A stretch of 64,000 bases of DNA from Balneola sp. (lineage in GTDB: Bacteria > Bacteroidota > Rhodothermia > Balneolales > Balneolaceae). Shown one piece after another: positions 1 through 64,000 of this stretch. A model generated the notes under the pieces. The model saw only the letters and a list, made by a program, of their open reading frames with translations. It ran no database searches and was not told where the DNA came from. Numbering within the stretch: position 1 is the stretch's first letter; the number at the start of each line of letters is the position of its first letter. A program made the translations under genes and the position numbers. The stretch spans positions 62,001 to 126,000 of the forward strand of contig NZQV01000006.1 of the NCBI GenBank assembly GCA_002696035.1, written 5' to 3'.

Positions 1-852
1 TACGATATCCCATCCCGTATCGATTCCTTAAAGTTCACTTTTCAAGTCACCAACAATAAGCCAAACCAACCCATCGAGCTTACTTCAAGACTTCTGAAGT
101 TTCGGGCCGATACTTCCATTGCCCGCCCGATGTTCTTTAATAACTATTCGTCCTCCAGTATCCAGCATCAGGGGATCGACTATGATGAATATGAGGTGAT
201 ACAGGAATCATCCCGACTTTTGGAACAACCGGGAAGCGTGATCATCGAGTTCTCATTTTCAGATCTGGACCGTGGAAATTACCGTTTAGAAGTGAGTTCT
301 GAATTAGATAGCGAAAATGAGCTATACAAAGCCCGCGATTTCAGCATCAAGAGTGAGAACTATCCGTCTCTTAAATCTCCAAAGGAACTGGCCCGCCCTC
401 TTTACTATTTAATGAATGAAGATGAATACAAGGAATTGATGAGCATCAATGATCCCAAGAAACTAAAAAGTGCTATCGACCGGTTTTGGTTATCCAATAT
501 TCAAAATTCAAACATGGCTAAAAATGTGATCTCCCAATACTATCAGCGGGTTGAGGATGCCAATAAACAATTTTCTAATTTTAAGGAAGGCTGGAAAACC
601 GATCCCGGCATGATGTATATCCTATTTGGACCTCCTATATATAGTGACCAGTTTTCCGATCAAATGTTCTGGTCCTATTCCTATAATCAGGATGATCCCG
701 AACGAAACTTCCTGTTTGTGCGTCCTAAGCTAAAGAATCGATATTTTCCTTTTAATCACTACATCCTTCAGCGAAACTCCTATTACCACACCGTCTACTA
801 TCAACAAACAGAACGCTGGAGAACAGGAACGATCTTGAATACCAATTTATAA
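1..852 (+). CDS. GWxTD domain-containing protein (5' end outside window)
   Basis: The reading frame is open from base 1, so the gene starts upstream of the window; an internal ATG at 130 is not the true start. The first residues (YDIPSRIDSLKFTFQVTNN) align with the middle of the next gene (GYDSLKFSFQVVNG), which shows that about 190 N-terminal residues are missing here. The C-terminal part carries the GWxTD signature (EGWKTDPGMMYILFGPP, about residues 199-215 of the visible part) that names this family, known mainly from Bacteroidota and related phyla. The family has no established function; members are usually secreted or lipid-anchored. It sits 19 bases before its paralog and is probably co-transcribed with it. 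The call to the family is secure; the role is unknown. Confidence 0.85.
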   Translation, partial: YDIPSRIDSLKFTFQVTNNKPNQPIELTSRLLKFRADTSIARPMFFNNYSSSSIQHQGIDYDEYEVIQESSRLLEQPGSVIIEFSFSDLDRGNYRLEVSSELDSENELYKARDFSIKSENYPSLKSPKELARPLYYLMNEDEYKELMSINDPKKLKSAIDRFWLSNIQNSNMAKNVISQYYQRVEDANKQFSNFKEGWKTDPGMMYILFGPPIYSDQFSDQMFWSYSYNQDDPERNFLFVRPKLKNRYFPFNHYILQRNSYYHTVYYQQTERWRTGTILNTNL

Positions 853-871
853 CCCCGGCTTCAAAATCAGG

Positions 872-2302
872 TTGAACACTCATACGGCTTCATATCATCC
901 CTTACTTGCACTTTCCGCTCTGCTTTCGGCACTACTATTCATGAGTGCCTGCTCCTCCAGCTATTCCGGCAAGGCTGAGATCGGGTCGGATGAGATCGTT
1001 GTTCCGGGACAGCCTTTTATTACGCTCAATGTATCCTCCAATATTACGGAAGACCAGCAGACGCAGGCTATTCTATTTATTTCCATTGAAGAAGGAAGCC
1101 TGATCTATAAAAACCAGCAGGATTCTCTGGTGAGCCGAATAGAGCTTCAGGTTGAAATTCTTTCAGAAAAAGGCACCCCACATGTCAGCGATCTGTATCA
1201 GCTATTATTAGGTAAAAGCCCGGATAGCAAATACTATGACCAAAACACCACCTATCGAAGAATCACCTATAATGTGCCTCCCGGAGATCATACCGCAAAA
1301 ATAACCATCACCGATCTGCATTCCGGACAGACGACGACCAGGCAACGAGAATTATCCATCACTGATCCTGACTCTGATGAAACAGCTCTCAGTCAAATTC
1401 GGTTTTTCAAGAAAACAACTACCACCGATCCCTTTGTGGCCGTAAATGGTTACAACATAAATATGGGGTACGATTCGCTGAAATTTTCATTCCAGGTCGT
1501 TAATGGAAACCCTGAAGACCCTGTGGAAGTAGAATCAAGGCTCATGCAATTTGAGGCTGACCTTCAACCCGCCCGGTCAATGGCTGGCAGGCAGCACAGG
1601 CGTTCTTCTTTAGTTAGTAAGGGAATCGACTATACAAAATTTGAAGTCCTTCAGTCTACAAAGCGAATATTAAACACGGGTGGAAGCGTAACCATTGAAA
1701 ATGCATTTCAGGATCTGCCCCGGGGAAATTATCGGTTTGAAGTGTCAGCTAACCAAGATGGGGAAAAGACGCTCTACGAAGTCCGTGATTTTGCAGTAAA
1801 AAGCCCGAATTATCCCCAGATCAAATCTCCCGTTGAGCTAGCGCGTCCTCTTTATTATCTAATGAATGAGAAAGAATACCAGAAATTACTCAGCATCACC
1901 GACCCTGATTCTTTAAAAAAAGCCGTTGATAACTTTTGGCTAAGTAACATAAAGAATGCTCCGAAGGCTCGGGAAATCATCAAGATGTATTATGAGAGAG
2001 TAGAGCAAGCCAACCAGCAATTCAGCAATTTTAAGGAAGGCTGGAAAACCGACCCCGGCATGATCTTTATATTATTCGGCCCTCCCCTCTACGTAGACGA
2101 AGGTTTTGGAGAAATGACCTGGTTCTATGAATTTGACACCGGAACCGAAAATCAGGGCATTTATTTCGAAGATCCACGATTTGGAAACAACAAATTCCCA
2201 TTTCACAACTTTCAGTTAGACCGCTCATCCGATTTTTTCGGCCTTCAATACCGACAAATACAATCTTGGAAAGACGGGTCTATCATATATTTAAGCCAAT
2301 AG
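872..2302 (+). CDS. GWxTD domain-containing lipoprotein
   Basis: Full-length paralog of the preceding gene, 476 residues. The N-terminus has a hydrophobic stretch ending in a lipobox (LLFMSAC, Cys at about residue 27), so it is predicted to be a lipoprotein. Residues about 40-180 look like a beta-rich domain; the GWxTD motif (EGWKTDPGMIFILFGPP) lies near residue 390. The start is a TTG at 872 with no strong Shine-Dalgarno; no nearby ATG would keep the signal peptide. Both proteins share the segments KSPxELARPLYYLMNE and FWLSNIxN. No experimental function is known to me for this family; the tandem arrangement and lipid anchor suggest a paired role at the cell envelope (inference). Confidence 0.85.
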   Translation: MNTHTASYHPLLALSALLSALLFMSACSSSYSGKAEIGSDEIVVPGQPFITLNVSSNITEDQQTQAILFISIEEGSLIYKNQQDSLVSRIELQVEILSEKGTPHVSDLYQLLLGKSPDSKYYDQNTTYRRITYNVPPGDHTAKITITDLHSGQTTTRQRELSITDPDSDETALSQIRFFKKTTTTDPFVAVNGYNINMGYDSLKFSFQVVNGNPEDPVEVESRLMQFEADLQPARSMAGRQHRRSSLVSKGIDYTKFEVLQSTKRILNTGGSVTIENAFQDLPRGNYRFEVSANQDGEKTLYEVRDFAVKSPNYPQIKSPVELARPLYYLMNEKEYQKLLSITDPDSLKKAVDNFWLSNIKNAPKAREIIKMYYERVEQANQQFSNFKEGWKTDPGMIFILFGPPLYVDEGFGEMTWFYEFDTGTENQGIYFEDPRFGNNKFPFHNFQLDRSSDFFGLQYRQIQSWKDGSIIYLSQ

Positions 2303-2453
2303 CACCCTTCTATAGTTAATAAAAAGTTAACATCCCTTTTGTTTTTAAGACGCAAACTTTTCATATTAGAAGCTGTTTGATACCCCGAGTGATTTGGTAA
2401 TAAAAAAGCTACTCTTTTCACTCTTTTAACCCCATAACTAAATCAAAGCTACT

Positions 2454-5400
2454 ATGTTTAAAAAGCTATTATTCATGATGCTTGCTTTGTTTATGTCTGC
2501 AAGTGCGTATGCACAAAGCGGTACATTAACTGGTGAGGTCACCGATGCTGAAACAGAAGAGCCCTTAATTGGAGCTACTGTTTACATTCAATCTATTCAA
2601 AAAGGTGCCCAGACTAACATTGACGGGCAATTTACTATTACAGATATACCTACAGGTACATACACTGTAAGTATAACCTACGTTGGATACCGAGCATTCG
2701 AAAGAAATATTGAAATTGGATCCGGAACCACAAACCTTAATGCAGCTCTTTCTGTAGACCTTGTTGGTCTTGATGAAGTAGTTGTAACCGGTTTTGGTAC
2801 TATTGACCGACAGGCCTTTACCGGTACTGTTGCAACCGTATCTTCAGAAAACCTGGAAAGCGTTCCAGTATCTTCTGTAACACAAGCCCTTCAGGGTAAT
2901 GCAGCGGGTGTTGTTGTAACATCTTCTACTGGTACTCCTGGTGCTGCTCAGGATATACGAATTCGTGGTTTGAGTTCTGTTAACGCCAGTACTTCTCCAC
3001 TTTTCGTTATTGATGGTGTTCCTGTCACTAACCCAGAAGCTGGTGGTGGTGCCGGAACAAGTTCTTTAGGTGCACTTTCAAGCCTTAGTAACAGCGACAT
3101 TGCATCTATCACTATCCTTAAAGATGCCGCTTCTACTGCTCCATACGGTGCCCGTGGAAGTAATGGTGTAGTTGTAATTACAACCAAACAAGGTCGTCAG
3201 GGAGCTACTACTTATTCTGCTACTATGCAGTACGGTGTAAACTCTCGTGCCGTTGAAGGCGAAGGCGCAATGAATGCTGCTGAATACGACGAATTCTACT
3301 ACGAAGCTGCCGGCAACTATTTGGACATATTAGGATATCCAAGTGACGCAGCAACTGTAGATGCTCTTTTAGGCTCTTCAGGCTGGAATGGCGAAACTGA
3401 TACAAACTGGGGAGATGTTGTTAGAAACGACAATGCTGTTCAGCAAGAATTCAGTCTTTCTGCCCGTGGCGGTAACGATGTTACCAATTTTTACGCTTCA
3501 GGTAGTGTATTTGGCCAGGAAGGACAATTAGTTGGATCAAGCTTAGACCGTATTACCGGTAGTCTTGATGTTTCTCACAGAATGGATGAAAGAGTTCGTA
3601 TTCAGAATTCCTTCAGTGGTTCTTTCGTAGAGCAAGATGGTATTCTGGAAGGTGCCGGTTACTTTGGTAGCCCGGTTCTTGCCGAGTATTTCATGCTTCC
3701 TTTTGATGAGCCTTACAACGCAGACGGCGAAATTAACAGAGACCTAAGTGTTAATATCTTCAACCCTCTGTATGTTCAGGAAAACGATATTGACAGAAAA
3801 AGAAACTATCGTATCCGAAACAACACCAAACTGGATATCAATATTGCAGAAAATCTGACTTTTAGCTCACGTTTTGCTGCCGATTATCTGGAAACAGAAG
3901 AAAAGTATTATGACAACATCTTTTACGGTGATGCTGCCGATGTTGGTGGTGCCGTTAGCGATAACAGTACCCGTAACTTCAACTATGTATGGCAAAATAC
4001 TTTAGGATATATCTGGGTTCCAAACTCTGATCATAACTTTACTTTCAAAGGTATTTCTGAAAGTCAGCGAAACTATCGCTTTTACTTAGGTGCTTTTGGT
4101 GAAGGTATTGCTGCTCCCGGACTTTACAACCTGAACACGGTTGCTTCTCCACAAGGTGTAGGTTCTTCTACAACTGACTGGGCTGTACAATCTTTCACAG
4201 GACTTGTGAACTACGGTTTCCAGGGCAAATTGTATGCTGATGCCAGTTTACGTTACGAAGGTAACTCTCGTTTCGCAGCTGATGAGCGTTGGGGTACTTT
4301 CTATGCTCTTGGATTAGGTTACGTTCTTACTGAAGAAGACTACATGCAAGATCTTGACTTCTTGACCTTCTTGAAAGTTCGTGCCTCTTACGGTAAAACC
4401 GGTAACTCCGGTGTTGGTCTTAATGAATACCAGGCAACTGTTGGTTTCAACAGCTATAACGACCGTGCTTCCATTCAGCCTTCTAACTTAGGTAACAGAA
4501 ACCTGACTTGGGAAACTGCACAGTCTGTAGATATTGGTGTTGAATTTGAGATCGCCGAAAGACTTTCCGGTAATGTTACTGTATTCCGTAAGAATAGTGA
4601 CAATCTCTTGTTTGATGTTCCTCTGTCTCGTACAACAGGACACAGCTCTCAAACCCGAAACATTGGTGAATTATATAACCAAGGTATTGAAATAGAGGCT
4701 AACTCTGACATTATTCGCACCCGCGACTTCCGCTGGAACCTCGGTGGTAACTTCAGTGCACTTTCTAACGAAGTAACTAAGCTACCTACAGACGCTAACG
4801 GAGACGACATCGAACTAACAACGGGTACCCGATACAGAGCTGTACAAGGTTACGAAGTTAGTGCATGGTACATGCAAGAGTGGGCAGGAGTAGATCCTGA
4901 CAATGGTGATCCACTATGGTACATGGATGATGGTAACGGCGGACGTACAACTACCAACGTTTATAACAATGCCGACCGTTATTACCAAGGTGCTAATGCG
5001 CTGCCAACTACTTTTGGTGGTATTAACACCCGTATTGACATCAAAGGCTTTTATGCTACAGCAAATCTTTATTACTCTTTCGGTAACAAAGTTTATGATT
5101 CCTGGGCTGGTTACATGAGATCAGATGGGCGTGTTGCAGGTGCTTTCGGGCAGTATGCACGTCAAACTGATTACTGGACACCGGACAACCCGAATGCTGA
5201 GAATCCAAAGCCAATTCTTGGAGGTAATGCTAACGCTTATTCTACCTCATCAAGATTCCTGTATGATGGAGATTTTCTAAGACTCCGTACGGTAAATATA
5301 GGTTACAACATCCCTGCTAACTACCTACAGGAAATCGGCCTTAAATCAGCAACACTCTACTTTGTTGGACAAAACCTCTGGACTCATACATTCGATGATG

Positions 5401-5498
5401 ACCTGAATTTTGATCCTGAAGTAAACGCCTCCGGATTCCTTGACTTGTTTGCAGCACCGCTCAAGTCTGTGACATTTGGCGTTAAAGTTAACTTTTAA
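2454..5498 (+). CDS. SusC/RagA-family TonB-linked outer-membrane receptor
   Basis: A 1014-residue TonB-dependent transporter that should import a large nutrient (glycan, peptide or similar) across the outer membrane using energy from TonB-ExbBD. Residues 1-20 are a signal peptide (ends SAYAQ). Residues about 22-95 form a carboxypeptidase-regulatory-like domain (GEVTDAETEEPLIGATVYI, NIDGQFTI). The plug follows with the SusC-type start DEVVVTGFGT and VPVSSVTQALQGNAAGVVV, then RIRGLSS and a long beta-barrel ending in GVKVNF with a terminal Phe. The susD-like gene begins 6 bases later, so the two are one operon. No regulator, hydrolase or peptidase gene is attached, so the substrate cannot be guessed. 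Confidence 0.95.
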   Translation: MFKKLLFMMLALFMSASAYAQSGTLTGEVTDAETEEPLIGATVYIQSIQKGAQTNIDGQFTITDIPTGTYTVSITYVGYRAFERNIEIGSGTTNLNAALSVDLVGLDEVVVTGFGTIDRQAFTGTVATVSSENLESVPVSSVTQALQGNAAGVVVTSSTGTPGAAQDIRIRGLSSVNASTSPLFVIDGVPVTNPEAGGGAGTSSLGALSSLSNSDIASITILKDAASTAPYGARGSNGVVVITTKQGRQGATTYSATMQYGVNSRAVEGEGAMNAAEYDEFYYEAAGNYLDILGYPSDAATVDALLGSSGWNGETDTNWGDVVRNDNAVQQEFSLSARGGNDVTNFYASGSVFGQEGQLVGSSLDRITGSLDVSHRMDERVRIQNSFSGSFVEQDGILEGAGYFGSPVLAEYFMLPFDEPYNADGEINRDLSVNIFNPLYVQENDIDRKRNYRIRNNTKLDINIAENLTFSSRFAADYLETEEKYYDNIFYGDAADVGGAVSDNSTRNFNYVWQNTLGYIWVPNSDHNFTFKGISESQRNYRFYLGAFGEGIAAPGLYNLNTVASPQGVGSSTTDWAVQSFTGLVNYGFQGKLYADASLRYEGNSRFAADERWGTFYALGLGYVLTEEDYMQDLDFLTFLKVRASYGKTGNSGVGLNEYQATVGFNSYNDRASIQPSNLGNRNLTWETAQSVDIGVEFEIAERLSGNVTVFRKNSDNLLFDVPLSRTTGHSSQTRNIGELYNQGIEIEANSDIIRTRDFRWNLGGNFSALSNEVTKLPTDANGDDIELTTGTRYRAVQGYEVSAWYMQEWAGVDPDNGDPLWYMDDGNGGRTTTNVYNNADRYYQGANALPTTFGGINTRIDIKGFYATANLYYSFGNKVYDSWAGYMRSDGRVAGAFGQYARQTDYWTPDNPNAENPKPILGGNANAYSTSSRFLYDGDFLRLRTVNIGYNIPANYLQEIGLKSATLYFVGQNLWTHTFDDDLNFDPEVNASGFLDLFAAPLKSVTFGVKVNF

Positions 5499-5504
5499 AG
5501 AATA

Positions 5505-6899
5505 ATGAAGATGAAGAATATTTTTAAATACACTTTTGTACTGCTCATAGCAGCAGGTATTACAACAGGTTGTGATAATTTTCTAGAACCTTCAGTTGAT
5601 CAAAACAGACCAACTGAAACGGTTGTACAATCTGCAGATGACTTGGAGGCCTTAGTTTTAGGTATCCATGATGACTTAAATCAAACTGCCCTTTATGGGC
5701 GTGACTACTACGTCTCAGCAGACGTAATGGCAGACAATGGATTTTCCAATAACAACTCCGGACGATTCATTGGACAAACACAGTTTAACTTCACAGTTAA
5801 CAGTGGTTATGCCAGCGGTGCTTGGACCGTATTTTACCAAACCATCTCTGGTGCCAATATTGTTATTAATTCGGAAGAGCTAGACGCTACTCCCCGCATT
5901 AACTACATTAAAGGCCAGGCGTATGCATTACGTGCATTTGCTCACATGAATCTGCTCCTTTCTTTTGGACAGCAGTTCACTGGAGGCGACCTTGCAGTAC
6001 CTTACATCACTACCTACAATGAAGGTAATGACCTGCCTGCTCGTGAAACACTCACCGCAGTATGGGATAAGATCAAATCTGACCTAAGCACTGCTGAAGG
6101 TCTGATGGATGCCAGCTTTGATGCCGGTGTTGTTTACATGAATACTACAGCTGTTAAAGCTCTTCAGTCTCGCGTATACCTTTATACTGGTGAGTTTGGC
6201 AATGCAGTAAATGCTGCTGATGCTATTCTCAGTGGTTACACCCCTGTGGCTTCAGGCGACTTAGCTAGTACTTGGGCCTCCGGTTCAGGTCCGAACTCGA
6301 TCTTTGAGCTTGCTTTTACCTCAACTGATCGTTTAGGTACAGACAACATCGCTCGTATCCTCCGTGACACGAACTATGGTGACGTTGAAGCTACTCAGGA
6401 TCTCTATGATTCTTACGACGCAAATGATGCTCGTTTAGGATTATTCTCTGTAGTAGGTGATACTATCCGCATGAATGGTAAATATGTTGACGAGTTAGGC
6501 TCAGACAACGTACGAATCATTCGTTATGCTGAAGTTTGGTTGAACAAAGCTGAAGCTCTTGCCCGTGAAGGCGGAGCAGCTAACTTAGCTGAAGCAGTCA
6601 GCATGATCAATACATTATCAAATGCACGCGGAAGTTCCACTGTATATGTAGTAGGACCTCAACAACAAGTTATTGATGACGTATTAGCTGAGCGACGTCT
6701 TGAACTGGCATTTGAAGGACACCGTTTATTCGACCTTCTTCGCCATGGTAAAGACATCCCTTACGTACCCTCTAAAGCTGTTAACTTCACCACCGGAGCT
6801 GACATACCTTACGGTAGTGGAATGTTAGCACTTCCAATTCCACAAAATGAAATGGATGCTAACTCTAACATGCAACAGAATACTTACTACGACAATTAG
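5505..6899 (+). CDS. SusD/RagB-family outer-membrane nutrient-binding lipoprotein
   Basis: Partner of the SusC-like receptor: a surface lipoprotein that caps the barrel and binds the substrate. The 464 residues begin with a signal peptide and lipobox (ITTGC, Cys about residue 23), followed by the typical NFLEPSVDQNRPTE start, TPR-like helices (GQAYALRAFAHMNLL) and the C-terminal SusD motif RRLELAFEGHRLFDLLRHGKDI. It is slightly short for the family (usually 480-550). Its start is 6 bases after the susC stop and a strong hairpin terminator follows, which closes a two-gene operon. Confidence 0.93.
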   Translation: MKMKNIFKYTFVLLIAAGITTGCDNFLEPSVDQNRPTETVVQSADDLEALVLGIHDDLNQTALYGRDYYVSADVMADNGFSNNNSGRFIGQTQFNFTVNSGYASGAWTVFYQTISGANIVINSEELDATPRINYIKGQAYALRAFAHMNLLLSFGQQFTGGDLAVPYITTYNEGNDLPARETLTAVWDKIKSDLSTAEGLMDASFDAGVVYMNTTAVKALQSRVYLYTGEFGNAVNAADAILSGYTPVASGDLASTWASGSGPNSIFELAFTSTDRLGTDNIARILRDTNYGDVEATQDLYDSYDANDARLGLFSVVGDTIRMNGKYVDELGSDNVRIIRYAEVWLNKAEALAREGGAANLAEAVSMINTLSNARGSSTVYVVGPQQQVIDDVLAERRLELAFEGHRLFDLLRHGKDIPYVPSKAVNFTTGADIPYGSGMLALPIPQNEMDANSNMQQNTYYDN

Positions 6900-6922
6900 T
6901 TTTAATTTGTAGTAAAATTTTC

Positions 6923-6954
6923 AAAGCCCTCATCATCCGATGAGGGCTTTTTTT
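6923..6954 (+). terminator. Rho-independent terminator after susCD
   Basis: A perfect stem AAAGCCCTCATC / GATGAGGGCTTT with a four-base loop and seven T residues lies 24 bases after the susD stop. Confidence 0.93.
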
Positions 6955-7147
6955 ATGGCTACACTTTGCTACCCTTTCCCCTAAACAGCATTTGTTTCAT
7001 TCCTCTCTCACACATTCAATGGAAAGAATTGGATTCACGCCAGCACCGGAATGTCCCAATCCTATCTTTAAAGCTCTTCACAGGTGTTTTTTTTTAGATA
7101 AAATCCTAGTAGAACGATTGATACAACTACTTCAAAAATTGAGATGC

Positions 7148-7189
7148 ATAAAAAAAAGGCTTCCTGAACTAAATCAAGAAGCCTTGTAA
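7148..7189 (-). terminator. Second copy of the tRNA-fMet terminator
   Basis: Read on the minus strand this is a hairpin (AAGGCTTCTTGA / TCAGGAAGCCTT type; here TTAGGAAGCC-like with one change) followed by eight T residues. It is a direct repeat of 7552-7592 with one substitution and one A fewer or more in the tract. It ends the GIY-YIG transcript. The rest of the 6,955-7,147 stretch shows nothing I can support; a 65-codon open frame there (6992-7189) runs into this hairpin and looks spurious. Confidence 0.8.
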
Positions 7190-7195
7190 ATCGCG

Positions 7196-7270
7196 GGGCC
7201 GCCAAAGGTCGGATGTTAGTCGGATTCGAACCTACGTCCGCCGGCTGGCGGATAAGAGCCCAACGAGCTC
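7196..7270 (-). pseudogene. tRNA-fMet-like 3' remnant
   Basis: On the plus strand two blocks match the intact tRNA-fMet gene at 7595-7667: GGATTCGAACCTACG (7222-7236, T-arm) and GAGCCCAACGAGCT (7256-7269, D-arm to anticodon stem, one mismatch). Between them the anticodon region is replaced by the palindrome TCCGCCGGCTGGCGGA. There is no 5' acceptor strand, so it cannot be a working tRNA. The GIY-YIG stop codon (TGA, 7271-7269) lies inside the D-arm match. I read it as a broken tRNA copy linked to insertion of the endonuclease gene. Confidence 0.65.
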
Positions 7271-7523
7271 ATTTATATTCCTCTTGAACTTTATCCCAAA
7301 CGTATTCCCTACCCTTCGCTGATTTTAACTGCTTTTCTCTCATCATCGCCTCTTTCTTAGTCTCAAACGCTTCTGTAAAAACCAGTTCCCAGGGGCGGTA
7401 TTTAATCGTCCATCCTTTTTTGCCCAGTTTATTATGGGACAATAGCCGCTGTTCCAGATTTGAAGTGTACCCAACGTAGATCTTGTCGTATTTAGGTGAG
7501 TAAAGCGTGTATACCGTAAACAT
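7269..7523 (-). CDS. Small GIY-YIG endonuclease
   Basis: An 84-residue single-domain GIY-YIG nuclease. The family motif appears as VYTLYSPKYDKIYVGYTSNLEQRL (Y and Y-V-G positions, conserved Arg in QRLLSHN), with the catalytic Glu in KEAMMREKQLKSAKG. Such free-standing nucleases are common in Bacteroidota and are related to UvrC N-terminal and homing-endonuclease domains; the cellular role is not known. It is inserted between an intact tRNA-fMet gene with its terminator and a broken tRNA-like copy with a second copy of that terminator, which resembles a mobile cassette at a tRNA gene (inference). Confidence 0.9.
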   Translation of the reverse strand: MFTVYTLYSPKYDKIYVGYTSNLEQRLLSHNKLGKKGWTIKYRPWELVFTEAFETKKEAMMREKQLKSAKGREYVWDKVQEEYK

Positions 7524-7551
7524 ATTTCCCCCGTCCTTATTTTTATATAGA

Positions 7552-7592
7552 CATAAAAAAAGGCTTCCTGAACTGAATCAAGAAGCCTTGTA
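7552..7592 (-). terminator. Rho-independent terminator of tRNA-fMet
   Basis: Minus strand: AAGGCTTCTTGATTCAGTTC then AGGAAGCCTT and seven T residues, beginning 2 bases after the tRNA 3' end. It is repeated almost exactly at 7148-7189. Confidence 0.88.
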
Positions 7593-7594
7593 AG

Positions 7595-7667
<73 letters not shown>

Positions 7668-7677
7668 ATGAAGTGCT

Positions 7678-7709
7678 TTAATATACGACTAATTCCTATC
7701 CGATATCAA
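7678..7709 (-). promoter_or_regulatory. Bacteroidetes-type promoter of tRNA-fMet
   Basis: Minus strand: TTG, 21 bases, then TATATTAA, ending 10 bases before the tRNA. The spacing equals that at tRNA-Leu (36404-36435). The downstream box matches TAnnTTTG in only part, so this is a prediction. Confidence 0.5.
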
Positions 7710-7788
7710 TATTAATTTCGAATTTATTTTACCAAATCTTGAGTGTTGCTTTTCCTATTTTCGGTCAAAAATTAAACCCGATCCTATT

Positions 7789-9051
7789 ATGATATCATCC
7801 CCAAAAGCTATTGAACTGGAAGACGAATTTGGCGCCCACAACTATCATCCTCTGCCCGTGGTACTCGCAAAAGGTGAAGGCGTACATGTGTGGGATCCAG
7901 AAGGAAATAAATACTATGATTTCCTCTCTGCATATTCTGCTGTTAATCAAGGGCATTGTCATCCTAAGATCACCCAAGCACTCACAGAGCAGGCTTCAAC
8001 TTTGTGCCTCACATCCAGAGCATTTTATAACAATGTTTTGGGGGAATATGAAAAGTATGTAACCGAATACTTTGGTTTTGATAAGATACTTCCCATGAAT
8101 ACCGGTGCTGAAGGGGTCGAAACGGCCATCAAGATCTGCCGAAAGTGGGCCTATGAAAAGAAAGGCATTCCTGAAGAAGAGGCGCAGATCATTGTGCTGG
8201 AAAATAACTTCCATGGGAGAACCACTACGGTCATCTCCTTTTCGAATGATCCCGATGCCCGTAAGAACTTTGGACCATACACTCCGGGCTTCATCAAAAT
8301 TCCCTACAATGATATCGCAGCTCTTGAAAAAGCTTTGGATCAACCAAATGTAGCTGGTGTACTTGCCGAACCTATTCAGGGTGAAGCGGGTGTGGTAGTT
8401 CCGGATGAGGATTACATCCCAAAAATGGCCCAACTTTGTCGCGAAAATAATGTTCTTTTTATGGCAGATGAGATCCAAACCGGAATTGCGCGTACCGGAA
8501 GTTTGCTTGCCGTCTGTGGAAATTGCACCTGTCAGGGACATTGCGAACGTCAGGACTCCTACACCAAGCCTGATCTCCTGATCCTTGGAAAAGCACTTTC
8601 CGGGGGAGCCTATCCTGTGTCGGCCGTACTTGCTGATGATCACATCATGGAAGTCATAAAACCGGGTCAGCATGGTTCTACTTATGGCGGTAATCCACTC
8701 GCCTGCAAAGTTGCTATTGCAGCATTGGATGTGGTTAAAGATGAGAACCTCGCTCAAAACGCCCGAAATCTTGGGGAGATCTTCAGAAATGAAATGCAAA
8801 AACTCGTGGATGAAACGGATCTCTTCGTTAAGGTGCGCGGACGCGGATTACTGAACGCTGTGGTCATCAACGATACTACTGAAAGCAACACCGCATGGAA
8901 CTTTTGCGTAGCTCTGAAAGACAACGGCCTTCTCGCTAAACCAACCCATGGAAATATCATCCGCTTTGCACCTCCCCTGGTAATGACGGAAGAGCAGCTG
9001 ATGGATTGCGTGGATATCATCCGGAAGACCGTTCAAGAATTCAGCTCCTGA
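7789..9051 (+). CDS. rocD: Ornithine--oxo-acid aminotransferase
   Basis: A fold-type I PLP enzyme of 420 residues that moves the delta-amino group of ornithine to 2-oxoglutarate, giving glutamate 5-semialdehyde; it joins arginine/ornithine breakdown to proline and glutamate. Evidence: [25 protein letters not shown]-type N-terminus, [28 protein letters not shown], and the PLP lysine K268 in ILGKALSGG. Unusual for the wider family is a short Cys-rich insert just before this (C243, C246, C248, C252) that could bind a metal. The gene is followed by a lysine aminotransferase on the same strand, 130 bases away. Confidence 0.92.
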
Positions 9052-9181
9052 CCTCCTTTCCTGCGCAATAATTTATCTCAAAATATCCATTTCCAACTTT
9101 AGTGAATTTAAACGCTATTGAGGCACTCGATCTGTTTTGGTAGCTTAATGAAATAAATTCAGTAAAAAATTGGAGATGGTT

Positions 9182-10531
9182 ATGCGAGATTCTATGACAA
9201 TTACCCCTGATCAGGTTCGGTCTGTATTAAGTAAACATATGCTTACCGATGGCTATGAAATGGTACTGGATCTTGAGGAAAGTGAAGGCCCCTATTTATA
9301 CGATGCCAAATCAGGAAAACGATATCTCGACTTCTTTACTTTCTTTGCTTCCAATCCGCTGGGCATGAATCACCCCAAATTAGCTCAGGATGAAGACTTT
9401 GTACAGAAATTAGCCCGTGTGGCCATTAACAAACCATCAAACTCCGATATCTACACCAAGGATATGGCCGAGTTCATGGAGTCTTTTGATCGGGTTGGTA
9501 TCCCTGAATACATGCCCTACTCTTTCTTCATTTCGGGTGGAGCATTGGCTGTGGAGAATGCCATGAAAGTCGCCTTCGACTGGAAGGTGCAAAAGAACTT
9601 TGAGAAGGGATATCGCGAGGAAAAAGGACATAAGATCCTGCACTTTGAGAAGGCTTTTCACGGCAGATCCGGATATACCCTTTCCGTAACTAATACGGTT
9701 CCCAACAAAGTAAAATATTTTCCGAAATTTGACTGGCCGCGTGTGATCAGTCCTGCTATGACGTTCCCTGCTACCAAAGAGAATATCGCTGAGACGGTAT
9801 CACAAGAACATCTGGCTGTTGCTCAGGCTGAGCGGTACTTTGAAATTTATAAAGATGACATTGCCGGCATCCTCATCGAACCCATTCAGGGTGAAGGCGG
9901 TGATCGTCATTTTCGACTGGAATTTCACCAGGCATTGCGCGATCTGGCAGATAAACATGACGCCCTTCTTATTTATGATGAAGTACAAACCGGCGTGGGC
10001 ATGACCGGTAAATTCTGGGCACACGAACACTATGTAAAACCTGATATTCTGGCCTTCGGTAAAAAAGCACAGGTTTGTGGAATTTTGGCCACAACACGGG
10101 TTGATGATGTAGAAACAAACTGCTTCCATGTTTCCTCACGGATCAACTCTACCTGGGGTGGAAATTTAGTAGATATGGTTCGCTTTGGAAGGATTCTGGA
10201 TATCATAGAAGAGGAAAATCTGGTTGAAAACGCTGCCGAAGTTGGAAATTATCTTCAAACCCGACTGGAAACCTTGGCAGATGAGCACGAATATTTTACC
10301 AATCCAAGAGGCAAAGGACTGTTCTGTGCTATCGACCTTCCTGATACGCATTCCCGGGATGCAGTCATCAAAGAGTGTATACATAATGGATTGATGATCC
10401 TTTCCTGTGGTCCCAACACCGTGCGTTTCCGTCCACCACTTACCATCACCAACGAACAGATCGATGAAGGGCTGGACATCCTTGAAAAAGCCTATAAGAA
10501 ATGCCTGAGTGATTGCCCAGTTGCAAGCTAA
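9182..10531 (+). CDS. lat: L-lysine 6-aminotransferase
   Basis: PLP-dependent transfer of the epsilon-amino group of lysine to 2-oxoglutarate, giving 2-aminoadipate 6-semialdehyde (lysine breakdown, or a precursor for secondary products). The family is recognised from FFASNPLGMNHPK, HGRSGYTLSVTNT, EPIQGEGGDRHFR, YDEVQTGVGMTGKFWAHEH, and the PLP-lysine region FGKKAQVCG (K294 or K295), then SRINSTWGGNLVDMVR. The longest frame opens at TTG 9170, but the ATG at 9182 has GGAG six bases upstream and is chosen here (449 residues). It is not adjacent to any beta-lactam or ectoine genes; with the neighbouring rocD it suggests amino-acid use. Confidence 0.9.
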   Translation: MRDSMTITPDQVRSVLSKHMLTDGYEMVLDLEESEGPYLYDAKSGKRYLDFFTFFASNPLGMNHPKLAQDEDFVQKLARVAINKPSNSDIYTKDMAEFMESFDRVGIPEYMPYSFFISGGALAVENAMKVAFDWKVQKNFEKGYREEKGHKILHFEKAFHGRSGYTLSVTNTVPNKVKYFPKFDWPRVISPAMTFPATKENIAETVSQEHLAVAQAERYFEIYKDDIAGILIEPIQGEGGDRHFRLEFHQALRDLADKHDALLIYDEVQTGVGMTGKFWAHEHYVKPDILAFGKKAQVCGILATTRVDDVETNCFHVSSRINSTWGGNLVDMVRFGRILDIIEEENLVENAAEVGNYLQTRLETLADEHEYFTNPRGKGLFCAIDLPDTHSRDAVIKECIHNGLMILSCGPNTVRFRPPLTITNEQIDEGLDILEKAYKKCLSDCPVAS

Positions 10532-10543
10532 TGATAAGATTAA

Positions 10544-10667
10544 ATATCTGCGAAACTCGGCGTTTCATTTGCGCCAATCTGCGAGATTATTTCTCGTATT
10601 GAAAATCTAAGTAGTTTAAAGTCTACTTTTTATTCTCGCAGATTTTCGCTGAGTTTCGCAGAAATAT
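10544..10667. repeat. Long imperfect inverted repeat (CTGCGAAACTC family)
   Basis: Left arm ATATCTGCGAAACTC (10544-10558) and right arm GAGTTTCGCAGAAATAT (10651-10667), with a second inner pair around CTGCGAGA/TCTCGCAG. It fills the gap between convergent lat and the SDR gene, so it may act as a two-way transcript end. Confidence 0.7.
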
Positions 10668-10684
10668 CAGATACAAAGTATATT

Positions 10685-11404
10685 TTAAACCAACTGATGG
10701 CTTTCAGGCTGAATAGCCATCTCATTCAAAACAGATCCTGAAGGCTGGTTTACGGCATAGAACACCGCATCGGCCACTTCTTCGGTGGAAAGCATCATCT
10801 CTTTTTTGACCTTCATATTTACGCGGTCATCATCCCAGAATTGGGTATCTACTCCACCTAAATAAAGCAGTGAGAACTTGGTCTTTCCTCTTCTCTGTTC
10901 TTCGATCAGTGCTTTCGTGAATCCCTGAATGGCAAATTTGGAAGCTGCATACACAGATGCATTTTTCATCACAAACTTCCCCATGGTACCGGGAAACATG
11001 ACTACCGAAGTCGGTGCATCTTCTTTCATGTGCTTCATCACCGTTTGGGTGACAAGGAATGTTCCGTACACATTTACATCGATGACCTCTTTGGCGTCGG
11101 CAGGATCTATATCCATGAAAGGCTGAATAATTCCCTGCCCAAATGCATTGATGAGCACGTCGATCTTCCCAAGCTGATTCTCGATCTCCGAAGCCATTCT
11201 CTCTACAGCCTGTGGATTCGTGGCATCAGTTTCGATAGCAAAGGCTTCTCCACCGGCATCGTTGATCTCTTTAGCTACTTCCTCAGCTTTGGCTTTATTG
11301 CGGGCAGCTAAAACTACTTTTGCACCTTCTTTACCGAATCGTTTCGCAGTCGCAGATCCAATTCCACCCGAACCTCCGACGATAAGTATAATTTTGTCTT
11401 CCAT
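10685..11404 (-). CDS. SDR-family NAD(P)-dependent oxidoreductase
   Basis: A classical short-chain dehydrogenase of 239 residues. The Rossmann glycine motif is GGSGGIGSATAKRFG near residue 9, the NAG-like turn is NAFGQG, and the catalytic Tyr-x-x-x-Lys is YAASK; the family Ser is in VVMFPGTMGKF, where a Ser is not obvious and a Thr may take its place. Substrate is unknown. It stands alone between inverted repeats, convergent to lat. Confidence 0.85.
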   Translation of the reverse strand: MEDKIILIVGGSGGIGSATAKRFGKEGAKVVLAARNKAKAEEVAKEINDAGGEAFAIETDATNPQAVERMASEIENQLGKIDVLINAFGQGIIQPFMDIDPADAKEVIDVNVYGTFLVTQTVMKHMKEDAPTSVVMFPGTMGKFVMKNASVYAASKFAIQGFTKALIEEQRRGKTKFSLLYLGGVDTQFWDDDRVNMKVKKEMMLSTEEVADAVFYAVNQPSGSVLNEMAIQPESHQLV

Positions 11405-11554
11405 GATGTGATTTTTCTTGATGATTAGTCACACCATAAAAGCTTGGTAAGAAAATTTTCGTTCCGAATATCTCCTAATCCATAAAATTAGTCATCTGGG
11501 ATTTTTTAGGTATCCAAAGCATACGATCCTAAGTCACCGCTCAATATAATTCTA

Positions 11555-11609
11555 TGTCCCTTTGCAGGGACAGGAAGAGTAGCTTAAGCTACTACTTCCA
11601 GGGAGGAGC
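11555..11609. repeat. Dispersed GTCCCT hairpin repeat, copy 1
   Basis: TGTCCCTTTGCAGGGACA forms one hairpin, AGTAGCTTAAGCTACT a second, then CTTCCAGGGAGGA. The same architecture occurs at 14148-14200, 25240-25291 and, inverted and more diverged, at 14031-14086. Confidence 0.75.
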
Positions 11610-11622
11610 GTCAGTTATCAAT

Positions 11623-13869
11623 TTAGCTTACTTTCTCAGTCATAGCCTTTGGAATCACGCTCTCATAGATCTCTTCAGATTCAGACACATTCAATGAGAT
11701 CAGCTCTTTGATATCCAGGTTATCTCCTTTCACAACTCCCAGTTGATACATCGGAACACCCGCTTCTTCAAAGTGATGTTTCACCGTCTCAAGTTCAGGT
11801 GCAGAAATCGTGATAACCACTCCGGATTGCGCTTCACTGAACAACACCTCGTGTGTTGAACCGGATAGCGTCTCTACTGAAACTTCTGCACCTTTTCTGC
11901 CAAAGATGGCCATTTCAGCAAGGGTTGTAGCAAGTCCACCATCCGAAATATCATGAGCAGCTGTGACCAATCCGGTTTGAATGGCGGTAAGAAGTGCTGT
12001 CTGCAATTTCACTTCAAAATTGAGATCCAGCTCAGGAGCATCTCCTGTTGTAAGATCATGGATCACTTTCAAATATTCGCTTCCGCCCAATCCCTTTCTT
12101 TCAGCGCCAATATATAGCACAATATCACCTTCATCCTTGAAAGCCGGAGTCGTTACATGTTTCTCTACATCTTCCATCACACCTAACATTCCTATAATTG
12201 GTGATGGAAAGATCGCACTATTCGGATTTTCGTTGTAGAAACTCACATTCCCACCGGTCACAGGTGTATTCAATGCTCGGCAAGCGTCACTCATTCCGCC
12301 TAAAGCTTCTTTGAACGTCCAGTATACTTCCGGCTTATAGGGATTTCCAAAATTCAGGCAGTTGGTGATAGCCATTGGTTTCGCTCCGGAACAAACTACA
12401 TTTCGGGCAGACTCAGCCACGGCAATCTGCCCACCTTTACGAGGATTCAAGTACACATAACGGCCATTGCAATCTGTCTTGGCAACCAATCCCTTTTTGG
12501 TTCCCTTGATGCGGATCACACCGGAATCAGATGCGCCGGGAGGCGTTACCGTGTTTGTCCGAACCGTGGTATCGTATTGCTCATGAACCCATTTTTTTGA
12601 TGCAATGTTAGGTGACCCAAGTAATTTCTTAAGCGTGTCATTGTGATCTTCGGGATGATCTATGGAATTCGTATCAAAATTTTGAACTTCATCAAGGTAC
12701 GCCGGCTTTTTAGTTTCGCGGATGTATTGAGGAGCTCCGCCACCCAACACCAGATGTTCAGCAGGAATCTCAGCTTTGATCTCGCCGTCTTTCCAATAGG
12801 TAACTTTATCGCCTTCCACCACCTCTCCGATCACAACACCATGCAGATCCCATTTCTCATAAACATCAATGATCTCCTGCTCACGACCTTTTTCCGCCAC
12901 GATCAACATGCGTTCCTGACTTTCGGAGAGCAGCAATTCATAAGCGGTCATCCCATCCTCCCGCGCCGGCACTTTATCGAGATCCACTTTCATTCCCTGT
13001 CCGCCTTTGGCTGTCATTTCAGAGGATGAACACGCAATACCGGCCGCGCCCATATCCTGCATTCCAACTACCGCACCGGTTTGCAGCACTTCGAGGCTGG
13101 CTTCCAGTAATAATTTCTCTGTAAAGGGATCGCCTACCTGCACGCTTGGTCGTTTGGCTTCACTTTCTTCACTGATCTCTTCGGAAGCAAAAGTAGCTCC
13201 ATGAATTCCATCACGACCTGTACTCGCTCCCACGATGATCACCGGATTTCCAATTCCTTCAGCGATGGCGGAAGCCGTTTCGCCTTCTTTCACCAATCCA
13301 ATACTCATAGCATTTACCAGTGGATTGCCTTCGTAGCTTTCATCAAAAACCACTTCTCCAGCGATCACGGGAACACCGAATGAATTTCCATAGTCACCTA
13401 TTCCACGAACCACACCATCAAGCAGATACCGAACGCGGGGATTTTCCATAGAACCAAATCGCAGTGAATTCAGGCTGGCTACAGGTCGGGCTCCCATCGT
13501 AAAAATATCGCGGTGAATTCCACCAACTCCAGTTGCCGCGCCCTGATACGGCTCAATAGCAGATGGATGATTGTGACTTTCAATTTTGAAAGCGCAACCG
13601 AGACCATCACCCAGATCTACCAACCCAGCATTTTCTTCCCCAGCCCCCACCAGCAAATTCTCTCCTTCTGAAGGCAGTTTCTTGAGCTCCACAATGGAAT
13701 TCTTGTAAGAGCAGTGTTCACTCCACATCACCGAATACACGCCCAACTCCGTAAAGGTAGGAAACCGGCCGAGTCGGGTTTTGATCATTTCAAATTCTTC
13801 TTCGGTAAGACCGTGCTCTAAGGCAAGTCCAAGAGTAACTTCCGGATCTGGAGTAAGATTAGCTGACAT
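11623..13869 (-). CDS. purL: Phosphoribosylformylglycinamidine synthase subunit PurL
   Basis: Step four of de novo purine synthesis: ATP-dependent conversion of FGAR and glutamine-derived ammonia to FGAM. At 748 residues it is the small PurL type that needs separate PurS and PurQ, which are not in the window. Recognisable segments are [68 protein letters not shown], and in the second half [12 protein letters not shown] and [17 protein letters not shown]. It stands alone, between copies of the GTCCCT repeat. No purine riboswitch or PurR-like site was seen upstream. Confidence 0.97.
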
Positions 13870-14030
13870 GGATTTGTTTTGGGAATTGGGATTTATCCGG
13901 CTTTAAAAACCGGACGAATTAAGACGGAACAGAAGGTACGATTATTTGAGAAAAGGCTCTAATAGTTTACCAGGGAATTTGTTATTGGTGGAATGGTTAT
14001 TGGTAAATTGATGAGCTTGAGTCAAACTAC

Positions 14031-14086
14031 GGTCCTCTCTCTGGATTATAGCAAAGCTAAATCCGGTCTCTCTCCAAAGAGAGACC
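14031..14086. repeat. Dispersed GTCCCT hairpin repeat, inverted diverged copy
   Basis: GGTCCTCTCTCTGG followed by a small hairpin (TAGCAAAGCTA) and the perfect hairpin GGTCTCTC-TCCAAA-GAGAGACC (14065-14086). It is arranged as the reverse of the copy at 14148-14200. The rest of 13,870-14,262 holds no gene I can support. Confidence 0.55.
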
Positions 14087-14147
14087 GATCTTGCCAATTG
14101 GTACAATGTTGCCTTAAGCAGACTTTGTTCTCATAGCCAAGAACCTG

Positions 14148-14200
14148 TGTCCCTCCAGAGGGACAGGAAGAATGAGCTTGCTCATTGCTTCCAGGGAGGA
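14148..14200. repeat. Dispersed GTCCCT hairpin repeat, copy 2
   Basis: TGTCCCTCCAGAGGGACA hairpin, then ATGAGCTTGCTCAT hairpin, then CTTCCAGGGAGGA; same plan as 11555-11609. Confidence 0.75.
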
Positions 14201-14262
14201 CAGTACCGGAAAAAGGCAACAAAATTAATTCCAACAAAACGGCTCAGCGAGCCGATCTACAA

Positions 14263-15534
14263 TTATCCCTTAAACCGTTCGAAAACGGCCTTCTCCAATT
14301 CCTCTCGATGGTCAGGATGGGCAATTTCCACCAAAGCCTTAGCACGCTGACCTAAATTCTTGCCATACAAATTGGCAACTCCGTATTCCGTCACCACATA
14401 ATGAACATGGGCACGAGTCGTAACTACTCCCGCTCCCTGTTTCAGGTATGGCACGATCCGGCTTATTCCTTTTCGGGTGGTAGAAGGCAACGCAATGATC
14501 GGCTTACCTCCGGGTGATAAAGAAGCTCCGCGTATAAAATCCATCTGTCCACCCACTCCGGAATAGTGAAATGTTCCGATAGAATCAGCGCAAACCTGTC
14601 CCGTAAGATCCACTTCCACTGCACTGTTGATGGCCGTTACTTTCGGGTTTCTACGGATCACAGCCGTGTCATTGATGTAAGCGATATCCAGCATCGCAAC
14701 GGAGGGATTGTCATCAATAAAATCATAGGTTTTTCGGGACCCCATCACAAAACCGCTTACTACTTTTCCGGGGTGAATTTTCTTGTTCATACCGTTTATG
14801 ACACCACTTTCCACCAGCTCGATCACACCATCGGAAAACATCTCCGTATGAACTCCGAGATTTTTATGATTGGTGAGACTTTTCAGCACCGCATTGGGAA
14901 TAGCTCCGATTCCCATTTGCAGCGTGGCACCATCATCGATCAATTCAGCACAATTTTGTCCGATTTTAAGCTCGGCTTCGTCCGGTTCCGGCACAATTTG
15001 CTCCGGAAGGTCATCATTTACTTCTACCAGTGCATCGATCTTGCGAACATGAATCTGACCATCTCCATGAGTTCGAGGCATGTTGGGGTTAACCTGTGCG
15101 ATCACGTGCTTTGCAGTTTGTGCGGCTGCAACAGCAGCATCCACAGAAACACCAAGCGAACAATAGCCATGGTCATCTGGGGGAGATACATGAATAAGGG
15201 CAACATCCAGCGGAAGAATTCCATGCCGGAATAAGTTTGGGACTTCACTAAGAAAAACCGGTACATAATCACCACGTCCCTCATTTACGGCCTTTCTGAC
15301 ATTTGCTCCCACAAACAAAGCATTCACAAAAAAGCTGTCTTTGAATTCAGGGGCTGCATAAGGAGCCGGACCTTCGGTGTGCAAATGGATCACTTCCACT
15401 TCTTTCAGTTCTGCATGCCTATCCGTCATTGCCTGAATAAGTTGCACCGGTGTGGCCGAAATTCCGTGTACAAAAACCCGGTCGCCCGACTTGATCACCT
15501 TCACCGCTTCTGCTGCCGTCATATACTTACTCAT
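14263..15534 (-). CDS. Acetyl-CoA hydrolase/transferase family protein (4-hydroxybutyrate CoA-transferase-like)
   Basis: A family I CoA-transferase of about 423 residues. It resembles 4-hydroxybutyrate or butyryl-CoA:acetate CoA-transferases: GDRVFVHGISATP near the start, VSPPDDHGYCSLG, LQMGIGAIPNAV, and the active-site Glu in LGVHTEMFSDG that forms the glutamyl-CoA thioester. C-terminal GGKPIIALPST and VVTEYGVANLYGKNL are also typical. The longest frame begins at 15546, but the ATG at 15534 (MSKYMTAAEA) has GGAG six bases upstream. The acyl substrate cannot be decided from the sequence, and the gene stands alone. Confidence 0.87.
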   Translation of the reverse strand: MSKYMTAAEAVKVIKSGDRVFVHGISATPVQLIQAMTDRHAELKEVEVIHLHTEGPAPYAAPEFKDSFFVNALFVGANVRKAVNEGRGDYVPVFLSEVPNLFRHGILPLDVALIHVSPPDDHGYCSLGVSVDAAVAAAQTAKHVIAQVNPNMPRTHGDGQIHVRKIDALVEVNDDLPEQIVPEPDEAELKIGQNCAELIDDGATLQMGIGAIPNAVLKSLTNHKNLGVHTEMFSDGVIELVESGVINGMNKKIHPGKVVSGFVMGSRKTYDFIDDNPSVAMLDIAYINDTAVIRRNPKVTAINSAVEVDLTGQVCADSIGTFHYSGVGGQMDFIRGASLSPGGKPIIALPSTTRKGISRIVPYLKQGAGVVTTRAHVHYVVTEYGVANLYGKNLGQRAKALVEIAHPDHREELEKAVFERFKG

Positions 15535-15546
15535 AGTGTACTCCAT

Positions 15547-16025
15547 TTGGTTTTAACCGATAATAACGAAGCATTATGAATTTTTCTTTAAGAGGGGAAT
15601 GTGCTTTGTGAAAAATAATGGAATGGAACACGGATGACACAGATTTAGCGGGTTTCCACTGATTCTAATTAAACTTATTTCCGAGTGAATTTATCAATTA
15701 GGACTCAACATATTCACTAGAAAAAGATGCAGGAAAAAGCGGCTTTAAAAACATCTATGCGAGATTCATTCGTCTGACGAGCTGTAGTCGTCGGACGAAG
15801 GACGAGGCTTTTAAAATCAAGAATTCGTCCGACCACTGAAATAAAAATAACCGCTTGAAGCAACTATGACGCCCAAAAAACAAGTCTCACAGAGAAGCAA
15901 GAAGTGGTCCGAAGATTGCAAAGGTTATTACGTACCAATCGCTTTAGCTTCTCAAAATAAAAATCTGTCACAAACAGATATTTATTATTGAACTGCAAAA
16001 AAGTATCACGCTCCCATTGATACTT
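15547..16025. other. Gene-free region with several dyads
   Basis: This 500-base gap contains a CACGGATGACACAGATT element (15620-15645, shared with 59370), a TTCGTC dyad (TTCGTCTGACGA 15769-15780 with TCGTCGGACGAA 15788-15799, and a third half-copy near 15834), and the hairpin AAGTATCA / TGATACTT at 16001-16025. I see no coding frame or RNA gene in it. Confidence 0.55.
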
Positions 16026-16044
16026 TTCCTATTTCCCCGTAAAA

Positions 16045-16062
16045 TCTAATATCGATATTAGA
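16045..16062. promoter_or_regulatory. 18-bp perfect palindrome, candidate Rrf2 operator
   Basis: TCTAATATCGATATTAGA is a perfect inverted repeat 30 bases upstream of the Rrf2 start and directly before a possible -7 box (AATATTTG). Rrf2 proteins bind palindromes as dimers and often repress their own operon, so this is the best candidate operator for the regulator and the cbb3 genes behind it (inference). Confidence 0.55.
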
Positions 16063-16091
16063 ATTTCAATATTTGAATATAAGAACACCTA

Positions 16092-16556
16092 ATGAGGTTG
16101 ATCTCCCAGGGCGCTCAGTACGCCATCTCGGCTATTATTGCTATTTCTAAGCATGCGGAAGACGGGGCCGTTTCTGCTTCCTATTTATCAAAATCTCTGA
16201 ACTGTCCAACTGCTTATCTCTCTCAGGTATTGGCAAAACTGAAAGAACCCGGAATCCTGAAATCACAGCGTGGACTAAATGGCGGAGTATATCTGGCCAG
16301 GCCCGTAAGTGATATCACCATGATGGACGTGATCGCCGCTATCGACGGCACAGAGTTCTTCGACAAATGTTTTATGGGCATTGAAGGCTGCGGACATATC
16401 GAACCCTGCCCATTTCATGAATTTTGGTCTGTAGAGCGCAAAAAGATTGAAAAATGGCTCACCCAAACGACCTTCGAACAAGTAGATCAGAAAATGACCC
16501 AAACTTGGTTCGATCTTCGTTTGCAATTTTCAAGTAGTGTGCCTTCATTCAAATGA
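16092..16556 (+). CDS. Rrf2-family transcriptional regulator with three conserved cysteines
   Basis: A 154-residue winged-helix regulator. The N-terminal DNA-binding part (YAISAIIAISKH, SASYLSKSLNCPTAYLSQVLAKLKEPGILKS, RGLNGGVYLARP) is typical Rrf2. The Cys cluster KCFMGIEGCGHIEPCPFH (C-x6-C-x5-C) lies where IscR, NsrR and RsrR bind an iron-sulfur cluster, so it may sense oxygen, nitric oxide or iron-sulfur status. The stop overlaps the ccoI start (ATGA), making it the first gene of the cbb3 operon and the likely controller of this operon. Confidence 0.92.
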   Translation: MRLISQGAQYAISAIIAISKHAEDGAVSASYLSKSLNCPTAYLSQVLAKLKEPGILKSQRGLNGGVYLARPVSDITMMDVIAAIDGTEFFDKCFMGIEGCGHIEPCPFHEFWSVERKKIEKWLTQTTFEQVDQKMTQTWFDLRLQFSSSVPSFK

Positions 16557-19009
16557 TGAATTCCTCAGTAGTCATAACATCCGAGATCTGTTTCCATTGC
16601 GGTGAAGACTGCACTGAAGAAACGGTTCATTTCGATGACAAGGCTTTTTGTTGCCTGGGCTGTAAATCTGCCTATCAGATTCTGGAAGAAAGCGACCTTT
16701 GCGGCTACTATGATCTGGACGCCAACCCCGGCATAAATCTGAAGAATACCAAACACCGCGCCCGTTTCGATTATCTAGAAGATGAAGAAGTCATTACCCG
16801 AATTTCTGATTTCCATGATACCACCAGAATTTCTCTTACCCTGAATATTCCCAATATTCACTGCACTTCTTGTGTCTGGCTTTTGGAAAACCTTCAAAAA
16901 CTGGATTCCGGAGTTCTGCAAAGTGGAGTGAATTTCTTGAAGAAGGAATTGTCCCTGTTAATTGACACCGATAAAACTTCACTCCGGGATGTAGTGGAAC
17001 AATTGGTAACCATCGGGTATGAACCGGAAATTCGTCTCGAGAAACTGGATTCCAAAACCGAGAAATCTCATCAAAACCGCTCGCTCTGGCTGAAGATGGG
17101 CGTAGCGGGTTTCGCTTTCGGCAATATCATGCTGTTCAGTTTCCCGGATTATTTAGACACCACAGGCAGCGGTCTGGGTGGCAACTTCCATATTTTCTTT
17201 GGGGCATTGAATATCATTCTCGCACTGCCTGTTTTACTTTACAGCAGCAGCGATTATTTGAAGTCGGCTTTTGCGGCTTTGAGTCAGCGCGGGGTGAACC
17301 TGGATGTACCTATTTCTATCGGAATCGTAGCGCTGTTTTCGCGAAGCGTATACGAGATCGTCACCATGACCGGAACCGGCTACATGGATTCTTTCACGGG
17401 ACTCATTTTCTTTTTACTGATCGGGAAACTCGTTCAGCAAAAAACCTTCAACCGGCTTTCATTTGATCGCGATTATCGCTCCTACCTCCCTATTGCCGTA
17501 AATGTACTGAATGAAAACGGCGAAGAATATTCGGTTTCACTGGATAAGCTCCAACCTGATCAACAAATGCAGCTCCGCAACCACGAATTGGTTCCCTGTG
17601 ATTCTACTTTGCTTTCGGATGAAGCCTTCCTCGATTACAGTTTTATTACAGGAGAATCTGAGCCGGTCACGGTGAGAAATGGTGAAAGGGTTTTTGCTGG
17701 CGGGCGCCTGATCGGGAGTACGGCCTTAATGCGAACCGAGGAAAAAGTCGCCAACAGCTACCTCACCAAACTCTGGAATCACGAAGCTTTTCAGAATAAT
17801 GATAAGGAGCTGAAACTCACTACTTTTGCCGATAAGATCAGTCCATATTTCACAGTGGCAGTTTTGGGGATTGCTTTTTTCTCCGGACTATATTGGTTAC
17901 AAACGGCCGGAATGGAACCCGCTTTATCCGTTTTTACGGCCGTACTGATCATCGCCTGTCCGTGTGCACTTGCCCTTTCTACTCCATTTACCCTTGGTTC
18001 GGCACTCAATGTGCTATCGCTGAACGGACTTTTTGTAAAGAACCATTTATTGATCGAGAATCTCTCCAAAGCCACCTCTATTGTTTTTGACAAGACCGGC
18101 ACGCTTACCGAAAGTGAAGCTGCTGAAGTGGGCTTTTTTGGAGATGACCTTTCCTCCAATGAACAGATATGGGTGAAATCGGCCTGTAAGAATTCTATCC
18201 ATCCGTTAAGCCGAAAAGTGGCCACTTATTTGCAAAGCTCCTACCTGCATCAACCCAAAACCTATAAAGAAGTGCCCGGAAAAGGAATTCTTGCAGATGT
18301 AGATGGAGCGATTATCTGCCTCGGTTCAGAAACATTTTTATCCGATCAATCCGGGATAAAACCGGAGTTTATTCCTGAATCTCATTTCAGCGGTTCAACG
18401 GTACATCTTTCTGTAAACGGAGTTTATAAAGGATTTTTTGGCATAAAAGCGGGTGTAAGGAATGGAATCTCGGACTTGCTTCAATCCATTAAAGAGAAGT
18501 TCAGCCTCTACTTGTTATCCGGAGATAATGAGGCGCAAAGATCGGAATTCTCGAATTACTTTGGTGAAAACGGTTCCCTCCTCTTCAATCAAAAACCGGA
18601 AGAAAAGCTGGACTTTATTACTCAGCTTCAGGAAAGTGGAGAGCAAGTTATCATGGTGGGCGATGGGCTGAATGATGCCGGAGCGCTCAAGAAATCTGAT
18701 TTCGGTATTGCCCTGGCCGATGATGTCAGCTCTTTTGCCCCAGCCTGTGATGCCATCCTGGAAGGAAGTTCACTCCAGAAACTTCATGCTTTTATTGATT
18801 TCAGCAAGGCGTCTATGAAGATCATTATTGCAAGTTTTGTACTTTCGCTGCTGTATAACACCATCGGTTTAGGCTTTGCTATCACCGGGAACCTATCGCC
18901 GCTGGTGGCCGCCATTTTGATGCCACTGAGTTCCATCAGCGTGATGGTGTTCACCTTTGCAACCACACGATTTTTTGCACGCAAAGGAGGACTGGCGATA
19001 TGGAAGTGA
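16553..19009 (+). CDS. ccoI: Copper-translocating P-type ATPase CcoI (FixI type)
   Basis: A P1B-type ATPase of 818 residues that supplies copper for assembling the CuB centre of the cbb3 oxidase. The N-terminus has the FixI-specific Cys-rich region (CFHCGEDC, CCLGCKSAY), then a heavy-metal domain with IHCTSCVWLLENL (C104, C107). The transport motif is ACPCALALS (C469-P-C471), the phosphorylated Asp is D513 in DKTGT, and the hinge is MVGDGLNDAGALKKSD. ATG 16553 overlaps the regulator stop; a second ATG at 16556 is possible. Its 3' end overlaps ccoS by 10 bases. Confidence 0.95.
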   Translation: MMNSSVVITSEICFHCGEDCTEETVHFDDKAFCCLGCKSAYQILEESDLCGYYDLDANPGINLKNTKHRARFDYLEDEEVITRISDFHDTTRISLTLNIPNIHCTSCVWLLENLQKLDSGVLQSGVNFLKKELSLLIDTDKTSLRDVVEQLVTIGYEPEIRLEKLDSKTEKSHQNRSLWLKMGVAGFAFGNIMLFSFPDYLDTTGSGLGGNFHIFFGALNIILALPVLLYSSSDYLKSAFAALSQRGVNLDVPISIGIVALFSRSVYEIVTMTGTGYMDSFTGLIFFLLIGKLVQQKTFNRLSFDRDYRSYLPIAVNVLNENGEEYSVSLDKLQPDQQMQLRNHELVPCDSTLLSDEAFLDYSFITGESEPVTVRNGERVFAGGRLIGSTALMRTEEKVANSYLTKLWNHEAFQNNDKELKLTTFADKISPYFTVAVLGIAFFSGLYWLQTAGMEPALSVFTAVLIIACPCALALSTPFTLGSALNVLSLNGLFVKNHLLIENLSKATSIVFDKTGTLTESEAAEVGFFGDDLSSNEQIWVKSACKNSIHPLSRKVATYLQSSYLHQPKTYKEVPGKGILADVDGAIICLGSETFLSDQSGIKPEFIPESHFSGSTVHLSVNGVYKGFFGIKAGVRNGISDLLQSIKEKFSLYLLSGDNEAQRSEFSNYFGENGSLLFNQKPEEKLDFITQLQESGEQVIMVGDGLNDAGALKKSDFGIALADDVSSFAPACDAILEGSSLQKLHAFIDFSKASMKIIIASFVLSLLYNTIGLGFAITGNLSPLVAAILMPLSSISVMVFTFATTRFFARKGGLAIWK

Positions 19010-19191
19010 TCTACATGCTTATTGGCTTTAGTCTGCTTGTGGCCCTCATTTTCCTTGGCCTTTTTTTCTGGGCGGTGAGATCCGGTCAATTCGACGACCA
19101 ACACACTCCCTCTATGCGCGTGCTGTTCGACAGTAAAAAAACTTCATCAAAAAAAGAATCAACCAATAACCAAAAACATCGGGATGAATAA
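19000..19191 (+). CDS. ccoS: cbb3 oxidase assembly protein CcoS
   Basis: A 63-residue single-span membrane protein (MEVIYMLIGFSLLVALIFLG) with the family segment FFWAVRSGQFDD. CcoS is needed to insert haem b and CuB into CcoN in proteobacteria. It overlaps the end of ccoI and abuts the next start (TAA then ATG), so translation is likely coupled. Confidence 0.93.
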   Translation: MEVIYMLIGFSLLVALIFLGLFFWAVRSGQFDDQHTPSMRVLFDSKKTSSKKESTNNQKHRDE

Positions 19192-21402
19192 ATGTCTTCA
19201 TCATCAACTTTAGAAACCTTTCATTACGATAACGAAATTGTCCGAAAATTCGGGGTTGCCACCTTAATTTGGGGACTCATCGGCTTTATCGTTGGACTAA
19301 CCATTGCCCTCAAACTCATCTGGCCAGACTTTCTCGGATTTATTCCGGAACTCAGTTATGGCCGACTTCGTCCGCTACATACCAACGCGGTGATCTTTGC
19401 CTTTGCGGGGAATGCCATTTTCTACGGCGTTTACTATTCTTTGCCGCGACTCTCAAAAACGCCCATGTGGAGCCAAAAGCTGAGTCAGATCCATTTTTGG
19501 GGATGGCAGGCGATCATTGTCTCTGCCGTTCTGACGCTCCCATTCGGCTTCAACACCAGTAAAGAATATGCCGAGCTGGAATGGCCGATCGATATCGCCA
19601 TCACCATTATCTGGGTGATCTTTGGGGTGAATATGATCATGACCATCCTGAAGCGCCGGGAGAAGCATCTGTATGTAGCTATCTGGTTTTACATTGCTAC
19701 TTTTGTAACGGTAGCCGTGCTCCACGTAGTGAATTCATTTGAAATGCCCGCCACTTTCCTGAAGAGTTATCCGATCTATGCCGGTGTACAAGATGCGCTT
19801 GTACAGTGGTGGTATGGACACAATGCCGTGGCTTTCTTTTTGACTACACCGTTTTTGGGGATCATGTACTATTTCATCCCAAAAGCGGCAAACCGACCTA
19901 TTTTCTCCTACCGGCTTTCCATTGTCCACTTTTGGTCGCTGATCTTTATTTACATCTGGGCCGGACCTCACCATTTGCTTTACACCGCTCTTCCCGGTTG
20001 GGCTCAAGCCTTGGGTACGGTATTCAGTATCATGCTGATAGCGCCGAGCTGGGGCGGTATGTTAAACGGCCTGCTTACCTTAAGAGGTGCCTGGGATAAG
20101 GTTCGGGAAGATCCTGTACTTAAGTTCTTGGTTGTGGGGGTAACCGCCTACGGTATGGTAACTTTTGAAGGCCCCATGCTTTCTATTGCCAACGTAAATG
20201 CCATTGCACACTATTCAGATTACATTATTGGTCACGTACACAACGGAGCCCTGCTTTGGAATGGTGGACTTACTTTTGCGATGCTGTATTACATCACCCC
20301 GCGAATTTACAAGACCAAGTTATATTCCATTAAACTGGCGAACGTCCACTTCTGGTTTGCCACGATGGGTGCCATCTTCTATGTGATTCCCATGTACTGG
20401 GGCGGCATCACTCAAAGTCTGATGTGGAAAGAATTCACAACTGAAGGTCTTCTGCAATATCCCAACTTCCTTGAAACCGTTACACAGATCATCCCGATGT
20501 ATGGACTGCGTGCTATCGGAGGAACCTTGTTCATTATCGGAGCTGTGATTGGCTCATATAACCTGTATAAAACAGGGCGTCAGGGTTCATTCAATGCTCA
20601 GGAAGTGGATGAAGCACAGCCTATTATTGATCCTGCAGCCGGACATAAAGAAAGCTGGCATCGCCGGCTGGAAGGTCGTCCGCTTAAACTTACTGCACTT
20701 ACCTTAGTGGTTATCCTGATCGGTGGAATTGTGGAATACGTTCCCACCGCTTTGGTAAAATCCAATGTTCCCACCATTGCCAGTGTAAAACCATATACAC
20801 CGCTGGAAATTGAAGGCCGGGATATATACATCTCCGAAGGCTGTAATAACTGTCATTCGCAGATGATCCGCCCTTTCCGATCTGAAACCGAACGCTACGG
20901 TGAATATTCCAAAGCTGGTGAGTTTGTGTATGATCATCCGCACTTATGGGGATCAAAACGTACCGGTCCCGATCTGCACCGTTTAGGCGGTAAATATCCA
21001 GATAGCTGGCACGTACGACACATGTACGATCCAACTTCAACTTCACCCGGTTCTATTATGCCGGCCTACCCATGGTTGTTTACCCAGGATATGGACAAAG
21101 AATCCATCCCAAATCGCATCAATGCACTGCGTAAAGTGGGTGTACCATATGTGGAGGGATATGAAGAGATCGCCATCAGAGACCTTGAAGCACAAGCCGA
21201 AGATATCGTAGCCGGACTTCGCCAGAATGGCTTTGATGAGATCGAAGGCATCAAGATCACTTCCGACAAAGAGATCATCGCCATTATCGCTTACATGCAG
21301 CGACTGGGGATCGACATTAAAGGGAGCGCAAACCCCTGGGAAGATCTGCCATCGAGTGATCGTATTCAGGCGAACTTCAAACCACAGCAAGAGGATGAAT
21401 AG
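19192..21402 (+). CDS. ccoNO: cbb3-type cytochrome c oxidase, fused subunits I and II (CcoNO)
   Basis: The catalytic core of a high-affinity proton-pumping oxidase, with CcoN and CcoO fused in one 736-residue chain. Residues 1-480 are the polytopic CcoN part: H63 in RPLHTNAVIFAF (haem b), WWYGHNAVAFF and GPHHLLYTALPGW (CuB histidines), HYSDYIIGHVHNGALLWNGG (haem ligands). A linker with one more membrane span leads to the CcoO cytochrome c domain with the haem motif CNNCH at residues 551-555 and a likely Met ligand in the PGSIMPAYPW segment. Separate ccoN and ccoO are the rule in proteobacteria; the fusion is found in Bacteroidota and relatives. Confidence 0.96.
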   Translation: MSSSSTLETFHYDNEIVRKFGVATLIWGLIGFIVGLTIALKLIWPDFLGFIPELSYGRLRPLHTNAVIFAFAGNAIFYGVYYSLPRLSKTPMWSQKLSQIHFWGWQAIIVSAVLTLPFGFNTSKEYAELEWPIDIAITIIWVIFGVNMIMTILKRREKHLYVAIWFYIATFVTVAVLHVVNSFEMPATFLKSYPIYAGVQDALVQWWYGHNAVAFFLTTPFLGIMYYFIPKAANRPIFSYRLSIVHFWSLIFIYIWAGPHHLLYTALPGWAQALGTVFSIMLIAPSWGGMLNGLLTLRGAWDKVREDPVLKFLVVGVTAYGMVTFEGPMLSIANVNAIAHYSDYIIGHVHNGALLWNGGLTFAMLYYITPRIYKTKLYSIKLANVHFWFATMGAIFYVIPMYWGGITQSLMWKEFTTEGLLQYPNFLETVTQIIPMYGLRAIGGTLFIIGAVIGSYNLYKTGRQGSFNAQEVDEAQPIIDPAAGHKESWHRRLEGRPLKLTALTLVVILIGGIVEYVPTALVKSNVPTIASVKPYTPLEIEGRDIYISEGCNNCHSQMIRPFRSETERYGEYSKAGEFVYDHPHLWGSKRTGPDLHRLGGKYPDSWHVRHMYDPTSTSPGSIMPAYPWLFTQDMDKESIPNRINALRKVGVPYVEGYEEIAIRDLEAQAEDIVAGLRQNGFDEIEGIKITSDKEIIAIIAYMQRLGIDIKGSANPWEDLPSSDRIQANFKPQQEDE

Positions 21403-21404
21403 CC

Positions 21405-21596
21405 ATGTATAAAAACGTAATGCGAGCTATTGAAGACATTGGCATTTATCCGAGTATCTCACTCATAATCTTCTTTGTCTTTTTTGTAGGATTGATCATT
21501 TACCTGATCGTAAAGGGCAAAGATTACTGGAAAGATGCCGAGCGACTTCCTCTTGAAGATGACGACAACATGAATATCAAACAATCAGAACAATGA
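21405..21596 (+). CDS. ccoQ: cbb3 oxidase small subunit CcoQ/FixQ
   Basis: 63 residues with one membrane span (SISLIIFFVFFVGLIIYLIV) followed by the polar tail KGKDYWKDAERLPLEDDD that is typical of CcoQ. CcoQ stabilises the assembled oxidase in other bacteria. It starts 2 bases after ccoNO and overlaps ccoP by 4 bases (ATGA). Confidence 0.9.
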   Translation: MYKNVMRAIEDIGIYPSISLIIFFVFFVGLIIYLIVKGKDYWKDAERLPLEDDDNMNIKQSEQ

Positions 21597-22198
21597 AAGT
21601 ATTTGACGACGAAAAAGATCTGTTGATGGATCACGAATACGATGGAATCCGTGAACTGGACAACCATATGCCGGTTTGGTGGTTGTGGCTGTTTTACTTT
21701 ACCATTGCATGGGGTATTGGCTATATAGTCTATTACTACATGCTTGGCGGACCAACACAGGAAGAACTATATGAACAGGAAATGGCAGCAGCGGCCGAGC
21801 AATACAACCTGCAGCCGGAAGATGGAGAAGGAGGTGAAACCGAAGCTTCTGATTTCACCTGGGCTTTCCTGGAGGATCAGGAACGTATTGAAGAGGGCCG
21901 AGAGATCTACATGAGTAATGGAAACTTATGCTATACCTGCCATGGCGCCAACGCCGAAGGAATGGTGGGCCCCAACCTCACCGATGAACTTTGGATCCAC
22001 GGTTGTAGTCCTGAGGATCTTGCAAATGCCATCACTGAAGGGTTTCCGGATCGAGGAATGTTACCCTATGGTAGTGGTTCCCGGTTACCGGATGAAGATG
22101 TTCAAAGCCTGATCAGCTACATTGCTTCCATCCAGGGAACGGAACCTGCAAACCCCAAAGCCCCCGTAGATCGGGCCGAACCTTGTAGTATGGAGTGA
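21593..22198 (+). CDS. ccoP: cbb3 oxidase cytochrome c subunit III (CcoP), single-haem form
   Basis: This subunit feeds electrons to CcoO. An N-terminal amphipathic region is followed by one membrane span (PVWWLWLFYFTIAWGIGYIVYY), an acidic linker and one cytochrome c domain with CYTCH (C113-H117), GPNLTDELW and the Met-ligand region GMLPYG. Classic CcoP has two c-type haems and about 300 residues; here only one haem motif is present and the protein has 201 residues. No frameshift is seen, so the short form looks genuine. Confidence 0.93.
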   Translation: MKVFDDEKDLLMDHEYDGIRELDNHMPVWWLWLFYFTIAWGIGYIVYYYMLGGPTQEELYEQEMAAAAEQYNLQPEDGEGGETEASDFTWAFLEDQERIEEGREIYMSNGNLCYTCHGANAEGMVGPNLTDELWIHGCSPEDLANAITEGFPDRGMLPYGSGSRLPDEDVQSLISYIASIQGTEPANPKAPVDRAEPCSME

Positions 22199-22244
22199 TT
22201 GTTGATATAGTGATATGACACTAGCGAAAGCGTCCTTAAAACAG

Positions 22245-22266
22245 TGGTTCAAGCGGACTCTTGAAC
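22245..22266. repeat. Dispersed GGTTCAAG hairpin repeat, copy 1
   Basis: GGTTCAAG-CGGACT-CTTGAACC, a perfect 8-bp stem, in the gap between ccoP and ccoG. Related copies are at 24477-24504 and 60533-60554. The surrounding gap also has partial inverted repeats of TGATATAGTGA. Confidence 0.75.
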
Positions 22267-22399
22267 CAGTTTGTGATGTTAGATCTTAAACTATATCACC
22301 CTTCACTATATCACTAACTTCACATAATCATCAAAAATGAGTGGTAAAATGTCGGTTTAAAATCCTTGACAATGAGAGTAACATGAGGTTTAACAAATC

Positions 22400-23866
22400 A
22401 TGGCTAGTTTAGAAGAAGAACGTCGTATCGACCAGAAGAATTTTCGCGACCACCTTGCTACAGTAAATGAGGAAGGAAAGCGAAACTGGATCTATCCCAA
22501 GAAACCAAGCGGACGGTTTTATAAGGCGAGGAATATCGTTGCGGTACTTTTACTGGCTTTCTTCTTCAGCGGGCCTTTCATCACGATCAACGGGAATCCT
22601 CTGTTATTGCTGAATATTCTGGAACGGAAGTTTGTGATATTTGGTGTGGCTTTCTGGCCACAGGACCTGGGTCTGCTCGTATTTGGGATGCTTACCTTTA
22701 TCCTCTTTATAGTGCTCTTTACCGTTGTATTTGGTCGGCTTTGGTGTGGATGGGCCTGTCCGCAAACCATCTTCATGGAAATGGTATTCCGCCGGATTGA
22801 ATATTGGATTGAAGGTGATGCTGCTGCCCAGATCCGGCTTAACAGACAAGAATGGAACCTGGAGAAGATCACCAAGAAAGTTAGTAAGCATAGTATTTTT
22901 TATGCGATGGCTTTTCTGATCTCCAATCTCTTTCTCGCTTACATCATAGGGAAAGATCAGCTATTTGAGATTATCACCGATCCGCCTTCTGAACACGTTG
23001 CGGGTTTAAGTATCATGATCATTTTCAGCGGAGTTTTCTATGGCGTATTTGCGTTCATGCGCGAACAGGTTTGTCATTTTGTATGCCCCTATGGCAGAAT
23101 GCAATCTGTGATGCTCGACAATAACTCCATCAATGTGATGTACGATTATGTGCGGGGTGAGACCCGGGCTAGCGTCAAGGATCGTTATCAACTTGAAAAC
23201 CGAAAAGCTACTCTCGAGGATCTTGGCTTTAGTGCGAACGAACAATTCGGAGATTGCATTGATTGCCATCAATGCGTAAAAGTCTGTCCGATGGGCATCG
23301 ACATCCGAAACGGCACTCAACTTGAATGTGTGCACTGTACGGCTTGTATCGATGCTTGTGACTCTGTGATGGATAAGATCGACAAGCCACGCGGACTCAT
23401 TCGTTATTCTTCTGAAGACGCCATCAGCCAGGGAAAACAAAAAGTATTCACGCCAAGAGTGGCCGGTTATTCAGGCATTTTGCTGATCTTGCTAACTACA
23501 TTCATTACCCTGCTAACCATCCGTCCCGACATCGAAACCTCGATTTTACGTGAACCTGGAACACTCTATCAGGAGCTTCCTGACAACCGGTACAGCAACA
23601 TTTACAATGTGAAAATGCTAAATAAGACTTTCAAGGAAATGCCTGTAGAGATCCGTTTAGAACAACCTGCCGGTGAATTGGTGGCGCTTGGAAGTATTAG
23701 TTCCATTGAGCCACAGAATTCTGCTGAAGGCCGGTTCATGATCCAGTTGGCAGACTCTGTACTATCAGGATCACAAACCGAGCTTATTTTCGGTATTTAT
23801 TCCGGAGACGAAAAACTCGAAACTGTAAATTCCGGATTCTTAGGTCCGGCGAACAGTAAGCAGTAA
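22400..23866 (+). CDS. ccoG: Cytochrome c oxidase accessory protein CcoG (FixG/RdxA)
   Basis: A membrane iron-sulfur protein of 488 residues that helps copper delivery to cbb3 oxidase, probably by reducing Cu(II). Several membrane spans are followed by GWACPQTIFMEMVFRR and CHFVCPYGRMQSVM, then a two-cluster ferredoxin domain (DCIDCHQCVKVCPMGIDI and CVHCTACIDACDSVM), another span and a C-terminal immunoglobulin-like domain (FKEMPVEIRLEQPAGE). The stop lies inside a 7-bp tandem repeat. It is 201 bases after ccoP, so an internal promoter is possible. Confidence 0.95.
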   Translation: MASLEEERRIDQKNFRDHLATVNEEGKRNWIYPKKPSGRFYKARNIVAVLLLAFFFSGPFITINGNPLLLLNILERKFVIFGVAFWPQDLGLLVFGMLTFILFIVLFTVVFGRLWCGWACPQTIFMEMVFRRIEYWIEGDAAAQIRLNRQEWNLEKITKKVSKHSIFYAMAFLISNLFLAYIIGKDQLFEIITDPPSEHVAGLSIMIIFSGVFYGVFAFMREQVCHFVCPYGRMQSVMLDNNSINVMYDYVRGETRASVKDRYQLENRKATLEDLGFSANEQFGDCIDCHQCVKVCPMGIDIRNGTQLECVHCTACIDACDSVMDKIDKPRGLIRYSSEDAISQGKQKVFTPRVAGYSGILLILLTTFITLLTIRPDIETSILREPGTLYQELPDNRYSNIYNVKMLNKTFKEMPVEIRLEQPAGELVALGSISSIEPQNSAEGRFMIQLADSVLSGSQTELIFGIYSGDEKLETVNSGFLGPANSKQ

Positions 23867-23881
23867 GCAGTAAGCAGTAAG
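23854..23881 (+). repeat. Tandem repeat CAGTAAG x4
   Basis: Four exact copies of a 7-bp unit cover the last three codons of ccoG, its stop and the first bases after it. Because the stop falls in the second unit, gain or loss of later units would not alter the protein. Confidence 0.85.
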
Positions 23882-23932
23882 CATTTTACAAATTATCAGA
23901 ATCTTATTATTTAAAACTTCGATCAATACATT

Positions 23933-24391
23933 ATGAGCATCAAAGAGAAATTTAACTGGGGAACCGGATTAACGCTGGCCATTGTAGTGTTTGTCTTGGC
24001 AACCTTAAGCACCGTCAGTTACCTCATCAGCCTGGAATTTTACCTGGTATCCGAAAACCATTACGAGGAAGGCGTTGAATATCAGGAGACTATCGATGGC
24101 ATTCAAAATGCCCGTGATTTGGACACCCCTGTACTCATCCTGTTTGATGAGCCGACCGAATCCATCAAGATCACTTTTCCAATGGCACTGCGTTCTGATT
24201 CTCTGGCCGGAACTATTAAGTTCTACCGTCCCAATGATTCATCGCTCGACAAGCTCTTCAAACTTCAGCTAAATGAAGATGGACAGCAATTCATCCCCGT
24301 TACCGATTTTGAGGAAGGGCGATGGAAACTAACTCTGGAATGGCAACAGGATACACTTACCTACATCGACCACAAGAATATCTTTATCTGA
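23933..24391 (+). CDS. ccoH: FixH/CcoH-family protein
   Basis: 152 residues: an N-terminal membrane anchor (GLTLAIVVFVLATLSTVSYLI) and a periplasmic beta domain with the FixH features YEEGVEYQETIDG and FEEGRWKLTLEW. In rhizobia and proteobacteria FixH/CcoH helps cbb3 assembly. Its place directly after ccoG supports the same role here. Confidence 0.88.
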   Translation: MSIKEKFNWGTGLTLAIVVFVLATLSTVSYLISLEFYLVSENHYEEGVEYQETIDGIQNARDLDTPVLILFDEPTESIKITFPMALRSDSLAGTIKFYRPNDSSLDKLFKLQLNEDGQQFIPVTDFEEGRWKLTLEWQQDTLTYIDHKNIFI

Positions 24392-24476
24392 TAGAAGTAT
24401 CTAAAACGCCCAGCGCAAGCGTCTCCCGAGCATTCGGGATGCGGTGATGAATCAACCAAAAAATTTCGAATTAGAC

Positions 24477-24504
24477 ACTGGTCCAAGCGGACGCTTGAAC
24501 CAGT
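24477..24504. repeat. Dispersed GGTTCAAG hairpin repeat, copy 2
   Basis: ACTGGTCCAAGCG-GA-CGCTTGAACCAGT, a 13-bp stem with one mismatch, in the gap after ccoH. An additional small hairpin (CCCGAGCATTCGGG) lies 50 bases upstream. Confidence 0.75.
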
Positions 24505-24530
24505 TATAGGTTTAAAAATTACTCTATGTG

Positions 24531-25190
24531 ATGGAACTTTGGACCGGATTTACTTTAGGATTGTTAGGGAGTTTCCATTGCATTGGAATGTGTGGCCCTA
24601 TTGCACTTAGTATTCCCGGCCAGAATAGCTCTAAGCCTGCAATGCTCTTTAGGGGAGTGTTGTATAATTCCGGCCGGATTTTGACCTATGCCTTCCTTGG
24701 CTTTGCTTTGGGGATGCTGGGCATGGGCGCAACTATTGCAGGCTATCAGAACGTGCTTTCTGTTGTTTTGGGAGCATTGATCGTGGCCTTTGCTGTTGTA
24801 CCTCGCATTAAGCTTCCGGGCATATTGACCAATGCCTATCAGAACTTTCAATCAAAGATCAGCTCAACTATAGCCACCCTTTTTAAAAAGCGGTCCGACT
24901 CCTCTTCTTTTCTGATCGGTCTGTTAAATGGCTTTCTCCCCTGTGGATTTGTCGTTACTGCTTTAGCTGTTGCTCTTGTCACCGAAACGGCAATGCATAG
25001 CAGCATCTACATGGCTCTTTTTGGGTTGGGAACTCTGCCGGTTATGCTATTCCTGAACATGGCTCCGGGTTTCATCTCTCCAAAAATGCGCTCAAAACTT
25101 CGCCCCTTTTCCACCTACTTCGCCATTATTATTGGATTGTTACTCATCTGGCGCGGTATTATGATTGATGGCGGAATGATGGGACATTAG
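24531..25190 (+). CDS. TauE/SafE-like membrane protein of the cbb3 locus
   Basis: About 219 residues with six or so membrane spans. The start GFTLGLLGSFHCIGMCGPIAL, with its C-x3-C pair, and FLPCGFVVTALAVAL are typical of the COG2836-type sulfite-exporter-like proteins that commonly sit at the end of cbb3 operons and are linked to copper or cytochrome c oxidase maturation. Substrate is not established. The longest frame starts at GTG 24528; ATG 24531 is used here. Confidence 0.85.
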   Translation: MELWTGFTLGLLGSFHCIGMCGPIALSIPGQNSSKPAMLFRGVLYNSGRILTYAFLGFALGMLGMGATIAGYQNVLSVVLGALIVAFAVVPRIKLPGILTNAYQNFQSKISSTIATLFKKRSDSSSFLIGLLNGFLPCGFVVTALAVALVTETAMHSSIYMALFGLGTLPVMLFLNMAPGFISPKMRSKLRPFSTYFAIIIGLLLIWRGIMIDGGMMGH

Positions 25191-25239
25191 TTAAACATAG
25201 ATTTGGAAAAAGATTATCGAAGCCAAAGCCAGAATCCTC

Positions 25240-25291
25240 TGTCCCTCTGGAGGGACAGAAAGAACGGCTCGACGTTACTTTCGGGGGAGGG
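25240..25291. repeat. Dispersed GTCCCT hairpin repeat, copy 3
   Basis: TGTCCCTCTGGAGGGACA hairpin, ACGGCTCGACGTT hairpin-like centre, then CTTTCGGGGGAGGGA; the same plan as the copies at 11555 and 14148. It separates two convergent genes. Confidence 0.72.
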
Positions 25292-25301
25292 AAGTTGTCG
25301 G

Positions 25302-26006
25302 CTATCTAACCCCCAGCGCCTTCAACAACTCCCCAAAATCATTAAAGATCAGATGGGCTAATTTATGTCCTTGTTCGATGGGATTTTTGGTATACCACGC
25401 TACCTGCCAGTTTGCTTTGGAACCGCCGACGACATCGGAAGTAAAGGAATCCCCGACATACAGAATATCCTCACGGCTCACTCCGGCGAGTTCTGTGGCA
25501 TGATCAAATACTTTGGGATGCGGTTTCATCTCCCCCACTTCTTCTGATATGACAATATGCCGGGCTGTATCTTTCAGGTTGAACCGATCTATCTTCAACC
25601 ACTGAGTCTCCGCAAAACCATTGGTAATGATTCCTACTTCATATTTATCTGCCACTTTCAAATACGATTCCTCCGCCCCATCAATCCACTCCCAGTGATT
25701 ACGGTAGTAATTCATATACACCTCTCCGGCCTCCTCATGCATCGACTCATCTAAACCCAGGTCCCTAAAGGTCTCCTGAAAACGACGGCGATGGAGCTCA
25801 TGCCGATCGATCTCGCCCCGGCCATATTCTTCCCAAAGTCCTTTATTAATGTGGTGATACGTTTTCACTAATTCCTCTTCAGAAATTCCGTTGAACATGT
25901 CAAAATGATCATGAATATCCCGGAGTCCGGCTTTCTCTGCCTTTTTGTGATCTAAGAGGGTATCGTCTAAGTCAAAATAAATGAATTTGGGATTCAGTTG
26001 TGACAA
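25302..26006 (-). CDS. HAD-family phosphatase, YjjG-like nucleotidase
   Basis: A 234-residue haloacid dehalogenase-fold phosphatase. Motif I is YFDLDDTLLDH with both catalytic Asp residues, motif II is IITNGFAE, the motif III Lys is in EEVGEMKPHPKVF, and motif IV is LYVGDSFTSDVVGG. The helical cap (RDIHDHFDMFNGISEEELVKTYH) matches the YjjG type, which removes phosphate from non-canonical pyrimidine nucleotides in E. coli. Exact substrate here is inferred only from family resemblance. The gene stands alone. Confidence 0.85.
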   Translation of the reverse strand: MSQLNPKFIYFDLDDTLLDHKKAEKAGLRDIHDHFDMFNGISEEELVKTYHHINKGLWEEYGRGEIDRHELHRRRFQETFRDLGLDESMHEEAGEVYMNYYRNHWEWIDGAEESYLKVADKYEVGIITNGFAETQWLKIDRFNLKDTARHIVISEEVGEMKPHPKVFDHATELAGVSREDILYVGDSFTSDVVGGSKANWQVAWYTKNPIEQGHKLAHLIFNDFGELLKALGVR

Positions 26007-26098
26007 TGGAATTGTTTTTGATTATTGTTAGCTTAGTTTGAATCTAATGAACTTCGCGTCCGTAAACGGGCCACAAATAAACCACAAAATATCAACTC

Positions 26099-26689
26099 AT
26101 GAAAGCAAAATTTTGGATCCTGATCGGAGTGCTTGCGCTCCTCGTTTTTTATGGAATCAATGTTAACAATAGTTTGGTTACTGCCGAAGAACAAGTCAAC
26201 AGCGCTTGGGCTCAGGTTGAAAACCAATACCAGCGAAGAGCTGACCTTATTCCGAACTTGGTAAATACCGTACGGGGTGCCGCTGATTTTGAATCACAAA
26301 CACTACAGGATGTGATCGAAGCCCGGAGCCGTGCAACTTCTGTAAATATTGATGCCAACGACCTTAACAATCCACAGGCATTCCAGCAATTTCAGGAAGC
26401 ACAGGGCCAACTGAGCGGCGCTTTATCCCGATTATTGGTTACAGTTGAGCGCTATCCTGAACTTAAGGCGAACCAGAATTTCAGGGATCTACAGGCACAA
26501 TTGGAAGGAACAGAAAATAGAATTTCTACTGAACGTATGAGGTTCAATCAGTCTGCACAAGCCTTCAACACACAGATCCGGAAATTTCCTACCAGTATGT
26601 TTGCCTCCGTTTTAGGATTCGAACAGAAAGAATATTTCCAAGCTGACCAAGGAGCCGAAGAAGCCCCCGAAGTAGATTTCGGTAACTAA
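26099..26689 (+). CDS. lemA: LemA family protein
   Basis: 196 residues: a short N-terminal membrane anchor (FWILIGVLALLVFYGIN) and the LemA helical domain with EEQVNSAWAQVENQYQRRADLIPNLV and the C-terminal NTQIRKFPTSMFASVLGF. The function is not settled; LemA is very often next to TPM-domain proteins, as here, and the three genes probably act together at the envelope. Confidence 0.93.
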   Translation: MKAKFWILIGVLALLVFYGINVNNSLVTAEEQVNSAWAQVENQYQRRADLIPNLVNTVRGAADFESQTLQDVIEARSRATSVNIDANDLNNPQAFQQFQEAQGQLSGALSRLLVTVERYPELKANQNFRDLQAQLEGTENRISTERMRFNQSAQAFNTQIRKFPTSMFASVLGFEQKEYFQADQGAEEAPEVDFGN

Positions 26690-26787
26690 TTTTAAATAAT
26701 AGATAATAGATAGTAGACTTAAGATTTAATACGGCAGGAATTTGTCTTTAATCTTACGTCAAAAAATCTTAGATCTAAATACATCTT

Positions 26788-27246
26788 ATGGCAAAATTTC
26801 TATCACAAGAACAAGAGGAACATGTTGTGGAAGCGATCCGCCAGGCCGAGGAAACAACCTCTGGTGAAATTCGGGTCCACATAGAAAAGAAGTGCAAAGC
26901 AGAGAATCCGATCGACCGTGCCAAGGAAGTTTTTGCAGAATTGAAAATGCACGAAACGGAGTTACACAACGGAGTGATCGTATATGTGGCCTGGAAAGAT
27001 CACAAAGTTGCCATTTGGGGTGACGAAGGTATCCATGGAAAAGTGGGGCAACAGTTCTGGGAAGATGAAGTTGCACTGTTGATCAAGTATTTCAAAGCCG
27101 AAGATTATGAAACAGGACTATCGGAAGTCGTTCTGCAGATCGGACAAAAACTGAAAGAAAATTTTCCCTATGACGCTGAGGGAGATGTAAACGAGCTCTC
27201 GGATCAGATCAGTTACACCAAAAAAGAAGGAGAAGCCGATGCGTAG
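26788..27246 (+). CDS. TPM-domain protein, soluble form
   Basis: A 152-residue TPM (TLP18.3/Psb32/MOLO-1) domain protein without signal peptide or membrane span. Typical segments are VVEAIRQAEETTSGEIRVHI, NGVIVYVAWKDHKVAIWGDEGI and the closing LKENFPYDAEGDVNELSDQI. Bacterial members cluster with lemA and are of unknown function. It overlaps the next gene by 8 bases. Confidence 0.9.
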   Translation: MAKFLSQEQEEHVVEAIRQAEETTSGEIRVHIEKKCKAENPIDRAKEVFAELKMHETELHNGVIVYVAWKDHKVAIWGDEGIHGKVGQQFWEDEVALLIKYFKAEDYETGLSEVVLQIGQKLKENFPYDAEGDVNELSDQISYTKKEGEADA

Positions 27247-27994
27247 ATCTTTAATCCTGATACTGTTTTTAGCTTTTAGTACCGCTGGGTTTGCCCAGGA
27301 TTTTTATCCATCTCAGCCCACCGGAATGGTAAATGACTTCGCCGATATGCTCACTTCTTCAGAGGAACAGCGCCTTGAGACCAAACTCCGAAGCTACCGG
27401 GATACCACCACCAATGCATTTGTGATTGCCACGCTCGAAAGTCTTCAAAACTATCCTATAGAAGACGTGGCCCGGGAAATGCACAATGACTGGAATATTC
27501 AATATGAGGAACGTGGTAATGGTGTTCTTGTCCTCATTTCCGAGCAAGATCGCAGCATGAGAATCGAAGTTGGATACGGACTTGAAGGAGCGATTCCGGA
27601 TATCATGGCAAACCGGATCATCAATGATGTGCTTACCCCAAGTTTTCGCACCGGTGATTTCTATGGAGGATTGGATCAGGCTACAAATATTTTAATAGAC
27701 CTGGCTGCTGGTGAATTTGAGGGATTTCCAGAGCAACAATCATCCGGGGAAGGCATCCCAATTGATGTTATCATCATCTTTATCATCATCATTTTCATTC
27801 TGGTCAGCCGTGGAAAAAGCAAGGGCGGACGACGACATTCTCTTGGCTCTGGAGGCATCATCTTTTATGGTGGTGGCTTTGGCGGAGGCGGCGGTGGAGG
27901 AAGTTCCTTCGGTGGCGGAGGCGGCGGTTTTGGCGGCTTCGGCGGAGGAGGGGGATTCAGCTCCGGCGGCGGTGGCGCCAGCGGCGGCTGGTAA
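27239..27994 (+). CDS. TPM-domain membrane protein with Gly-rich tail (YgcG-like)
   Basis: 251 residues: signal peptide ending GFAQD, TPM domain (TGMVNDFADMLTSSEEQRLE, VGYGLEGAIPD, INDVLTPSFRTGDFYGGL), one C-terminal membrane span (VIIIFIIIIFILVSR) and a tail of about 50 residues that is almost only Gly, Ser and Phe. This layout is that of the YgcG group. The tail is strongly GC-biased and gives long false open frames on other strands. Confidence 0.9.
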   Translation: MRRSLILILFLAFSTAGFAQDFYPSQPTGMVNDFADMLTSSEEQRLETKLRSYRDTTTNAFVIATLESLQNYPIEDVAREMHNDWNIQYEERGNGVLVLISEQDRSMRIEVGYGLEGAIPDIMANRIINDVLTPSFRTGDFYGGLDQATNILIDLAAGEFEGFPEQQSSGEGIPIDVIIIFIIIIFILVSRGKSKGGRRHSLGSGGIIFYGGGFGGGGGGGSSFGGGGGGFGGFGGGGGFSSGGGGASGGW

Positions 27995-28015
27995 TATTGA
28001 AATTTTAAGTTCTGA

Positions 28016-28058
28016 ATGTTGAATTTTGAATTTTAGAGTCCAATTCAAAATTCAACAT
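28016..28058. terminator. Two-way terminator hairpin between convergent genes
   Basis: A perfect 17-bp stem (28016-28032 with 28042-28058; ATGTTGAATTTTGAATT on the left) and a 9-base loop. It belongs to the same TTGAATTTT family as 39201-39241. There is no clear T tract, so termination is inferred from its position. Confidence 0.6.
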
Positions 28059-28060
28059 CT

Positions 28061-29287
28061 CTAATTCAAAATTTCCATCGCTTGTTCAAGATCATTGATA
28101 ATATCTTCAACCCCTTCAATTCCCACAGATAAACGTACAAGACCATCGGTGATACCCGCTGCTTTTTTGATCTCCTCGTCTACAATAGAGTGTGTCATGG
28201 ATGCCGGGTGCTGAATGAGGGTATCCACCGCACCCAGGCTTACAGCAAGTGTGCATAGCTTCACCTTGTTCATTAGGGAAACGCCCGCATCAAAGCCGCC
28301 CTTTAATTCAAAAGTGATCATCCCCCCAAATCCATTTCGCATCATGGAAGTAGCTAATTGATGCTGTGGATGTGATTCCAGTCCCGGATAAAATACGTGA
28401 TCTATTTTGGGATGAGCCTCGAGCCAACGGGCAACTTTTATCGCGTTTTCGTTATGCTGCTTCATACGCAAGGGCAAAGTTTTGATGCCTGTTGTAGTCA
28501 GCCATGCATCCATGGGACTCGCAATCCCGCCTAAGTTTTTTCGATACAAGAATGTCTGATTATCTTCGAAAAGTGTTTTCCTGGCCACCATCGCTCCGCC
28601 CACAATTGTACCGTGCCCACCCAAATATTTGGTCGTGGAGTGAACAACCACATCAGCCCCAAGTTCCAGTGGCTGAATGTGATATGGCGTTGCAAAGGTA
28701 TTGTCGACCATTAACAAAACTCCGTGTGATTCTGCCAGTTGAGCAATGGCCCGAATGTCAGATATCTTCAGTGTAGGATTCGCAATACTTTCCAAATAGA
28801 TCATTCTTGCTTCAGGATGTTTTTTCAGCTCCAGCTCTACATTGAAGACATCTGAAGTATCCACAAAAGAAACACTAACCCCCATTCCTGGTGCTTCCTC
28901 TTTCAGAAACTGTGACGTGCATCCATACAGATCATTTTGGGCGATCACATGCCCGCCTTTCGCCAGACTCAATATTCCTGTAGTAATAGCTGCCATGCCA
29001 CTACCAAAAGCCATACCTGTGTATGCATCAGAATCATCCACATGATAGGTTTCCAGTTTGCAGACAACCCGCTCCAGTTCCTCCACGGTAGGATTTCCCA
29101 GCCGTGAATATACATGGCTTGCCCCGCCCTCTTCATGCCGAAAAGCTTTGGCACCAGATTCCACATCATCAAACACAAAAGTCGAAGTCTGATAGATCGG
29201 AGTGGTGTGAGCTCCGTATTGGTCTTTATTTCCTTTTCCGCCGTGAATGGCAGCTGACTCGAAAGTGGGTTTAGTTTTGGTCTTCAT
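28061..29287 (-). CDS. Methionine gamma-lyase
   Basis: A Cys/Met-metabolism PLP enzyme of 408 residues that splits methionine into methanethiol, 2-oxobutyrate and ammonia. General family marks are YSRLGNPTVEELE, the PLP Lys in STTKYLGGHG and the late SVGIEGVEDIINDLEQAM. The choice of gamma-lyase over cystathionine enzymes rests on Y121-G-C123-T: Cys at this place is the hallmark of methionine gamma-lyase, while relatives have Gly. The gene overlaps the upstream Lrp/AsnC regulator by 17 bases, so the two are co-transcribed. Confidence 0.85.
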   Translation of the reverse strand: MKTKTKPTFESAAIHGGKGNKDQYGAHTTPIYQTSTFVFDDVESGAKAFRHEEGGASHVYSRLGNPTVEELERVVCKLETYHVDDSDAYTGMAFGSGMAAITTGILSLAKGGHVIAQNDLYGCTSQFLKEEAPGMGVSVSFVDTSDVFNVELELKKHPEARMIYLESIANPTLKISDIRAIAQLAESHGVLLMVDNTFATPYHIQPLELGADVVVHSTTKYLGGHGTIVGGAMVARKTLFEDNQTFLYRKNLGGIASPMDAWLTTTGIKTLPLRMKQHNENAIKVARWLEAHPKIDHVFYPGLESHPQHQLATSMMRNGFGGMITFELKGGFDAGVSLMNKVKLCTLAVSLGAVDTLIQHPASMTHSIVDEEIKKAAGITDGLVRLSVGIEGVEDIINDLEQAMEILN

Positions 29288-29756
29288 AATAAACGGGAAT
29301 TGGAGATTGCTCTTTGATTGTATTCAGTACGATGCTGGTGTGAAGCCGTTCCACATCCGGAAGCGTGGTCAGCTTGTTGCGCATCAGTTGCTCAAAGTCT
29401 TTGGTGTCCTTAGCTACTACCTGAAGCAGAAAATCGCCTTCACCTGTGGTGTGATAACAGCCCAAGATCTCAGGAATTTCCTGAACGGCTGAAGTGAATT
29501 CTTCTAAAAGATTTAGCTGATGCACTTTAAGCGTGACTGCAACAAAAGCGGTGAATCCTCTTCCAACTTCCTCTTTATTGATCTTGGCAGAATAGCCCTG
29601 TATCACTCCCTCTCGCTCCAGCCTGCGAACTCTTTCCAAAGTGGGTGTTGTAGTTAATCCAATTCGTTCTGCCAGTTCCTTATTGGCAATACGCCCTTCA
29701 ACCTGAAGGATCTGTATAATATTTCGATCTATGGCATCAAATATTGGAGAAGACAT
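29271..29756 (-). CDS. Lrp/AsnC-family transcriptional regulator
   Basis: 161 residues with the N-terminal helix-turn-helix (DRNIIQILQVEGRIANKELAERIGLTTTPTLERVRRLEREGVI) and the C-terminal RAM ligand-binding domain (GEGDFLLQVVAKDTKDFEQLM). It is translated just ahead of methionine gamma-lyase with overlap and is the probable regulator of that enzyme, perhaps sensing methionine or another amino acid (inference). A dyad lies 15 bases upstream. Confidence 0.92.
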   Translation of the reverse strand: MSSPIFDAIDRNIIQILQVEGRIANKELAERIGLTTTPTLERVRRLEREGVIQGYSAKINKEEVGRGFTAFVAVTLKVHQLNLLEEFTSAVQEIPEILGCYHTTGEGDFLLQVVAKDTKDFEQLMRNKLTTLPDVERLHTSIVLNTIKEQSPIPVYYEDQN

Positions 29757-29771
29757 GACAGTAGAATAAAC

Positions 29772-29797
29772 TTTGATTATGATATATTATAATCAAA
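29772..29797. promoter_or_regulatory. Dyad upstream of lrp, candidate operator
   Basis: TTTGATTAT, 8 bases (GATATATT), ATAATCAAA: perfect 9-bp arms ending 15 bases before the Lrp start. Lrp/AsnC proteins bind AT-rich dyads of this size and often autoregulate. Further upstream (29848-29880) an AAAGGCA/TGCCTTT hairpin may end the ankyrin transcript; otherwise 29,798-30,036 shows nothing. Confidence 0.55.
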
Positions 29798-30036
29798 TCC
29801 ACTGCTAATATTCAGTATAAAAGAATAATAAACTTCAGGTAAAATAAAGGCAGTATATTTTACTTTAATAATGCCTTTATATAGTGCTTAATTCTGCAAT
29901 ACATTTATTACCGAAGCTAAAAAGAATAGTATTCTAAAAAGAGATGAAGCCCTACAGATGAAACAGGGAATAATTGATTCAGAATTTCAGTAAAAATCCA
30001 ACTTTCTGTGCGAGAAGCAGATACCCGAAAGTGCTT

Positions 30037-30729
30037 TTAATCGTCAAGATCTAAATCATCGGGGGCATCGTCTTCATCAACCAGGTCATCCACGTCTGGC
30101 GTATCATCAAGATCTTCGTCTTCATCGTCGTCATCCGCGATGGGTACAGTATCTGTTTTTGGCTTGGTCTCAGCTTTGGCTCCGGCTCTTTTTAAAAGAA
30201 GGGCAATGTCGTCCTGATCATTTTCGGTGGCAATGATCATGGCTGTGTCTCCATTCTTATCGCGAAGTTTCACATTCGCACCTTGATCGATCAGGTATTT
30301 TACTACATCGGTGTTTCCAGCTTTAGCGGCTACCATCAGGGCAGTGTGACCCCAGCGTTGTTGAGCATCTACATCGGCTCCTGCATCAACCAATAGTTTT
30401 ACAGCATCAAGGTTTCCAACCCTGGCAGCAGCTATAAGTGCTACTCCTGCAACTTTAGCGCCTTTATCCAGCAGGTACTTCAACAATTCAATGTTCCCGG
30501 TTTCAGCAGCACGGTTAAGTGCGGTTCCGCCCATTTTTGTTTCAATATTAAGGTCGGCTCCTTCTTCAACTAAATACTTTACCACATCCATATGGTTCTT
30601 TTCAGCAGCAACGATCAAAGCCGAAGCACCACTGCTATTGGTCTTATCAATTGTTTTATCGGAAGCGAGTTTTTTTACTTCTTCTAAATTTCCGTTCTTG
30701 GCGGCTTCGATTATTGCTGGTTGCTCCAT
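30037..30729 (-). CDS. Ankyrin repeat protein with acidic tail
   Basis: About 230 residues with five to six ankyrin repeats of 32-33 residues (for example GASALIVAAEKNHMDVVKYL and GHTALMVAAKAGNTDVVKYL), then a very acidic C-terminus (DDDDEDEDLDD ... DDLDLDD). No signal peptide. It should be a cytosolic protein-binding scaffold; the partner is unknown. The longest frame starts at GTG 30777, but ATG 30729 (MEQPAIIEAAK) has AAAGG five bases upstream and starts exactly at the repeat domain, so it is used here. It is the last gene of the spoT-fmt block. Confidence 0.88.
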   Translation of the reverse strand: MEQPAIIEAAKNGNLEEVKKLASDKTIDKTNSSGASALIVAAEKNHMDVVKYLVEEGADLNIETKMGGTALNRAAETGNIELLKYLLDKGAKVAGVALIAAARVGNLDAVKLLVDAGADVDAQQRWGHTALMVAAKAGNTDVVKYLIDQGANVKLRDKNGDTAMIIATENDQDDIALLLKRAGAKAETKPKTDTVPIADDDDEDEDLDDTPDVDDLVDEDDAPDDLDLDD

Positions 30730-30807
30730 AACGACCTTTGATTTTCCTTTTGGATTGGCGGGATTATAAAAAACCACACGTATATCTCAAACTAAATATT
30801 CAAGAAA

Positions 30808-31722
30808 TTACGTGAGTTTACCTGAAATTTCATACCCTCTTATAAAATCTTCTCCACTCATTCTTTTTGTACCGGGAAGCTGTACTTCTACCAATTCCAC
30901 TGCAGTATCTTCACAACCAACAAGTAGTTTATCACCTACTGCTTTAAGCTCTCCAGGCTCAAGGTTATGAACGTCAGACATTTTTGAGCGGTACATGTTG
31001 AACTTTTGGTCTTGCCATGAGGCCCAGGCTGTTGGAAAGGGACTTAATCCCCGAATTTTGTTATGAACCTGCTGGGCCGGGCATGTAAAATCAACATGAC
31101 AATCATCTTTAAAAAGTTTTGGTGCGGGAGTAGCTTTGTCATGATCCTGAGATGTAAGCGAAAACGACTCATCATCTATCTGATCGATAGCCTGAACCAA
31201 AAGTGAGCTTCCCACTTCCTTCAAGCGCTCGTATAACTGGCCAGTGGTTTCATTTGCTTCGATATCCACTGATCTCTGTAGAATAATGTTTCCTGTGTCT
31301 ACTTTTTCATCCAGAAAGAACACAGTACATCCGGTCGTTTTCTCGCCTTCCATAATGGCCCAGTGGATAGGTGCCGCTCCCCGATAGCTGGGTAGCAGGG
31401 ATGCATGTAAATTAACAGAACCTTTATCAGGGATCTCTAAAACAGAGGTGGGCAGAATTCGGAATGCGACCACTACAAAAAGATCTGCATTCAGTTTACC
31501 CAACTCTGAAGCAAATTCAGGCGATCGCAGATCTTCCACTTCAATTACAGGATAGCCAAGTTCAAGTGCTTTAGCCTTAACAGGTGTGGGAGAAGTTTTA
31601 GAGCCTCTTCCCCGGCGTTTATCCACATTGCTGACCACCGCTTTAATGGTGTGTTTCGAATTGTGAAGTTTTAGCAGGCTTGGGATGGCAAACTCCGGGG
31701 AGCCCATAAAAACAATATTCAT
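30808..31722 (-). CDS. fmt: Methionyl-tRNA formyltransferase
   Basis: Formylates Met on initiator tRNA with 10-formyl-tetrahydrofolate; 304 residues, normal length. The N-terminal MGSPEFAIPSLLKL, the basic loop DKRRGRGSKTSPTPVK and the catalytic core NLHASLLPSYRGAAPIHWAI with TGCTVFFLDEKVDTG are all present. It starts 5 bases after def, the usual def-fmt pair that adds and removes the formyl group. Confidence 0.96.
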   Translation of the reverse strand: MNIVFMGSPEFAIPSLLKLHNSKHTIKAVVSNVDKRRGRGSKTSPTPVKAKALELGYPVIEVEDLRSPEFASELGKLNADLFVVVAFRILPTSVLEIPDKGSVNLHASLLPSYRGAAPIHWAIMEGEKTTGCTVFFLDEKVDTGNIILQRSVDIEANETTGQLYERLKEVGSSLLVQAIDQIDDESFSLTSQDHDKATPAPKLFKDDCHVDFTCPAQQVHNKIRGLSPFPTAWASWQDQKFNMYRSKMSDVHNLEPGELKAVGDKLLVGCEDTAVELVEVQLPGTKRMSGEDFIRGYEISGKLT

Positions 31723-31727
31723 GGTAC

Positions 31728-32288
31728 CTACTCTTCTTGTTTAGGTACTACAGGGTATTTTATTTTCTTATTCCCTGCCTCTATCTCTTCCAGTTCTTTT
31801 TTATTCAGTCTTTTCTTAAACACACTTAAATAATCCAGGAACAAAATTCCCTCAAGATGATCATATTCGTGCTGTATAACTCTGGAGGTCCAGCCGTTCG
31901 CTTCTAAACGGTGCTTATTGAAATCCCGGTCAAAGAACTCGATGATCACTGTTTCAGGGCGGAATACCTTTTCATTTACATCCGGGATACTCAGACATCC
32001 TTCCTCAAGCGGAACTTTATTACCTCTTTTTTCAAGAATCAGCGGATTGATAAATACCATGGGGCCATATGGAACTTCCCCATCTTCGATCATTGCATCG
32101 GTATCCATCACAAATAGTTTCAGAGAACGCCCTATTTGGGGAGCGGCCAATCCAACGCCATCTGCGTTGTACATGGTTTCCAGCATGTTGTCGATTAAAG
32201 TTTGAAGCTCGGGACTGTCTTCTTCTACTTCCTCCGCTTTTTTCTGAAGTATAGGATCGTTATAGGTTACTATAGGTAATATGGGCAT
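31728..32288 (-). CDS. def: Peptide deformylase
   Basis: Removes the formyl group from nascent proteins; 186 residues. All three metal-site motifs are visible: GVGLAAPQIG, EEGCLSIPD (Cys ligand) and QHEYDHLEGILFLD (two His ligands and catalytic Glu). It lies between ruvX and fmt with gaps of 6 and 5 bases. Confidence 0.97.
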   Translation of the reverse strand: MPILPIVTYNDPILQKKAEEVEEDSPELQTLIDNMLETMYNADGVGLAAPQIGRSLKLFVMDTDAMIEDGEVPYGPMVFINPLILEKRGNKVPLEEGCLSIPDVNEKVFRPETVIIEFFDRDFNKHRLEANGWTSRVIQHEYDHLEGILFLDYLSVFKKRLNKKELEEIEAGNKKIKYPVVPKQEE

Positions 32289-32294
32289 GATTAA

Positions 32295-32717
32295 TTATGT
32301 ATTCGTATCTAAGTAATTCTGTAAAATAATGGCAGCGGCTATTCGGTCAACACGACCTTTATCCTGCCTTTTCTTTTTAGGAACACCTGCTTCAATCATA
32401 AGTTCCTTTGCTTTGTTTGAAGTGTAGCGTTCGTCAACTTTGACGATGTCAATATCCGGAAAAGCTTTTTCTAATTTCTTTATGAATTTTGTTACCATTT
32501 GGGTGGCAGCTCCTTCCTCTCCTTTTGTTGTCAAGGGCCACCCTACTATAAATAATTCAACAGGTTCGTTCTCCGTAATTGTTTTGAGTTCTGAAAAAAC
32601 CTCCTTTGGAGGAAATGTACCGACCGGCGAAGCTATAGTCTTCAGCAGATCGGTTTGAGCAATTCCTACTCGTTTTTTCCCAACATCAATACCTATCAGA
32701 CGTGCGTAATCCTGCAA
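32295..32717 (-). CDS. ruvX: Putative pre-16S rRNA nuclease / RuvX-YqgF family
   Basis: A 140-residue RNase H-fold protein. IGIDVGKKRVGIAQTD carries the first catalytic Asp, VGWPLTTKGEEG and KVDERYTSNKAKELM the family's middle motifs, and DRIAAAIILQNYL the late Asp. In E. coli YqgF matures the 5' end of 16S rRNA; it was earlier named a Holliday-junction resolvase. Part of the block running from spoT to fmt. Confidence 0.94.
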   Translation of the reverse strand: MQDYARLIGIDVGKKRVGIAQTDLLKTIASPVGTFPPKEVFSELKTITENEPVELFIVGWPLTTKGEEGAATQMVTKFIKKLEKAFPDIDIVKVDERYTSNKAKELMIEAGVPKKKRQDKGRVDRIAAAIILQNYLDTNT

Positions 32718-32730
32718 CTATAGATCAGGT

Positions 32731-33057
32731 TTATTTTTTATTCTTTTTGACGTCTTCAAGAGGCTGTCGTAAAAACTTTTTCATAAGCTTACTTGGCTTG
32801 AAATGTGTTTTCCGGTGAGCCGGAACATAAATAACTTCGTTGGTTTTTGGATTACGTGCTTTCGGCTTAGCTTTTGTTTCTTTCACTTCAAAAACCCCGA
32901 AATCACGTATTTCAATTCTGCATTCAGTATCTGCAGACATCATGATCTCTCGTAATGCCACTATTACCGCATCTACCCACGGCTCAGCTTGAATCATAGG
33001 TTCGTCCATTGACTCAGCGACCCTTCGTACCACATCTCGTTTAGTATAAGTCATCAT
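32731..33057 (-). CDS. HU-family DNA-binding protein
   Basis: 108 residues with the HU/IHF fold: helices MTYTKRDVVRRVAES, then IEIRDFGVFEVKETKAKPKARNPKTNEVIYVPAHRKTHFKPSK, which holds the beta-arm with its conserved RNPKT. It has a short basic tail (KKNKK). It is slightly longer than E. coli HU (90). Placed between spoT and ruvX; a nucleoid role is assumed. Confidence 0.93.
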   Translation of the reverse strand: MMTYTKRDVVRRVAESMDEPMIQAEPWVDAVIVALREIMMSADTECRIEIRDFGVFEVKETKAKPKARNPKTNEVIYVPAHRKTHFKPSKLMKKFLRQPLEDVKKNKK

Positions 33058-33226
33058 AGTTTTAGAGATTAAATTAATGCTAACTTTTTAGCGTTGTTGT
33101 CCTTCTTTGTCCTTATAAATTATTCGCAACTAACTATTGCCATAGGCTTTTTTACCTAAAACGAATAATCACCATTCATTGTAAAGATAACTTTAATAAA
33201 AATCTACCTGAACTCCTACATATTTG

Positions 33227-35473
33227 TTACTCATAACGCAACACATTCTTAACTCCTTCAATTTTTTCAAGGCGCTTCATGATCTTATTTAGGTGCGAGA
33301 TGCCATCAACATAAAGGGTTATAATTCCTTCAAACATACCGCTGTCACTACTTACATTGATGCTCTTCATGTTGGTCTCCAATGATTTTGAAAGAACATC
33401 CGTAATATCATTTATCATCCCAACCCTATCTCCTCCAATCACTTTAATGGCTCCGAGAAATTTGGTTTCCAGGTTCCTGGCCCAGTTTACATCCACGATT
33501 CTATCAGATTCTGTTTTTAGAAGATGTTGAGCGTTATTACACATAGTGCGATGAATTTTAATATCTCCGGTGCGGCTTACAAACCCAATAACATCATCAC
33601 CCGGTATTGGATTGCAACAATTTGCATACGAGTATTTAATATTACTCAGCTCGCCATTTATAACAAGAGCCTTGCCTTCTCCCACAGACCGGGCGGCATC
33701 AAAGTAATTTTTCTGGATCTCCTCATCACTTATCGGCGGAACTTCTTCAACTTCATCAGCCTCCATCCTACCCGTGCTTTTGAACTGCTTAACCTCTTTA
33801 AACAGGTTATTTACATCAAAGATGCCTGAGCCAATATCAAAAAACATATCCTGGGTTGACTCATACTTAAACCTCCTGGCAAATCTGTTCAGCTCCTGCT
33901 CAGAGATCTCGATATTTCCCCGGGATGCTCTTTTATCCCAGATCTCTCTTCCTTCTTCGGCAACCTTTCTTTGTTTTTGCTTAATGAATTGCCGGATCCG
34001 GGATTTTGCTTTGTGCGTAACCACATCATCTATCCAATCCGGATTCAGGTTCACTTTATTGCCTGTAATGATCTCAACCTGATCTCCATTATGGAGTTTC
34101 TGGCGTAAGGGAACCATCTTGCCATTTACTTTGGCTGCCATCGCCCGCTCCCCAATTTCACTGTGAATTTCGAAAGCAAAATCAATGGGAGTTGCATTGC
34201 GAGGAAGCGTCCTCAGCTCCCCATCTGGGGTGAAAACGTAAATTTCGTCTTTATACAGATTCAGCTGAAAATCCTTCACAAAATCGGTCGCCGCATCGGG
34301 GCGTGGATTGTCAAGTACATCACGCACCCAGTTCACAAACTTATCAAGCGTTTCGGAACCTTGCTTGGCTCCTTCTTTATACTTCCAGTGCGCAGCAAGT
34401 CCTTTTTCAGCAATATCATCCATGCGCCGTGTTCGGATCTGCACTTCAACTTTACGCCCCTTGTTGGTGATCACCGTGGTATGCAGCGACTGATATCCAT
34501 TGGCCTTCGGAACGGAAATAAAATCACGAAAACGCTCTGGAATAGGCATGTACCAGTCGGTTATGATAGAATACACACGCCAACAATCTTCTTTGGAGTG
34601 AGGGTCTTCCAGGATGATGCGAATAGCGAACAGATCATAAATTTCTTCGAATGGCTTCTGCTGACGCTGCATTTTCCGATAGATAGAAAATATATGCTTA
34701 GGCCTGCCTTTGATCTCAAACTGTAAATTCATTTTGCCCAGCTCTTGCTTGATCGGCTCCATGAATTCCTGAATGAATTCTTCCCGGTCTTCTTTCTTTT
34801 CCCGAAGTTTACGAGCTACAAATTTATAGGAAGTGGGGTCGATGGTTTTAAAACAAAGATCTTCAAGTTCATTTTTGATCCGGAACAGCCCAAAGCGATG
34901 TGCAAGAGGAGCGTACAGATCCATGGTCTCGGAAGCGATCTTTATCTGCTTTTCCCGTTTAAGATGCTGAATGGTTCGCATGTTATGTAACCGATCAGCA
35001 AACTTGATGAGCACCACACGGATATCTTCTGCCATGGTAAGCAGTAGCTTCATAAAAGCTTCAGCCTGCTTACTGTCTCGGCTCTTAAATACGCCTGTAA
35101 TCTTGGTGACCCCATCAATGATCACCGCCACTTCTTCCCCAAACCAATACCGGATATCATCGAGGTTTACATCGGTATCTTCCACCGTATCGTGCAAAAG
35201 GGAAGCTATAACCGAGACATCATCAATATTGATCTCGCTGGCTACGATCTTAGCTACTTCAACCGGATGATAGTAGTACGGCTCACCGGATGCCCGTTTC
35301 ATCCCCTCGTGCGACATATAGCACAGCTTAAAGGCATTGCTGATGGCTTCGTCATCAACATGTTCAATGTGCTCTCTACATACTTCTATAAGTTGCTTCA
35401 GATCTTCACTCTGAGCCTTTTCAAGTTTGTAACCCTCCAGGTCGTATTTATCTATGGAAGCCGTTCTACTCAT
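33227..35473 (-). CDS. spoT: Bifunctional (p)ppGpp synthetase/hydrolase
   Basis: Long RelA/SpoT homologue of 748 residues that makes and degrades the stringent alarmone. The hydrolase HD motif is intact (SLLHDTVEDTDV), the synthetase has RFRDFISVPKANGYQSLHTTV and an arginine-rich RXKD-like loop of the bifunctional type, followed by TGS (VFTPDGELRTLPRNATPIDFAF) and a C-terminal ACT domain (GDRVGMINDITDVLSKS). Intact motifs in both halves argue that both activities are kept. It leads the minus-strand block down to the ankyrin gene, with a 169-base gap before the HU-like gene. Confidence 0.95.
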   Translation of the reverse strand: MSRTASIDKYDLEGYKLEKAQSEDLKQLIEVCREHIEHVDDEAISNAFKLCYMSHEGMKRASGEPYYYHPVEVAKIVASEINIDDVSVIASLLHDTVEDTDVNLDDIRYWFGEEVAVIIDGVTKITGVFKSRDSKQAEAFMKLLLTMAEDIRVVLIKFADRLHNMRTIQHLKREKQIKIASETMDLYAPLAHRFGLFRIKNELEDLCFKTIDPTSYKFVARKLREKKEDREEFIQEFMEPIKQELGKMNLQFEIKGRPKHIFSIYRKMQRQQKPFEEIYDLFAIRIILEDPHSKEDCWRVYSIITDWYMPIPERFRDFISVPKANGYQSLHTTVITNKGRKVEVQIRTRRMDDIAEKGLAAHWKYKEGAKQGSETLDKFVNWVRDVLDNPRPDAATDFVKDFQLNLYKDEIYVFTPDGELRTLPRNATPIDFAFEIHSEIGERAMAAKVNGKMVPLRQKLHNGDQVEIITGNKVNLNPDWIDDVVTHKAKSRIRQFIKQKQRKVAEEGREIWDKRASRGNIEISEQELNRFARRFKYESTQDMFFDIGSGIFDVNNLFKEVKQFKSTGRMEADEVEEVPPISDEEIQKNYFDAARSVGEGKALVINGELSNIKYSYANCCNPIPGDDVIGFVSRTGDIKIHRTMCNNAQHLLKTESDRIVDVNWARNLETKFLGAIKVIGGDRVGMINDITDVLSKSLETNMKSINVSSDSGMFEGIITLYVDGISHLNKIMKRLEKIEGVKNVLRYE

Positions 35474-35542
35474 ACACTAATTCTATTTCTAACTCAATGT
35501 AGTTAATCGCTCATTATAAAGCATTTTCAATCAATTTTAGTT

Positions 35543-35574
35543 AAAAAAAAAGCGGATATGAAGTTCACATCCGC
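35543..35574 (-). terminator. Rho-independent terminator of the OmpW/barrel gene
   Basis: On the minus strand a 10-bp stem (GCGGATGTGA / TTCATATCCGC with one G-T pair, three-base loop) is followed by nine T residues, 24 bases after the stop of the gene at 35598-36176. Confidence 0.9.
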
Positions 35575-35597
35575 CCTCTTCAATAATCTGAAATTTG

Positions 35598-36176
35598 TTA
35601 AAAGCTCAGAGATACTCCAAACATGATTCGGCCGGTGTTAGAATTTACATCTTCCAGTGCTGGCTCCTCAAGTTCACTGCTGGAATACCGATATTCCACA
35701 AAAGGTTTTAAAAATGGAACAATACTCACTTTTGCACCAGCTGAAACATTCCAATACAAGCTGCTTTCGTCTCCACTTTCAGGAGCCGCATTGTTTGGAT
35801 CATTCCGGACATCTCGGACGGCTCGTTCATAATTTTGCGTTCCTAGGCCAAGTCCTACATAAGGCTCTATCAAGCCAACAGAAACACCACCAATAGCGGC
35901 TACGCCCACATCATAATTTGTAAGGTCTTGCGAATAGGAATAGCTTTGATTTTCCGGATCAACATTATTCTCTTCGCTGAAATAACTGGCATGAAGTCTT
36001 ATTCCCAGATTAACAAGTGGAAGACTTTCAAAAACTCCCTTTTCAACGCGCAAGCCAAATCCATTTTGAGGATCCTCGTTGCGAAGTTCATAGGAAGCTC
36101 CAATCTCAAACTGAGCTAAAGTTGGGGCTGATAAAAAGGTTGCAAACAGGATACTTAGTAATAAAAGACGTTTCAT
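35598..36176 (-). CDS. Outer-membrane beta-barrel protein
   Basis: 192 residues: a signal peptide (LLLSILFATFLSAPTLAQ) and alternating amphipathic strands (FEIGASYEL, YDVGVAAIGGVSVGLIEPYVGLGLG, SAGAKVSIVPFLKPFVEYRYSS) ending in RIMFGVSLSF with the C-terminal Phe of barrel proteins. This fits an eight-stranded OmpA/OprF-like porin domain. Function is unknown; it has its own terminator and stands alone. Confidence 0.82.
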   Translation of the reverse strand: MKRLLLLSILFATFLSAPTLAQFEIGASYELRNEDPQNGFGLRVEKGVFESLPLVNLGIRLHASYFSEENNVDPENQSYSYSQDLTNYDVGVAAIGGVSVGLIEPYVGLGLGTQNYERAVRDVRNDPNNAAPESGDESSLYWNVSAGAKVSIVPFLKPFVEYRYSSSELEEPALEDVNSNTGRIMFGVSLSF

Positions 36177-36403
36177 AAGATGATTTTATTTTTATGGGTA
36201 TGAAAGTTACGAAACACACATGGTGATTCAATAGTTTGTTTAAAGTTTTCACACTTCTACCCAGTTCAATCACAGCCATGAACAGATGTTCCACCTAAAC
36301 TCACCCCTTTCTGATTTACAAACTTAGACATCTTCATATAACATCTATATATCAGGGCGTATACTCCTCATTCCGGTAAACAGTAAATTTGTTTAAAATC
36401 TTT

Positions 36404-36435
36404 TTGAAGTAGTGAAGATTAAACCCGTATATTTG
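36404..36435 (+). promoter_or_regulatory. Bacteroidetes-type promoter of tRNA-Leu
   Basis: TTG at 36404-36406, 21 bases, then TATATTTG at 36428-36435, an exact match to the TAnnTTTG box, 20 bases before the tRNA. Confidence 0.7.
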
Positions 36436-36455
36436 GCGCCTACCAAAATATGTAA

Positions 36456-36543
36456 GCCTCGGTGGTGGAATTGGTAGACACGTTGGACTTAAAATCCAAT
36501 GGATATTAAAATGTCCGTGCCGGTTCGAGTCCGGCCCGAGGTA
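36456..36543 (+). tRNA. tRNA-Leu (TAA anticodon)
   Basis: A class II tRNA of 88 bases: acceptor GCCTCGG / CCGAGGT (last pair G-T), D-loop AATTGGTAGAC, anticodon stem-loop TTGGA-CTTAAAA-TCCAA with anticodon TAA, a long variable arm, and T-arm GCCGG-TTCGAGT-CCGGC. Discriminator A; CCA not encoded. Confidence 0.96.
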
Positions 36544-36546
36544 CTT

Positions 36547-36590
36547 AAAACCCTTGTAGCTCATACACTTACAGAGTTGCAGGGGTTTTT
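36547..36590 (+). terminator. Rho-independent terminator after tRNA-Leu
   Basis: AAAACCCTTGTAGCTC pairs with GAGTTGCAGGGGTTTT (some G-T pairs), then T residues, 3 bases after the tRNA. Confidence 0.82.
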
Positions 36591-36775
36591 AGTTTTAACT
36601 CATTTTTAAGCTTTTGTTACCTTTCCGACACCTCTTTTGAACGAATAGAACACCCAGTACCAAATATCTGCTTATAAAATAAATCGACACTTTTTATAGC
36701 TTTAAATTTCGTTTAATACCAATTCATGTTATTATTAGAGGTATGCGCTTTATTCGCAATGACAATTAATTGAAA

Positions 36776-37165
36776 ATGATGGACAAGCAAAAGCGAAAAA
36801 CGGTAATGATAGTCGAGGATGACCTCATTCTAAACCTGCTTTATGAAAGCTATCTGGAGAAATTAGGGTACGATGCCGAAGGGGAACTCGTGTATGGAAA
36901 AACAGCCATAGAAGTAGCGAAAAAAATCAACCCCGATCTTATCCTGATGGATATTTCGTTAGAAGGTGACATTGACGGGATCACAGCTATGAAAGAGATT
37001 CGAAATTTTTCAGATGTTCCGGTCATTTATATTACAGGAAATTCGGATCCTCATCATGTTCAAAGAGCTAAAGAAACCGGTTATCTTGATTATCTTGTTA
37101 AACCTATTGAGTTCAATGATCTGAAAGAATCCATAGAGAGAAATTTCAATAAAGTTCAGAAGTAG
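36776..37165 (+). CDS. Single-domain response regulator
   Basis: About 129 residues, a receiver (REC) domain only. The acidic pocket is VEDD, the phosphorylated Asp is in ILMDISLEGDIDG, the switch Thr in VIYITGNSD and the Lys in DYLVKPIEF. Without an output domain it should act through protein contacts. No histidine kinase is adjacent; the Hpt protein at 46790 is a possible but unproven partner. The longest frame starts at TTG 36770; ATG 36776 is more likely. Confidence 0.92.
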   Translation: MMDKQKRKTVMIVEDDLILNLLYESYLEKLGYDAEGELVYGKTAIEVAKKINPDLILMDISLEGDIDGITAMKEIRNFSDVPVIYITGNSDPHHVQRAKETGYLDYLVKPIEFNDLKESIERNFNKVQK

Positions 37166-37253
37166 ATCTGATCTCCCAGTTCTGCCCTATTCCATTTTTA
37201 TATTTTCTATTCCCTTTACTTCGCTAAAAAGTACTTTTGTGATTGACTCAGGG

Positions 37254-39179
37254 TCAAAGTGATATCTCCTTCACAGACCCCAGCAATCGACCCAAAAACT
37301 TATTTCCATATACTTTATCGATGTGCTCCATATCAGCAATGATCACGAGTAATTCTTTACTTCGGGAGAAAGCCACATTCAGCAACCTGGGAACCGATAA
37401 ACCATTCTTTTTCTCATCAAAGGGACGTACAGAATAATGTCGCTTTCCTCCATTCTGCCACTCACCGCTCATCACTGTATCAAAAATTATAACCGGCTTC
37501 TCTCTTCCCTGGAACGTATGGATCGTGCCAACTTCAATCTCTCCATATCCTTTTTCCCACAAATGGCTTCGTACTTTATACACGCTGTTTCTGAACGGAA
37601 CAATGATCCCGATATCATCAGGAGCATGATTGCGGGTGAGCCGCTTCACACTTTCCTCAATCAGTCGGTGGTGTACTTCGTTGATGGGTTTGAATCCTCG
37701 CTCACCGGATTCCTGCTGCAGCGCCGGATTGTATTTTGCGGTATCAATAAGTGCTACGGAGGCGGATGAGCCGTTATCAAGGTTTCGCCCGTCTGCAGGA
37801 ACTCCCGACTTCAGCCTCCCTTCATAAAATACTGAACTGATCACTCCCGCCAAGTCGTCCTTCATCCGGTATTGTACATCAAAAAAGCTGGTGAAATCCT
37901 TGTTAAAATCATGCCAGTTAAAAAGATCTTCAGTAGATTCTGACTTCGAAACAAAAGTAAAAATATCCTGCTCTAAAAACTCCCGCGATTCGCGATGATC
38001 TGTTATGGCGATGGGAGGTAACTGCATAGGGTCGCCAGCTACCACCAAATGCTTTTTACTTTTGGCAGCCATCAGCAGCATATAGGGAATTCCGGCCATA
38101 GAGCCCTCATCAACTACCACTGCATCGTAACTCAAATTGTAGAACAACTCCGAAGTGCACACTTTGGCAAGAGTAGTTGCCACCAACCTTTTTTTCTTCA
38201 ACTCATATCGCTCATTTAAATTCATAAGCCGGTCGATCTCAATTTCAACGGCTTCTGTTCCGCCGTATTCGTCAAGTTTATTGCCGGCTAGCTGGGTTTC
38301 CAGATCTATCTTTTCGGGGACTTCCTCTCCGTTTCTCATCAGATCATCTACTGTTTCCTGTAACTTTTCATATTTACTGAGTAGATTTTGCAATTGCACC
38401 GCATCGGCTTTTCGCCCTTCCAGTTTACTTTTTACCTGATGTTCAAAAAGAATGTCTTCCAGCCGGGCATCATCCAGGGCAGCCTCACCAAAGCGGGTGG
38501 TATCCTGCAGGTTGAATCCCGGATCAATTTCATACAGTGCATCTATCACGCTAAGTAATCCAACATCTACCGCGCGATTGGTATTCGATACAAAAAGCAC
38601 CCGCTTATTTTGATTGAGCAAGTTCGCCACAATATATCCAAGCGTGGCGGTTTTCCCCGTCCCCGGAGGTCCCCATACATACAGTATATTGTTTTTAAGG
38701 GATTTTTCGATGGCATCCCGCTGCGACTCATTGCGCAACTCATCCACTTTTATTTGGGGCGAACCGGACCGTTCTTTGAAATACTCATCAGGTTTTAGAA
38801 GAGCTTTTAGCTGAGGTATTTCATCCGCTTTATCCTGTAGCTTAATCAGATGTTCTTCCATTTTTTTGAGCACATAATCATTTTCCCATTCCAGGAATAC
38901 TTCGGTGATCTTAGACCCTACATTTTCGGGAAATTCCAGCCGGACTTTCTTGTCCTTGAACTCTACCGGTTCTACTTTATATTCTTTGGAATCTATCTTG
39001 GCCTTGATTTCCTCTGCAAACCTCAACCCTCTGTTCTGAGTCTCAAAAGTATAAATGTACTCGCCCGAAATTTTCTCCAAATTTCCGTTAAAAAGCACAT
39101 CCGTGGAGGGAGTTTCTCTAACGGCTAAAATCTCTTTTTCAATGGCATCAATTGCCTGCTGTAAAACTTTTTTTATCAA
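37254..39179 (-). CDS. Superfamily 1 DNA/RNA helicase, Upf1/IGHMBP2-like
   Basis: 641 residues. After an N-terminal beta domain and coiled-coil (VLKKMEEHLIKLQDKADEI) come the SF1 motifs: Walker A in YVWGPPGTGKTATLGY, motif Ia VLFVSNTNRAVD, Walker B VVDEGSMAG, motif III VVAGDPMQLPPI, motif IV QYRM, motif V GTIHTFQGREK, and motif VI LNVAFSRSKELLVI. The motif order and QYRM are of the SF1B Upf1 group. An insert of about 80 residues between Ia and II is helical. The gene has no partner; role in repair or RNA metabolism unknown. Confidence 0.9.
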   Translation of the reverse strand: MIKKVLQQAIDAIEKEILAVRETPSTDVLFNGNLEKISGEYIYTFETQNRGLRFAEEIKAKIDSKEYKVEPVEFKDKKVRLEFPENVGSKITEVFLEWENDYVLKKMEEHLIKLQDKADEIPQLKALLKPDEYFKERSGSPQIKVDELRNESQRDAIEKSLKNNILYVWGPPGTGKTATLGYIVANLLNQNKRVLFVSNTNRAVDVGLLSVIDALYEIDPGFNLQDTTRFGEAALDDARLEDILFEHQVKSKLEGRKADAVQLQNLLSKYEKLQETVDDLMRNGEEVPEKIDLETQLAGNKLDEYGGTEAVEIEIDRLMNLNERYELKKKRLVATTLAKVCTSELFYNLSYDAVVVDEGSMAGIPYMLLMAAKSKKHLVVAGDPMQLPPIAITDHRESREFLEQDIFTFVSKSESTEDLFNWHDFNKDFTSFFDVQYRMKDDLAGVISSVFYEGRLKSGVPADGRNLDNGSSASVALIDTAKYNPALQQESGERGFKPINEVHHRLIEESVKRLTRNHAPDDIGIIVPFRNSVYKVRSHLWEKGYGEIEVGTIHTFQGREKPVIIFDTVMSGEWQNGGKRHYSVRPFDEKKNGLSVPRLLNVAFSRSKELLVIIADMEHIDKVYGNKFLGRLLGSVKEISL

Positions 39180-39200
39180 AATAAAAGAAATGTTAAATGC

Positions 39201-39241
39201 GAAATGTTGAAATTTTAATTGATTCTAAAATTCAACATTTC
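39201..39241. terminator. Hairpin of the TTGAATTTT family
   Basis: GAAATGTTGAAATTTTA and TAAAATTCAACATTTC form a 16-bp stem with one bulged A. It lies between the GntR and helicase genes on the same strand and is very similar to 28016-28058; it probably ends the GntR transcript. Confidence 0.6.
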
Positions 39242-39260
39242 TAATCTAGAATTAAAAATT

Positions 39261-40154
39261 TCACTGATCCCACAATTCGGCCCGGATCATTTCGGAGCTT
39301 TTCTCAGAAAGCATATAATCAAGCCGCAGCCTGCTTTTTTGGGGAACCTTTTGTTCAACCAAACGAGCGCTGTCTGAGGTATACAAGATAAGATCTGATT
39401 CGCGAACAAAAAGTGGTAGAGACTTCCCGTATGTAGTTCCCGCCACAAAAGATCCTTCAAAATGTATGGAGCGCTTCAGCTCATTTATCACTTTGGGGAT
39501 GGTATCTTCCGAGCCGGTTACCAGTCCGATAGTATCGATTGCTGCACGATCTACCATGGAAAGTAAGATATCCGGATCAAAATCATACACGATCGGCAAA
39601 ATGAGCAGACTTTCCCGCAGGCTCCGGAATTTGTTTACCAAATGAATGGGGACAAAAAGGGCATCGTATTTGGCCGCACTTTCATATTCGTTGATGTCTA
39701 TCACCTGACTTTTTACGCCTACCTGTTTCTGTATGGCATCAGACAACATTCGTCCCATTTCGTGGTTTTCACCCACACTGGCACAGGTTTGAATGCGGTC
39801 AGGCCATTCCATGAATCCCAGCTGTTCCTGAAACAACAATTCGATCTCCGACTCGTCAAGTCCATAGCCGATGAGTTCTTGCACCAGCGCCTGCACTTTC
39901 TCGCCGCCAACTTCCAGCCGGGCCGATTTATCCAAAAGCGGCGTTTGGTTTTTTACGGTGAAGCCGCGTCCCTGCTCTCCAAGTATCAATCCTTCTTCTT
40001 CCAGAAAATGATATGCTTTTCGAACTGTGTGGAAACTCGCTTCCAGCTGCTGGCCCAGTTCCCGGGTTGAGGGCAACATCTCGCCCACCTGAAACTGCTT
40101 GGTGGCGATCATCAGCCGTATTCGATCTGCGATATGTTTAGCGGAGGTTTTCAA
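39261..40154 (-). CDS. GntR-family regulator with a sensor-like C-terminal domain
   Basis: 297 residues. Residues about 1-70 are a GntR winged helix (IRLMIATKQFQVGEMLPSTRELGQQLEASFHTVRKAYHFLEEEGLI). The rest is not the aminotransferase, FadR or UTRA type: after a linker helix, residues 120-290 look like a periplasmic-binding-protein fold (YDALFVPIHLV, TIGLVTGSEDTIPKVINEL, SDLILYTSDSARLV). It may bind a small ligand. The gene is divergent from the TlpA-like gene with a 59-base gap that holds a dyad. Confidence 0.85.
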   Translation of the reverse strand: MKTSAKHIADRIRLMIATKQFQVGEMLPSTRELGQQLEASFHTVRKAYHFLEEEGLILGEQGRGFTVKNQTPLLDKSARLEVGGEKVQALVQELIGYGLDESEIELLFQEQLGFMEWPDRIQTCASVGENHEMGRMLSDAIQKQVGVKSQVIDINEYESAAKYDALFVPIHLVNKFRSLRESLLILPIVYDFDPDILLSMVDRAAIDTIGLVTGSEDTIPKVINELKRSIHFEGSFVAGTTYGKSLPLFVRESDLILYTSDSARLVEQKVPQKSRLRLDYMLSEKSSEMIRAELWDQ

Positions 40155-40165
40155 TTTGTTTGTTA

Positions 40166-40178
40166 AGTATGTAATACT
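40166..40178. promoter_or_regulatory. Candidate GntR operator
   Basis: AGTAT-GTA-ATACT in the 59-base gap between the divergent GntR and TlpA-like genes. GntR sites typically contain GTnnnnnAC cores like this. Its position could control both genes (inference). Confidence 0.45.
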
Positions 40179-40213
40179 ATTTTATTAGTAACTACTCATG
40201 AATTTAAAGGAAC

Positions 40214-41857
40214 ATGAAGATATCCGTTTTTTCAACCATCCTCATACTTTTGTTTTATCAGGAAGTGCAGGTACAGGCACAATCAAATTCAGATTCAGTT
40301 CAAATAATCATTCAGCTGGAGCTTCCTGAGAATACCCCAACAAATTCAAAATTCTTTTTTGCAGGTTCGGTCAATGGGTTTGATCCCGGAGTTGGTTTTG
40401 GCTGGAAGGATAAATCTATTTCCTTTTCAGAAAACAATGACATCTCGGAGCTCAATCTTACTCAACCGGCCGGAGATACGGTTCATTATAAAATTACACG
40501 AGGGACGATCTATTCGGCTGAGGAAAATAACGACTATACCTATCGTAAGCCTCGTGAACTCATTTTTGACGAAGATAAAACAGTCACCGCTACCGTTGAA
40601 TCCTGGCATGATATCCCGCCCGAAAATATGGAACAGCTTTGGCCACTTGTGAAATTGGAGCCTGTCTCTGAAAAGACGTTCAAGTACAATGAATATGATT
40701 ATGATTGGATGGGTACGATCCTGTATGCCGACGATATCGTCAGGTATTTTTATGGCGATCAGATCAGGGGTTTACTTCAGAAGATTGAACCTACATTCAT
40801 AGACACGGTTGTGTACTATCAAGTAACTTCAAAAGCTCCGGATAATAGCCTTCTTGTAGTTGCAGGAAAAGAAAGTAAGGAGGTCTCATGGTCTCTTTAC
40901 GTAGACCAAAATAATGATAATACCATCTCAAAAAGTGAATATGTATTTGCTGAGAATGACAGTATCACATTATGGCAAGGTCTGATTCATTATGACAGAT
41001 TTGAAGGAAAAAAGGTGATCAGCGATACCACTCAAGCCCAGATTGAATTACCTAAAGATCTTCCGGCCGCTTACTCATCCAGTAACCGAAAAGATGTCCC
41101 GGACCTGACTTATGCCTTCCCAACTCAGCAAAAAAAAGCGACTATTTCAACAAACAGTGGTCGTACTACTATCTACATATTGAACTTTTTCGAATACCTG
41201 TTTACGGAAAACCTCCAGGTATATATTGACCGCGATAATGATGGTTTCTTACAGATGGGTTCCGGAACCAATGAAGATCTAACCGTCTACGCCAATGATA
41301 TGAGGAGATCCAAAACCTATTACTCCTATCCACATTTTAAAGTTGGCAACCAAATGTATGAGATCGCAGATATTGATCCCTATGGAAACTGGGTGCGTTT
41401 CAGGCCGTCATTCGAAGAACCACATGAGCAACGAACCGCTATAGAAGTTGGTGTTCCGTTACCTGACTGGAAAGCTGCCACACTTGAGGGAAATTCAACT
41501 GGAAAAGAAAACCTGACCGGTAAATATGTGCTTCTTGATTTTTGGGGAAGCTGGTGCGGCCCTTGTATCGAGGAGTTACCCTACTTAAAACAGGCTTATG
41601 AAGATTTCAAAGGCACTAATTTTGAGATCATCGGGCTTGCTTATGATTCCATAGAATCAACAAAGGAAGCCATTTCAAAATATGATATCGTTTGGCCACA
41701 AGTGATGGATGATGGTGAATTCAGTTCCTTATTTCGAATTCAGGGCTATCCTTTTCAAATCCTTGTGGATCCTGAAGGAACCATCGTTGAAACCGGAAAA
41801 TCTTTGCGGGGAGAAAGGCTTGAAAAAACCTTAAGGAAATATCTTAACCAAGATTAA
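40214..41857 (+). CDS. TlpA-like thioredoxin protein with a large novel N-terminal region
   Basis: 547 residues. A signal peptide (ILILLFYQEVQVQAQ) sends it out of the cytoplasm. The last 135 residues are a TlpA/AhpC-type thioredoxin domain with FWGSWCGPCIEELPYLKQAY (active-site CGPC), FEIIGLAYDS and the cis-Pro region IQGYPFQILVDPEG. Residues 20-410 form a beta-rich region that I do not recognise; it contains two calcium-loop-like stretches, DQNNDNTISKSE and DRDNDGFLQMG. It may pair a redox domain with a ligand-binding part. The divergent GntR gene may regulate it. Confidence 0.82.
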   Translation: MKISVFSTILILLFYQEVQVQAQSNSDSVQIIIQLELPENTPTNSKFFFAGSVNGFDPGVGFGWKDKSISFSENNDISELNLTQPAGDTVHYKITRGTIYSAEENNDYTYRKPRELIFDEDKTVTATVESWHDIPPENMEQLWPLVKLEPVSEKTFKYNEYDYDWMGTILYADDIVRYFYGDQIRGLLQKIEPTFIDTVVYYQVTSKAPDNSLLVVAGKESKEVSWSLYVDQNNDNTISKSEYVFAENDSITLWQGLIHYDRFEGKKVISDTTQAQIELPKDLPAAYSSSNRKDVPDLTYAFPTQQKKATISTNSGRTTIYILNFFEYLFTENLQVYIDRDNDGFLQMGSGTNEDLTVYANDMRRSKTYYSYPHFKVGNQMYEIADIDPYGNWVRFRPSFEEPHEQRTAIEVGVPLPDWKAATLEGNSTGKENLTGKYVLLDFWGSWCGPCIEELPYLKQAYEDFKGTNFEIIGLAYDSIESTKEAISKYDIVWPQVMDDGEFSSLFRIQGYPFQILVDPEGTIVETGKSLRGERLEKTLRKYLNQD

Positions 41858-41875
41858 TCTACTTTTCAAAATACT

Positions 41876-42601
41876 TCACCCATAAAAATCTTCAATGATC
41901 TCAAGATAAGCTTTCACCGTTTTATCTAGTCCCCAAAACAGTGATTTACTAATGAGTGCGTGCCCGATACTTACTTCGTTCAGAACGGTGATCGTTTCGA
42001 GCAGGTCCGGGAGGTTCTCCAGATTCAATCCATGTCCGGCATTTACCTTGATACCCAAGTCGTTTGCCATGTTTGCAGCTTTCCGTAACCGGATAAGTTC
42101 GTGCTTCTGTTTAGCAGGGTTTGCATTGGCGAAGGTTCCGGTATGTAATTCAATGGCATCGGTTCCCAGTTTATGCGCCAGCTCAATATCCTGTGGATTT
42201 GGATCTAAAAACAAACTGATCTCAATATTGGTCTCTCTCAACTTTGGAAATACTCTATTTTTGTAATCATCAAAAACGGATTCCATATCAAGTCCACCCT
42301 CAGTCGTTAGCTCCTCCCTGCCTTCAGGTACAAGCGTGCATAAATGAGGATCCACTTTCGTACAGATATCAAGCATCTCGTCAGCTGCAGACATTTCAAA
42401 GTCCAGTTTTCCGCGTACCGATTCCTTTAACCGATAAACATCTTCATCACGAATATGACGGCGGTCGCGCCGAAGGTGAAATACAATTCCGGCTGTTCCA
42501 GCTTCCTCACAAATCTGTGCCGCTTCAATCGGATCGGGATAGCCTTCACCCCGCGCATTTCTGAGTGTTGCAACGTGATCGATATTGACGAGTAATTTCA
42601 T
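41876..42601 (-). CDS. pdxJ: Pyridoxine 5'-phosphate synthase
   Basis: Last ring-forming step of vitamin B6 synthesis: condenses 3-amino-2-oxopropyl phosphate with deoxyxylulose 5-phosphate. A TIM barrel of 241 residues with NIDHVATLRNARG, FHLRRDRRHI, ELHTGTFAN and VNAGHGLNLEN. The longest frame starts at TTG 42637, but family members start as MKLLVNIDH, which is the ATG at 42601. Many PLP enzymes in this window (rocD, lat, metY, methionine gamma-lyase) depend on the final cofactor. Confidence 0.96.
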   Translation of the reverse strand: MKLLVNIDHVATLRNARGEGYPDPIEAAQICEEAGTAGIVFHLRRDRRHIRDEDVYRLKESVRGKLDFEMSAADEMLDICTKVDPHLCTLVPEGREELTTEGGLDMESVFDDYKNRVFPKLRETNIEISLFLDPNPQDIELAHKLGTDAIELHTGTFANANPAKQKHELIRLRKAANMANDLGIKVNAGHGLNLENLPDLLETITVLNEVSIGHALISKSLFWGLDKTVKAYLEIIEDFYG

Positions 42602-42668
42602 ACTTGTTGTAAATGGTAATTTAAATTCTATGTTCAAAAGTAAGCATATCCGTTTATATTTACAGGCT

Positions 42669-43262
42669 ATGATATCAGACGGAAAAAATTACTCCATAAT
42701 CCTGTTTTTGGGATTGATGATGGTCTCCATTTCAGCCTGCGGAGTCGTTCAGCGTGGAAGTGTTCCCGTACAAGAACCTTCTGCTGAACCTCCAACTCCT
42801 GAGAAAGAAATTCCATATTCAACTCCAAGTGATGACGAAGCCGGCGATACGGAACGCATCTTTGATGACACTTCAGTTTCTTCAGAAAGTGCAGAACTAC
42901 AGGGTTTTTTAGAATTGGCTTACAAAGACTGGAAAGGAACTCCATATTTACTGGGAGGCTCGGGATATACAGGCATCGATTGTTCGGCGTTTATACAGGT
43001 CGTATTTGAAGATTATCTGTTGCAACAGATTCCCAGAACCACACGTGAGCAAATGAATTCCGGTAAGGATATCAGTAAATCATCCTTACGAACCGGAGAT
43101 CTCGTATTCTTTAAAACCGGTCGCCGGTCGTATCATGTTGGGGTGATGGTAAGTCAAAGCGAATTTCTCCATGCATCCACTTCAGAAGGCGTAAAGATCT
43201 CAAAGCTTGAGCATCCTTACTGGCAGGAAACATGGCTTACAGGCCGCCGGTTAATTGATTGA
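42669..43262 (+). CDS. NlpC/P60-family peptidoglycan hydrolase, lipoprotein
   Basis: About 197 residues from ATG 42669. The N-terminus is a lipoprotein signal (LFLGLMMVSISAC), followed by a Pro/Glu-rich linker and an NlpC/P60 cysteine peptidase with all three active residues: Cys in YTGIDCSAFIQVVF, His in RRSYHVGVMV and a polar residue after EFLHASTS. It should cut peptide cross-links of the cell wall, like E. coli MepS/Spr. Upstream in-frame starts (42585, 42630) would make the signal peptide too long. It ends one base before the stop of the convergent GlmU-like gene. Confidence 0.9.
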   Translation: MISDGKNYSIILFLGLMMVSISACGVVQRGSVPVQEPSAEPPTPEKEIPYSTPSDDEAGDTERIFDDTSVSSESAELQGFLELAYKDWKGTPYLLGGSGYTGIDCSAFIQVVFEDYLLQQIPRTTREQMNSGKDISKSSLRTGDLVFFKTGRRSYHVGVMVSQSEFLHASTSEGVKISKLEHPYWQETWLTGRRLID

Positions 43263-44462
43263 TCACAGCTTGTCAGAATGATGATGCATCATGGCTTTGT
43301 AGGCATCACTGAGTTCGATCTCACGGCGTTTCATCATAGCCCTCATCGCTTCAATGGCTTTATCAAATTTGTAAATTCCATAATCTTCAGAGCCCACCCA
43401 CGCAAAGGAAGGAATATATTTAGGGGGAAAACCTCCCATAAAAATGTTTGAACTAACGCCACAAATGGTCCCTGTGTTCAACATAGTGTTGATGGCCGTT
43501 TTAGAATGATCGGCCATAACCGTTCCCAGAAATTGCATACCGGTTTCTATATCCTTTCGAGATTCCCAACCTGACATCCGAACTGTGCTGTAGTTGTTTT
43601 TCAGGTTTGATGTATTGGTATCTGCCCCCAGATTCACCCATTGTCCAAAAATAGAATTTCCCACAAAACCATCATGCGCTTTATTGGAATACGAATGAAA
43701 AATACAGTTAGAGATCTCTCCACCTACTTTACAAACGGGCCCAATGGTGGAGCCGCCATATACCCTCGATGCCATCTTAATGGTTGCTCCCTTCCCCACA
43801 ACAATGGGGCCGCGCAAAATACTTCCCGCCTCGATGGTAGCATCATCCATGAGAACAACGGGGCCTTCTTCGGCAATAATAGTTACGTTTGGCTCAATGG
43901 TTACATTTTCACCTACATACGTATTTTCAAGTGAAAAGACCGACATCGCTGCCGTTTTGTTCTCCTCGGATAGTAATTTTAGTCCCGCATATTGCAGATC
44001 TTTCTCAATCTCAAAACTGTTCAGCAGTAACATATCCCACAAATGCTCGAGGTGGATGGCTTCGGTAATTTCGGTTTCGGTCAGCTCAATACTTGAGAGG
44101 TCAAAATCTTGCTCCTTTAGCATGGGCTGACTTTCACTGCCACCCAGCTTTACAGCAACTGCATCCCCCTTAAAAACAATCTTTTCGTATTTATCCAACT
44201 TTTTGATCTGGTTGACCAACTTTTCAGAGGGCAGAAAACGAGGGTTTATCCAAAGGCATTCATCTGTATTTTCCGCAGAACCGATGGCAAAGACATCTTC
44301 CAAAAAAGCAGCTTGGATCCTTGCAAAACCCGCCACATCAAGGGCATGCATCCACTTCTCCCTTATGGTAAATATTCCTATTCGTAAGTCATCTATTGGG
44401 CGGGTTAACGTAAGTGGATGGAAGCGGGTTGATTTTTCGTCCGGAAAAAAACAGATCTTCAT
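43263..44462 (-). CDS. GlmU-like sugar nucleotidyltransferase/acetyltransferase (Bacteroidetes type)
   Basis: 399 residues. The N-terminus FFPDEKSTRFHPLTLTRPIDDLRIGIFTIREKW is the alternative GlmU form found in Bacteroidota, and the second half is a left-handed beta-helix (TIEPNVTIIAEEGPVVL, IEAGSILRGPIVVGKGATIKM, GNSIFGQWVNLGADTNTSNLKNNY). It is expected to make UDP-GlcNAc from glucosamine 1-phosphate for the cell wall and lipopolysaccharide. The next gene, divergent by 100 bases, is glmS, which supplies the first product of the same path, and this supports the call. Confidence 0.85.
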   Translation of the reverse strand: MKICFFPDEKSTRFHPLTLTRPIDDLRIGIFTIREKWMHALDVAGFARIQAAFLEDVFAIGSAENTDECLWINPRFLPSEKLVNQIKKLDKYEKIVFKGDAVAVKLGGSESQPMLKEQDFDLSSIELTETEITEAIHLEHLWDMLLLNSFEIEKDLQYAGLKLLSEENKTAAMSVFSLENTYVGENVTIEPNVTIIAEEGPVVLMDDATIEAGSILRGPIVVGKGATIKMASRVYGGSTIGPVCKVGGEISNCIFHSYSNKAHDGFVGNSIFGQWVNLGADTNTSNLKNNYSTVRMSGWESRKDIETGMQFLGTVMADHSKTAINTMLNTGTICGVSSNIFMGGFPPKYIPSFAWVGSEDYGIYKFDKAIEAMRAMMKRREIELSDAYKAMMHHHSDKL

Positions 44463-44562
44463 ATTAGAGAATATGTAATTTTGTATTTAGTGTCGTTATT
44501 CTTGATGGCGAATCATATATTTAAGGATATTAAAAACGGAAAGAAAATTTAATTATTAGTAC

Positions 44563-46395
44563 ATGTGTGGAATTGTAGGGTATATAGGAAATAAGCAAGC
44601 CAGTAAAATTATTATTGATGGCTTAAAGAGATTAGAATATAGGGGTTATGATTCGGCCGGAATTGCCACTTTAAATGGCAAAATTCAACTGAATAAAGGG
44701 AAAGGGAAAGTTGCCAACCTCGAGAAAATGATCGGCGACTCTCAGAATGGCTCTATTGGAATTGGCCATACCCGGTGGGCTACTCACGGGGAACCCAATG
44801 ACATCAACTCCCATCCGCATATAAGTCAAAATGGGAAACTGGCTTTGGTGCACAACGGCATCATTGAAAATTACAATACACTTAAGAAGAAGCTTAACGA
44901 CCAAGGCTACGAATTTTATTCTGAAACCGATACTGAAGTTGTTGCAAAGCTTATAGAAAGTTTTCTGGAAAAGGATTCTTCTTCCCTAAAAAAAGCAGTG
45001 CAACTGGCACTTCACCAGGTAACCGGAACCTATGGCATTGCACTTGTTCATTCTGACTTCCCTGATCAGATCATTGTTGCCCGAAAAGGTTCTCCTTTAT
45101 TATTAGGAGTTGGTGACGGCGAAATGTTGATTGCATCTGATGCCTCGGCTGTAGCGGCCTACACCGATAAAGTCGTATATCTGGATGATGGCGAAATTGC
45201 GGTCATCACCAAAGATGACTATACGGTTGAATCATCTGATCAGGTTGAACTGACCAAAGAGATTCACGAGCTGGCTCTCAGCCTTGAAGAGATTGAGAAA
45301 GGTGGGTACGACCATTTTATGCTCAAAGAGATCTTTGAACAGCCTAAAGCTATTTCTGATTGTCTGCGTGGCCGCATCAATGCGGAGGAAGGCACCATCA
45401 CTCTTGGCGGTATTGAGAACGTCATGGATCAGTTGGTGAATGCCAATCGAATTGTGATCGCCGCCTGTGGAACAAGCTGGCATTCCGGTTTGGTGGGAGA
45501 ATATTTGTTCGAATATCTGGCGAAAGTACCGGTTGAAGTTGAATATGCTTCAGAGTTCCGGTATAAAGAGCAGCTGATTGGGGAAGGCGATGTAATGATC
45601 GTGATCTCCCAAAGTGGAGAAACTGCTGATACGCTTGCGGCTCTCCGTGAGGCTCAGTCCCGCGGTGCTTTGGTGCTTGGCGTTGTAAACGTAGTTGGCT
45701 CTACCATTGCCCGTGAAACCGATGCAGGCGTATATATTCATGCTGGGCCTGAAATTGGAGTTGCTTCTACCAAAGCGTTCACTGCGCAGGTAACCGTACT
45801 GACTCTTATGGCTATTCGTCTCGGCTTGGAGAAGGGCACTATCAAAAAAGAAGAAGCTCAGAAACTCATCAAAGAGCTTGCACTTATTCCTTCCAAGATC
45901 GAGAGTATCCTGGAGAATACAGATCATATCGAGCATATTTCACGATTGTTTTCTTATGCACCTAATTTCCTTTATCTGGGACGATCGTACAGTTTCCCTG
46001 TGGCCCTCGAAGGAGCTCTTAAACTTAAAGAGATCTCATACATTCACGCTGAAGGGTATCCTGCTGCAGAAATGAAGCATGGCCCTATTGCCCTGATCGA
46101 CGAAATGATGCCTGTAGTTGTAATTGCGGCTACCCATCATACCAACGATAAAATGATCAGCAATATTGAAGAAGTGAAAGCCCGTAAAGGCCGTATTATT
46201 GCCATTACCACCTCAGAGAATGGTGAAGTTTCAGACCTTGCTGAGTTTTCAACGATCATTCCTGCAACTATGGATGTTTTCTCTCCTCTCCTTTCCGTGA
46301 TCCCTTTACAGCTACTTTCTTATTACGTTGCTGTGAACCGAGGTTGTAATGTAGATCAACCCCGAAATCTCGCCAAAAGCGTGACAGTAGAATAA
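44563..46395 (+). CDS. glmS: Glutamine--fructose-6-phosphate aminotransferase
   Basis: First step of hexosamine synthesis: fructose 6-phosphate plus glutamine gives glucosamine 6-phosphate. 610 residues: N-terminal glutaminase with nucleophile Cys2 (MCGIVGYIG) and HTRWATHG, then two SIS sugar-isomerase domains (AACGTSWHSGLVGEY, ISQSGETADTLAALREAQ, GRSYSFPVALEGALKLKEISY, EMKHGPIALI) and the closing QPRNLAKSVTVE. No glmS ribozyme is present in the 100-base leader. Confidence 0.97.
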   Translation: MCGIVGYIGNKQASKIIIDGLKRLEYRGYDSAGIATLNGKIQLNKGKGKVANLEKMIGDSQNGSIGIGHTRWATHGEPNDINSHPHISQNGKLALVHNGIIENYNTLKKKLNDQGYEFYSETDTEVVAKLIESFLEKDSSSLKKAVQLALHQVTGTYGIALVHSDFPDQIIVARKGSPLLLGVGDGEMLIASDASAVAAYTDKVVYLDDGEIAVITKDDYTVESSDQVELTKEIHELALSLEEIEKGGYDHFMLKEIFEQPKAISDCLRGRINAEEGTITLGGIENVMDQLVNANRIVIAACGTSWHSGLVGEYLFEYLAKVPVEVEYASEFRYKEQLIGEGDVMIVISQSGETADTLAALREAQSRGALVLGVVNVVGSTIARETDAGVYIHAGPEIGVASTKAFTAQVTVLTLMAIRLGLEKGTIKKEEAQKLIKELALIPSKIESILENTDHIEHISRLFSYAPNFLYLGRSYSFPVALEGALKLKEISYIHAEGYPAAEMKHGPIALIDEMMPVVVIAATHHTNDKMISNIEEVKARKGRIIAITTSENGEVSDLAEFSTIIPATMDVFSPLLSVIPLQLLSYYVAVNRGCNVDQPRNLAKSVTVE

Positions 46396-46405
46396 TAGTG
46401 TGGAT

Positions 46406-46442
46406 AATTTCGGGTAAACGCATACCGGGTTTACCTGAAATT
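46406..46442 (+). terminator. Long hairpin after glmS
   Basis: AATTTCGGGTAAAC pairs with GTTTACCTGAAATT over 14 bp (one G-T pair) around a 9-base loop, 10 bases after the glmS stop. There is no long T tract; it may end or protect the glmS mRNA. Confidence 0.65.
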
Positions 46443-46578
46443 CTCTTATTACACCTGTGTTACCCCTTTTTCAACTTTACAAGCCCCTTCACTTATTTTT
46501 GTGGATATCTTGATTTTTATCTCCAAAATCCGTTCAATTAAGTCCGTTTCTATTAGAATATCTTAATATTAAATTTCA

Positions 46579-46653
46579 ATGAAAAACTGGAAGACATTTC
46601 TATTTAAAGTAGTTGTTTTGGTATTAGTGGGCATCGTGATTTTTACAGGCTAG
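46579..46653 (+). CDS. Possible 24-residue membrane peptide
   Basis: A short frame MKNWKTFLFKVVVLVLVGIV followed by IFTG and a TAG stop. It has a charged start and one ideal membrane span, the plan of many bacterial small membrane proteins. It lies in the 394-base gap between glmS and the Hpt gene with no clear Shine-Dalgarno. Unknown function, and it could be chance; the remaining gap shows nothing else. Confidence 0.35.
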   Translation: MKNWKTFLFKVVVLVLVGIVIFTG

Positions 46654-46789
46654 CAGTCAGCCCTGATTTTTTAAATTCCCATGCCAACCATCGGTTTGGT
46701 GTGTGTTATAAATTTCTATTCTACATTAACCTGCCTTAATATTTTTTCGCCCATTCTGTAGCTAAATTGTATCAAATTTAGAGTTAGCT

Positions 46790-47137
46790 ATGACAAAAAT
46801 TGATCTGAGTTATTTAGCGGGTGTTACTGATGGAGATAAAGAGATTATGGGAGAAATGATCGATCTGATCCTTGAAGAAACCCCTATCCATCTTCAGAAT
46901 ATTGTAGAATTCATGGAGAATAAAGAATGGAAAAAGCTGGGAGCTGAAGCACATAAAGTGAAACCGCTTTTCCTCTACGTCGGGCTTACCGAGCTCAAAG
47001 ATCTCGCTCAGGAAATTGAACAATTTGGTAAAACAGAGGAAAACCTTGATCAAATTCCTTCCCTAATCGAAAAACTGGAGTTGGGGTTCAATGAAATTCA
47101 ATCGAAATTGACTGATCAAAAGGAATTATTGGCTTAG
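46790..47137 (+). CDS. Histidine phosphotransfer (Hpt) domain protein
   Basis: 115 residues, a single four-helix Hpt domain. The phosphorylated His is in KKLGAEAHKVKPLFLYVGL; flanking helices EEIMGEMIDLILEETPIHLQNIVEFM and ELKDLAQEIEQFGK match the fold. It should relay phosphate between a hybrid kinase and a response regulator; neither is adjacent. Its 3' end overlaps the convergent acetyltransferase by 12 bases. Confidence 0.88.
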   Translation: MTKIDLSYLAGVTDGDKEIMGEMIDLILEETPIHLQNIVEFMENKEWKKLGAEAHKVKPLFLYVGLTELKDLAQEIEQFGKTEENLDQIPSLIEKLELGFNEIQSKLTDQKELLA

Positions 47138-47581
47138 CGTCATCTGGATGTGATCAATATCATCAACCACATATACTTTTCCTTCAGGTTCAAAGCCTAA
47201 CTCCTGATAATATTTTATCAATGCAGCTTGTGCTTCTATCCGCACAGGAGCACCTTTACATGATTCAATTCCTTTTCTGATCAACTGAGGCCCCAGTCCT
47301 ATTCCGCGAAATCCCGGAGCTACAACAATTCTTCCCAGGCTTGCTTCCTTATCATATTTTGTACCCGGCAAAAATATCCTCAGATAAGCAGCTAAGGTCT
47401 CCCCCTTGTAAAACATCAGGTGATCTGCTTTGTCGTCATCCCCATCTATATCTTCATAAAAACAGGTTTGCTCAATAATAAATACTTGTTGTCTTAACCT
47501 GAGGATCTGCTCCAGTTGCCCCGGTTTAAGCTCACTAAATTCTTTTAAAATGACATCCATAATTTGATCAAATGTAACCAT
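47126..47581 (-). CDS. GNAT-family N-acetyltransferase, ElaA-like
   Basis: About 151 residues. It closely follows the ElaA pattern: ILRLRQQVFIIEQTCFYEDIDGDD, AYLRIF, the acetyl-CoA loop GRIVVAPGFRGIGLGPQLI and the C-terminal AALIKYYQELGFEPEGKVYVVDDIDHIQM. Acetyl acceptor unknown. Start options are 47626, 47581 and 47560; ATG 47581 has AAAGG six bases upstream and is chosen. Confidence 0.9.
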   Translation of the reverse strand: MVTFDQIMDVILKEFSELKPGQLEQILRLRQQVFIIEQTCFYEDIDGDDDKADHLMFYKGETLAAYLRIFLPGTKYDKEASLGRIVVAPGFRGIGLGPQLIRKGIESCKGAPVRIEAQAALIKYYQELGFEPEGKVYVVDDIDHIQMTLSQ

Positions 47582-47633
47582 TCGTTTGCCTTTGCCGTAC
47601 AGCAAGATCAATATCAACCAAAACAATAATACG

Positions 47634-47963
47634 ATGATCTGGGCTTGGCTACTAAATAGTGTTTCTGTTTATGCAACGGCTTCTCTGCTGGAGGGTGTGG
47701 AAATTAAGAATTTTTGGAGTGCAGTGTTTGTTGCAGCAGTTCTTGCAATAATAAATATTTTGATCAAACCTGTTTTGCTTTTTCTGAGCCTCCCTGTCAC
47801 CATTTTAACTTTAGGACTTTTTGTCCTTGTGATCAATGCGATCCTGATCATGCTTGTGGATAAACTTGTTGAGGGCTTTAAAGTGGAGAGCTTCAGCTGG
47901 GCTCTTATCTTTGGCGTGGTGATGTCACTGATCAGCTGGGCTTTGTTCAAACTGTTCGGGTAG
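47634..47963 (+). CDS. Phage holin family IV / YvlD-like membrane protein
   Basis: 109 residues with four predicted membrane spans (VFVAAVLAIINILIKPVLLFL, LPVTILTLGLFVLVINAILIML, WALIFGVVMSLISWALFKLFG). The NxxIKPVLxxLSLPxTIxTLGLF pattern defines the YvlD (COG1950) group, named after holins but widely chromosomal, so phage origin is not implied. The longest frame starts at TTG 47586; ATG 47634 is preferred. Divergent from the acetyltransferase by 52 bases. Confidence 0.87.
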   Translation: MIWAWLLNSVSVYATASLLEGVEIKNFWSAVFVAAVLAIINILIKPVLLFLSLPVTILTLGLFVLVINAILIMLVDKLVEGFKVESFSWALIFGVVMSLISWALFKLFG

Positions 47964-47985
47964 CAGATACTCTCCTGTTTTAAAC

Positions 47986-48023
47986 AAAAAAACCTCCTGA
48001 GCTGTTAGCCCGGAGGTTTTTTT
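47986..48023. terminator. Two-way terminator
   Basis: A/T-flanked stem AAACCTCC / GGAGGTTT with seven A residues before and seven T residues after, between the convergent YvlD-like and isocitrate dehydrogenase genes, so it can end transcripts from both sides. Confidence 0.9.
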
Positions 48024-48042
48024 CAAATATTAGTTCTGTCCA

Positions 48043-49053
48043 TTAAATGTTATCGCAAACTGCTTGCGTGAAGGTCGAGGTGGTTCCTTCCCCTCCAATA
48101 TCCGGCGTACAGTATACTTTTTTCTCCACCAGTGTTTTGTAGATGGCCTTTCGGATATTTTCTGCAACTTGTTTTTGGTCGATGTGCTCAAGCATCATCA
48201 AAGATGAGAATAACAGCGCCAGCGGATTGGCAATATTCTTACCAACAATATCCGGGGCTGAACCATGAACGGCTTCAAACATAGCTGCATCATCCCCAAT
48301 ATTGGCAGCGCCGGTTACACCTAATCCTCCTACAAGACCTGATGCCAGATCAGAAAGGATATCACCAAACAAGTTCGTAGTAACAACCACGTCAAACTGT
48401 CGCGGGCGGATAACCATTTGCATCGCCATATTATCCACGATCACATCCTCAAATTCAATCTCCGGATAATCTTTGGCTACTTTGCGACCCACTTCAAGGA
48501 ATAATCCGGTAGTTAGTTTCAGAATGTTCGCCTTATGCACCAGCGTTACTTTCTTTCGATCATTCTGCTTTGCATATTCAAAGGCAGCACGGATAATTTT
48601 ATTACTTGCTTCCTCTGTTACAACGGCTATGGCTTCTGAATGTCTCTTGTTTTCGCCTTCATCAATCCACTGTTCTTTACCGATATACAAACCTTGAGTA
48701 TTCTCGCGGAAAAGGACCATATCAACATCTCTGAAAGGAGATTCAATACTTGGTAAAGTGTGAGCCGGACGAATGTTGCTGTATAAATTGAATTTCTGAC
48801 GGAGAGCTACATTCACAGATCGAAATCCGGATCCAACGGGAGTGGTAAGTGGTCCCTTTAGTGCAATTCTGTGTTCATCTATAGCTTCAATAGTTTCTTC
48901 AGGAAGGGGATTTCCTACTTCCTCGTGAGCTTTTAATCCGGCAATACATTCAACCCAATTAATTTCTGCACCGGCCTTTTCGAGAATTGTGGTTACCGAA
49001 TTTGTGATTTCAGTTCCTATCCCATCACCAGGAATTAACACTACGTTTTTCAT
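48043..49053 (-). CDS. NAD-dependent isocitrate dehydrogenase (isocitrate/isopropylmalate family)
   Basis: 336 residues of the beta-decarboxylating dehydrogenase family: [40 protein letters not shown] (substrate Ser and Arg residues), [72 protein letters not shown] favours isocitrate over isopropylmalate (which has E-x-x-LL-x-LR), and the length fits the short NAD-type enzyme of the TCA cycle. A homoisocitrate-like specificity cannot be fully excluded. Confidence 0.85.
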
Positions 49054-49317
49054 TCAAGATCTAATTTATAGCTTTAAATTTGTGAGGGGTAAATATATTG
49101 ATTTTACCATCCAAATGTGATGTGTTTAAATGGGGTGAATTCAGCCTTCCCTAAGTTTGCATTGTGCTTTCCTGATTTCGCTCAGTATTCCTCATTGAGT
49201 TTTAAAACCATGACAACTGACCTACTAAAAATTTCCGGTTCATAGAGTGATTAGAATTTTATACTCCGGGAATGAAAGCCATCTCAAACAGCTTGTCTAC
49301 AAATAAAACAGGCACCT

Positions 49318-50748
49318 ATGAAAAAATCCTTGGTTTGGTTTCGTAACGATCTTCGTATTCACGATAATGAGGCCCTAATAAAAGGATGTCAGGCCGCCGA
49401 AGTTATTCCGCTGTATTGCATTGATCCGCGACAGTTTGAAAATACCTCTTTCGGCTTCCCAAAAACCGGCTCACACCGTGCACGTTTTTTATTAGAGTCT
49501 CTGCAAGATCTTCGGGAAAGTTTACAAAATATCGGAGCTGACCTCGTCATAAGAACGGGAAAGCCGGAAGAGATTATCCCTGACCTGGCCCAGAAGCACG
49601 ATATCGATCTCGTATTTATCTCCAAAGAAATTACGCGGCAAGAAGTTGATATTGAAGACAGGCTAAAGGAGCGTATTGGTGATAAACTTAGTTTCACCTG
49701 GCAAAGTACACTCCATCATATAAATGATATTCCCTTTAACCAAAATGAGATCCCGAATGTTTTTACTCAGTACAGAAAGAAAACGGAGGACGATACAAAG
49801 ATCCGGAAGGAATATGAACAACCTATCCGGGCCAAATTATCAGAGGGCGTGGAGCCCGGCACAATCCCAACCCTGCAAGATCTTGGGGCTACCGAAATAA
49901 ATGCTGATGAGAGAGCAGTTCTGTCCTTTACCGGTGGCGAAAAAGCAGCTCTTAAACGGTTGCAGGAATATTTCTGGGATGGAGATCACCTTAAAGATTA
50001 CAAGTTTACACGAAATGGACTTTTAGGAGCCGATTTCTCTTCAAAGTTTTCACCCTGGCTGGCCAATGGTGCCCTTTCTGCAAGACGTATTTACTGGGAA
50101 GTGAGAAAATATGAAGAACAGCGTAAAAAGAATGTTTCAACTTACTGGATGCTATTTGAACTGATGTGGAGAGATTATTTTCGGTATTCAGCCTGGAAGC
50201 ATGGTGATATGATCTTTTGGGCCTCCGGAATTCAGAAGTCAAAGAGAGAGTGGCGACAGGATAAAACTGATTTCCAAAAATGGGCTGAAGGTATCACCGG
50301 AATTCCTTTTATTGATGCTAACATGCGTGAATTAAATGCCACGGGTTATATGAGCAACCGGGGCCGACAAAACGTGGCGAGCTTTTTGGCTCAAAACTTG
50401 AACATCGACTGGCGTATGGGAGCTGAATATTTTGAATCTCAGCTTTTGGATTATGATCCCTGCAGCAACTATGGGAACTGGGCATATAATACAACCGTAG
50501 GGCACGACCCCCGGAACCGATACTTTAACATTATAGGTCAGGCTCAGAAATATGATGCCAACGGTGATTATGTGCGAACATGGATTCCTGAACTTAAACA
50601 TGTACCTGACGAATTTATTCATGAACCGCACAAAATGAATCCCGAACAACAAACGTTATTTGACGTAGAAATTGGAGTTAATTACCCCAAACCTATGATA
50701 AACCTGGATGAAAGCTATGAAGAAATCAAAAAACGAGATCAAAAATAG
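49318..50748 (+). CDS. DASH-family cryptochrome/photolyase
   Basis: 476 residues. N-terminal photolyase alpha/beta domain (SLVWFRNDLRIHDNEAL, IPLYCIDPRQFENTSFG with the DASH-typical insert) and the FAD-binding C-terminal domain (FSSKFSPWLANGALSARRIY, ELMWRDYFRYSAWKHG, TGIPFIDANMRELNATGYMSNRGRQNVASFLAQNL, SNYGNWAYNTTVGHDPR). DASH proteins repair cyclobutane dimers in single-stranded DNA and may signal blue light. The 3' end overlaps the DUF3253 gene by 41 bases. Confidence 0.95.
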   Translation: MKKSLVWFRNDLRIHDNEALIKGCQAAEVIPLYCIDPRQFENTSFGFPKTGSHRARFLLESLQDLRESLQNIGADLVIRTGKPEEIIPDLAQKHDIDLVFISKEITRQEVDIEDRLKERIGDKLSFTWQSTLHHINDIPFNQNEIPNVFTQYRKKTEDDTKIRKEYEQPIRAKLSEGVEPGTIPTLQDLGATEINADERAVLSFTGGEKAALKRLQEYFWDGDHLKDYKFTRNGLLGADFSSKFSPWLANGALSARRIYWEVRKYEEQRKKNVSTYWMLFELMWRDYFRYSAWKHGDMIFWASGIQKSKREWRQDKTDFQKWAEGITGIPFIDANMRELNATGYMSNRGRQNVASFLAQNLNIDWRMGAEYFESQLLDYDPCSNYGNWAYNTTVGHDPRNRYFNIIGQAQKYDANGDYVRTWIPELKHVPDEFIHEPHKMNPEQQTLFDVEIGVNYPKPMINLDESYEEIKKRDQK

Positions 50749-50977
50749 AATTCTGGCTTTTTCAAAAAAGCACAGGTCCCAAGAACAAATTAGTCCTACT
50801 GAAGTAACCAAGAATCTTTTTACGGATGTATGGAGAGATCATGTGGATGGAGTCCGAAAAGTGGCCGGTGAATTGCAGAATGCGCGGCTGGTTAAAATCA
50901 CGAAGGGTGGAAAGAAAATAGCGCTGGATGATTCAGGAAACTCTCTCCGGCTTTCATCTTTCACAAATGATGACTAA
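50708..50977 (+). CDS. DUF3253 domain-containing protein
   Basis: 89 residues, basic, with the DUF3253 pattern: IKNRILAFSKKHRSQEQISPTEVTKNLF, WRDHVDGVRKVAGELQNARLVKITKGGKKI. It looks like a small winged-helix protein. The start overlaps the end of the cryptochrome gene (ATG 50708 or 50717), so translation is probably coupled, and such pairing suggests a role linked to light or DNA damage (inference). Confidence 0.85.
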   Translation: MKAMKKSKNEIKNRILAFSKKHRSQEQISPTEVTKNLFTDVWRDHVDGVRKVAGELQNARLVKITKGGKKIALDDSGNSLRLSSFTNDD

Positions 50978-51088
50978 TACTATAAAACGATCTCACTGAT
51001 GGTGTTGACCCTGCAGATGCAGCACGAAAAGGGGGCAAACCGAAGAAAAGGTCAATAATTGAGCAGGTACTGTTGGAAAAAAAGATCA

Positions 51089-51808
51089 TCAGATTCTATT
51101 CCAGATCCATTCAGGTACACACTTGGCAACCCATGCCAATAATCTCCAGCGTTTTGTTACATAAAAAATATTCTTCCTTCTCTGTATTCCTTCGATCATC
51201 TGCTCCGCTGCTTTCTCTACCGAAGCAACCCAAAACATTCCTTTAGCCCGTTCCGTCATTTCCGTCCAGATGTAACCCGCTCTTATTTCTGTGACTGCAA
51301 TATCAGCCTCTACTCTCTTGGCCTTCTGACGATATCCGGTCATGTATGTAGAAATAAAATGCTTTGAGGCCGTATAGGCCGCGGCCTTATGAAAAGCGAC
51401 CAGTGCTGCCATTGAAGACATCCCAACAATTTGTCCGTGCCCCTGTTCTTTAAAATAATCGAATGCAAAATGACATCCGTGTGCAAAAGCAAGAGCATTT
51501 AATTCTATCAGCTTTGATTCGGCTCCCCATGGTGGCAACATTTGAATTCGCCCCATCCCTGCATTTAAGATCATTACATCCATTCCGCCCATTTCTTCGA
51601 TCAATTCCCGGTATGATTCTTCGGCAGCCTCATGCTCCGTCACATCCTGTGCTTTGATATAGGCATTCTCTCCAATGATAGACTTAAGCTCCTCTAAGCG
51701 CTCTTCCCGCCGGCCGATCAACCCCACTTTAAAACCTTGTTTTGCATACTGAAGTGCAAGCTCCCTGCCAATACCTGAAGTTGCACCTGTAATAATGATC
51801 TTCTTCAT
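51089..51808 (-). CDS. SDR-family oxidoreductase
   Basis: 239 residues. GATSGIGRELALQYAKQG is the nucleotide-binding motif, NAGMGRI the NAG turn, the catalytic triad Ser lies in GMSSMAALVAF and Tyr-Lys in YTASKHF. The C-terminal KRWRLLAWVAKCVPEWIWNRI is hydrophobic and could attach to the membrane. Close to the family of YqjQ/dehydrogenase-like SDRs. Substrate unknown; convergent with the cryptochrome-DUF3253 pair. Confidence 0.87.
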   Translation of the reverse strand: MKKIIITGATSGIGRELALQYAKQGFKVGLIGRREERLEELKSIIGENAYIKAQDVTEHEAAEESYRELIEEMGGMDVMILNAGMGRIQMLPPWGAESKLIELNALAFAHGCHFAFDYFKEQGHGQIVGMSSMAALVAFHKAAAYTASKHFISTYMTGYRQKAKRVEADIAVTEIRAGYIWTEMTERAKGMFWVASVEKAAEQMIEGIQRRKNIFYVTKRWRLLAWVAKCVPEWIWNRI

Positions 51809-51827
51809 AATAATTACTGAAACTAAA

Positions 51828-51853
51828 AAAGGCTTCAGAAGCTGAAGCCTTTC
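51828..51853 (-). terminator. Terminator after the DUF6580 gene
   Basis: AAAGGCTTCA / TGAAGCCTTT stem (11 bp including the inner G-C pair) with A residues on the plus strand, so a T tract on the minus strand, just after the stop at 51859. Confidence 0.88.
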
Positions 51854-51858
51854 AAAAT

Positions 51859-52419
51859 TTAGTTGGCTTTTGCTAATTGCAGAGCCGGGACATTTTGCCG
51901 GGCGTATTCAAAAGCTCCAAACATCACCCCGGAATAAATGAGGTCGCCTGCAATGGTATAATGGAAAAATGGAATTCCTGCTCCGTAGCTCATCAATAAC
52001 CCTGATAGGGATTGTGGATAAATCGGACTTCCCAGCCATGCTCCAAAATTTGTGATCAAAAAGAAAATGATGGATGCAGATAAACTTCCTGCAACTACAG
52101 TTTTGAGATTCACTTTCTTCAGAATAAAGATTCCCGCCAGTACGATAAGAGCTATGGAACCATACATCCAGTAGAAACCGGGAGTGAACAACACAAAACC
52201 ATCATAAAAGCTGGCAAATAACAGGTTGTTCACCAGTAAGTCACTCACAAAAAATGCAGCCAACGGGAGCAGAAACGAGAATTTCTTATCAGCAAAATAA
52301 GCTGCTCCAAAAAGAGACATGGCTCCCATAGGAGCAAAATTATAAGGGTGTGGCACCATTCTTGAGAGTGCGGCTATGAGTATAAATCCGGATAGAACTA
52401 AAAAGCGCTTGTTATTCAT
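51859..52419 (-). CDS. DUF6580-family membrane protein, putative transporter
   Basis: 186 residues with five to six membrane spans. The start LSGFILIAALSRMVPHPYNFAPMGAMSLFGAAYF (Arg, Pro and Asn conserved) is the family signature, and the end has FFHYTIAGDLIYSGVMFGAFEYA. This resembles the ECF S-component-like proteins of vitamin uptake, but no function is proven. Confidence 0.85.
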   Translation of the reverse strand: MNNKRFLVLSGFILIAALSRMVPHPYNFAPMGAMSLFGAAYFADKKFSFLLPLAAFFVSDLLVNNLLFASFYDGFVLFTPGFYWMYGSIALIVLAGIFILKKVNLKTVVAGSLSASIIFFLITNFGAWLGSPIYPQSLSGLLMSYGAGIPFFHYTIAGDLIYSGVMFGAFEYARQNVPALQLAKAN

Positions 52420-52453
52420 TGATCTTTTTTAGGCTTGGTTGAACTCCTAAAAT

Positions 52454-52487
52454 AAAAAAAGCATCGCCTCAAATGAAACGATGCTTT
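52454..52487 (-). terminator. Terminator after the YceI gene
   Basis: AAAGCATCG / CGATGCTTT stem with a 12-base loop; the plus-strand A run (52453-52460) gives a T tract on the minus strand, 33 bases after the YceI stop. Confidence 0.88.
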
Positions 52488-52519
52488 GAATAAATTAGAT
52501 TTTTTAAGTCTGCCAGATA

Positions 52520-53134
52520 TTATTCACCTGAAGCTGATGAATTCAGCTCTAAATTCAGGTCAACAGTAACTTCATCACCGATCACGGCATCCGAAGCCCA
52601 GTCTCCTGTTCCTACTGTGTAATCCGTTCTGTCTAAAGTAGTTGAGGCAGTAATACCGGCCACTTTGGTTCCTTCTTTCATTGGATTATCCATAATGCCC
52701 AATAATTTGAAAGGAAGCTCGATGTCTTTTGAAACATCTTTAATTGTTAATGTACCATTTGCCACAAATTCATTCTCACCTGTTCTCTCAATATTAGAGC
52801 TCTTAAAGGTGATGTGTGGCCATTTTTCAGCATTAAAGAAATCCGGTGTTCTTAGGTGACCGTCACGACGCTCGTTCTTGGTATCGATGCTGCCTACCAT
52901 GATCTTTACGTCGATCATGCTTTCTTCCAGATTTTCCGGATCGAAGTTAACTGTGGCTTCATAGTCATTGAATTGACCATTTACCGGAGTAAAGAAGTGC
53001 GTTACTTCGAAGTTCACTGCACTGTGTGCCTTGTCGATGGTCCAGCTTGTCATGGCATATTTTGCCATCGCTATAGTTGATAATGCAAAAATTGTAACTG
53101 CTAGATACGTTGTAATTTTGTTTAATGTTCTCAT
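52520..53134 (-). CDS. YceI family protein
   Basis: 204 residues: signal peptide (AVTIFALSTIAMAKYAM) then the YceI lipocalin-like barrel (WTIDKAHSAVNFEVTHFFTPVNGQFNDYEATVNFD, GHLRTPDFFNAEKWPHITFKSSNI, GTLTIKDVSKDIELPFKLLG). The family binds polyisoprenoid chains such as quinones in the periplasm. It has its own terminator and stands alone. Confidence 0.95.
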   Translation of the reverse strand: MRTLNKITTYLAVTIFALSTIAMAKYAMTSWTIDKAHSAVNFEVTHFFTPVNGQFNDYEATVNFDPENLEESMIDVKIMVGSIDTKNERRDGHLRTPDFFNAEKWPHITFKSSNIERTGENEFVANGTLTIKDVSKDIELPFKLLGIMDNPMKEGTKVAGITASTTLDRTDYTVGTGDWASDAVIGDEVTVDLNLELNSSASGE

Positions 53135-53382
53135 AGAAAAAATAATTGTTCTGTTTTGTGATTTGATGTTTCTCTTTGAACCAGCGTGAAGATAAAATCA
53201 TTCAGTTCAATATTAAACTATTTGATATTAAATTTAATCTATACCACTCATAGGCTTTTTTGTTAGAACATGTAAAACACACAATTCAGGAGAACAAATT
53301 GTTCGATTTTTGGTTTGCATTAATAAACAAAAGCATGTTAGTTAATACATTATAAACCGACACTTAATCCACTAAACTTATT

Positions 53383-53892
53383 ATGAAAACTTTTTTGAAG
53401 CACACCTTAACTATAATTATTGGCATCTTTTTTGTGACTGGAGCCGCCTTTGCTCAGCAGCAGCAAATGCCACAACAGCCCGAGCCTTTAAGTCCTGAGG
53501 AAGTAACCGGTGAAGACTTGGAGATGGTAGCTAGTGTATCTCAGGCTGCTCAAGGTATTCAGCAGGAAGCTGATTCCAAGATGAGAAAAGTTATTGAAGA
53601 AGAGGGAATGGAGTACAATCGTTTTCAGCAAATTATGATGGCGATGCAAAATCCACAAATGGCTCAGCAGATTGATATTTCCAGTGAGGAACAGCAGACT
53701 ATTCAGTCTGTTCAACCTGAACTTCAGCAAATTAACAACGAGGCGCGCACACAGTATATGCAAGCCATCGAAGAAGAAGGGCTTACTCCTCAGAAATTTC
53801 AACAATTGGCTGTTACTATACAATCCAATCAGGAAGTAGCTGATCGTTTTGAAGAAATTAGTAATGAAGGTCAGCCTGAGCAAGAGAACTGA
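53383..53892 (+). CDS. DUF4168 domain-containing secreted protein
   Basis: 169 residues: signal peptide (LTIIIGIFFVTGAAFAQ) followed by a Gln-rich helical region with two similar copies of the segment EEGxxxxxFQQxxMAxQxN (EEGMEYNRFQQIMMAMQNP and EEGLTPQKFQQLAVTIQSN). This is the DUF4168 pattern; function unknown. Its own terminator follows. Confidence 0.82.
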   Translation: MKTFLKHTLTIIIGIFFVTGAAFAQQQQMPQQPEPLSPEEVTGEDLEMVASVSQAAQGIQQEADSKMRKVIEEEGMEYNRFQQIMMAMQNPQMAQQIDISSEEQQTIQSVQPELQQINNEARTQYMQAIEEEGLTPQKFQQLAVTIQSNQEVADRFEEISNEGQPEQEN

Positions 53893-53922
53893 TCAGTCCT
53901 CTTACTTATTCAAGAATTTGAG

Positions 53923-53946
53923 AAACCCGGCTTATGTCGGGTTTTT
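53923..53946 (+). terminator. Terminator after the DUF4168 gene
   Basis: AAACCCG / CGGGTTT stem with an 8-base loop and six T residues; it overlaps the end of the convergent glycosylase gene by two bases. Confidence 0.9.
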
Positions 53947-54544
53947 ATGTACTCAAGCATTTTGACCCCTTCAAAGTAAACCGCCACGGCAATTTGGCAT
54001 CCTCTCCGGCATAGTCAACGCCGACCCTTTGGCTAGCCTCTATCTCTTGCTCAGTAATATTTGCATCTCCCCTTTCCACCCAGATCGTGTCTCCGCACAG
54101 TTTGGTCTTATCCAGTTTTGTTGTGATGCCAAGTGCTTGTGATAATTTACCGGGACCGTTTGTTACCTGTGGTTTAAGTTTCTCTATTCCTCTTCTATCC
54201 AGCATGTTTTTTACACCCAACGTGGGTTCAATGGCCCGTATCAATATGGCATCGGCCTTGCCTTCCTCATTGGTAACAATATTGAACAAGTGATGTATTC
54301 CATAGCAAAGATAAATGTACGCTTGTCCCGGAGGTCCATATAAAGTTTCTGTCCGTTTAGTTCGCACATCTGGAAAAGCGTGGCAGGCGGCATCTGTTCG
54401 CCCATTATAGGCTTCTGTTTCAACAATGATGCCCGAGGTATGCACACCGTCAATGTGAGTGCATAATTTCATTCCGATCAGATCTCGGCTGATCTGAACC
54501 ACATCATCCCGTTCATAAAAAGAGAGAGGAAGTTTTTTCGGCAT
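53945..54544 (-). CDS. DNA-3-methyladenine glycosylase (AAG/MPG type)
   Basis: 199 residues from ATG 54544. Removes alkylated purines in base-excision repair. The fold marks are ISRDLIGMKLCTHIDG, VETEAYNGRTDAACHAFPD (catalytic Glu), GPPGQAYIYLCYGIHHLFNIVT and ILIRAIEPTLG, and NGPGKLSQALGI. It overlaps the stop of the YihY gene by one base (TGATG), so both come from one transcript; the usual longer frame uses GTG 54547. Confidence 0.94.
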   Translation of the reverse strand: MPKKLPLSFYERDDVVQISRDLIGMKLCTHIDGVHTSGIIVETEAYNGRTDAACHAFPDVRTKRTETLYGPPGQAYIYLCYGIHHLFNIVTNEEGKADAILIRAIEPTLGVKNMLDRRGIEKLKPQVTNGPGKLSQALGITTKLDKTKLCGDTIWVERGDANITEQEIEASQRVGVDYAGEDAKLPWRFTLKGSKCLST

Positions 54545-55452
54545 CACGAAATAGCCGTGTAGGGATTCTCCTGAATAGAAGGCCTGTCGATGAGATAAAC
54601 ATCTTTATAAGCTCTGGCAATCATCCCGCTTAATACAAACAACAGTGCGGTATAAAAAGTCCAGACGGCCAGTATGATCAAAACTGTGTATCCCTGATAA
54701 AAATAGCGATAGGTTGCAAATGCGTATTCGAGGTACATACTCACCCCATATTTGGCCAACTCAAAAAGAATAGTATATACGCCTGCGGCCATCAAGGCAA
54801 TGCGGGGTTTGATCTTCCGCTCACTTACAAATCGATATACCACGTACACTACAAAAAAGGCCAGAATAATAGGCAGGACAAAATTCAGGAAATCATAGAT
54901 CCAGGGGAGTTCGATCACCATTTCTGTAAAGGGAATGTCGATCTCGCTGAGATCAAATAAAGAGATCGTGGAAATGGCCAGACTAAAAAACAGAAACACG
55001 ATTCCGATCAAGCTAAAACCAAAGAAGTTGTAGATCACGTCCATGATGGGATGCTTGCGTTCTTTGATGTCGAATACATCAAAAAGGACGTGTTTAAGGC
55101 TGTGGAGCAATCCTTGGGTAAAAAAGAGTAATACAACTATACCTATGATCCCAAAAATACGCCGGGCCCCGATCAGCGGTTCCAGCAAGGTTTCGATGGT
55201 CACTGCTCCCCTAAATACATCATCGCTTTGCGTTTCGTAGGTGAAGCTAGGGAAGAATTCGCGTCCATACCGTACAATTTCATTGAAGGCTTCCTCAGCA
55301 GAAAGCAGGTATCCAATAATAGAAATGAGGATCAACACAAAAGGAACAGCGCAAATAAAAAGATTGAACGTGATGGCTGAGGCGTTGAAGAAGATGTCCT
55401 TCTTGCTTGCCAGCTTCAGTACTCGTTTCCAAAATTCTTTTTGTTTATCCAA
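54544..55452 (-). CDS. YihY/BrkB-family membrane protein
   Basis: 302 residues with about six membrane spans: FFNASAITFNLFICAVPFVLILISI, LLEPLIGARRIFGIIGIVVLLFFTQGL, FFGFSLIGIVFLFFSLAIS, FLNFVLPIILAFFVVYVVYRFV, YQGYTVLIILAVWTFYTALLFVLSGMIA. This matches the YihY/BrkB family of inner-membrane proteins of uncertain function. Start is TTG 55452 with AGG close upstream; no ATG is available. It is translationally coupled to the glycosylase gene. Confidence 0.88.
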   Translation of the reverse strand: MDKQKEFWKRVLKLASKKDIFFNASAITFNLFICAVPFVLILISIIGYLLSAEEAFNEIVRYGREFFPSFTYETQSDDVFRGAVTIETLLEPLIGARRIFGIIGIVVLLFFTQGLLHSLKHVLFDVFDIKERKHPIMDVIYNFFGFSLIGIVFLFFSLAISTISLFDLSEIDIPFTEMVIELPWIYDFLNFVLPIILAFFVVYVVYRFVSERKIKPRIALMAAGVYTILFELAKYGVSMYLEYAFATYRYFYQGYTVLIILAVWTFYTALLFVLSGMIARAYKDVYLIDRPSIQENPYTAIS

Positions 55453-55738
55453 AACCTGCTTCTGATTAGTGAGCCGTTAAAATTCGCAGGATGAGCGGTT
55501 AAATACAAGCGGGATTTAAGCGAGTGGAGAAATGAGCTCAATAAAGAAACCTGGAATGGTTATTAGTCTATTTGTAAATGGTTATTTAGGCTTGCAATTA
55601 ATGTTAAACCACTCCGATTAACTATTGAACCGTTTCCCAATAACCAATAAATCCCCTTTAGTTTTTCAGTCATTTCATTGCTAAGTTCCGCATTCAAAAA
55701 TCAGCAATCTAACAGCTTAAAACACCTATTTACAGCGC

Positions 55739-58408
55739 ATGGCTGCTAAGAAAAAGCAAACTCCGCTGATGCGGCAGTATTTCCAGATCAAAGATGAACA
55801 TCCGGGCACCATTCTGCTTTTCCGGGTCGGGGATTTTTACGAGACTTTTGCCGACGATGCCCAGCTTATAAGCAAGGAATTAGGGATCACGCTCACCAAA
55901 CGAAACAACGGTGGCGACCAAACCCCCCTGGCCGGATTCCCCTATCACGCGCTGGATAATTACCTACCCAAATTGGTTAAGAAAGGACACAAAGTAGCCG
56001 TGTGCGAACAGACTGAAGATCCTGACGAAGCCAAAAAAGCAGGGCGTAAAATAGTAACCCGTGAAGTGACCGAGATCACCACGCCCGGTGTAACGATGTC
56101 GGAGAAGCTACTAGATCATAAACGAAATAATTATATCGCTTCCCTGCATTGGGATGGATCCACGATCGGTGTCGCGTTTTCAGATATTTCGACGGGTGAA
56201 TTTGCGCTGAGTCATATCAAGGAAGAACATCTGGATAATTTTCTGGCGGCCATTCAGCCTTCGGAGATCCTGATTCAGCAGAAAAAGAAAAACAAGCTGG
56301 ATGAATCGCTCACCCATCACAATATTTCCTATATCGAAGACTGGGTGTACGATGGCGATTACGGCTACAACCTGCTCACCGAGCATTTTGAAACGCATTC
56401 TCTGAAAGGATTTGGGGTCGAGAAGCTTGAAGTTGCCCACATAGCGGCCGGTTCGCTGATGCACTACATGCAGGAAACGCAGAAAGCATATTTACGTCAC
56501 CTCCGCCGGTTATACGCGTACGAGAGCAACGAATACATGAGCCTGGATGCGTCTACAAAGCGAAATCTGGAGCTGACAGCCAGTATACAGGAAGGCGGAA
56601 CCGAAGGCACGCTGATCTCAATTTTGGATGACACCTGTACAGCCATGGGTGGGCGACTTTTGAGACGATGGATCATGCGTCCACTTAAACGGCTCAAACC
56701 CATACAACAGCGACTAGATGCCGTTGATAAACTGTATAACAGCAACGATATCCGCAAAACACTTCGGGATGAACTGGAGCAGATCGGCGATATGGAACGT
56801 CTTATTTCCCGTATATGTGTCGGACGAACGAACGCCCGGGATGTTGTTCAATTGAAATTATCGCTGGCTCAAATTCCCCGATTGAAAAGTCAGATCTCGG
56901 CCATTGATGATCCGCTTCTACAGGATATTCTGGGGAGATTAAAATTATTGATCGAAGTACAGGAGCGGATCGGTTCAGCCCTGAAAGAAGATCCGCCGGC
57001 CAGTGTACGGGATGGTGGCATGATCGCCGATGAGTTCAATGAGGAACTGGACGAGCTTCGGGATGTGGCTAAAAATGGCAAGAAATACATCGCTAAGATC
57101 AAGGATGAACTAGCCAAAGAACATAACATCCCTTCGCTTAAGATCGGCTATAATAAAGTATTTGGGTACTACATTGAAGTCACAAATACCCACAAAGATA
57201 AAGTACCCGAAAGCTTCATCAGAAAACAAACGCTGGTGAATTCTGAGCGGTACATCACTCCTGAACTGAAGGAAGTTGAGGAGAAGGTTTTATCGGCTGA
57301 AGAACGAAGTAAGACGCTGGAGTATGAGTTGTTTGAAGAACTCCGACTTTGGGTTGCTGAGTTTGCCGACGACATCCAGCAGATCTCTCAGGCCATTGCC
57401 GAACTCGATTGTTTGCAAGGCTTTGCGGAAGTCGCTTTCCGAAATAATTACGCCAAGCCGGAAGTGGGCGATCACGAAGAAATTGATATCAAAAAAGGTC
57501 GCCATCCGGTGGTAGAAAAGTCTTTGCCCATGGGTGAACCGTTCATCCCAAACGACATCAAACTGGATAATGAAAGCGATCAGATCCTGATCATCACCGG
57601 GCCGAATATGGCCGGTAAGAGTATCATTTTGCGTCAAACCGGGTTGATCGTTTTATTGGCTCAGGTCGGAAGTTTTGTTCCGGCAAAATCGGCCAATATT
57701 GGGCTGGTAGACAAGATCTTCACTCGCGTGGGAGCCTCCGATAATCTGGCTGCAGGAGAAAGTACCTTCCTGGTTGAGATGAACGAAGCTGCCAATATCC
57801 TGAACAATGCCACTCCCCGTTCGCTGATCTTATTGGATGAAGTCGGTCGCGGAACTTCTACTTTTGATGGGCTGAGTATTGCCTGGTCACTTGCCGAATA
57901 TCTCCACAATCATGCCCCTGTTGCAGCCAAAACATTGTTTGCCACGCACTATCACGAACTGAATGAGCTGGAGCAAATGTATGAGCGTACCAAGAATTAC
58001 AATGTGCAGGTAAAAGAGCACGATGGAAAAGTGGTTTTCTTGCGGAAATTAGTGGCAGGCGGAGCCGATCACAGTTACGGTATTCAGGTAGCCGATATGG
58101 CCGGACTGCCTCAGGTGGTTATTGAAAGGGCGAAGGAGATCCTCAAAAATCTGGAAAGTCACAGCCTAGATATCACCAATAAAAATGGCTCCATCGAGAA
58201 GGAAGCTTCCTCCAAAAAAGAAGCCACAAAAAATCTTGCCGATAAAGTAGATAAGCAGTCGGAAATTTCCCAAATGTCAATGTTCCAGACTCATGTAGAC
58301 CCCCGCATTGAAACGGTACTCAACAAGCTCGAAGCCACGGATCCAAACCGAATGACACCCATTGAAGCGCTTATGATGATCACGGAATTAAAGAAATTAG
58401 TGGATTAA
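55739..58408 (+). CDS. mutS: DNA mismatch repair protein MutS
   Basis: 889 residues. Mismatch-binding domain with the F-x-E motif (FRVGDFYETFADDA), connector, lever and clamp regions, and the C-terminal ABC-type ATPase: Walker A in ITGPNMAGKSIILRQTG, DEVGRGTSTFDGLSIAWSLAEYL (signature and Walker B), and the FATHYHELNELE switch. A dimerisation tail with MTPIEALMMITELKKL follows. The full domain set makes it the true MutS rather than MutS2. No mutL is nearby. Confidence 0.97.
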   Translation: MAAKKKQTPLMRQYFQIKDEHPGTILLFRVGDFYETFADDAQLISKELGITLTKRNNGGDQTPLAGFPYHALDNYLPKLVKKGHKVAVCEQTEDPDEAKKAGRKIVTREVTEITTPGVTMSEKLLDHKRNNYIASLHWDGSTIGVAFSDISTGEFALSHIKEEHLDNFLAAIQPSEILIQQKKKNKLDESLTHHNISYIEDWVYDGDYGYNLLTEHFETHSLKGFGVEKLEVAHIAAGSLMHYMQETQKAYLRHLRRLYAYESNEYMSLDASTKRNLELTASIQEGGTEGTLISILDDTCTAMGGRLLRRWIMRPLKRLKPIQQRLDAVDKLYNSNDIRKTLRDELEQIGDMERLISRICVGRTNARDVVQLKLSLAQIPRLKSQISAIDDPLLQDILGRLKLLIEVQERIGSALKEDPPASVRDGGMIADEFNEELDELRDVAKNGKKYIAKIKDELAKEHNIPSLKIGYNKVFGYYIEVTNTHKDKVPESFIRKQTLVNSERYITPELKEVEEKVLSAEERSKTLEYELFEELRLWVAEFADDIQQISQAIAELDCLQGFAEVAFRNNYAKPEVGDHEEIDIKKGRHPVVEKSLPMGEPFIPNDIKLDNESDQILIITGPNMAGKSIILRQTGLIVLLAQVGSFVPAKSANIGLVDKIFTRVGASDNLAAGESTFLVEMNEAANILNNATPRSLILLDEVGRGTSTFDGLSIAWSLAEYLHNHAPVAAKTLFATHYHELNELEQMYERTKNYNVQVKEHDGKVVFLRKLVAGGADHSYGIQVADMAGLPQVVIERAKEILKNLESHSLDITNKNGSIEKEASSKKEATKNLADKVDKQSEISQMSMFQTHVDPRIETVLNKLEATDPNRMTPIEALMMITELKKLVD

Positions 58409-58409
58409 A

Positions 58410-58454
58410 AAGTGCTAGGGTGCGACTGTGTTACAGTGTCGCACCTTAACACTT
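58410..58454 (+). terminator. Long hairpin between mutS and era
   Basis: AAGTG(C)TA plus GGTGCGAC pair with GTCGCACC plus TA-ACACTT around an 11-base centre; it stands 1 base after the mutS stop. There is no T run, so it may be an mRNA end or a processing hairpin rather than a strict terminator. Confidence 0.55.
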
Positions 58455-58480
58455 ATAACTCGAAGTTTTAAAAAGAATTT

Positions 58481-59368
58481 ATGTCTGAAAAAAACCACAA
58501 ATCTGGATACGTTGCTATCATCGGGAAACCGAATGCGGGTAAATCTACGCTGATGAATTATATTTTGGGGGCCAAGATCTCCATCACTACGCACAAAGCG
58601 CAGACCACACGCCATCAAATTGTGGGTATTTTTTCGGATGAGGACACGCAGATCGTTTTTCTTGATACGCCCGGAGTTATCTCTCCAAAGTATGAGCTAC
58701 AGAAAGCGATGATGAAAACCGTTGAGCGCGCACGAAGCGATGCTGATGTCATCCTTTTTATCCACGACCCGATGGACAAACATCCCGCCGATGACGTGAT
58801 CGAGCTTATTAAATCCATTAATAAACCCGTCTTTTTAGTAGTAAATAAAATGGATGTGGCAGATCAGGAGAAAGCACAAAAGTCGGCTAAGGAAATTGAA
58901 GGAAAACTAAAAATACGTTCCACTCATTTTGTATCTGCTACAGCAGGAACAGGCGTTAAAGAATTGATGGAAGACATTCGGAGCTGTTTAATCCCCGGCC
59001 CTCCCTTCTACCCTAAAGAAGACCTGAGTGAACACCCGGTTCGATTTTTCGTTTCTGAGCTGGTTCGAGAGCAGATCTTCCTGCAATTTCAGCAAGAGAT
59101 CCCTTATTCCTGCACCGTAGAAATTGCCTCTTACGATGCCGATGTGGACATCGACCGCATTCATGCCGACATCATCGTAAATCAAAAATCACAGAAGGGA
59201 ATGCTCATCGGCAAAGGTGGTTCAGCCATTAAAGAACTGGGGATCGAAGCCCGAAAAACCATTGAAGAATTCATTGGTAAACAGGTGTATCTGGAGCTTC
59301 ATGTGAAAGTCCGCGAGAAATGGCGAGAAAAAGAAAATTGGGTTCGGAATTTGGGGTATGGCAAGTAG
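58481..59368 (+). CDS. era: GTPase Era
   Basis: 295 residues. Essential ribosome-assembly GTPase that binds 16S rRNA. G-domain: G1 GKPNAGKST, G3 DTPGV, G4 NKMD, and SATAGTG. The C-terminal KH RNA-binding domain has the Era-specific GMLIGKGGSAIKELGIEARK. Normal length, clear start with a lagging Met at 58481. It ends directly before a dispersed repeat. Confidence 0.97.
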   Translation: MSEKNHKSGYVAIIGKPNAGKSTLMNYILGAKISITTHKAQTTRHQIVGIFSDEDTQIVFLDTPGVISPKYELQKAMMKTVERARSDADVILFIHDPMDKHPADDVIELIKSINKPVFLVVNKMDVADQEKAQKSAKEIEGKLKIRSTHFVSATAGTGVKELMEDIRSCLIPGPPFYPKEDLSEHPVRFFVSELVREQIFLQFQQEIPYSCTVEIASYDADVDIDRIHADIIVNQKSQKGMLIGKGGSAIKELGIEARKTIEEFIGKQVYLELHVKVREKWREKENWVRNLGYGK

Positions 59369-59369
59369 T

Positions 59370-59590
59370 GGAATGGAACACGGATGGTGCAGGTTTTCGC
59401 TTAGTGTTTTCCTGAGAAATCCTCTTGCATTTCACTCTCTTCAGTCCTTATTCAAATGTGATTATCTAAAAAACTTCTTACAAATATTTTAGCCGATTTG
59501 GGTTGGAAATAAACTTTTCAATTTCCGTTAAGTTCAAAAAAGAATAACATTTAAAATCCGTGACCACCCGCTACATCTGCGCTATCCTCG
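59370..59590. repeat. Inverted CACGGAT repeat pair after era
   Basis: GGAATGGAACACGGATGG (59370-59387) near the left edge also occurs at 15620; at the right edge AATCCGTGACCACCCGCTAC with ATCTGCGC (about 59555-59583) is an inverted relative. The centre shows no gene. Confidence 0.55.
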
Positions 59591-59644
59591 TTCCTATTAA
59601 AAAATAATTTGCACCTTCCATCATCTCCCCTTAACATAAGAGCC

Positions 59645-59722
59645 ATGAAATTAAACGAACAAAATATTATCAGCTCTTTCGCAACAATGTGTTGTATGTG
59701 TATGTGCATGGCGCAGACATAA
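59645..59722 (+). CDS. Cys/Met-rich leader peptide of the methionine operon
   Basis: A 25-codon frame (MKLNEQNIISSFATMCCMCMCMAQT is the full peptide in two parts: MKLNEQNIISSFAT then MCCMCMCMAQT). Codons 15-22 are only Met and Cys: ATG, TGT, TGT, ATG, TGT, ATG, TGC, ATG. The stop codon TAA (59720-59722) overlaps the first strand of the attenuator that follows. This is the plan of classical leader peptides such as TrpL or HisL, here tuned to Cys- and Met-tRNA. A weak AAGAG stands 2 bases before the ATG. Confidence rests on the joint evidence of residue run, stop position and hairpins; expression is not shown. Confidence 0.75.
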   Translation: MKLNEQNIISSFATMCCMCMCMAQT

Positions 59723-59782
59723 GGGCTGAAATATATTCACAATTTACAAGCCCTTTTGAATGCAACTCAGAAGGGCTTTTTT
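59721..59782 (+). promoter_or_regulatory. Transcription attenuator with competing hairpins
   Basis: Strand 1 AAGGGCT (59721-59727), strand 2 AGCCCTTTTGA (59749-59759), strand 3 TCAGAAGGGCT (59767-59777), then six T residues. Strands 2 and 3 make an 11-bp terminator with a 7-base loop; strands 1 and 2 make a 7-bp antiterminator. Both need strand 2, so they exclude each other. A ribosome halted at the Cys/Met codons leaves strand 1 free (read-through); one that reaches the stop covers strand 1 (termination). Confidence 0.78.
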
Positions 59783-59823
59783 GTTGTACGTTAGTTTCAA
59801 TCGTTCTTTTACATTAGTTGCAT

Positions 59824-59951
59824 TCTCATTACGAAAGGTGGAGGGATCAGGTCCTTTGAAGCCTTGGCAACCGTTCAGATAATTTAATTGTCTGGAAAAG
59901 GTGCTACATCCTGTCTGTTATATGAAATTCATATAACGGAAAAGATGAGTT
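59824..59951 (+). ncRNA. SAM-I (S-box) riboswitch
   Basis: The aptamer matches the S-box consensus closely: closing helix P1 CTCAT / ATGAG, GAAAGGTGGAGGGA, GGTCCTTTGAAGCCTTGGCAACC, the AAAGGTGCTACATCCTGTC segment, and the P4 hairpin GTTATATG-AAATT-CATATAAC. S-adenosylmethionine is the ligand of this class and binding normally favours termination. It lies between the attenuator above and the terminator below, in front of the methionine genes. Confidence 0.95.
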
Positions 59952-59972
59952 CGATAAGACCCGGTTTTTGTT

Positions 59973-60015
59973 AAAAAAGCCTCTTTCGGATTCATCCCCG
60001 AAAGAGGCTTTTTTT
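59973..60015 (+). terminator. Expression-platform terminator of the SAM riboswitch
   Basis: Stem AAAAAAGCCTCTTTCGG / CCGAAAGAGGCTTTTTT with an 8-base loop and more T residues. Its loop side (CGGATTCATC, 59987-59996) can pair with GATGAGTTCG (59944-59953), which includes the 3' strand of P1, giving the antiterminator. Thus P1 formation with SAM frees the terminator. Confidence 0.9.
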
Positions 60016-60034
60016 GTTTTAATGAATTAATTCA

Positions 60035-60523
60035 ATGCGAAAAACTTACAACGACTGGTACTTAAAAAAGATGAGAGCCACCAAAGAGCTCTCCAAAGAA
60101 ACCGATCAGGTTGAACAGCTGCTTGAAAAGGTGCAAACTATTGCTGTGGTCGGTATCTCCAGAAACCGGCATCGCGACAGCCAATATGTAGCTCGATATC
60201 TTCAAAACGCCGGGTATAAAGTGGTACCTGTAAATCCCGCTGCGGACGAGATCCTTGGTGAGAAAAGTTATCCCGACCTGCAAAGCATTCCCTTTCCGGT
60301 AGATGTGGTGGATATTTTTCGACGCCCGGAAGACATCCCCGAGGTGGTTGATGAAGCCCTTTCCATCAACCCAAAAGTAATTTGGCTGCAGCTGGGAACA
60401 GGTGATCATCCCGAAGAACGAGAAAAGGCAGCATCCAAGAATATCACCTTTGTGCAAAAACGGTGTATCAAGGTCGATCATCAGTTTTTGATCCGACCTA
60501 AAAAAGAAAAGCAGGCATCATAA
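60035..60523 (+). CDS. CoA-binding domain protein (YccU-like)
   Basis: 162 residues with a Rossmann-type CoA_binding_2 domain: TIAVVGISRNRHRDSQYVARYLQNAGYKVVPVNPAADEILGEKSYPDL, VDVVDIFRRPEDIPEVVDEAL and the conserved IWLQLGTGDH, then FVQKRCIKVDHQ with one Cys. The family is widespread and of unknown function. It is the first gene after the riboswitch, so it should be made with metY when SAM is low, which hints at a role in sulfur or acyl-CoA handling (inference). Confidence 0.88.
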   Translation: MRKTYNDWYLKKMRATKELSKETDQVEQLLEKVQTIAVVGISRNRHRDSQYVARYLQNAGYKVVPVNPAADEILGEKSYPDLQSIPFPVDVVDIFRRPEDIPEVVDEALSINPKVIWLQLGTGDHPEEREKAASKNITFVQKRCIKVDHQFLIRPKKEKQAS

Positions 60524-60532
60524 TTTAATATC

Positions 60533-60554
60533 GGTCCAAGCGGACGCTTGAACC
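60533..60554. repeat. Dispersed GGTTCAAG hairpin repeat, copy 3
   Basis: GGTCCAAGCGGACGCTTGAACC, near-identical to 24479-24500, in the 106-base gap between the CoA-binding gene and metY. Confidence 0.75.
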
Positions 60555-60620
60555 AGTTCAGAATTGAATAAATCATTAAGAATTTTCGAATTATAAACTC
60601 AACAACACTCACTCAAATAA

Positions 60621-61958
<1,338 letters not shown>

Positions 61959-61983
61959 TCGCCCATTACTCAAAAACAAAAAA

Positions 61984-62008
61984 GGGAGCGAGTTTAGGCC
62001 TCGCTCCC
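61984..62008. other. Strong stem-loop between metY and osmC
   Basis: GGGAGCGAG-TTTAGGC-CTCGCTCCC, a perfect 9-bp stem. On the plus strand it is preceded by A residues and followed by TCATTC, so it lacks a T tract for this direction; read on the minus strand it has one. It could stop antisense transcription or stabilise mRNA. Confidence 0.6.
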
Positions 62009-62072
62009 TCATTCTAAAACCATTCACAGAAAATCTGTGAACGATCACTCGAACGATTAAAATACACAACCC

Positions 62073-62612
62073 ATGAGTACTCTTACAACTACAAAACCAA
62101 AAACTGAAACCAAACTGAATGAAGCCATTTCAGGTGTCATCGCTGCGGTTCAGGAAGATCCCAAAAATGCAGCAGCCACTTTCAGTGTGAATTCAAAACT
62201 GGAAGAAGGTTTTCATTCCAGGATCAAAGCACGGGATTTTGACTTTGTGTCTGATGAACCCGAAGCCCTTGGCGGCAAAGATGCCGGACCTAATCCTGTA
62301 GAATATGTGTTGGGAGCACTGGCTGCTTGCCAGGAAATTGTGATCAAGGCGCATGCCGGACAGTTGGACATCGATCTGAAATCCGTGAAGGTTGATGTTT
62401 CCGGAGATCTGGATCTGCATGGCTTTTTTGCGTTATCTGATGCCCGTCCCGGATTCACCAATGTGCGGTATCAAACGTTCATTGAAACCGAAGAAGAAGA
62501 CCCGGTGAAACTTCAGAAACTAAAAGATCTTTCCTTAGAAAATTGTCCCGTACTTGACATCATCAAAAACCCGGTACCGGTTTCTGGTGAGGTCTCATAC
62601 ATAAATAATTAA
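62073..62612 (+). CDS. OsmC family protein
   Basis: 179 residues with the OsmC fold and both redox cysteines: LGALAACQEIVIKAHA and LENCPVLDIIKNP. OsmC and Ohr proteins reduce organic peroxides through a Cys pair. The N-terminal 40 residues are an extra helical region. Its position between metY and metX suggests a link to thiol metabolism (inference); it may use its own transcript, as a hairpin lies on each side. Confidence 0.88.
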   Translation: MSTLTTTKPKTETKLNEAISGVIAAVQEDPKNAAATFSVNSKLEEGFHSRIKARDFDFVSDEPEALGGKDAGPNPVEYVLGALAACQEIVIKAHAGQLDIDLKSVKVDVSGDLDLHGFFALSDARPGFTNVRYQTFIETEEEDPVKLQKLKDLSLENCPVLDIIKNPVPVSGEVSYINN

Positions 62613-62616
62613 TCAC

Positions 62617-62651
62617 AAAAGAGGCGGAACTGGATTCCGTCTCTTCTTTTT
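62617..62651 (+). terminator. Terminator after osmC
   Basis: AAAGAGGCGGAA / TTCCGTCTC stem with a 5-base loop followed by CTTCTTTTTT; 5 bases after the osmC stop. Confidence 0.82.
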
Positions 62652-62680
62652 TATCAAACAGAATTTAAACCTTTTATTAA

Positions 62681-62827
62681 TTGTCATTCCGAGTACCCAT
62701 TTATAAGAAAAGTGAAGTTGTATTACACTAAGAATCTCAAATCCTGCAATCGGATTGATTTCTTTCTTGAGATCCTTCGCGTAATAAAATTAGCCCTCTA
62801 AAAATTTCAATCCGCTCAGGATGATAA
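62681..62827. repeat. Dispersed TTGTCATTCCGAG inverted repeat
   Basis: TTGTCATTCCGAG at 62681-62693 and an inverted relative near 62,815-62,827, enclosing AAGAATCTCAAATCCTGCAA and CTTGAGATCCTTCGCG. This form of repeat is common between genes of Bacteroidota. No gene lies in it. Confidence 0.6.
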
Positions 62828-62870
62828 CTTTTAAATTCAAGCAAATATCTTAACGAGATAACATTAATAA

Positions 62871-63911
62871 ATGCCGAAACCACAATTACATAATTTTCAA
62901 TCTTCCTTCACCACCGAATCCGGCGTGGAAATTCAGCAACCACAAATTGCTCACAGAAGCTGGGGAGAGCTGAATGAAGCAAAAGACAACGTGGTCTTTA
63001 TCTGCCACGCCCTCACCGGAAATACGGATGCAGATGTTTGGTTTGGAGGATTGATCGGGCCCGGGAAAGCCCTGGATCCGGACAAGCATTTTATTATCTG
63101 CCCAAATATTCTGGGAAGTTGCTATGGCACTACCGGACCCACTTCCATCAATCCAAAAACCGGCAAAACCTGGCAAGCTGATTTTCCCGAGATCACCATT
63201 CGGGATATCGTCCGGTTCAACCAAAAGCTACTCGATGACCTGAAAATTACTGAGATTGAGTTGGTGATCGGCGGTTCTCTGGGGGGAATGACGGCGCTTG
63301 AATTTGCCATCATGGATGAACGTGTTCAAAAAGCTGCATTATTTGCGATGGGGAAATCTCATACGCCGTGGGCCATTGGAATTAGCGAAGCACAGCGTAT
63401 GGCTATTTACGCGGATGAATTCTGGAATGATGGTTTTTATGATGAAGAACATCCTCCCAAAAAAGGGCTGGCTGCTGCCCGGGCCATGGCCATGATCACC
63501 TATCGAACGCCGGAAAACTATCAGCAGAAATTTGGGCGTGAAATCCATTCCAAAAATGAAATTTATCAGGTAGAATCGTACCTGAATTATCAAGGCGACA
63601 AATTAGTGCACCGTTTTGATGCCAATGCTTACATCACGCTTACAAAGGCCATGGATTCCCATGATGTGTCGCGAGACCGTGGTAGTTTTGATTCGGTTTT
63701 AAGTGGTCTCACAAAGCCGGTTTTGATCGTTGGTTTTGATAGCGACAAACTGTATCCCATTGAGGAGCAACGCGAACTGGCAGAACTCATACCCCACAGC
63801 CAACTCGCTGAAATTAAATCTCCCTACGGACATGACGCCTTTTTGATCGAATTCGATCAGCTTAACGTTGAATTAACCAAATTCTCTCACTCACTCACCG
63901 AAGCAAAATAA
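62871..63911 (+). CDS. metX: Homoserine O-acetyltransferase
   Basis: 346 residues, alpha/beta-hydrolase fold. Transfers acetyl from acetyl-CoA to homoserine, giving the substrate of MetY. The nucleophile Ser is in VIGGSLGGMTALEFA, the acid in VGFDSDKLYPIEEQ and the His in SPYGHDAFLIEFDQ; NILGSCYGTTGPTSINP is the family's substrate loop. The next gene starts 3 bases after the stop. Confidence 0.94.
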   Translation: MPKPQLHNFQSSFTTESGVEIQQPQIAHRSWGELNEAKDNVVFICHALTGNTDADVWFGGLIGPGKALDPDKHFIICPNILGSCYGTTGPTSINPKTGKTWQADFPEITIRDIVRFNQKLLDDLKITEIELVIGGSLGGMTALEFAIMDERVQKAALFAMGKSHTPWAIGISEAQRMAIYADEFWNDGFYDEEHPPKKGLAAARAMAMITYRTPENYQQKFGREIHSKNEIYQVESYLNYQGDKLVHRFDANAYITLTKAMDSHDVSRDRGSFDSVLSGLTKPVLIVGFDSDKLYPIEEQRELAELIPHSQLAEIKSPYGHDAFLIEFDQLNVELTKFSHSLTEAK

Positions 63912-63914
63912 ACA

Positions 63915-64000
63915 ATGACACTTTCACTCAAGAAATCATCTACAGAATCCCACACCGAAACTTCCATAAAAAAGAAGAAACTGAATGTTTTTATAGCCGG
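63915..64000 (+). CDS. Probable homoserine dehydrogenase or aspartokinase-homoserine dehydrogenase (3' end outside window)
   Basis: Only 28 codons are visible. After a polar, Lys- and Ser-rich start comes KKKLNVFIAG, which looks like the beginning of a Rossmann glycine motif. It is 3 bases after metX, and homoserine dehydrogenase would make the substrate of MetX, so this is the most economical reading. The sequence alone is too short to exclude another dinucleotide-binding enzyme. Confidence 0.45.
   Translation, partial: MTLSLKKSSTESHTETSIKKKKLNVFIA

Follow-up and report, generated by a model that had tools for sequence, protein, structure and literature searches.

In the window, the whole 64,000-nucleotide stretch of Balneola sp. 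DNA that was analyzed, a structured leader lies between era and the genes metY, osmC, and metX. Its parts follow one another in the order leader ORF, first terminator (T1), SAM-I aptamer, second terminator (T2), after which come a gene for a CoA-binding-domain protein and then metY-osmC-metX (Table 1). The CoA-binding-domain gene is the first one downstream here; in many relatives that place is taken by metY. The 371-nt leader region from 59645 to 60015 folds with a z-score of -8.75, and the part that holds the ORF and T1 (59645 to 59785) folds with a z-score of -4.25. Between 59300 and 60300 there are three terminator-like sites, where 0.7 are expected from shuffles: T1, T2, and a third on the minus strand.

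Table 1. Features of the leader and of the neighboring genes (positions in the window)
Feature	Position	Strand	Evidence or remark
era	58481-59368		upstream of the leader
Putative promoter TTGCAC-17-TAACAT	59609..59637	+	read by eye, weak; ends 7 nt before the leader ATG
Cys/Met leader ORF, MKLNEQNIISSFATMCCMCMCMAQT	59645..59722	+	25 codons + TAA; frame-specific Cys/Met content; relatives
Strand 0 (protector), TCAGCTCTTT	59670..59679	+	fold; duplex with strand 1 -10.2 kcal/mol, p 0.015
Strand 1 of the candidate attenuator	59721..59728	+	overlaps the stop codon
T1 intrinsic terminator (strand 2, loop, strand 3, T tract)	59748..59782	+	hairpin 59748-59778, 12 pairs, -16.4 kcal/mol
T1 apical loop GAATGCAACT, 5' side of proposed P0	59758..59767	+	complementary to 59816-59825
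boxA-like element GTTCTTTTACA	59803..59813	+	missed in the preliminary description
AGTTGCATTC, 3' side of proposed P0, touching SAM-I P1	59816..59825	+	complementarity
SAM-I riboswitch aptamer	59823..59951	+	RF00162 67.6 bits, gathering 44.4
T2 intrinsic terminator, SAM-I expression platform	59973..60014	+	17 pairs
CoA-binding-domain protein	60035..60523	+	first gene 3' of the leader; partial matches to acetate-CoA ligase models, all far under cut-offs
metY, O-acetylhomoserine/O-acetylserine sulfhydrylase	60630..61958	+	TIGR01326 683.8 bits, cut-off 495.1
OsmC-like protein	62073..62612	+	NF041052 86.3 bits, under cut-off 95
metX, homoserine O-acetyltransferase	62871..63911	+	NF001209 391.2 bits (cut-off 331); TIGR01392 420.3 (under cut-off 500)

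A preliminary description of this DNA had proposed a Cys/Met leader-peptide attenuator followed by a SAM-I riboswitch, and the parts that it named are present. Codons 15 to 22 of the 25-codon frame are purely Met and Cys (M C C M C M C M). The stop codon overlaps strand 1, as had been stated, with AAGGGCT at 59721 to 59727 lying over the TAA. The rest of the proposed three-strand device is likewise in place: AGCCCTT at 59749 to 59755, a second AAGGGCT at 59771 to 59777, and a tract of six T residues at 59777 to 59782. Beyond T1, the aptamer scores above the RF00162 gathering threshold and a second terminator was found; T tract and aptamer are 40 bases apart, where 42 had been given. The preliminary description did not contain the fourth strand (strand 0), which pairs with strand 1, or the complementarity between the T1 loop and the stretch at the foot of the aptamer.

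For comparison, the RF00162 model was searched against 92 genomes of the family (Balneolaceae), 82 of which had a match, and against 244 genomes of the class, 211 of which did. We read the DNA around 104 listed family matches and 80 listed class matches outside the family. The family matches divide into 22 located before metH and 82 with a MetY match downstream (a distant one in L022); metH-side loci were assigned with the N-terminal half of MetH from L036, which matches at 22/22 of them and at none of the remaining family loci. Among the matches listed, the 82 family loci and 27 from families f2 to f5 form a set of 109 metY-side loci of the order, and the SAM-I matches of five order genomes (G109, G111, G117, G124, and G125), which were outside the listing like those of some other class genomes, were left out of the order counts. 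The other 53 listed class loci were checked for Cys/Met ORFs only. Included in the 109 are L022, whose downstream gene is only 28% identical to MetY, and L104, whose aptamer is below the cut-off; both are without a leader. A leader was called where at least four of eight codons were Cys or Met in a scan of the 260 nt upstream of the aptamer, and T1 was detected by a hairpin scan with a cut at -8 kcal/mol.

The Cys/Met run, which the preliminary description expected to be conserved, is indeed kept: a leader was found at 96 of the 109 listed metY-side SAM-I loci of the order, in five families, and at 0/22 metH-side loci of the family, where Cys and Met fill three of eight codons at most. Runs of at least six in eight codons occur at 72/109 listed metY-side loci compared with 1 of 4360 dinucleotide shuffles, and the reverse complements of the leader stretches reach five of eight at most. 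Among the class loci listed outside the order, 3/53 reach four of eight and none reaches five. The enrichment is confined to one frame, with a Cys/Met fraction across the 96 leaders of 0.32 in the ORF and 0.113 and 0.023 in the other two frames. Every one of these leaders has at least one Cys and at least one internal Met, Cys accounting for 18.3% of the codons (TGT 257, TGC 126) and Met for 13.8%. Across 75 non-independent pairs of related leaders, codon differences were synonymous in 151 cases and nonsynonymous in 484; among the changes that touch a Cys codon, 56/142 were silent. An ORF arising by chance was rejected as an explanation, given the rarity of such runs in shuffles and the frame specificity, and so was a simple ATGTGT repeat that would yield Cys and Met in several frames, because the other frames have so little of either.

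The preliminary description had also named what would speak against an attenuator, namely relatives that keep the aptamer and lack the peptide run, the complementarity, or the first terminator. Most relatives are not of this kind; the part that holds is that 10/109 listed metY-side loci (L022, L046, six of genus g19, L116, and L121) have no leader ORF, and in none of these 10 does a T1 hairpin fall below -8 kcal/mol. Three further loci (L105, L129, and L134) have a Cys-containing ORF under the four-of-eight threshold, and L134 alone among them has a T1 hairpin below -8 kcal/mol. Among the matches listed, T1 was detected in 91 of the 96 leader loci, the remainder being L009 and L125 to L128. 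The latter four belong to one genus of family f2; their leader extends to a boxA-like site with no T1 along the way (from about -136 to -15 relative to the aptamer), and a long hairpin formed by the two ends of the ORF (-35 to -50 kcal/mol) encloses the Cys/Met run.

How transcription of the leader begins can be approached through the spacing of promoter-like sequences. The putative promoter in the window was not picked by either promoter scan. Of 94 distinct upstream sequences from relatives, 31 carry a -10-like hexamer with its end at precisely 7 nt from the ATG, and 53 carry one at 4 to 10 nt, where 28 are expected. This position so close to the ATG suggests that the leader mRNA is leaderless. 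Promoter-like sites before the leader are in modest excess, with 28% of the 94 scoring at least 9 of 12 compared with 12% of shuffles.

Pairing between strands 1 and 2, a point on which the preliminary description had asked to be judged in relatives, beats that of shuffled segments in 85/91 loci at p<=0.05 and in 59/91 at p<=0.01. When everything between the leader start and T1 was scanned without bias, the segment that pairs best with strand 2 proved to lie no more than 16 nt from the stop codon of the leader in 91/91 loci, where about 32 are expected. With an assumed downstream footprint of 12 nt, a ribosome with the first or middle Cys/Met codon in its A site leaves strand 1 free in 91/91 loci, and one at the last Cys/Met codon leaves it fully free in only 61/91. 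A ribosome at the stop codon covers at least 5 nt of strand 1 in 91/91, a result that partly follows from where strand 1 was sought. The fourth strand is less general. Pairing of strand 0 with strand 1 is seen in the window, in its fold and as a duplex (p 0.015), but reaches p<=0.05 in only 22/91 loci, and a trp-type protector as a general feature is not supported; without translation, many family members would thus read through instead of terminating. In the window T1 has the lower energy (-16.4 kcal/mol, compared with -13.3 kcal/mol for the 1:2 duplex), so the first gate would depend on kinetics. Taken together, these comparisons lend good support to reading the first gate as an attenuator for Cys and Met that works through the ribosome and stands in series with SAM-I.

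The second gate is an ordinary SAM-I riboswitch with a terminator-type expression platform. T2 was detected in 98 of the 109 listed metY-side loci and not in the other 11; the same scan found a T2-like terminator in 1/22 metH-side loci. Within the leader, Rfam models match nothing besides SAM, and their covariance-model scan of the window lists no T-box. Elsewhere in the window, that collection gives a whalefall-1 RNA match at 14032 to 14087 on the minus strand (43.1 bits, gathering 37). The leader would thus work like a tandem gate, yet it is not a tandem riboswitch, since its other sensor would be a translated ORF.

We consider it very probable that the metY/metX operon is controlled by two complete transcription gates placed one after the other, the first a ribosome-mediated attenuator and the second SAM-I. 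Comparison among relatives establishes, at the level of sequence, the ORF with its Cys/Met run, T1, the pairing of strands 1 and 2 at the stop codon, the aptamer, and T2; translation, stalling, termination efficiencies, the SAM response, transcription starts, tRNA dependence, and the lack of starts between the gates are what we infer. The short Cys/Met-rich ORF would be translated behind RNA polymerase. With ample charged Cys-tRNA and Met-tRNA, the ribosome would reach the stop codon and cover strand 1, leaving strands 2 and 3 to form T1. When either is scarce, the ribosome would wait in the Cys/Met run, strands 1 and 2 would pair, and T1 would be blocked. When no ribosome is present, strand 0 of the window would pair with strand 1. 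A polymerase that escapes T1 would pass the boxA-like site and then transcribe the SAM-I gate, where high SAM would end transcription at T2. The operon would accordingly be expressed in one situation alone, a shortage of Cys-tRNA or Met-tRNA combined with low SAM. The name of the MetY subfamily, obtained from a profile match, includes cysteine synthase, which makes a Cys input to the gate reasonable despite the presence of cysE-like and cysK-like genes. These two genes adjoin each other in this genome and are both below curated cut-offs. Given this pair, MetY need not be the sole route to cysteine, and the idea that cysteine is made solely via MetY is not supported.

Between the gates lies an element similar to boxA. 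The motif GTTCTTT is found upstream of the aptamer in 79/82 listed family metY-side loci (the exceptions being L041, L093, and L104), 16 to 23 nt before it in 77 of those 79, and in 0/22 metH-side loci. Loci without a leader have it too (L022, L046, and five of the six of g19), for which reason it looks like a part separate from the first gate. Among the class loci listed, G[TC]TCTTT occurs within 60 nt of the aptamer in f2 (10/10), f3 (4/4), f4 (1/1), f5 (10/12), f6 (3/3), and f20 (1/1), and in 0/49 listed loci of nine other families; L158 (f18) has a boxA-like site at -84, outside the 60-nt scan range. Because rRNA had no match in the window's own assembly, rrn leaders of the same genus were used for comparison. 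Five of the six examined, from three genomes, contain GTTCTTAGACATA, which is similar to GTTCTTTTACA; exact GTTCTTT is found in 0/6, and L278 has neither. The published boxA consensus, GYTCTTTAANA, is gamma-proteobacterial (PMC5725501). Regulation by boxA and Nus factors resembles the present case in having a GTTCTTT element in the nascent RNA; it differs in that the passages on it carry no riboswitch context and give a consensus for gamma-proteobacteria (PMC5725501). The site is possibly a Nus-factor input to a biosynthetic operon. The simplest history would have the series promoter, boxA, SAM-I, T2, and metY in place first, with the leader and T1 inserted later between promoter and boxA. By the same simplest account, the insertion would fall in the ancestor of the order, with loss in some lines.

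Outside Balneolales, Cys/Met ORFs appear before metY in another order. A search of contigs with MetY gave at least 80 named loci, and 57 of those listed lie outside Balneolales (L208 to L264). A SAM-I match is located upstream of metY in 37 of these 57, about 1.4 kb away in L208 and with another gene between in L244 and L261. In 27 of the 37 listed loci, an ORF with at least four Cys or Met codons in eight starts 8 to 10 nt after the aptamer; 21 of these ORFs reach five of eight, and 0/1480 shuffles of the same stretches reach four. The taxa are Cytophagales and others (among them Pontibacter, Rufibacter, Botryobacter, Marivirga, Shiella, Phaeodactylibacter, and two Flavobacteriales), and the loci include L209, L213, L218, L221, L223, L224, L226, L228, L230, L234, L236, L243, L244, L251, and L261. 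The ORFs often end in runs such as MCMCCCCC or MCCCMCCCMC. No such uORF is found in 10/37 listed loci, among them Algoriphagus, Melioribacteraceae, and Membranihabitans. Where this reverse order is present, the Cys uORF may be translated under the control of SAM-I. Other arrangements lack the aptamer or the Cys run. L235 (Calditrichaeota), about 207 nt before metY, and L240 have a Cys/Met-rich short ORF and, by eye, a terminator-like hairpin with a T run, with no SAM-I match; judged by these features, they would represent the first gate on its own. Five loci (L212, L225, L231, L238, and L245) have a Thr-plus-Met ORF (for example ...TSFTTSTGMMMGRMSMA) about 240 nt before metY, with no Cys run, perhaps a leader that reads two products of the homoserine branch.

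Other explanations for the first gate can be weighed against these data. An intergenic terminator downstream of era, which lies upstream in the window, would be ordinary, and T1 might be merely that, with an untranslated short ORF, SAM-I as the sole regulator, and a cryptic promoter somewhere between T1 and the aptamer. Yet era was seen upstream in only 25/74 leader-bearing family loci (in upstream stretches of 229 to 1500 nt, so that it may lie farther off in some), and at seven loci without a leader (L046 and six of g19) the upstream era is not accompanied by T1; these observations led us to reject an era terminator as the sole explanation of T1. A promoter between the gates was rejected as well, because only 4% of 89 loci score at least 9 of 12 there, compared with 5% of shuffles. 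With strand 1 at the leader stop in every T1 locus and Cys and Met enriched in a single frame, we regard this account as very unlikely.

It is also conceivable that the amino acids of the leader matter in themselves. Cys and Met bind Cu(I), and a nascent chain rich in both might sense a metal such as copper instead of tRNA charging. A copper-linked uORF has been described (PMC9426467), which counts in favor of such sensing. Against it, what is conserved is the abundance of Cys and Met, not their order or spacing; the downstream genes make homocysteine; and the Thr-plus-Met runs before metY outside the order have no Cys run. Metal sensing is, in our judgment, highly improbable. There is similarly little chance that the first gate acts with boxA as a general sensor of translation or coupling with no amino acid signal. 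The boxA-like site between the gates in nearly all listed family metY-side loci is what such a sensor would have, and L125 to L128, with a leader that runs to boxA, no T1, and a long hairpin enclosing the Cys/Met run, point the same way. A general sensor would nevertheless have no need for Cys and Met codons, which make up almost a third of the leader, and the boxA-like site, being found in leader-less loci too, looks separate.

Under the preferred reading, in which a ribosome-mediated Cys/Met attenuator precedes SAM-I, the two gates may also be in physical contact. The apical loop of T1 is complementary to the sequence that touches the foot of the aptamer, and we call the proposed helix P0. 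The complementarity spans 9 to 12 bases in genera g1, g2, g4, g5, g7, g10, and g21 (with an internal loop in L103). It passes both shuffle controls in 25/27 loci of these seven related genera (the exceptions being L087 and L100) and in 2/64 other loci. For alignment, 22 distinct rows of the 27 were kept, leaving out four identical ones and L060, which differs outside the helices. Standard pairs fill 96.4% of P0 cells in these rows, and both sides have changed at two pairs (in 3 and 11 sequences). When the T1 stem and P0 are taken together, 97.6% of cells pair compared with 91.2% in shuffles and 27 to 56% in slid versions. Double-change cells number 22 versus 5.1 in shuffles, a value reached by 0/500 shuffles; pairs with a double change number 4, which 67/500 shuffles reach.

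P0 could form fully only with T1 unformed, that is, in antiterminated transcripts. A stalled ribosome that opens the first gate would free the T1 loop, and P0 would then close around the boxA-like site and alter either the folding of the second gate or the loading of Nus factors. That the gates are mechanically linked in this way through P0, and that much of Bacteroidota has in common a joint reading of cysteine supply and SAM ahead of metY, built either as leader then SAM-I or as SAM-I then a Cys-rich uORF that starts 8 to 10 nt past the aptamer, is a broader proposal that we offer tentatively and hold to be possible but short of probable. With a covarying helix between the gates, the possibility that attenuator and riboswitch influence each other can be put to a direct test.

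The preliminary description had suggested that the series arrangement itself was undescribed. This stands for the leader-peptide version, as our search of the openly (CC-) licensed literature, which may miss subscription papers, turned up no case of a SAM riboswitch placed in series with a leader-peptide attenuator. It does not stand for the logic, because a sensor of tRNA charging combined with SAM-I has been published with a T-box in the first role (PMC9481103). Tandems of SAM-I/T-box(Met) and T-box(Met)/SAM-I are known, the SAM-I-first order preceding metX and metY; the table of that paper gives two T-box-first and seven SAM-I-first cases, and its section 36 speaks of two SAM-I-first (PMC9481103). 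Like the present leader, these tandems have two gates in series that respond to tRNA charging and SAM, with the same truth table for Met. They differ in that the T-box RNA binds tRNA directly and for Met alone, whereas here a translated leader would respond to Cys and Met. Neither "attenuat" nor "leader peptide" occurs in the main text of PMC9481103. The SAM-I/AdoCbl tandem before metE of Bacillus clausii, as described in the same paper, is alike in joining SAM-I to a second, independent switch in series before a methionine gene, and unlike in that each of the two inputs is a small-molecule ligand of RNA and the logic is NOR (PMC9481103).

Translated leaders offer further parallels. In the Salmonella mgtA leader, with its proline-codon peptide mgtL, the structures reportedly overlap within one leader and respond to other inputs, and do not form two complete gates in series. 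It shares with our case the integration, in one leader, of a translation-based signal and another signal (PMC6460261). A candidate Cys leader-peptide attenuator before cysS, uORFC-8-2, is alike in combining a short Cys ORF with an intrinsic terminator; it has two Cys codons, precedes another gene, and is presented in passages that carry no riboswitch (PMC8632094). B12 riboswitches and uORFs of Mycobacterium tuberculosis likewise place a riboswitch and a short ORF on one transcript, resembling the SAM-I-then-uORF order of Cytophagales; they are translational OFF switches, and the abstract of that work does not include amino acid sensing by the uORF (PMC11260477).

The leader of this Balneola operon therefore combines two known devices in a way that we did not find in the CC-licensed literature, that is widely kept, and that includes a proposed helix between the gates. 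Since the arrangement is retained in most of the relatives read within the order, both comparative and bench tests of it are possible. Among leader-peptide devices it may be the equivalent of the T-box/SAM-I tandems already in print, and it raises the question of why cysteine, besides methionine, must be read before metY. More generally, our findings point to an RNA circuit in nature with two inputs, of which one would arrive through the translating ribosome and the other through an aptamer.
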